A model generated the notes under the pieces. The model saw only the letters and a program-made list of their open reading frames with translations, made no database searches and was not told where the DNA came from. From IMG/VR virus record IMGVR_UViG_3300044730_001491, positions 1 to 24,160 of that record: a stretch of DNA of 24,160 nt, one strand, 5' to 3'. The position numbers and the translations under genes were made by a program. Source of the stretch: a virus. Positions 1 through 24,160 of this stretch are shown piece after piece; the stretch's first letter is position 1; every line of letters begins with the position of its first letter.

Positions 1-169
1 AAATCAATAAAATCAACGCTTTAGAGTGTTTCAAAATGAAATAAAAAGCAAGAAAAAACGAAAAAACAAATAAAATTAGTAGATAAAACTAATTTAAATT
101 TTAAAAAATAATTGATTTTTTTTAAAATATTGATATAAATCAATTAAATTAATTCTCTTTAAAAAGAAC
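1..169. other. Noncoding leader upstream of the methyltransferase gene
   Basis: Very AT-rich stretch without a complete gene. One plus-strand frame is open from the window edge (base 3) to a TAA at 42-44. It could be the last 13 codons of an upstream gene, but it is too short to judge. The rest holds only the possible promoter described separately. I see no copy of the GRTTTTACCTATTTGATT motif here, so the first transcription unit seems to be controlled differently from the four later ones. Confidence 0.5.
112..144 (+). promoter_or_regulatory. Possible sigma70-type promoter with palindrome over the -10
   Basis: TTGATT at 112-117 and TATAAA at 134-139, separated by 16 bases, resemble -35 and -10 boxes. 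The -10 lies inside an inverted repeat, ATTGAT (129-134) and ATCAAT (139-144), with a 4-base spacer. A protein bound there would cover the -10 box, so the palindrome could be an operator. In DNA this AT-rich such matches arise easily by chance. Placement 30-60 bases before the first gene is the main support. Confidence 0.35.
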
Positions 170-1753
170 ATGACTAAAAAAAATATTAAAAGAATAACTT
201 GGAAAGTTCAAAAAAGAAAAATCGAAGATTTAAAACCACATCCTAAAAACCCTCGGCAGTTCACACAAAAAGGAATGAAAGACCTTGAAAACTCGATAAA
301 TTCAATTGGCTTTATGCAACCGATTAATATTAATCAAGATGGCACGATTCTTAGCGGACACGCAAGAACTTTGAAATTAAAAGAAATGGGCGAAACTGAA
401 GTTGATGTTTATGTTCCAGATAGATTATTGACACCAAAGCAAGAAGAAGAGGTTTTAGTAAGAGCAAATGCCAATACAGCAGGTCAATGGGATTTTGACA
501 TTTTGGCTAATCAATTTGATATAGACGAAATCACAGATTGGGGGTTAGAAGTTCCTAATTTAGAAATCGAAGAAGAATTGCAAACTAAAGAAGATGATTT
601 TGATGAAGAACCGCCAGTAAATCCCAAAACAGTTTTAGGTGATTTATATGAGATAGGAGAGCATAGGTTGTTATGTGGTGATAGCACTTGTAGTGATACA
701 GTTGCAAAGTTGATGAATGGGGAGTTTGCCGATGTGGCTCACAATGATCCGCCCTATGGAATGAAAAAAGAAAAAGATGGAGTTTTAAATGATAACTTAA
801 ATTATTCAGATTTGTTGGATTTTAACAAAAAATGGATTCCTTTGCAATTTTTGCATTTAAAAGATAATGGAAGTTGGTATTGTTGGGGCATTGACGAGCC
901 ATTAATGGATATTTATAGCGAAATATTAAAACCTTATATTAAAACACAAAAAGCAACTTTTAGAAATTTAATAACTTGGGATAAGGGGCACGGTCAAGGT
1001 CAAAACTCAGATAATACAAGAAGTTATGCAATAGCGGATGAAAAATGCTTATTTGTAATGTGTGGAGTACAAGGCTTTAATAATAATACAGATAATTATT
1101 TTGAAGGGTGGGAGCCAATAAGAGATTATTTATTACAAAGTAGGTTGGCAATGGGCTGGGATATTCCTACAATGAAGAAAATTGTGGGTCATAGTGATTT
1201 ATCTGGAGACCATTGGACTAGTAAAAGTCAATTTAATATGCCCACAAAAGAAGTTTATAATAAAATGAAAGCAGAAGCTGATAGGTTGAGAAATCAAACT
1301 GGAAATGATGCCTTCAAAAAAGAATATGATGAATTAAAAAAAGAATATGATGAATTAAAAAAAGAATATGATGAATTAAAAAAAGAATATTACTCAACCA
1401 GAGCATATTTTAACAATACTCACGACAATTTTAATAATGTCTGGCATTTTGAAAGAAGTAGCAATAAGGAAAGAGAAGGAACTGGAGGACATGCAACACC
1501 AAAACCGTTAAAATTATGTGAAAGAGCTATAAAATCAAGCTGCCCTGATAATGGAATAGTTTTAGATTTTTTTCTAGGCTCTGGCTCAACAATGGTTGCA
1601 TCGCACCAACTTAAAAGAAAATGCTATGGCATGGAATTGGATCCAAAATTTTGCGATGTAATAGTGAAGCGAATGATTAAACTAGATCCTAATTTAAAAA
1701 TCACTAGAAATGGTGAAGATTGTAAAAACGAATTTATCGAAAACAATGACTAA
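170..1753 (+). CDS. ParB-like domain fused to a beta-class DNA adenine/cytosine-N4 methyltransferase
   Basis: A 527-residue two-domain protein. Residues about 10-110 form a ParB/Srx-like domain, with KPHPKNPR (22-29) and the ILSGHAR motif (60-66). Residues about 155-505 form an amino-methyltransferase: motif IV NDPPYG (192-197) comes before the AdoMet-binding motif DFFLGSGST (466-474), which is the beta-class order. HATPKPLKL (441-449) precedes motif I as expected. Between them, in the target-recognition region, sits a KKEYDEL heptad array (383-408) predicted to form a coiled coil. ParB-methylase fusions next to terminase genes are common in prophages and probably modify phage DNA against host restriction. 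The target sequence cannot be read from the protein. The last 8 bases overlap the small terminase gene, suggesting translational coupling. Confidence 0.88.
   Translation: MTKKNIKRITWKVQKRKIEDLKPHPKNPRQFTQKGMKDLENSINSIGFMQPININQDGTILSGHARTLKLKEMGETEVDVYVPDRLLTPKQEEEVLVRANANTAGQWDFDILANQFDIDEITDWGLEVPNLEIEEELQTKEDDFDEEPPVNPKTVLGDLYEIGEHRLLCGDSTCSDTVAKLMNGEFADVAHNDPPYGMKKEKDGVLNDNLNYSDLLDFNKKWIPLQFLHLKDNGSWYCWGIDEPLMDIYSEILKPYIKTQKATFRNLITWDKGHGQGQNSDNTRSYAIADEKCLFVMCGVQGFNNNTDNYFEGWEPIRDYLLQSRLAMGWDIPTMKKIVGHSDLSGDHWTSKSQFNMPTKEVYNKMKAEADRLRNQTGNDAFKKEYDELKKEYDELKKEYDELKKEYYSTRAYFNNTHDNFNNVWHFERSSNKEREGTGGHATPKPLKLCERAIKSSCPDNGIVLDFFLGSGSTMVASHQLKRKCYGMELDPKFCDVIVKRMIKLDPNLKITRNGEDCKNEFIENND
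1316..1390 (+). repeat. 21-base in-frame tandem repeat (KKEYDEL heptads)
   Basis: About 3.5 copies of a 21-base unit (a run of A's followed by GAATATGATGAATT), with period exactly seven codons. The encoded unit KKEYDEL places Y and L at a/d-like heptad positions, a coiled-coil pattern. Because the unit is a multiple of three, changes in copy number would lengthen or shorten the helix without breaking the reading frame. From memory, similar heptads occur at this place in related phage methyltransferases, so the array itself is probably a family feature. Confidence 0.9.
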
Positions 1754-2174
1754 AAAGAAACGAAAAGGCGAATCAAATCCTAACGGCAGACCAACAATTA
1801 TGACGCCAGAGACCGTCAAGAAATTAGAAGAGGGTTTTGCACAAGGGTTTAGTGTTGATAATGCTTGCATCTGGGCGAATATATCAAAACAAACATATTA
1901 TACTTACTGCGAAAAGGAGGCAGGCTTTTTAGACCATTGCAAGACTTTACAAAAAAAACCATTAATAAAATCAATACTTGTAATCAACAAAGCGTTAAAC
2001 GAAGGCGATGTTGGAACTGCTAAATGGTATGCAGAAAGAAAAGCAAAAGATGAATTTTCTTTAAAAACAGAAACCGAATTATCAGGCGAAGTAAAATCAA
2101 AAGTTGTCTATATTGAAAAAGAAGAAAAACAAGAATATGAGAACCATATTAATAAAATTATAGATGCAGATTAA
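1746..2174 (+). CDS. Small terminase subunit (DNA-recognition, HTH type)
   Basis: About 142 residues from the ATG at 1746; a longer start at 1710 would add 12 residues inside the upstream gene. I prefer 1746 because the protein then opens with the lysine-rich MTKKKRKGESNPNGRP, typical of small terminases, and because it gives a short 8-base overlap. Neither start has a clear Shine-Dalgarno. Residues about 25-60 (ETVKKLEEGFAQGFSVDNAC, then ISKQTYYTYCEK) look like a helix-turn-helix that would bind the packaging site. The C-terminal half is helical and charged. It lies directly before the large terminase and overlaps it by 11 bases. The family assignment rests on these features and position rather than on a signature motif. 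Confidence 0.78.
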   Translation: MTKKKRKGESNPNGRPTIMTPETVKKLEEGFAQGFSVDNACIWANISKQTYYTYCEKEAGFLDHCKTLQKKPLIKSILVINKALNEGDVGTAKWYAERKAKDEFSLKTETELSGEVKSKVVYIEKEEKQEYENHINKIIDAD

Positions 2175-3618
2175 AAATCCAGAATATTTTGGGCAATTAC
2201 TACATAAGCAAGGCTTTGAGCGTTGGTTTTTGTATATGTTTAGAATTATTGAAAATAGGAAATTTATTAAAGAAGCATTGCACCCTATCTTGTTTCAAAG
2301 TTTTCAAGATGTTTATGATCTAAAAGAAAAAAGATTAAATATTAATGTATGTCCTCGATCAGCTAAAACCACTTTAGCTAAATACTTTATTGCTTATACA
2401 CTTGCACACAATCCAAAAGCTAATTTTATTTATACAAGCTATTCACAAGCTTTACTTAGTGATATATCGAGAGAATTAACTAATATATTGACTAACCCTA
2501 TTTATTTAGCTATGTATTCTAATACTGCTAAAGAAGAACAAATTGAAACAGAACCAATAGATGAATTTTGGCAAAAGTATGTAAAAGAAGAAACAGGCAG
2601 AGCAAAATTCTCAAGTAGAAAAATTACAACAGCAGAAGGTGGCACAGTTCTTTTTTCATCAATCGGATCTCAACTTCTAGGTTTCGGTTGTGGACAAAGA
2701 GGAACAAAAGAATTTTCAGGTTGCTTAATTATAGATGACGCTTCAAAAGCAAGCGATATTTATTCACAAGTTCGCAGAAATAAAGTTAAAATTTATTTTG
2801 AAGAAACTCTTTTAACTCGTCTTAACGACAGTACAACTGCTATTATTAATATTCAACAAAGACTACATTTAGAAGACCTGTCAGGTTTTTTAATTGATAA
2901 GTATAAATTTAATTTAATAAAAATTCCTTTAGTTATAGACGGAGTTTGTCAATTACCATCTCAATATACACCAGAAAGATTAGAAGAAATACAAAAAAAC
3001 GAATATTTATTTTTGTCGCAATATCAACAAACACCAATTTTAGTAGGAGGTGCAATATTTAAAAGAGAGTGTTTTATTTTTTCAGATACTCTTCCAGAAA
3101 AATATGATTATACTTTCATCACTGCGGATCTTGCTTATAAAGATAAACAACATAATGATTTTACCTGCTTTAGCTATTGGGGTATTCTTAATAAAAAATT
3201 ATATCTTGTTGATGTACGAAGACAAAGAATAAAAGCTGTTGATGTTGATAATTGGATTAGACCTTGGATAAAAGAAAAAATAAAATATGGTTTTAGATAT
3301 ATTTGGATAGAAGATAAAGCACATGGAACCTATTTATTGCAACAGTATAGAAAAGATGGTTTGCCTGTACCTGATGAAAACACAATTAAAAAAACTTTAC
3401 CACGAGATGGTGATAAAGTAATGCGTGCAAATAATATAACTCCTTGTTTAAACAGTAATGAGCCTAACGTTGTTCTTTATTCTAAAATAGAAAATTTTAG
3501 TGATTTAATAGAAGAGTTATTGTCATTTAATCAATCTGCTCATGATGACTTTGTTGATACTTTTATTGATGCTTGTAAAATTGGGTTATTTGAAGAAAAT
3601 ATCTTGTATGTTTTTTAG
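2164..3618 (+). CDS. Large terminase subunit (packaging ATPase and nuclease)
   Basis: A 484-residue motor protein that cuts phage DNA and drives it through the portal. The ATPase half has a Walker A variant CPRSAKTT (63-70) and Walker B CLIIDD (187-192). The nuclease half has an RNase H-like fold with candidate metal ligands D322 (TADLAYKD), E383 (WIEDKAHG) and D461/D462 (HDDFVD). The C-terminal stretch around TADLAYKD and LYLVDVRRQR matches my knowledge of the TIGR01630-type terminase C-terminal domain. Length is normal for the family. It starts inside the small terminase gene, and its TAG stop forms part of the first copy of the recurring intergenic motif. Confidence 0.93.
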   Translation: MQIKNPEYFGQLLHKQGFERWFLYMFRIIENRKFIKEALHPILFQSFQDVYDLKEKRLNINVCPRSAKTTLAKYFIAYTLAHNPKANFIYTSYSQALLSDISRELTNILTNPIYLAMYSNTAKEEQIETEPIDEFWQKYVKEETGRAKFSSRKITTAEGGTVLFSSIGSQLLGFGCGQRGTKEFSGCLIIDDASKASDIYSQVRRNKVKIYFEETLLTRLNDSTTAIINIQQRLHLEDLSGFLIDKYKFNLIKIPLVIDGVCQLPSQYTPERLEEIQKNEYLFLSQYQQTPILVGGAIFKRECFIFSDTLPEKYDYTFITADLAYKDKQHNDFTCFSYWGILNKKLYLVDVRRQRIKAVDVDNWIRPWIKEKIKYGFRYIWIEDKAHGTYLLQQYRKDGLPVPDENTIKKTLPRDGDKVMRANNITPCLNSNEPNVVLYSKIENFSDLIEELLSFNQSAHDDFVDTFIDACKIGLFEENILYVF

Positions 3619-3637
3619 TGGTTTTACCTATTTGATT
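3616..3637 (+). promoter_or_regulatory. Recurring late-gene motif, copy 1 (before portal)
   Basis: Copy of the GRTTTTACCTATTTGATT element, with G at the R position. It starts within the terminase stop codon and ends 48 bases before the portal ATG. It differs from copy 4 by a single base over 22. The same element precedes three other plus-strand units. I infer a phage late promoter or activator site; no consistently spaced -10 box follows it. An additional small inverted repeat, TTTGAT (3631-3636) and ATCAAA (3642-3647), is present only in this copy. Confidence 0.6.
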
Positions 3638-3685
3638 TTTTATCAAAAATGTTAAGGTAGACAATAAAAACTTATTGATTTAAAA

Positions 3686-5041
3686 ATGTTTTTTACAAGA
3701 AAAAAAAAAGAGGAAAAAAATTTTATAGAAAAGTTTTTTTTACTCGATATACTTACAGGTGATTATAAAACTAAAAACGATGTAAACCAGTTTATAAATT
3801 CATATATAGATGCTTGCCCTGTTTTTATTGCAACTAAAATGATTGCTGATGCAATTTCTGGTATTAATATTGTTTTGCGAGACAAAAAAACTGGTGATTT
3901 TATATATAATCATAAAGCGTTAAATTTACTTAACAATCCTAATCCGTTCACAGATGGACAATTATTTTTAAATGAGATTGCTTCTTATTATATATTAACT
4001 GGCAACTCTTATATTAATATTATCGGCGATAAAGAGCCGATTGAAATTAATAGTATAAAACCGCAAGATATTACAGTAACTGCTTTTAATGATGGTTATG
4101 CTGGGGAATATTCTTATAATTCTTCTTACTCAAGTGCAAATTATCAAAGAAAAGCCGATAAAAGATTTTTTGATGCAAGAAATAATGAAATTATTCATTT
4201 AAGAAATTTTAATCCAAAGTTTTCATCTACAAATTTAATAGGTGTATCATCATTTGCTGGTTGTGGACTAGAAATTGATCAATATGTTCTAGCTTCAATA
4301 CATAATATCTCACTACTTAAAAATGGTGGACGACCAAGTGGACTACTAACTTATAAAGGATCAAATACATTAAGCAAAGAGCAAGCTGACACAATCAAAG
4401 AAACAATTAAATCAAAATTATCTGGTGCAAAAAATGCTGGTGAAATACCTTTTTTGGGTGGAGATTTTGCTTGGCAATCATTATCTGAATCAACAAAAGA
4501 TATGGATTTTGGAAATTTAAAAAACATTGTTGAACAATCAATTTATAAAGCGGTTAAGATACCATTGCCATTGGTTAATTCTGACAATATGACATTTTCT
4601 AATTTAAACGCTTCAACTTATATTTTCTATGATAATGCTGTATTGCCTATTTTTAAAAGAATTTTAAAATTTCTCTCAGTAAAATTACTTTCACGCTATA
4701 AAGATGCTGATAATTTAGAATTATATTTTGATGAATCAAATATTGAGGCACTACAAGCAAGGAAATTTGAAAATAGTAGAATGGCTTCACAACTTGGAGT
4801 ATTAACAGATAATGAAGTAAGAGCCTTACTAGGATATGAAGCAATTACTAATGGCGATACTATTTATAAACCAAGCAATCAAATAGCAGTAGGTCAAGAT
4901 GCTTATATAGAAGATAATAGAAATGAACCCGCTAAAAAAGAGTTTATAAGAATTATGCAAAAACAATTAAAGCACGATGGATCAAAATTTTATACAGATG
5001 AATATATCCAACTAAAAGCAAAAGAATTTTATGGAAATTGA
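3686..5041 (+). CDS. Portal protein (HK97 family)
   Basis: A 451-residue portal, forming the 12-fold ring at one capsid vertex through which DNA enters and to which the tail attaches. Family hallmarks seen: the N-terminal segment with VFIATKMIADAISGINIVLR, the LLNNPNP motif (about 85-91), the LTGNSYI segment, the EIIHLR strand (about 169-174) and the SLLKNGGRPSGLL helix-turn. The C-terminal 50 residues are charged and tail off, as usual. It lies between the terminase and the Mu F-like head protein and overlaps the latter by 11 bases. It is the first gene after motif copy 1. The start has no Shine-Dalgarno; the lysine-rich beginning MFFTRKKKEEKN is typical of portals. Confidence 0.93.
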   Translation: MFFTRKKKEEKNFIEKFFLLDILTGDYKTKNDVNQFINSYIDACPVFIATKMIADAISGINIVLRDKKTGDFIYNHKALNLLNNPNPFTDGQLFLNEIASYYILTGNSYINIIGDKEPIEINSIKPQDITVTAFNDGYAGEYSYNSSYSSANYQRKADKRFFDARNNEIIHLRNFNPKFSSTNLIGVSSFAGCGLEIDQYVLASIHNISLLKNGGRPSGLLTYKGSNTLSKEQADTIKETIKSKLSGAKNAGEIPFLGGDFAWQSLSESTKDMDFGNLKNIVEQSIYKAVKIPLPLVNSDNMTFSNLNASTYIFYDNAVLPIFKRILKFLSVKLLSRYKDADNLELYFDESNIEALQARKFENSRMASQLGVLTDNEVRALLGYEAITNGDTIYKPSNQIAVGQDAYIEDNRNEPAKKEFIRIMQKQLKHDGSKFYTDEYIQLKAKEFYGN

Positions 5042-5846
5042 TGTTCGTAAAAGAAAGCTAGAAGCAAACGCTTTACCTAATGTTAAGCGTATATTTAGAA
5101 ACATGGCAAAAGATGCAGAGAATATTTATCGTAAAAACGGTAATATAAATACCCAAGAATTAGCAAATAATTATTATCCTGAGTTTCTAAAAGAAATTAG
5201 GGATATGATGCGAAAAACTACAAAAGAATTTGGATTTAGTTTAAGAGAAGATTTACAAAGTAAAGGCTTAAATTTTGGAATAGATTTAGAAATAAAAGAA
5301 ATCACTGATCCATTTGTTAAAGATAAACTAAAAAATATCAATGATCAATTAAGAGAATCAACCACTTTTTTTATTGCTAATGAAAGCGAAACACAGGCAA
5401 AATATATCACAGAAACAAACACAAAAGAAATATTTTTAGCAATATCACAAGAAGAGCAAAAATTTAATTATCAGAAAGCAATGTTTGAGTGGGCAATTAT
5501 TGCTAAAAATATTAAAGTAAACTTACTTGATAAAAGCGAAGCAAGAAGTGAATTAATAGTTTCTCAGGTAATAGGCTTAACAGAAAGTTGGACAAGACAA
5601 GAAGAGGCAGAATTAATTGATGATTCTGAATTAGAGGTTGAAGGCAGAAAAATTAATGTTAGAAAAACATTATTTGCAATTTTGGATCAAAAAACTCGCC
5701 CTACTCATGTCGCCGCAGATGGGCAGCAAGTTGATATTAAAGATGATTTTATTATTGGCGATTATCGAGCTCAATATCCAAGAGCAGAAAATTTACCTCC
5801 AGAAGAATCTTGTAATTGCAGATGCATCGCTGATTATACATATTAA
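5031..5846 (+). CDS. Mu F / SPP1 gp7-like head morphogenesis protein
   Basis: A 271-residue minor head protein. The diagnostic C-terminal block is present: [10 protein letters not shown] (about 225-234), then [21 protein letters not shown] near the end, matching the Phage_Mu_F (PF04233) signature with its closing CxC. The N-terminal two thirds are helical and charged. Members bind the portal and are present in a few copies in the head; some carry toxin or enzyme domains behind the F domain, but this one ends directly after it. It overlaps the portal gene by 11 bases. Its TAA stop shares a TTAA tetranucleotide with the stop of the minus-strand HNH gene that faces it. Confidence 0.88.
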
Positions 5847-6532
5847 CGCTTATTAGAAGCCTGTTGTTCTAATGTAGCCCAGCGACAATTGGAAGGTTCG
5901 TAATTTCCGTTGTTATCAATTCTATCTAAAGTCATTCCTTTTGGTCTTTCTCCCATATCTTCCAAAAAATTTTCAAAAGAATTTATCCACCTATCACAAA
6001 TTTTAATTCCTCTGCCTCCCCAATCATAATATCTTTTGTGCTTTTTGTTTAAACATCTTTGCTTCATAGCTCCCCAAGATAAATAAGCATTGCTTTTCTT
6101 TGTATGCTTGATATTGCCATGTTTAGTTATTGATTTAATCATAACTGGAACTCTATCTTTTAAACATAATTCGACATTATAGCAACCGCATGATTTTATT
6201 TTACTTTGTCTGACAGCATTGCTATTTATTGGCTTTTTTACTCCACAAATGCATTGAAAAAGCCATTTAGACTTGTCAATATACTCAATTGCAGTTAGTC
6301 TATTAAAGGTTTGCCCAGTTATATCAATAAAGTTTATTAATTTTGCTCTTTTTGTTACTTGCTCTAAATTATAACAACCACAGGATTTTGTTTTTTCTCT
6401 GACTACTACAGATGAATTTTGAATTACATTATTTCCACAATCACATTTTAAAAGCCACTTTCTGTTTCCTAAGTATTTTATAAAGGTAAGCCTATTGTAT
6501 TTCTGGCCAGTTTTATCTATTAGCGAAGGCAT
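5843..6532 (-). CDS. HNH endonuclease with two tandem zinc-ribbon-like modules (probable free-standing homing endonuclease)
   Basis: A 229-residue protein on the opposite strand to the virion genes. Residues 1-55 and 70-119 are two copies of one module: a GQxxNRLT start, a W(L)xxCxCG pair (C30/C32 and C94/C96) and a KSCGCYN end (C51/C53 and C115/C117), probably binding zinc. The C-terminal half has [11 protein letters not shown], then [12 protein letters not shown] and the HNH core [19 protein letters not shown] (202-220), a pattern familiar from phage and intron homing endonucleases. Such genes spread by cutting phage genomes that lack them, and its position between two head genes fits that. 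It may have carried or followed the neighbouring minus-strand genes in. Whether it is active is unknown; all visible key residues look intact. Confidence 0.83.
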
Positions 6533-6550
6533 AAAAATTAAAATTAGTTG

Positions 6551-6595
6551 TTAATAACTTGTTATTAATTCTAATAAGTAATTTAATTATTTCAA
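6551..6595 (-). promoter_or_regulatory. Possible promoter and operator of the HNH gene
   Basis: Read on the minus strand: TTGAAA (6590-6595), a 16-base spacer, then TAGAAT (6568-6573), a reasonable sigma70-like pair. Next to the -10, where transcription would start, lies an 18-base near-perfect palindrome with 8-base arms TTAATAAC (6551-6558) and GTTATTAA (6561-6568) around a TT centre. It ends 18 bases before the gene's ATG. This would let a repressor keep the endonuclease silent. AT-richness makes chance matches easy, so this is tentative. Confidence 0.4.
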
Positions 6596-6599
6596 GCTT

Positions 6600-6709
6600 T
6601 AATTTGAAGTGTATGCTGGCAGAACTTGGGCAACAAATATCTGGGAAAAATACAGAGATTAATAAGTTGGCTATGAATCAATAAGTGGTGGCAACACTCC
6701 ATTAAAACC
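6600..6709. other. Compositionally odd noncoding stretch, possible gene remnant
   Basis: Between the HNH and Ntn-hydrolase genes lie about 100 bases that are visibly richer in G and C than their surroundings. No intact gene is present. One plus-strand frame reads VYAGRTWATNIWEKYRD, two stops, then VGYESISGGNTPLKP and a stop. Another frame gives a 20-codon peptide from an ATG ending in NKLAMNQ. These fragments look more like protein than random AT-rich DNA, so I suspect the decayed remains of a plus-strand gene displaced by the minus-strand insertions. I cannot name it. Confidence 0.3.
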
Positions 6710-7234
6710 TTAATTCTTTTCAATCTCAACAATCTGAGCTTTACCACTTGCCCATACATTCATTTCAATTGTAAGATTTATTGACTCTTCAACTGACTTA
6801 CCTAAATACATTGCCATATAAGCCTCTCTATGCCCAGCCCCATCAGTTGCAAAATCATCTTCCAAAATTTCATTAACTGCACCGTCTTCAAAGTGAAATA
6901 ATTTTTTCTCAAAAACAAGAAAATAATGATTATTAACTTTACCATTAGGCTCAATATTCTGATCTTTTAGCCATTTGCCAAAATCAATAAAAAATCTTTG
7001 TATTCCTAATTGGTCATTTCTTTCAGGTTTTCTAGTCTGGCAAAATAAACCAAAATTAATAATCTCACTAACTAAGCCAGTTCCTGCATATACAATATCA
7101 TTAACTTGCATAATTTTTAAGCGATTTTTGTGATTATCTAAGTGAATTTTAGAACCACTATTGACATAAAAACAACCTGTGTCTGCTCCTAGAATAATTT
7201 TATCTTTGGTGTTTTGTGCTATTAATACTGTCAT
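6710..7234 (-). CDS. Proteasome/HslV-like N-terminal-nucleophile hydrolase
   Basis: A 174-residue protein, the size of a bacterial HslV subunit. It begins MTVLIA, so removal of Met1 would expose Thr2 as the N-terminal nucleophile. IILGADTG (13-20) matches the early strand-turn with an aspartate at D18. RLKIMQVNDIVYAGTG (38-53) corresponds to the segment holding the catalytic lysine (probably K40) before the AG turn. ATDGAGHREAYMAM (129-142) and the helix after it match the GSGxxYAxAA region. HslV works as a double ring with the HslU unfoldase; no ATPase partner is in this window. Possible roles are host or phage protein turnover, or a capsid-maturation helper, but these are guesses. It overlaps the upstream minus-strand gene by 35 bases and sits in opposite-strand cargo between head genes. 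Confidence 0.75.
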   Translation of the reverse strand: MTVLIAQNTKDKIILGADTGCFYVNSGSKIHLDNHKNRLKIMQVNDIVYAGTGLVSEIINFGLFCQTRKPERNDQLGIQRFFIDFGKWLKDQNIEPNGKVNNHYFLVFEKKLFHFEDGAVNEILEDDFATDGAGHREAYMAMYLGKSVEESINLTIEMNVWASGKAQIVEIEKN

Positions 7235-7544
7235 GTAATTTTATATTATTAATGTTGTTATTATAAATTTTTTGAAGCTCGTTTAAATTTGCAATTTCAA
7301 TTTTATTCATTAAGTAGGCAATTGTTAAATCTTTATGTAAAAGATTCCAAACTTTGTAATTTACTCCATATCTTTTCCACTCTTTAGAGCAAGTAAAATA
7401 ATAATTATTAGCAGTCGCAAAATGTCCTATATATCCATTATAAGGTAATTCGTTTTTATATTTCTTTAAAATCCAGCACAGTAATTCATAAGAACCTTTA
7501 AATTTAATATTAAGGTCAATTGGTTGTTGATCTGACAGAAGCAT
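7200..7544 (-). CDS. Unrecognised 114-residue protein in the minus-strand cargo
   Basis: I do not recognise this protein. It is rich in Asn, Lys and Tyr, has no signal peptide or membrane segment and contains few obvious motifs: CWILKKYKNELPYNGYIGHF near the middle of the N-terminal half, YYFTCSKEWKRYGV at about 48-61, and an Asn-rich tail. Its last 35 bases overlap the start of the HslV-like gene in another frame, so the two are probably co-transcribed and perhaps translationally coupled. That makes it a candidate partner, substrate or regulator of the hydrolase. The ATG at 7544 is 31 bases from motif copy 2, which points the other way. It could also be a poorly conserved cargo protein with no link to its neighbour. 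Confidence 0.6.
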   Translation of the reverse strand: MLLSDQQPIDLNIKFKGSYELLCWILKKYKNELPYNGYIGHFATANNYYFTCSKEWKRYGVNYKVWNLLHKDLTIAYLMNKIEIANLNELQKIYNNNINNIKLHDSINSTKHQR

Positions 7545-7574
7545 TCTTTTTATTTTTTAGATAAGATTAGACAA

Positions 7575-7596
7575 GTAGGGATTTTACCTAATTAAC
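7575..7596 (+). promoter_or_regulatory. Recurring late-gene motif, copy 2 (before prohead protease)
   Basis: The most divergent copy: the GATTTTACCTA core (7580-7590) is intact, followed by ATTAA rather than TTTGATT. It lies in the divergent gap between the minus-strand cargo and the prohead protease, with its core ending 69 bases before the protease ATG (53-57 in the other copies, measured from the CC). It would restart plus-strand transcription after the minus-strand block. Confidence 0.5.
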
Positions 7597-7659
7597 ACTA
7601 AAATTTTTTAATGTTATTTATAATACTCAATTTTTTATAAGGCAACATAATTTTTTCTA

Positions 7660-8703
7660 ATGAAAAAAGAAATAAAAACATTTCCATTTGAAGTTAAAGC
7701 AACTGACGAAGAAAATAATTTTTTTACATTTGAAGGCTACGCATCAACCTTCAATAATATTGATTATGGTGACGATGTTGTTGTTAAAGGTGCTTTTGCT
7801 GATTCATTAGCAAAAAATTCACAAGTGCCTATTTTATGGCAACATCAGATGAGTGAGCCCATTGGAGTTTCTTATGAATTATATGAAAATGATAAAGGTT
7901 TAGTTATTAAAGGCAAATTACCAAAAGATGATACTTTAGTTTCTGGTCGTATTATTCCGCAGATGAAAGTTGGATCAATTAAAGAAATGTCAATTGGCTT
8001 TAGAACTAAAAATTTTGATATGTCAAAAGATGGGGTTAGGATTTTAAAAGAAATTGATTTAATTGAAGTTTCACTGGTTACAAAAGCAATGAATTCACGA
8101 GCTTTAGTAGATAGTTTTAAATCATTTGCTGGCACGACAAAACTTTCATTAGCTCCAAGAGATAGAAACTGGGACGGAACACAAGCAGAACAAAGAATAA
8201 GACAGTATACAAATTCAATTGAAGCACCGAGTGAAGATTATCGCAAATACTTTATGTATTTTGATGGACAAAATCCAGATTTATTTGGTTCTTATAAGTT
8301 ACTTTATGCTGATATTATTAATGGAGAGCCTTATATCATACCAAGAGCAGTATTTGCAATTGCTGGTATATTAAATGGTGCAAGAGGTGGTGTTGATATT
8401 TCAGATAATGATAAAAACCGCATTAAACCAGTTATTAATCAGCTTTATAAAAGAATGTCAGAAGAATTTGAAGATGATTCAATTATTAGTCCATTAACAA
8501 AATCTTTTGAGAGTTTAAAAGATATAGAACAAACATTAAAAGCTTATGGTTTCTCAAATAACGAAGCTAAAACATTAATAAGCAAAGTAAAAGAATTTTC
8601 AAGCAAGCGAGACGCTGGCGAAGATAGTCAACGAGATGTTGACACAAAACAAAAAATCATCACAGATCTTAATAATTTCATTAATAATTTAAAAATAAAA
8701 TAA
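7660..8703 (+). CDS. HK97-type prohead protease (U35) with an extra C-terminal domain
   Basis: A 347-residue protein. Residues 1-150 are the U35/S78 maturation protease: FEGYASTFNNIDYGDDVVVKG (25-44 region), catalytic His62 in LWQHQ, Ser111 in EMSIGF and the LIEVSLVT strand with E136. It degrades the scaffold or delta domain of the capsid protein during assembly. Residues about 165-270 form a second domain beginning DRNWDGTQAEQRIRQY, with YKLLYADIINGEPYIIPR and FAIAGILNGARGGVDI. I know this block from other phage proteases and related head proteins, but its function is not established as far as I know. The last 70 residues are charged and helical. The gene ends one base before the capsid gene, and it is the first gene after motif copy 2. 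Confidence 0.9.
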   Translation: MKKEIKTFPFEVKATDEENNFFTFEGYASTFNNIDYGDDVVVKGAFADSLAKNSQVPILWQHQMSEPIGVSYELYENDKGLVIKGKLPKDDTLVSGRIIPQMKVGSIKEMSIGFRTKNFDMSKDGVRILKEIDLIEVSLVTKAMNSRALVDSFKSFAGTTKLSLAPRDRNWDGTQAEQRIRQYTNSIEAPSEDYRKYFMYFDGQNPDLFGSYKLLYADIINGEPYIIPRAVFAIAGILNGARGGVDISDNDKNRIKPVINQLYKRMSEEFEDDSIISPLTKSFESLKDIEQTLKAYGFSNNEAKTLISKVKEFSSKRDAGEDSQRDVDTKQKIITDLNNFINNLKIK

Positions 8704-8704
8704 T

Positions 8705-9865
8705 ATGTCAGATTTTGAACAAAAACATATGGAAGCTTTAAACGCTCTCCGTGCTGGTGTTTCTAAAGAGATGGAAGAAAAAATCAATAATCTTTTAGAC
8801 GCTCAAGAAACTAAAAACCAAGCAAAACTAAAAGAAATTCAAGAAAAAGCTAATAAGGCCGAAGAATTAGAGAACAGACTTAACTCAATAGAAGCTGATC
8901 TTAAAAGAGGATTGAGCGGAGAAGCTAAAGAAGCTAAAACGCAAGAGTTAAAATCATTTGAAAAGCTTATCAAAGAAGGCACTTTAAAAATGCAACATGT
9001 TGAGGAGCGTAAATTCTTACGTGAAAATAGCAATGAAAATGGCGGTTATTTAGCACCATCAGAATATCTTAATGAAATTATTAAGAATATTACAGAAGTT
9101 TCACCTGTTCGTTCTGTTGCAAGAGTAATTTCAACAGCTAATAAAGAAGTTAAACTTTCAAAAAGAATAGGTTTAGTAACTGGTGGTTTTATAGGTGAAG
9201 GGCAAGCGGCTAGCCAATCAAATTCAATCTATGGAGAAGTTACAATCCCTGCCCATAAACTTTATACATATACTGATATTTCTGTGGAATTACTTAGAGA
9301 TTCAGCATATAACATGAGAACCGAAATATCTGCTGATATTTCTGAAAGCTTTGCACAAATTGAAGGTCAAAAATTCATTTTAGGAAATGGAGTTTCAGAG
9401 CCTCAAGGTCTTTTAACTCATCCAAATATAGGTGAAGTAAACTCTGGCAGTGCAACAATAATAGTAGGCGATTCATTATATGAAATTCAAGGCGAAATTA
9501 AAGACGGATATAATCTAGCTTTCATGTTTAATCGTAGAACATTACATAAATATATTAGAACTTTAAAAGATGGGCAAGGTCAATATGTCCTTCAACAAAA
9601 TTTCGCAGCAACTTTGCCTAACACTATAGCAGGTTTGCCTTATTTTATTGCAAATGATATGCCTGACGTTGCTGCTGGAACTACTCCTGTAATTGTTGGC
9701 GATTATCGCAAATGTTATGCTATTGTTGATAATAGTAATATTGAGTTTTTAGAAGATCCATACACTCAAGCAATAGTAGGCAAAAGACGCTTTTTAGTTT
9801 ATAAAAGAACAGGTGGTGGAGTTATACTAACCGAAGGTCTAAAAAAACTTAAAATTGCAATATAA
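8705..9865 (+). CDS. Major capsid protein (HK97 fold)
   Basis: A 386-residue HK97-type capsid protein. Residues 1 to about 95 are charged, helical and heptad-like and form the delta (scaffold) domain, which the upstream protease should remove. The mature shell part begins near FLRENSNENGGYLAPSEY (about 101-118), where NGGYLAP is the usual landmark. Other family features are SPVRSVARVIS, the glutamine-rich GEGQAASQS loop, DISVELLRDSAYN and FILGNGVSEPQGLL. The C-terminal RRFLVYKRTGGGVILTEG is typical of the last strand and tail. Cleavage site and cross-linking residues cannot be assigned with confidence. It follows the protease by one base, so the two are certainly co-expressed. Confidence 0.93.
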   Translation: MSDFEQKHMEALNALRAGVSKEMEEKINNLLDAQETKNQAKLKEIQEKANKAEELENRLNSIEADLKRGLSGEAKEAKTQELKSFEKLIKEGTLKMQHVEERKFLRENSNENGGYLAPSEYLNEIIKNITEVSPVRSVARVISTANKEVKLSKRIGLVTGGFIGEGQAASQSNSIYGEVTIPAHKLYTYTDISVELLRDSAYNMRTEISADISESFAQIEGQKFILGNGVSEPQGLLTHPNIGEVNSGSATIIVGDSLYEIQGEIKDGYNLAFMFNRRTLHKYIRTLKDGQGQYVLQQNFAATLPNTIAGLPYFIANDMPDVAAGTTPVIVGDYRKCYAIVDNSNIEFLEDPYTQAIVGKRRFLVYKRTGGGVILTEGLKKLKIAI

Positions 9866-9889
9866 TTAATAATTTAATAAATAAAATCT

Positions 9890-10294
9890 ATGGCTATTAG
9901 AGATTTAAAACATGATATAAAAGTTCTAAATGGACTTAATATTCAAACAATTACAACAAATACTACAACAGCTGGTATTGAAATTGACACAAAAGGTTAT
10001 AATTCAGTTACCTTTGTTGTAAAAACTGGTGCAAGAACAGACGGAACAGTAACTCCACTTATTCAAGAAACCGATATTTCTGGTTCTTACAGTGGATCAG
10101 TAAGCGATGATGATCTTATAGGTCTTGAAAGTGAATCTGCTTTGTCAGCTGCTCATTCTGTTTCAACACCTTTAGGTTACATAGGAAATAAAAGATTTGT
10201 AAAAGCTTCTCTTGTTTCAACTTTTGTAACTTCTGGTTTAACTACTACTATTGATGTTATCCTTGGTAATGCTTTAGAAAACCCAGTTAATTAA
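9890..10294 (+). CDS. Small probable virion protein downstream of the capsid gene
   Basis: A 134-residue, Ser/Thr/Gly-rich, all-beta-looking protein without signal peptide or membrane segment. It starts MAIRDLKHDIKVLNGLNIQT and ends with a PLGYIGNKRFVKASL strand followed by TTTIDVILGNALENP. Proteins with this YIGxKRxVK segment commonly follow the capsid gene in alphaproteobacterial-type prophages. A decoration or head-completion role is likely by position, but I know no demonstrated function. The gene is followed by the strongest hairpin in the window, which may set its mRNA level. Confidence 0.6.
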   Translation: MAIRDLKHDIKVLNGLNIQTITTNTTTAGIEIDTKGYNSVTFVVKTGARTDGTVTPLIQETDISGSYSGSVSDDDLIGLESESALSAAHSVSTPLGYIGNKRFVKASLVSTFVTSGLTTTIDVILGNALENPVN

Positions 10295-10301
10295 TTTTTT
10301 A

Positions 10302-10331
10302 TATAAGGGGGGTTTTTACACCCCTCTTATA
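10302..10331 (+). promoter_or_regulatory. Strong GC-rich stem-loop after the capsid region
   Basis: Bases 10302-10313 pair with 10320-10331: TATAAGGGGGGT against ACCCCTCTTATA, with one G-U wobble and a 6-base loop. This is the most stable hairpin I find in an otherwise AT-rich window. No T-run follows on either strand, so it is not a standard intrinsic terminator. It may be an RNA-stability or processing element that keeps capsid mRNA abundant relative to the downstream genes, or a partial terminator. Confidence 0.6.
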
Positions 10332-10352
10332 CTAAACTAAATATTTAAAATT

Positions 10353-10649
10353 ATGTTAATAAAAGTTTTAAAAACAGTAAAAGCCTCTAAAAACGAACAA
10401 GGATCAGAGGTTTTTGAATATGAAGAAAATAAAACTTATGATATATATTTAGAACTTGCAGAAGTTTTTATTAAACAAGGATGGGGTATTTCAATTGAGA
10501 ATAAAGAAGAAATTGGCTATTTAATTAGCGAAAATGAAATTGAAGATATTATTGAAGAAAAAACAATAACAGATGAGAATTTAGAGAATAAAGCAATTAG
10601 TAATCTTGAAAATAAAACTAAAAAAACAACAATTAAAAGGAGAAAATAA
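10353..10649 (+). CDS. Small hypothetical phage protein, acidic core with basic tail
   Basis: A 98-residue protein. The first 50 residues (MLIKVLKTVKASKNEQGSEV, then YDIYLELAEVFIKQGWGISI) resemble short phage proteins found near capsid genes, in which a strand is followed by a 'leaving Gly-Trp' helix end; I know no function for them. Residues 50-80 are highly acidic (EIEDIIEEK) and the C-terminus is basic (KTKKTTIKRRK), a charge split that suggests contact with nucleic acid or another virion protein. The Shine-Dalgarno of the next gene is embedded in its last codons. Confidence 0.6.
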   Translation: MLIKVLKTVKASKNEQGSEVFEYEENKTYDIYLELAEVFIKQGWGISIENKEEIGYLISENEIEDIIEEKTITDENLENKAISNLENKTKKTTIKRRK

Positions 10650-10651
10650 AA

Positions 10652-11092
10652 ATGTCTAATGTTTTAAATTATTTTAATCAACCAGTTTCTAATTCAAAAG
10701 ATAATAAATTAATTTTAGATGGTACGGTTGAAACTGGAGCTGGTCAATCATTAAAAAAAGTTTATTTAAATACTCAAATTGAGGATATATCATCAGCTAG
10801 TCAAACTTATGTAGTATCGCCAGTTAGTGGAACTATTACAAAAATATATTCTGTATTAAACGATACTATTACAACTGCAGATGCAACATTAACTCCAAAA
10901 ATTGCTGGAACAGCAATAACTGGTGGAAATATAACAGTTGCTCACACTGGCTCAAGTGCTGGTGATATTGACTCATCAACTCCAACAGCATTAAACACTA
11001 TAACAGCAGGACAAGCAATAGAAATTGAAACCGATGGAGCTTCAAACGGAAATGCTAAAGCAATTATAACAATTGAAATTACTCTAAGCTAA
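10652..11092 (+). CDS. Probable head decoration or fibre-like virion protein
   Basis: A 146-residue, Ser/Thr/Ala/Gly-rich beta protein. The core YVVSPVSGTITKIYSVLNDT, followed by TTADATLTPKIAGTAITGG and TAGQAIEIETDGASNG, matches a family I recall from phage head regions, where members look like jelly-roll decoration proteins; none of this is proven here. It has a good Shine-Dalgarno, AAGGAG at 10637-10642, nine bases before ATG, which stands out in a window where most starts lack one and suggests high expression. Its TAA overlaps the next ATG by one base. Confidence 0.6.
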   Translation: MSNVLNYFNQPVSNSKDNKLILDGTVETGAGQSLKKVYLNTQIEDISSASQTYVVSPVSGTITKIYSVLNDTITTADATLTPKIAGTAITGGNITVAHTGSSAGDIDSSTPTALNTITAGQAIEIETDGASNGNAKAIITIEITLS

Positions 11093-11445
11093 TGTCACTA
11101 TCAACAAGTTTTCAAAATAGATTGTGTAATGATATTCAAGTAACCATTGCAAATAATGCAACTGTTTCATCGTCAGAAAATTTAGGCGGTACTTCATTAG
11201 TAGCAGTAAAAGTACCAGCAGGCTTTGCTGGTACTAAAATTAGATTTCAAGGAAGCTTTGATAATATTAATTTTTTTGATATAAAAAGTGCTTTTAATGG
11301 TGATTATATAGAAGCTATTGTAGGACCAAATGCTATGTACACTATAGAACAACCAGCTTTACATATTTGTAACTATATCAAAATTGTAGCTCTTACAACA
11401 CAAACACAAGAAATAGTTTTAAATCTTCTAACAAGAGGAGCATGA
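11092..11445 (+). CDS. Small phage protein of unknown function in the head-connector cluster
   Basis: A 117-residue protein, predicted all-beta, with no membrane segment. The segment LVAVKVPAGFAGTKIRFQGS followed by DNINFFDI is a pattern I know from short proteins lying just before the gp8/gp6-like connector in proteobacterial prophages. Function is unestablished; a role at the capsid surface or neck is possible. Translation appears coupled on both sides: one-base overlap upstream (TAATG) and a four-base ATGA overlap downstream. Confidence 0.6.
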   Translation: MSLSTSFQNRLCNDIQVTIANNATVSSSENLGGTSLVAVKVPAGFAGTKIRFQGSFDNINFFDIKSAFNGDYIEAIVGPNAMYTIEQPALHICNYIKIVALTTQTQEIVLNLLTRGA

Positions 11446-12032
11446 GCAATTTTTCACCTATTAAGTATATCTTAATAACTGATGCTATAACTGAGGTTGT
11501 AACTCTTGCAGAAATTAAAACATTTTTGCGAATTGATGGAAATGATTTTGATAATATTTTAACGCCTTTTATTAAAGTTTCTCGTCAGATCGGCGAAAAA
11601 ATAACTGGAAGAGAATTTGTAGAAAAAGAATTTAAAACCTATTTAGATTATTTTCCGTCAAGCAATTACTGTGGAATTGAATTAAGAAAAAGCAAATTAA
11701 AATCAATTACATCTATTCAATATTATGATGAAAACGATACTTTACAAACACTTGATGCCAATGATTATTATTTTACTGATAGTCCCGAATATTCATCTAT
11801 TTATTTAAAAAAAGATAAATCATTTCCTAATACTTACGATAAAAAACAAGCGGTTATTATTACATTTAAAGCAGATTATCCAAACAGACCTGAAGCTATA
11901 AAACAAGCTTGTTTAAGTATTTGTAGTTATTTATTTGAAAACTCTGGCGATTGTATCATTGATGAGAATAATTCTTTATTTCAACAATTATTTTATCCAT
12001 ATATTTTAGGACAAAAATTATTTATTGTATGA
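11442..12032 (+). CDS. Head-tail connector, phiE125 gp8 / gp6-like
   Basis: A 196-residue protein. The N-terminal EVVTLAEIKTFLRIDGNDFDN (with ITPFIKVSRQIGEKITGREF after it) is the standard opening of head-tail connector proteins, in which a helical domain packs under the portal. FKTYLDYFP, then IELRKSKLKSITSIQYYDEN and the YYFTDS strand, match the phiE125 gp8 family. YPNRPEAIKQACLSICSYLFEN forms the C-terminal helix. It extends the portal channel and receives the next connector, encoded by the following gene, with which it overlaps by four bases (ATGA). Confidence 0.82.
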   Translation: MSNFSPIKYILITDAITEVVTLAEIKTFLRIDGNDFDNILTPFIKVSRQIGEKITGREFVEKEFKTYLDYFPSSNYCGIELRKSKLKSITSIQYYDENDTLQTLDANDYYFTDSPEYSSIYLKKDKSFPNTYDKKQAVIITFKADYPNRPEAIKQACLSICSYLFENSGDCIIDENNSLFQQLFYPYILGQKLFIV

Positions 12033-12421
12033 AATGTCAATCAATAAAAAAAAATATTAACAAAGTTTGTATAGGTGATTTTGATAAAAGAATAAAAATT
12101 CAAACATCATCAATTACTGCTAATAATGCACCTAATAGTTTATCAAGTGTTCAATTCACAACAATTGCGACAGTTTGGTCAATGATTAAAACAAATACAG
12201 CTAGAGAGTTTATTGATGGAGTTAATATTGAGAATGGTTTGAATACTGATTTTTATATTAGATACAATTCATCAATACCATTAAATCAACAGCTTTGGGT
12301 AGAATATAATAATAATTTATACAAAATTACTAATACAGATAATATTGACAAAGATGATAAAATAATAAGATTAAGAAGCGTAGAAAAAGGCGATAAAACA
12401 ATAAATGCAAATAAGAGATGA
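12029..12421 (+). CDS. Head-tail joining / head closure protein (SPP1 gp16-like)
   Basis: A 130-residue protein. IGDFDKRIKIQ at residues 15-25 is the classic opening of the head-tail adaptor family (PF05521), followed by FTTIATVWSMIKTNTAREFID, an IRYNSSIPLNQQLWVEYNNNLY segment and YKITNTDNIDKDDKIIRLR. It should bind beneath the gp8-like connector and close the DNA exit. It lies in the typical order connector, adaptor, gp10-like. It overlaps neighbours on both sides by four bases, so the block is probably translated as one coupled unit. Confidence 0.82.
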   Translation: MKCQSIKKNINKVCIGDFDKRIKIQTSSITANNAPNSLSSVQFTTIATVWSMIKTNTAREFIDGVNIENGLNTDFYIRYNSSIPLNQQLWVEYNNNLYKITNTDNIDKDDKIIRLRSVEKGDKTINANKR

Positions 12422-12894
12422 TAAAAGTAAAAGAAAGTTCTGAAAATGATAAAACACTTAGATTTCTTTATGAAATGCCTGTTGAATTGACAAAAGCAAT
12501 CCGTCAAGCTTTTTATGTATCTGGTAAAGAATTAGTAGCGGATTTAAATAAAGACATGAAAGCACCAAAAAGCGGAAGAGAGTATAGAGTTTATAGCAAA
12601 ATTGGTGGAGGTAGACGGAAAAAATCAAAATTGCATACAGCATCAGCACCAAATGAAACACCAGCAATAATAACAGGTACCTTTAGAAAGTCGGTTGATT
12701 TTGCGGTGCGAGGAAATAGAACTTTAGAATTTGGAGCAAATGAAAACGCTCCAAAATATGCTGAATATTTAGAAAAAGGAACTTCTAAAATGGAAGCAAG
12801 AGAGCCTTTTAAAAGAACTGTAATTAAAAATAAAGAAGCTATAAAGGCAAATATTGAAACTAGATTAAAAAAAGTATTAGGAGGTAAAAAATGA
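12418..12894 (+). CDS. HK97 gp10-like tail/neck protein
   Basis: A 158-residue protein. The family block is clear: a basic central loop (KSGREYRVYSKIGGGRRKKS), then HTASAPNETPAIITGTFRKSV, YAEYLEKGTSKMEAREPFKR and a C-terminal helix. The HTASAPGExPAxxTGxLxxSV and YxxxLExGTSKMxARPFxxP patterns are hallmarks of HK97 gp10-like proteins (PF04883). These sit at the neck or act in tail completion. The gene starts with a four-base overlap (ATGA), and its final codons carry the Shine-Dalgarno of the next gene. Confidence 0.85.
   Translation: MIKVKESSENDKTLRFLYEMPVELTKAIRQAFYVSGKELVADLNKDMKAPKSGREYRVYSKIGGGRRKKSKLHTASAPNETPAIITGTFRKSVDFAVRGNRTLEFGANENAPKYAEYLEKGTSKMEAREPFKRTVIKNKEAIKANIETRLKKVLGGKK
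12879..12884 (+). promoter_or_regulatory. Perfect Shine-Dalgarno for the tail terminator gene
   Basis: AGGAGG, six bases before the ATG at 12891, lies inside the last codons of the gp10-like gene (encoding Gly-Gly). It fixes the start of the terminator gene and shows that the translation machinery expected here recognises a canonical anti-Shine-Dalgarno, even though most other starts in the window lack one. Confidence 0.85.
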
Positions 12895-13958
12895 AAGCAG
12901 TCAGAATTGTAAATAGATTAAAAGAAGTTTTACCAAACTACACTGATGATTTTTCAACAATTCTTAATGTTTCATCACTAAGTAGAGTTTCAACTACTAT
13001 AACTTGTACAACAGCAACAGTACACGGATTATCTAATAATGATTATATAACAATAAGAGGAGCAAAAGAACCAATTGCTTTAAGCACAATTACATTTTCT
13101 AACGGAATAGCAACAGCAACAGCATTAACAGATCATAAATTAAGCGACCCTTCCCTATTTTCATTAGACAATTTACCACTTTATGTTGAAATATCTGGCA
13201 CAGTAGGCTATAACGGCACTTGGGAATTAGTAAGCGTGCCTAGTAAACTAGTTTTTACATTTAAAGTAAGTGGAAGCCCTGCTAATTATTCTGGCGGTTT
13301 TTTATTGTTGCAAGATCAAGATGGTTATAATGGATATAAACAAATTACTGTAGTAAATTCAACAACTTTTACTTATACAACAACAAAAACAATACAATCA
13401 CCAGCACAAGGTACAATACAAGTAAGTGGTTTAACAAGAATTGACTACGCATCAACATCACAAAGATTACAGGATTTTTATTCTCAAAACTCTAACGGAA
13501 TTTTACAGACTTGGCTTTATGTAGTGATGGGGCAAAACCAAGCATACAAAGACGATACAATTGTAGGCGATACTTCATCAAGTAAAAGATCAAATGAATC
13601 TTACTGGAATTTAACACAACAAGATTTTAGTTTATATATTATAATACCTGCAAAATCTTCTATACTAGCAGGCGATATATCAGACACAGCTCGAGGTTAC
13701 TTAAAACCATTATTGAAAAGTTTAGCTAACTATGTTTTTTTAAGTGATTTAAATGATGAATATTGCCAACCTTGTCAGTATGTCGGCAATGAAACCGATG
13801 ATTATATAGAAGCAAAATATACACATAGATTTGATTTTACAATTCAAAGTTTAATTCAAACAAGCGACACAGCAGATTATATTTTCGATACACCATTACA
13901 GTCAATAGACGGACTATTCATTGATAAAAATATTAGTTATAAACCTGTTTTACGCTAG
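12891..13958 (+). CDS. Tail terminator-like protein (Mu gp37 position) with nested beta-sandwich modules
   Basis: A 355-residue protein. The outer parts, residues 1-27 (MKAVRIVNRLKEVLPNY) and about 180-355, look like a tail terminator of the Mu gp37 type by position and by the FSLYIIIPAKS and HRFDFTIQSLI strands. Inserted at 29-180 is a repeat region. One module starts at 29-61 (HGLSNNDYITIRGA), is interrupted by a complete second module at 66-138 (IATATALTDHKL, GYNGTWELVS, FTFKVSGSP), and finishes at 144-180 (GYNGYKQITVVNSTTFTY). The same module occurs once in the baseplate J-like protein. The terminator role is inferred from gene order; the modules are seen directly. The stop codon overlaps motif copy 3. 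Confidence 0.65.
   Translation: MKAVRIVNRLKEVLPNYTDDFSTILNVSSLSRVSTTITCTTATVHGLSNNDYITIRGAKEPIALSTITFSNGIATATALTDHKLSDPSLFSLDNLPLYVEISGTVGYNGTWELVSVPSKLVFTFKVSGSPANYSGGFLLLQDQDGYNGYKQITVVNSTTFTYTTTKTIQSPAQGTIQVSGLTRIDYASTSQRLQDFYSQNSNGILQTWLYVVMGQNQAYKDDTIVGDTSSSKRSNESYWNLTQQDFSLYIIIPAKSSILAGDISDTARGYLKPLLKSLANYVFLSDLNDEYCQPCQYVGNETDDYIEAKYTHRFDFTIQSLIQTSDTADYIFDTPLQSIDGLFIDKNISYKPVLR
13265..13282 (+). repeat. Dispersed DNA repeat shared with the baseplate J-like gene
   Basis: AGTAAGTGGAAGCCCTGC here matches 21917-21934 with one mismatch and encodes VSGSPA in both genes. It is the DNA trace of the module shared by the terminator-like and J-like proteins, pointing to relatively recent copying or a common source rather than convergence. 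Confidence 0.7.
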
Positions 13959-13976
13959 TGATTTTACCTATTGATT
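13956..13976 (+). promoter_or_regulatory. Recurring late-gene motif, copy 3 (before gp38-like gene and sheath)
   Basis: TAGTGATTTTACCTA followed by TTGATT; it differs from copy 4 by the loss of a single T. As in copy 1, it begins inside the upstream stop codon and ends 48 bases before the next ATG. It precedes the unit that encodes sheath, tube, tape measure and hub proteins. Confidence 0.6.
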
Positions 13977-14024
13977 AGAATTAAAAATTTAAGTACAAAT
14001 AATTAAAACAAATTACTTATTTTT

Positions 14025-14207
14025 ATGAAAATAAAATTAAATCAAAATTTAAATACACCAAAAGGAAAACTTAACAAAGATGATATAATTGAAATAGATG
14101 ATATTAATGGAGAGCCAGTTGATCATTTTTGGCGTAATAGATTAAAAGATTCAGCAATTGATAATTGCATTGAAGTTATATTAACAACTAAAAAGGACAA
14201 AAAATAA
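14025..14207 (+). CDS. DUF2635-like small tail protein (Mu gp38 position)
   Basis: A 60-residue protein. The segment PVDHFWRNRLKDSAID matches the conserved D(T)xYWRRRLxDGDV core of DUF2635 proteins, which sit immediately before the tail sheath gene in Mu-like phages. Function is unknown, and it is too small to be a structural ring by itself. It is the first gene after motif copy 3, and its TAA overlaps the sheath ATG by one base. A Shine-Dalgarno AAGGA for the sheath (14193-14197) lies within its lysine-rich end. Confidence 0.7.
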   Translation: MKIKLNQNLNTPKGKLNKDDIIEIDDINGEPVDHFWRNRLKDSAIDNCIEVILTTKKDKK

Positions 14208-15763
14208 TGGGTGCATCTTTTCCATATGTAACAGCTAATATAAAATCAGCACTAACAGCACAAGGAGCTGGTGAGCGTTCTATTTTGCTTGTTGGTTGCA
14301 TGACAAGCGGAACAGCAACAAGCGGACAATTAAAAGAAGGAATTATTTCCAAGGCAGAATTTAATGATTTCTTTGGTGCAAAATCACAAATCGCAATAGC
14401 AGGAAGAGCTTTAATTGATGCTCTTTCTATATCTAAGATTAAACCAAAGGTTTCAGCAATTGGTTTAACAGATAACGCGTCAGGCGTACAGGCAACAGGA
14501 ACAATTGCTTTTTCTGGAACTGCAACTGCTTCTGGTACTTTAACTGTTTATATTAACTCAAAAAGAAATGGTAAATATGAATTAAATGTTGCGAGTGGTG
14601 ATACAGCAAATTCAATAGGCACAAGTTTAACAGCTTTAATTACTGCTAATACTTATTCACCTGTAACTGCCGTTAATACCACTGGTTCAGTTGCTTTGAC
14701 TGCTGTAAATGATGGAACGCAAGGTAATAATATTGGAATTAAAATTGATGGAACTGTTGCTGGTATTACTACAACACTAACAGCAATGAGTAGCGGTGCA
14801 ACTAACCCTGTCTTGACTTCTTTATTTGATCCAATTGTTGATAAAAGATATACTTCAATTGTTTATCCGTCAGACTGGGGGCTTTCAACTCTTACAAATT
14901 TTACAGAAGCAAGAGTAAATGTTGATAATAAAATTGTTGATGGTTTAGGTATTAGCTGTAAATTTGATACTTATGCAAATACTAACACAACTGCTGACGC
15001 TTTAAATCAAAAAACTCTTGGTTATATAGGTATCCCACTAGTTTCAAGCTCAACTCATAAAGGCGGAGCAATTTTTGAAAATCCATTAGTGATAGCCTGT
15101 TATGTTGCAGCTTATAGAGAATTAAGATTAACTGTAGATGCAAATGTATCAACAATAACTACCAACGGTCAATCAATTGGTGGTTCTTTCTTTGCTGGTA
15201 TACCTTATCATAATACACCTTTTAATTTACTTCCAATTATTGAAACAGGGCATGATTTTACAGATGTTGAGTGTGCAGAACTTGAAAAAAGTGGTGTTTG
15301 GTTATTGAGAAATAATCCTGCTAATACTACAATTATTTCAAATGAAGCTGTATCAACTTATAAAACTGATGCTTTAGGTCAACCAGATCCAACATTTAAA
15401 TATATTAATTATTTTGATACTTTGACTGTTATTAGAGATTATGTTTTCCAAAATCTTAAATCAGATTTTTCACAACATACCTTAACAACAGGCGATGTAT
15501 TAGTAGCAGGAAGGCCACAAGTAAATAAAGAAGTTTTTATTGCAAGAATGATGAAATATTATGGCGATTTATCAGGTATTAACGGAAATAATAATTACGC
15601 TCTGCTTCGTGCTGGATCTCAAGAAGCAAAGGCTTTTAAAAAAGCAATTGAAGATTCAATCGTAATTACTTTAGTAGATGGCAAGATCACAACAGAATCA
15701 ATTGCTAATATTGTAACACAAGTAAGAAATATTATTGTTAATTTTACTCCAACTTTTGAATAA
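14207..15763 (+). CDS. Contractile tail sheath protein (Mu gpL-like)
   Basis: A 518-residue sheath subunit. The N-terminal GAGERSILLVGCMTSGTATS and FGAKSQIAIAGRAL, the middle SIVYPSDWG and IACYVAAYRELRLTVDAN segments, and the C-terminal block (YFDTLTVIRDYVFQNLKSDF, then PQVNKEVFIARMMKYYGDL) match Mu-type sheaths (PF04984 group). A Ser/Thr/Ala-rich insertion (about 95-195, TGTIAFSGTATASG) forms the outward domain. Many copies stack around the tube and contract on infection. It sits in the expected order gp38-like, sheath, tube, and it shows the phage is a myovirus rather than a siphovirus. Confidence 0.92.
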   Translation: MGASFPYVTANIKSALTAQGAGERSILLVGCMTSGTATSGQLKEGIISKAEFNDFFGAKSQIAIAGRALIDALSISKIKPKVSAIGLTDNASGVQATGTIAFSGTATASGTLTVYINSKRNGKYELNVASGDTANSIGTSLTALITANTYSPVTAVNTTGSVALTAVNDGTQGNNIGIKIDGTVAGITTTLTAMSSGATNPVLTSLFDPIVDKRYTSIVYPSDWGLSTLTNFTEARVNVDNKIVDGLGISCKFDTYANTNTTADALNQKTLGYIGIPLVSSSTHKGGAIFENPLVIACYVAAYRELRLTVDANVSTITTNGQSIGGSFFAGIPYHNTPFNLLPIIETGHDFTDVECAELEKSGVWLLRNNPANTTIISNEAVSTYKTDALGQPDPTFKYINYFDTLTVIRDYVFQNLKSDFSQHTLTTGDVLVAGRPQVNKEVFIARMMKYYGDLSGINGNNNYALLRAGSQEAKAFKKAIEDSIVITLVDGKITTESIANIVTQVRNIIVNFTPTFE

Positions 15764-15770
15764 TTAAATT

Positions 15771-16115
15771 ATGGCTATTTTAGATTATGGCGTTTTGTCA
15801 ATAAATGGAACAATTATCGCTTATGAAGGAGCGGTAAAAATTCAAGCAGGTTCAAAAAAAAGAATCGTTAATCCGCAAGTTAACGGTGCCAAAATTGTTA
15901 CTACTGATATTTCAACAAATATGAGTAAGATTACTATTACAGTGAGAAATACGCCAGCAAGCATTGCACAGTTTGACGCTTTTTATAATAATGGAGATAA
16001 TAATACAATTTCTTTTAGAGATCAAAATTTCACTGGTTGTTTAATTGAAGAATTGCCAGAAAGAGAAGATTTAGGAACTGTTGACTATGTATTCTACGGC
16101 GATCCTGCATTATAG
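15771..16115 (+). CDS. Tail tube protein (Mu gpM-like)
   Basis: A 114-residue beta-barrel protein forming hexameric rings of the inner tail tube. It begins ILDYGVLSINGTIIAYEGAV and contains VNGAKIVTTDISTNMSKITI, ARNTP-like VRNTPAS, then a FRDQNFTGCLIEELPEREDL loop, ending VDYVFYGDP. This is the layout of Mu-type tube proteins (PF10618), and the length is normal. It lies seven bases downstream of the sheath stop. The abundance expected for a tube protein contrasts with the absence of a Shine-Dalgarno; an A/T-rich leader precedes the ATG. Confidence 0.87.
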   Translation: MAILDYGVLSINGTIIAYEGAVKIQAGSKKRIVNPQVNGAKIVTTDISTNMSKITITVRNTPASIAQFDAFYNNGDNNTISFRDQNFTGCLIEELPEREDLGTVDYVFYGDPAL

Positions 16116-16128
16116 TTAAAAGTTAAAT

Positions 16129-16593
16129 ATGACAGATAAAATAATTTTTGAATTAAAACAATCAATAAAAGTACAAGCTAACATAGATGGCAAGAATGAT
16201 TTTATTGATTTAGATAAAATTTATTTATTAGCTCCAAGTTATAAAGAAAAAGACAAAACTTTAATTCTTAAAAAGAAATTTCTTGAAGCAATGCTTCTTT
16301 TGCCTTCTTACATGTCAAGACAAGAAGCACAAGAGCAAGTAAATAGTGATAATGTTAAGTTTGATGCTAAAACAATTCATGCTTTATTATTTTTATTTAA
16401 AGATTTTGACATTGTTTCTTATCACAAATACTTTGCAAATCTTTTATTAAATGTCGCTTTTAAAGATGAAGAATCAAAGCAACCACTTACAACTTTAGAT
16501 ATAAATAAAATAAGTGAAGATGATTTTGAGGGGCTACTTGCTAAATATTTAGAGGTTTTTTTTATTGTTTCGTGGACGAAGACTCTCAACTAG
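16129..16593 (+). CDS. Tail assembly chaperone, zero-frame product
   Basis: A 154-residue protein in the position of Mu gp41. It is largely helical with conserved-looking segments DKTLILKKKFLEAMLLLPSY, FLFKDFDIVSYHKYF and a C-terminus LAKYLEVFFIVSW. It is expected to coat the tape measure protein while the tube polymerises and not to enter the virion. The ribosome reads through a slippery T-run at codons 144-145, stopping at TAG 16591-16593, or shifts by -1 to make the longer form listed next. The two forms normally occur in a fixed ratio. Confidence 0.82.
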   Translation: MTDKIIFELKQSIKVQANIDGKNDFIDLDKIYLLAPSYKEKDKTLILKKKFLEAMLLLPSYMSRQEAQEQVNSDNVKFDAKTIHALLFLFKDFDIVSYHKYFANLLLNVAFKDEESKQPLTTLDINKISEDDFEGLLAKYLEVFFIVSWTKTLN

Positions 16594-16733
16594 AGTCTTT
16601 AATATGCAACCTTGCCTATTTCTATAAAGGATCGGCGAGTTTTGATTGGTTAGAATCACAACCAATACCTAAATTATTAAGACTTCAAAAAGAAGCTCAA
16701 AAAATTAACAAACAACTAGAAAAAAATGTTTAA
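16129..16733 (+). CDS. Tail assembly chaperone, -1 frameshift fusion product
   Basis: After 145 zero-frame codons (to base 16563), a -1 slip continues for 56 codons (16563-16730) to TAA 16731-16733, giving about 201 residues. The extension reads YCFVDEDSQLESL, NLAYFYKGSASFDWLESQ and KLLRLQKEAQKINKQLEKN, a helical segment that looks like real protein. It contains no ATG in its frame, so it can hardly be translated alone. It overlaps the tape measure start by 8 bases, as is usual. Frameshifted chaperone pairs here are known in Mu (gp41/42), lambda (G/GT) and P2 (E/E'). Function: the extended form recruits tube subunits to the chaperone-coated tape measure. Confidence 0.82.
16557..16600 (+). promoter_or_regulatory. 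Programmed -1 frameshift signal: slippery T-run and hairpin
   Basis: T TTT TTT at 16557-16563 is in the right register for -1 slippage, and both the P- and A-site tRNAs can re-pair perfectly. Downstream, GAAGACTCT (16578-16586) can pair with AGAGTCTTT (16592-16600) around a 5-base loop, with one terminal G-U pair. The zero-frame TAG overlaps the start of the 3' arm. The 14-base spacer from slip site to stem is longer than usual, so the hairpin may be only a modest stimulator. Confidence 0.78.
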
Positions 16734-18108
16734 AGTATCCTACATATATGATTTAGTTGATAATATAAGCCCTCAGTTAAAAACAATTCAAGCTAATTTA
16801 GAAGCTACAAGAAGCAAGACGCAAAAAATCGCAAATTCAATGTCAACCTCTCTTAATCAAGTTGTAACAAAACTAGATAATTTAGGTACAAAATTTACAA
16901 GATTTGGTAAAGATATGTTTGTTAAAGCAACATTACCAATAGGCCTAGTAGCTGGCTCATTTATAAAAATAGCCTCAGATTATTCAGAGTCAATTAATAA
17001 AGTTGATGTCGCATTTGGAAACGCATCACAAACAGTAAAAGACTTTGCAAATACTGCTGGAAAAAATTTTGGTATTGACCGAGGAACTGCACTCGATATG
17101 GCAGCAATGTTTGGCGATATGTCAACATCAATGGGATTGTCTCAAATAAAGGCCTCAGAATTATCAACTAGTTTAGTGGGTCTAGCAGGAGATTTAGCAT
17201 CATTTAAAAACTTAAATATTAGCGAAGTACAAACAGCACTATCAGGTATATTTACTGGCGAAACTGAGAGCTTAAAAAGACTTGGTGTAGTGATGACAGA
17301 AGAAAATCTAAATCAATTTCTTCTAACACAAGGAATTGCAAAAAAAATGAGTAATTTGACACAAGCTCAAAAGGTTTTGCAAAGATATAATTATGTTTTG
17401 CAAATGACATCAAATTCTCATGGTGATTTTATAAGAACTCAAGCGGGTTTTGCAAATCAAATGAGAATAATGCGTTCTTCATATAATGATCTATCAATTC
17501 AGTTAGGGACGATTTTACTTCCATACGCAATACAATTTATTGGTGTTTTAAATAAGACAACTCAATATTTTCAACAATTGACACCAGAAACCCAAAAAAT
17601 GATTTTAATTATTGGTGGTTTGATTGCAATTTTGCCACCGCTTGTTATAATTTTTGGCTCTATAATTTTGGCAGTTAAAGGATTAATTATTGGTTTATCC
17701 TTTTTAGCATCGCCAATTGGTGCATTAACTACTTTAATTATTGGTCTTATAACATTATTTTTTTTATTTAAAAACGATTTAATAGCAATTAAAGATTTTA
17801 TAGTTAATGAATTTGCACCTGCTTTTGATTATGTTGCTAACAAAATTAAATTTGTAATGGATTTAATAAATAAATTTAGGACTGATACTGCTATTGTTTT
17901 AGATTTTATCGGACTTGAAAAATTATCAAAAATAATTTCACCAGAACTAAATCAACAAACGCAAATAAATAAACCACAGCAACTAACAGCAGGCGGTCAA
18001 TTAGATGTTAATATTAATGGCTTACCCAAAGGCTCTAGTGCTGGATTTACTCCAAGACCTAACAATTTCTTGCCTGTCGGCGTTAACGCAGTATTTGCGG
18101 GGTCGTAA
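16726..18108 (+). CDS. Tail tape measure protein (short)
   Basis: A 460-residue protein. The N-terminal third is helical (NISPQLKTIQANLEATRSK, then SMSTSLNQVVTKLDNLG). SDYSESINKVDVAFGNAS and FGIDRGTALDMAAMFGDM match the PhageMin_Tail domain (PF10145), with the FTGETESLKRLGVVMTEENL landmark. Two hydrophobic segments (about 288-310 IILIIGGLIAILPPLVIIFG-like, and 313-348) are candidate membrane-insertion helices. The C-terminus is Gly/Pro-rich. Tape measures set tail length at roughly 0.15 nm per residue, which would give a tail near 70 nm. Mu's is longer as I recall, so this tail should be short. Follows the frameshifted chaperones as expected. Confidence 0.9.
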   Translation: MFKVSYIYDLVDNISPQLKTIQANLEATRSKTQKIANSMSTSLNQVVTKLDNLGTKFTRFGKDMFVKATLPIGLVAGSFIKIASDYSESINKVDVAFGNASQTVKDFANTAGKNFGIDRGTALDMAAMFGDMSTSMGLSQIKASELSTSLVGLAGDLASFKNLNISEVQTALSGIFTGETESLKRLGVVMTEENLNQFLLTQGIAKKMSNLTQAQKVLQRYNYVLQMTSNSHGDFIRTQAGFANQMRIMRSSYNDLSIQLGTILLPYAIQFIGVLNKTTQYFQQLTPETQKMILIIGGLIAILPPLVIIFGSIILAVKGLIIGLSFLASPIGALTTLIIGLITLFFLFKNDLIAIKDFIVNEFAPAFDYVANKIKFVMDLINKFRTDTAIVLDFIGLEKLSKIISPELNQQTQINKPQQLTAGGQLDVNINGLPKGSSAGFTPRPNNFLPVGVNAVFAGS

Positions 18109-19298
18109 TGACAGTATTTAATACATCAAGATTATCCGAAGGACAATTTAGAGAAGCCTATTTCTTTTATCAAGATTATAATGCAAGTGGCGGAAGAAAA
18201 ACAGTAAGTCACGAATATCCAAACAAGAAAGAAAGATATGTTGAAGATTTAGGCGGATTAGAAAAGAAATTTACTTTAAATGTTTATACTGATGATAATG
18301 TTTCCTATGCTGATAGAGATTCTTTAATAGAAGCTTTAGATCAAGAAGGGATTGGTGATTTAGTACACCCTTCTATAGGCGATCTAAAAGTTGTTTGTGT
18401 AGGATATACTTTCAGTGAAAGTATAAGAGAACTAGGAATAACAAAATTTCAAATTAATTTTGAGATAGCTTCATTAAATATTTTACCAGTTAAAACAAAA
18501 GGAAGCAAAGGCTTTTTAGCTAGTTTAAAATCAAAAGTACTTGGTAAAAATGAAGATGCTTTTAATGCTGGCTGGAAGTCGGTAAAAAATGCTAAAGCAA
18601 AATTTGACTCTGGAGTTAAAACACTTAAAAGAACAGCAAATAAAATAAATAATGTTGCTAAACAAATCCAAGGTGCAGGTGATAGTTTTGCAGATTTTAC
18701 AACTTCATTAAATCAAATTGTTGCAAGTGCTAATAAATTAGTACAATCTCCGTCAATTTTAGCTTCAAATCTCCGCACTTCGTTTGATAATATGGCCGTT
18801 GCTTTTAATAACTCAAAAGACTTATTTAGTACAACAAAAAAACTATTTGGCTTTAATGAAAGTGATCAAGCTATTGTTGGAAAATCACAAATACAATTAG
18901 ATATTAAAAACAATCAAGATCAATTAAATAATTTTGTAAATGTTGCGGTTCTTGCAACTGCTTATGATGCTTCGGTTAATATTGACTATAGTAATTTGCA
19001 AGAATTAAACGAGGTTATTACTGATTTAGAAAATGGTTTTAATCAATTATCGGGTATTGATAAAGATTTATATAGTGATTTAGTACAGATGAAAATTGAG
19101 GCAAATAATATATTCTCTAATTTAGCTATAAGTTTGCCCAATGTTGCTGATTATGAAGTTTTTAATCCAATATCTTTAAATGTTTTAGTTTATAAACTTT
19201 ATGGATCACTTGACTTAAAAGAAACAATTAGATTATTAAATAATTTTAGTAATACTTCGCAGATCCAAGGCAATATAAAGATTTTGACTAATGTTTAA
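18108..19298 (+). CDS. DNA circularization / Mu gpN-like baseplate hub protein
   Basis: A 396-residue protein. The N-terminal 125 residues match the DNA_circ_N domain (PF07157): FREAYFFYQDYNASGGRKTV, HEYPNKKERYVEDLGG, then LIEALDQEGIGDLVHPSIGD and FSESIRELGITKFQINFE. The rest is helical (for example AFNAGWKSVKNAKAKFDSGV, and KLVQSPSILASNLRTSFDN) and probably coiled. In Mu this gene (gpN, gp43) encodes a baseplate protein; the 'DNA circularization' name is historical. TAATG overlap with the tape measure and an 8-base overlap with the gpP-like gene show tight coupling. Confidence 0.85.
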   Translation: MTVFNTSRLSEGQFREAYFFYQDYNASGGRKTVSHEYPNKKERYVEDLGGLEKKFTLNVYTDDNVSYADRDSLIEALDQEGIGDLVHPSIGDLKVVCVGYTFSESIRELGITKFQINFEIASLNILPVKTKGSKGFLASLKSKVLGKNEDAFNAGWKSVKNAKAKFDSGVKTLKRTANKINNVAKQIQGAGDSFADFTTSLNQIVASANKLVQSPSILASNLRTSFDNMAVAFNNSKDLFSTTKKLFGFNESDQAIVGKSQIQLDIKNNQDQLNNFVNVAVLATAYDASVNIDYSNLQELNEVITDLENGFNQLSGIDKDLYSDLVQMKIEANNIFSNLAISLPNVADYEVFNPISLNVLVYKLYGSLDLKETIRLLNNFSNTSQIQGNIKILTNV

Positions 19299-20364
19299 TA
19301 ATAAAATTTATTTAGAAATAGATAATATAAAATATGAAGGCTTCACAGAAATTGCTGTTAATAGTTCTTTAGAAAATTTTAGCTCTTCATTCTCATTTAC
19401 AAGTACAGTTAAAGAAACAAAATTAGGAAAAATTGTAAACGATATTAAACTTGGTCAAAGTGCCAAAGTTTATATTGATGATAAACTTTTTATTACTGGC
19501 TTTATTGAAGATATAGAAAAAGAAGTGTCAAGCGATTCTCATTCAAAAACAGCGTCAGGAAGAGATATAGGCGGAGATATTATTGATTCAAATATAATTC
19601 AAAAATCTTATGCTCAAAGAAATTTTGAAAAACTTGTAAATCTTGTTTTAAAAGATAACGGCTTTTCTATAAAAGTTATTAATAAAGTAGGAACATTAAA
19701 TTTAGAAGCAACAGAAAAAATAAAGACAGAGTCTGGACAGTCTATTTTTAATTTTCTAGATCAATACGCTAAAAAATTACAAGTACTATTAAAAATAGAT
19801 AGTGAAGGTAATTTAACAATAATCAGAGAAGATGATGACATTGTAAAAAATATGCTCATTAATGATTATACATCAAGTACAAATATTTTGACATCTAAAC
19901 TAAAATTGTCAACTGTTGATAGATTTAATCTTATTGAAGTTTATTCTCAAAGTAATAATAAAACTCATACAAAAACAGGTATTTCACAAAAAGGTATAGC
20001 AACAGATTCACAGATAAGAAAAACAAGAAGAAAAATTTTAACAATGAGCACAGCAAGCGAAAGCAGATCATTAAAAGCTTTAGCTGAGTGGAATATTAAT
20101 GTTAAAAGGGCAAAAGGTTCAAGATACACTTGCACAACACTTGGTTTTTATTCAAGCAATAATACTTTATGGCAACCCAACAGGCTTGTTGATATTATTG
20201 ACTATAGCATGGAAATTGAAGGGACATTTTTAATTCAAGGGGTTCAATTTTTACAAACATTAAGAGGCTCATTCACAATACTTGACATAGTAGAGCAAGG
20301 AGCATTTACTTTAGATGGTGTTAAGAATTTAGGAAATAACTTTGCTAGCGACTTAATCATTTAA
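19291..20364 (+). CDS. Baseplate hub protein, Mu gpP (gp44)-like
   Basis: A 357-residue protein. YLEIDNIKYEGFTEIAVNSS, VNDIKLGQSAKVYIDDKLFI and GFIEDIEKEVSS form the N-terminal beta domain. SGRDIGGDIIDSN is the typical SGRDxxxDLVDSS motif of gpP/gpD-like hub proteins, and RNFEKLVNLVLKDNGFSIKV, LDQYAKKLQVLLKIDSEGNL and AEWNINVKRAKGSRYTC follow in family order. It forms the trimeric hub that links the tube to the spike. In Mu-like genomes the next gene, gp45, is on the same strand; here it faces this gene. The stop TAA shares TTAA with the minus-strand stop. Confidence 0.88.
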   Translation: MFNNKIYLEIDNIKYEGFTEIAVNSSLENFSSSFSFTSTVKETKLGKIVNDIKLGQSAKVYIDDKLFITGFIEDIEKEVSSDSHSKTASGRDIGGDIIDSNIIQKSYAQRNFEKLVNLVLKDNGFSIKVINKVGTLNLEATEKIKTESGQSIFNFLDQYAKKLQVLLKIDSEGNLTIIREDDDIVKNMLINDYTSSTNILTSKLKLSTVDRFNLIEVYSQSNNKTHTKTGISQKGIATDSQIRKTRRKILTMSTASESRSLKALAEWNINVKRAKGSRYTCTTLGFYSSNNTLWQPNRLVDIIDYSMEIEGTFLIQGVQFLQTLRGSFTILDIVEQGAFTLDGVKNLGNNFASDLII

Positions 20365-20840
20365 GCAATTAGACCATGATTTTTTAGAGCTGTGATTATA
20401 CTTGCAATCGCTACTCTTGCTTCAACATCAATTGTAACTCCTCCTGCTGGATTTGCAATAGTCGGTTGTTGGCTTCCAACAACTTTAATATTATTAACTT
20501 TATAAGATAAAGCATTAAAAGATTTATCGCAATCAGTATCGCCTTTTATAGTATTTTTACTAGCACCCGCTTTAAATCCGTTATTTGAAACCCTATTTTT
20601 AATCTCACTATCTCCTGCCTCTAATGTTGATTGAGTTATTATATCGTAAGGAATACCAAATAAATTAGTATTACTATTTAAACCACCGAATAATAGTACT
20701 AGTGTTGATTCACTTGGTTTAATATTTGATTGAAAACCGTAGGGATAAATCAATAGCACATCATCAAAAACTTGATTTTGAAAAGATACAACTGTTGCGT
20801 AGGTGCCGTCTGTTTCTGTTATATAGCCCTTTATTATCAT
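20361..20840 (-). CDS. Mu gp45-like baseplate spike protein, inverted relative to its neighbours
   Basis: A 159-residue protein in the exact gene-order slot of Mu gp45 (PF06890) but on the minus strand. VLLIYPYGFQS (28-38), SESTLVLLFGG (43-53) and LEAGDSEIKNRVSNNGFKAG (73-92) fit the gp45 beta-domain pattern. The C-terminus (VTIDVEARVAIASIITALKN, 135-154, then HGLIA) is helical, and I do not see the HxH-type metal-binding tip of some spikes. It should form the membrane-piercing trimer under the hub. Being inverted, it cannot share the plus-strand transcript and must have its own promoter, which I cannot locate convincingly; only a weak purine-rich site precedes its ATG. The coding frame looks intact. 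Confidence 0.75.
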   Translation of the reverse strand: MIIKGYITETDGTYATVVSFQNQVFDDVLLIYPYGFQSNIKPSESTLVLLFGGLNSNTNLFGIPYDIITQSTLEAGDSEIKNRVSNNGFKAGASKNTIKGDTDCDKSFNALSYKVNNIKVVGSQQPTIANPAGGVTIDVEARVAIASIITALKNHGLIA

Positions 20841-20847
20841 AGTCTTT

Positions 20848-20869
20848 TAGTGATTTTACCTATTTGATT
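20848..20869 (+). promoter_or_regulatory. Recurring late-gene motif, copy 4 (before gp46-like gene)
   Basis: Closest to the consensus. It lies in the divergent gap between the inverted spike gene and the gp46-like gene, ending 44 bases before the latter's ATG. It would allow plus-strand baseplate and fibre genes to be transcribed even though the gene before them runs the other way. A TATAAA (20873-20878) follows 12 bases after TTTACC, which is too close for a normal -35/-10 pair. Confidence 0.6.
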
Positions 20870-20913
20870 TAGTATAAATATTTTATATTTTTATAATAAA
20901 AAAAATAATAAAA

Positions 20914-21345
20914 ATGGCAATAGATTTTAAACTAGATCAATCAAAAGGTTACTTTGATTTTAGCATTGAAAATGGTGATTATGCTAAAACTGATAGTATT
21001 GATACTGCGGTTTATATGTCAGTTTTTTGTGAAAAAAGAACTAATAAAATATCTGAACCATCTTTAAGAAGGGGACATTTTACAAATGAATTTAATGCAA
21101 TTGCTGGTTATGAAATCGGATCAATTCTCTGGTTTTATATAGATCAAGCAAAGCAAGTAAATACAAATTTACATTTAATCGAAAGTGCAGTAAATGATGG
21201 TTTAAGGTGGCTCATTGATGATGAGATAATTTCAAAAACTATTACAAAAGCAACAATCGTAAATAATGAACTTAAAATTGAAGTAGAGTTAATAAATAAA
21301 CTACAATCAAATAGTAAGTATTATAATTTATTTTTAAATCTCTAA
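20914..21345 (+). CDS. Baseplate wedge protein, Mu gp46-like
   Basis: A 143-residue protein. DQSKGYFDFSIENGDYAKTD, then LRRGHFTNEF, the GSILWFYIDQAK segment and AVNDGLRWLIDDEIISKTIT match the GP46 family (PF07409) with its RRGWWGDEF and GSxLWLL motifs; some usual Trp residues are replaced here (RRGHF). This is a gp25-like wedge component joining the hub to the J-like protein. It is the first gene after motif copy 4 and overlaps the J-like ATG by one base. Confidence 0.85.
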   Translation: MAIDFKLDQSKGYFDFSIENGDYAKTDSIDTAVYMSVFCEKRTNKISEPSLRRGHFTNEFNAIAGYEIGSILWFYIDQAKQVNTNLHLIESAVNDGLRWLIDDEIISKTITKATIVNNELKIEVELINKLQSNSKYYNLFLNL

Positions 21346-22688
21346 TGGCCTTTGAATTTCCAAACATATCACAAATTCAAGAAAGACTTACTAATGCTTT
21401 TATTCTTGCTCATAATGCAGGTCAATTAGATTCATCAAAACATATTGACCCTAATATAAGAAACTCGATAGCACTTAGTTTTGTAAAGTCAATGTCAGCA
21501 GGTTTTGATGAAAATAATGATCTTATCAAAGAAGTTTTAAAACAATTATTTCCACAAACTGCAACAGATGAATATTTAGAATTGTGGGCATCTTGGTTTG
21601 GTATAACTCGCAAAGATCCTGTTAAAGCAGAAGGCTACGCAGTTTTCACTGGTATTGCTACAACATCAATACCCAATGCAACTGCAATTCAAAAAGCCGA
21701 CGGCACGCAATACGAAACACAAGCAACAGCAACAATATCAGCCCAAACAATTGGATTATCAAGTTTAACAAGAAGCGGAAGCATTGCAACAGCTACAACT
21801 TTATCAAACCATAACCTTGCAACTGGGGTTTCTGTAACTATAAGTGGAGCTTCACAAAGTGAATATAATATTACTGCGGTAATTAGTGTTATTTCTAATA
21901 CTCAATTTACTTACACAGTAAGCGGAAGCCCTGCAACCCCAGCAACTGGAACAATTAATGCAAGTTTCACAACTGCTTATGTTGCAATAAAAGCTATTGA
22001 TTATGGTAGTAATGGCAATTCTTCTAGCGGTTCTCAATTGTCTTTAGTAAGTCCAATTGTTAATGTTGATAATACTTGCTATATAAGCTATGATGGCTTA
22101 ACTCTTGGATTAGATACAGAAACAGATGAATTATTAAGAGCAAGACTAAAAGAAAGATGCTCAAATTTTACTGCACCTTTCACAAAAGCTGGCTTACCTG
22201 TTTTTATAAAAGAAAAAAACGCAGGAGTAACAAGAGTTTGGATTCAAGACGCGACCCCGTCTGCTGGATATGTAACGGCTTATTTTGCTCGAGATAATGA
22301 TTCAAATATTATTCCAACAGCTTCACAAGCTAACGCTGTTAAAGATACAATAATTGATCCGGAAACTGGAATTAAGCCTGCTAATACGCCAGATAGTTAT
22401 GTTATAGTATCAGCACCAACACCTATAACTATTAATATAACATTTTCTACACTAAGTCCTAACACTGTTGCAATGAAAACAGCAATAAGTCAGGCATTAA
22501 CAGATTATTTTAAAAGTGCCTCTATTAATGTAGGAGGTGATATTACTTTAAATGAATTAAATGCTTTAATTTATAGCGTAATAGATGAAGAAGGCAACTC
22601 GCCAACTTTTACTTTATCATTACCATCAAGCAATACGGCAATAAGCGACACGCAACTTGCTATTTTAGGAACAATAACTTATCCATAA
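21345..22688 (+). CDS. Baseplate J-like wedge protein (Mu gp47) carrying an inserted module
   Basis: A 447-residue baseplate J protein. ATDEYLELWASWFGITRKDP (73-92) and the IPNATAIQKADGTQYETQA strands (109-127) begin the domain, and YVAIKAIDYGSNGNSSSGSQ, GLDTETDELLRARLKERCSN and GVTRVWIQDA continue it; the C-terminal wedge includes LNALIYSVIDEEGNSPTF. Between 139 and 207 lies an inserted beta module (HNLATGVSVTISGA, ISNTQFTYTVSGSPATP) shared with the terminator-like protein. It forms the wedge ring that switches the baseplate and triggers sheath contraction. The module is in a loop between two J strands, so the core fold should be intact. Confidence 0.88.
   Translation: MAFEFPNISQIQERLTNAFILAHNAGQLDSSKHIDPNIRNSIALSFVKSMSAGFDENNDLIKEVLKQLFPQTATDEYLELWASWFGITRKDPVKAEGYAVFTGIATTSIPNATAIQKADGTQYETQATATISAQTIGLSSLTRSGSIATATTLSNHNLATGVSVTISGASQSEYNITAVISVISNTQFTYTVSGSPATPATGTINASFTTAYVAIKAIDYGSNGNSSSGSQLSLVSPIVNVDNTCYISYDGLTLGLDTETDELLRARLKERCSNFTAPFTKAGLPVFIKEKNAGVTRVWIQDATPSAGYVTAYFARDNDSNIIPTASQANAVKDTIIDPETGIKPANTPDSYVIVSAPTPITINITFSTLSPNTVAMKTAISQALTDYFKSASINVGGDITLNELNALIYSVIDEEGNSPTFTLSLPSSNTAISDTQLAILGTITYP
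21917..21934 (+). repeat. Dispersed DNA repeat shared with the terminator-like gene
   Basis: AGTAAGCGGAAGCCCTGC, 17 of 18 identical to 13265-13282. It marks the shared module, here inserted in the J-like protein. Confidence 0.7.
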
Positions 22689-22691
22689 ATA

Positions 22692-23300
22692 ATGCTATTA
22701 AAAGAAATAACACAAACACAGCAAGCAGATATATTAGGGCAATATTTAAGAGATGATAGATTGCATCAAGCTAAAAACAAGGAAGGCTCGGTGCTTCGCA
22801 AAATGTTAATTGGTTTAGCAAGCGAATGGTTAAATTTTAGAAATAAAATAAATGAAGTTTCTAACGAATATAATCCAACAACCACTACTAAATTAATTGA
22901 AGAATTTGAAGAATTTGTTGGAATACCAGACTCTTGTATTCCTGTTGCTTCGACTATAGAACAAAGAAGATTAAATATTTTACTTAAATTATCAGGAATT
23001 AACGCAACTACTGAAAAACAATTTAAAAATATTGCTCTAATTTTAGGCTATAATATTGAAGTTTCTAATGGTATTGATACTTCAACATTTCCTTTAACTT
23101 TACCTTTTTTATTAATTAGTCAAGCATCTGCACCTTTTACAATTGTTATAACGCTTCCAGCGTCTTTGCAACCTGCTGGTTTTCCTTTAACTTTACCTTT
23201 TACTTTGACTGCTCAACAGCCTGAGATTTTAAATTGTTTATTTAACAAATTAAAGCCTGCGAATACTCAATTATTTTTTAGGTATTCTAATGCTTTATAA
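22692..23300 (+). CDS. Mu gp48-like tail/baseplate protein (DUF2313)
   Basis: A 202-residue protein. GSVLRKMLIGLASEWLNFRN, the EEFEEFVGIPDSCIP strand-helix and STIEQRRLNILLKLSGINAT match the gp48/DUF2313 family (PF10076), which sits between the J protein and the tail fibre and probably connects the fibre to the baseplate. The C-terminal part contains two FPLTLPF copies exactly 31 residues apart (DNA repeat at 23088 and 23181). In the family this tail region is variable. It starts three bases after the J-like stop and has no Shine-Dalgarno. Confidence 0.82.
   Translation: MLLKEITQTQQADILGQYLRDDRLHQAKNKEGSVLRKMLIGLASEWLNFRNKINEVSNEYNPTTTTKLIEEFEEFVGIPDSCIPVASTIEQRRLNILLKLSGINATTEKQFKNIALILGYNIEVSNGIDTSTFPLTLPFLLISQASAPFTIVITLPASLQPAGFPLTLPFTLTAQQPEILNCLFNKLKPANTQLFFRYSNAL
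23088..23201 (+). repeat. Direct repeat in the gp48-like gene
   Basis: A 21-base sequence, including CCTTTAACTTTACCTTTT, occurs at 23088-23108 and again at 23181-23201, 93 bases (31 codons) apart. Both copies encode FPLTLPF. It implies an internal duplication of a 31-residue unit, now otherwise diverged. Confidence 0.75.
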
Positions 23301-23317
23301 TTTTATTTTTTAGAACT

Positions 23318-24160
23318 ATGTCTGATATAAATACATCAAAAGTTGATGGAAACACAATATCCGCTTCTGAATTTAACCAATTAGCAGAAATTGATAATTT
23401 AATTTCTACGAGTGGTCAAACACCCTCACTAACAAATCTTGAGCAAATCTCAACTGGTTCTGCAAGATATTCAAGTGCTGGTCAATTTTATACAGATAGC
23501 GGAACTGCCAATGCTTATGTTTTAAGCCCTGTTTCTCCTTTTAAATCACCCGTCTCTGCAACAGCTGGTGAAGGATATTTTAATGGTATGGTTGTTATTT
23601 ATCGTCCTGGTAATCCTAATACCGGACCATCTACTGTTAATGTTAATGGAGCTGGAGTTAAAAACATAAAAAAAGCAGATGGAACAACAGATCCTGATAG
23701 AGGACAAATTTCAACGACAGAGGATATAGTTTTAAGATATAATGGAACATCTTTTATAATAGTTGATAAAAGATCAAATACCCCTGCTTTTCAAGCTTTT
23801 AAATCTTCTAATCAAACAGTTACCGTCGGTGTTATAACAAAAATAACCTTTGGTACTGAAAATTTAGATACTCATAATTATTATGATAATGCTATAAATC
23901 ATAGATTTACTCCACTAGTAGCAGGTTGGTATTTTATTAATGCAAGTGTAAAATTTGTTGATGCTACTATTACAGCACAAGGTGCATTTTTATATATTTA
24001 TAGAAATGGATCTCTTTTACAATCAAGTACAATGCCTTATTTTGATAATGGAGACGCTGTAATTTCAGTTTCAAATATGATATATTTTAATGGCTCAACT
24101 GATTATGTTGAAATATTTGGTCAAACAGGTGGAACTGGTGCGACTGTCATTGGAGGAAAC
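23318..24160 (+). CDS. Tail fibre protein with C1q-like tip (partial, runs off the window)
   Basis: The frame is open from the ATG at 23318 to the last base, so 281 residues are visible and the C-terminus is missing. Residues 1-70 (NTSKVDGNTISASEFNQLAE) are a baseplate-attachment region. Residues about 86-150 are a repeated-fibre-type beta domain (NTGPSTVNVNGAGVKNI, DIVLRYNGTSFIIV). From about 156, PAFQAFKSSNQTV, FGTENLDTHNYYDNAINHRF, TPLVAGWYFINASVKF and FLYIYRNGSLLQSS match the C1q/TNF-like jelly roll seen at the tips of phage fibres and hair-like adhesins. This trimeric domain would bind the host surface. Gene order after gp48 supports a tail fibre; a chaperone gene may follow outside the window. 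Confidence 0.85.
   Translation, partial: MSDINTSKVDGNTISASEFNQLAEIDNLISTSGQTPSLTNLEQISTGSARYSSAGQFYTDSGTANAYVLSPVSPFKSPVSATAGEGYFNGMVVIYRPGNPNTGPSTVNVNGAGVKNIKKADGTTDPDRGQISTTEDIVLRYNGTSFIIVDKRSNTPAFQAFKSSNQTVTVGVITKITFGTENLDTHNYYDNAINHRFTPLVAGWYFINASVKFVDATITAQGAFLYIYRNGSLLQSSTMPYFDNGDAVISVSNMIYFNGSTDYVEIFGQTGGTGATVIGGN

Follow-up and report, generated by a model that had tools for sequence, protein, structure and literature searches.

The virus studied here very probably obtains two products from one tail gene, by means of a one-base ribosomal slip on a run of T residues. We regard programmed -1 ribosomal frameshifting in a gene for a tail assembly chaperone as very likely, and the two products would most likely form a chaperone pair comparable to G/GT of lambda (or E/E+E' of P2). 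An initial annotation, made from the sequence alone, had proposed a tail-chaperone frameshift at this place, and the conserved heptamer, its register, the conserved extension and the gene order lend it strong support.

Genomic context

The window, i.e. the whole stretch of DNA that was analysed, is a 24,160-base IMG/VR virus record with 30% GC. It encodes a terminase, an HK97-type capsid and a contractile tail module of the SfV/Mu type, the latter in the order sheath, tube, chaperone ORF, tape measure, DNA_circ_N protein (Mu N), gpP hub, gp46, baseplate J/gp47 and gp48. The chaperone ORF lies between the tube and the tape measure genes, as it does in SfV and Mu, and the end of the -1 extension overlaps the tape measure gene, which starts with an ATG, by 8 nt (Table 1). 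The tail tube gene had no match in profile searches of Pfam and PHROG.

Two further features of the gene order were seen. A Mu Gp45/gpV-like baseplate spike gene (20361-20840, minus strand) is antisense within the otherwise plus-strand tail operon, between the hub and gp46. Its match to PF06890 has an E value of 0.018 in the window and 4.4e-05 in a relative (L046). Where related loci carry this gene (30-100% identity), it is almost always antisense to the hub gene; in SfV, Mu, PY223 and others, by contrast, the two are co-directional. One short contig, L013, seems to be rearranged. In addition, the head genes at 5031-5846 and 7660-8703 are separated by three minus-strand ORFs (5843-7544), an arrangement that looks like cargo inserted into the head module.

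Table 1. Features in and around the putative chaperone gene of the window.
Feature	Position	Strand	Remarks
Tail tube gene	15771..16115	+	By position and synteny; gene order as in SfV, Mu and PY223
0-frame ORF, 154 aa, putative short tail assembly chaperone (G-like / P2 E-like)	16129..16593	+	Lies 3' of the tail tube gene and 5' of the tape measure gene; the alignment covers 16 lineages
Slippery heptamer T_TTT_TTT, in register for -1 slippage	16557..16563	+	Within T8 16556-16563; no deviation in base or register among the 36 distinct sequences
-1 frame extension (putative T-like domain), 56 codons and stop	16563..16733	+	Open in the -1 frame in every relative; -1-frame dN/dS at most 0.08 where defined
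Local hairpin, not judged part of the signal	16578..16600	+	Shared only with the nearest relative
Tape measure protein gene	16726..18108	+	PHROG 1535, E 1.1e-29

The slip site and its conservation

The 0-frame ORF ends in EGLLAKYLEVFFIVSWTKTLN, followed by the stop codon TAG at 16591-16593. Near its 3' end the codons GAG GTT TTT TTT ATT place the heptamer in the exact X_XXY_YYZ register. Slip-like heptamers as such are frequent, since about 100 of them are found in register in the genes of the window. In the others a -1 frame of more than 50 codons, if there is one at all, simply leads into the next annotated gene; T_TTT_TTT is the sole exception.

Relatives were collected by scanning viral contigs with the ORF, with a neighbour and with alignments of both parts as queries, and were reduced to 36 distinct sequences, the window included. 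The identity of the 0-frame protein in this set is about 27-99%. A run of seven or eight T residues ends on a codon boundary in every one of the 36 sequences, and in 34 of them it is a T8. In the other two (L044 and L045) the codon before the two Phe codons has changed from GTT to TCT, which shortens the run to T7 and leaves T_TTT_TTT intact. The 0-frame stop is retained 6-15 codons 3' of the slip site.

The third codon positions, mapped on a tree of these relatives, show a mean of 5.5 changes per column. It is conspicuous that only 3 of the 142 columns are without any third-position change, and that these are exactly the three codons of the heptamer. We note that the invariance of TTT alone would be weak evidence, as 94% of the Phe codons here are TTT; what counts is the whole heptamer, including the third base of the Val/Ser codon. 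The invariant heptamer and the codon conservation across the relatives are a strong argument against both chance and sequencing error. On this comparative evidence T_TTT_TTT is a functional recoding site. The view that a homopolymer sequencing error has split one gene, for which a T8 would be an error-prone kind of site, has next to no probability and is refuted by the comparative data, in that the 36 distinct sequences, to which many metagenomes contributed, all show the same register and frame break, with the 0-frame stop 6-15 codons on.

A further locus (L092, JALREU010000017.1), in a metagenome-assembled Rickettsiales genome, also carries an in-register T_TTT_TTT. It is the only relative that was found in the genome collection and hints at an alphaproteobacterial host; the locus is present in 1 of the 61 genomes of its family.

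The -1 frame extension

From the slip site the -1 frame is open for 56 codons, without an ATG, up to the TAA at 16731-16733, and its translation is YCFVDEDSQLESLICNLAYFYKGSASFDWLESQPIPKLLRLQKEAQKINKQLEKNV followed by the stop. The predicted fusion has 145+56 = 201 residues. Its junction reads EVFF followed by YCFVDEDSQLESLICNLAYFYK; the junction-spanning peptide is EVFFYCFVDEDSQ, and GSASFDWLESQPIPK is an example of a peptide from the extension. The register, the open frame ending just inside the tape measure gene and the length of the fusion are thus as the initial annotation had stated, and the two conservation checks that it had suggested, of the heptamer and of the extension, turned out in its favour: the former is exact in 36/36 distinct sequences and the -1 frame of the latter is unbroken in every relative.

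The extension evolves as a protein-coding sequence would. Among the closest relatives it is 86-98% identical at the amino acid level, as compared with 62-99% for the 0-frame protein. Past the 0-frame stop there are 47 variable columns, which split 32:12:3 on the codon positions 3:1:2 of the -1 frame, and for the -1 frame dN/dS is 0-0.08 wherever dS is unsaturated, while the two remaining frames give values of approximately 0.6 and above. The pattern of substitutions suggests that the extension is coding in the -1 frame only. A core, L..AYFYKGSASF.WLE.QPI.KLLRL..EA.KINK, is kept across 15 lineages, and AlphaFold2 predicts the extension to be all-helical, with three helices and a mean pLDDT of 82. 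The clade L028-L043 has a 10-residue insertion directly after the 0-frame stop, with the frame kept. A product of the +1 frame was also considered and rejected, as this frame closes early in all but a few relatives.

Sequence similarity to known chaperones was not significant for either domain. Profile searches of the short chaperone and of the extension in Pfam and PHROGs gave no usable match, a tblastn search of the short chaperone against a phage collection and a fold search in the PDB gave no match, and an hhalign comparison of the short chaperones with the SfV-type ones was not significant. Foldseek matched the 0-frame ORF weakly to two proteins annotated as tail chaperones (probabilities 0.89 and 0.82; E values 0.041 and 0.17). 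At the sensitivity tested, the chaperone family is not represented in Pfam and PHROGs.

Candidate stimulators

The initial annotation had included a downstream hairpin in the signal. A stem of 9 pairs does exist in the window (16578-16586 with 16592-16600, one G-U pair, -10.1 kcal/mol), but its role in the signal did not hold up. The stem starts 14 nt after the heptamer and overlaps the 0-frame stop codon, whereas stimulators are usually spaced 5-8 nt after the heptamer (PMC4066793), and it is only modestly better than shuffled sequences (z -1.9; 10 of 200 as good). In 14 distinct aligned rows 73.8% of the cells are paired as against 72.9% after shuffling, 6 of the 9 pairs are broken in some relatives, and convincing covariation is lacking. 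On covariation and spacing we reject the hairpin as a stimulator of the downstream kind seen in IS3/IS911 elements. In other lineages the downstream folds differ and some hardly fold; neither a conserved stimulatory hairpin nor a well-spaced Shine-Dalgarno-like element was found across the lineages. P2-type sites are likewise without a hairpin (PMC3091744). As no conserved stimulator was found, the rate of slippage may be low.

A GAGG (16552-16555) stands directly before the T run, and its GAG codon is kept in 16 of 18 lineages though GAA is the usual Glu codon. It is possibly a translational element of its own. As it abuts the T run it lies at the very edge of stimulatory positions; the published Shine-Dalgarno-like stimulators lie 6-17 nt upstream (PMC4066793).

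A probable ribosomal slip and its alternatives

We infer that the slippage is ribosomal, and from the lambda and P2 systems what the two proteins may do. Most ribosomes would read the 0-frame ORF to its stop, with the 154-aa short chaperone as the product. On T_TTT_TTT a minority would slip back by one base with tRNA-Phe in the P and A sites, where re-pairing with TTT TTT would be perfect, and would continue through the 56 codons to give the 201-aa fusion. If lambda gpG/gpGT and P2 E/E+E' are a guide, the part shared by both products would coat the tape measure protein, and the tail tube protein would be recruited by the C-terminal part, which is helical and rare. In an earlier comparison, as cited in PMC5009743, U_UUU_UUU was much less shifty than A_AAA_AAG. 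The G:GT ratio of lambda is 30:1 (PMC5009743), and by this analogy a low slippage rate would suit a chaperone pair.

The fusion might also arise at transcription, if RNA polymerase dropped one U (or added two) on the T8 and the altered mRNA were translated in the ordinary way. The run is near the length reported for polymerase slippage, i.e. runs of eight or more (PMC3711429), and its retention as T8 in 34 of the 36 sequences would fit. On the other hand, the run is cut to T7 in L044 and L045 while the ribosomal heptamer stays in register, and the distant SfV-like relatives have T6 followed by C, G or A, which is shorter than the reported polymerase-slippage runs and makes good ribosomal sites. 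We therefore hold this explanation to be quite improbable. The broader proposal that the uniform T run acts at transcription, or that polymerase and ribosome both slip on it in an AT-rich host, is unlikely as well. If slippage did occur at the level of transcription, the chaperone ratio would be set partly by RNA polymerase and not by the ribosome alone.

A separate small protein, made without any fusion from an internal start, is very unlikely. All relatives have an NTG at the respective position (ATG, GTG or TTG, with ATG in several; GTG at 16572-16574 in the window) with an AGAGG upstream. However, the NTG is forced by a conserved 0-frame Trp codon, TGG, and hence uninformative, and the AGAGG ends 16 nt upstream of it, a spacing too long for efficient initiation. 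Moreover, an internal start leaves unexplained why the heptamer codons alone lack third-position changes. Programmed ribosomal frameshifting thus remains the preferred explanation.

Comparison with known systems

The mechanism is already known in many phages, so that we see here a real and strongly conserved further case, useful for annotation rather than surprising. With it, uncultivated, AT-rich phages with SfV/Mu-type tails gain a chaperone family that had not been annotated, is deeply conserved and carries a recoding site. In practical terms, annotators who meet a short ORF and then a "gap" ahead of the tape measure gene should enter the two as a joined gene.

The initial annotation had set the slip site apart from the GGGA/AAA-type sites known in other phages. 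That it would be unusual is not borne out, as T_TTT_TTN is established in the tail chaperones of P2-like and Mu/SfV-like phages, and T as the last base is a minor variant. Slip sites of the T7G/T7C kind are described in Smp131 and in related xanthomonad and Stenotrophomonas prophages (PMC3931495), and PaMx73 has T TTT TTC (PMC4378225). In text searches that covered mainly the openly accessible literature, T_TTT_TTT was not named for a tail gene in any paper, which is weak evidence of novelty.

The nearest known arrangement is SfV orf13 (NP_599045) together with a -1 frame, missing from the annotation, that precedes the tape measure gene orf14. Both SfV and the window have a tube, a chaperone, a gap of approximately 140 nt, a tape measure, a circularisation protein and a gpP hub, and in both the -1 extension ends 8 nt inside the tape measure gene. 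In contrast to the window, the SfV slip site is T_TTT_TTC and the short chaperone has 89 instead of 154 residues. The chaperones show no significant similarity, and the extensions show a weak 30-column match. A -1 frame that runs to the tape measure start from the end of the corresponding ORF is also found in EPP-1 and MWH-Nonnen-W8red 2 (T_TTT_TTC), in PY223 and YPCBV-1 (T_TTT_TTG) and in a remote relative (L096) in a contig of the Rickettsiales MAG (T_TTT_TTA). In other words, the T_TTT_TTN class is common to the SfV/Mu tail type, with every base represented at N.

P2 E/E+E' resembles the window in its T-run -1 slip site, in the lack of a downstream hairpin and in the place of the gene before the tape measure (PMC3091744, PMC3931495), but its site is TTTTTTG, its products have 91 (E) and 142 (E+E') residues, and no family match links the sequences. 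Lambda G/GT shares the -1 frameshift, the short abundant and long rare products and the place before the tape measure (PMC5009743), although such a product ratio is an expectation in the window; the slip sites differ, no sequence similarity was detected, and the function is proven in lambda and putative here. Mu gp41 and its extension agree in tail type and gene order, but Mu uses a -2 shift (PMC4378225) instead of the -1 shift of the window; in Mu and in Vibrio phage martha the other frame (-2/+1) is open and there is no T_TTT_TTN heptamer.
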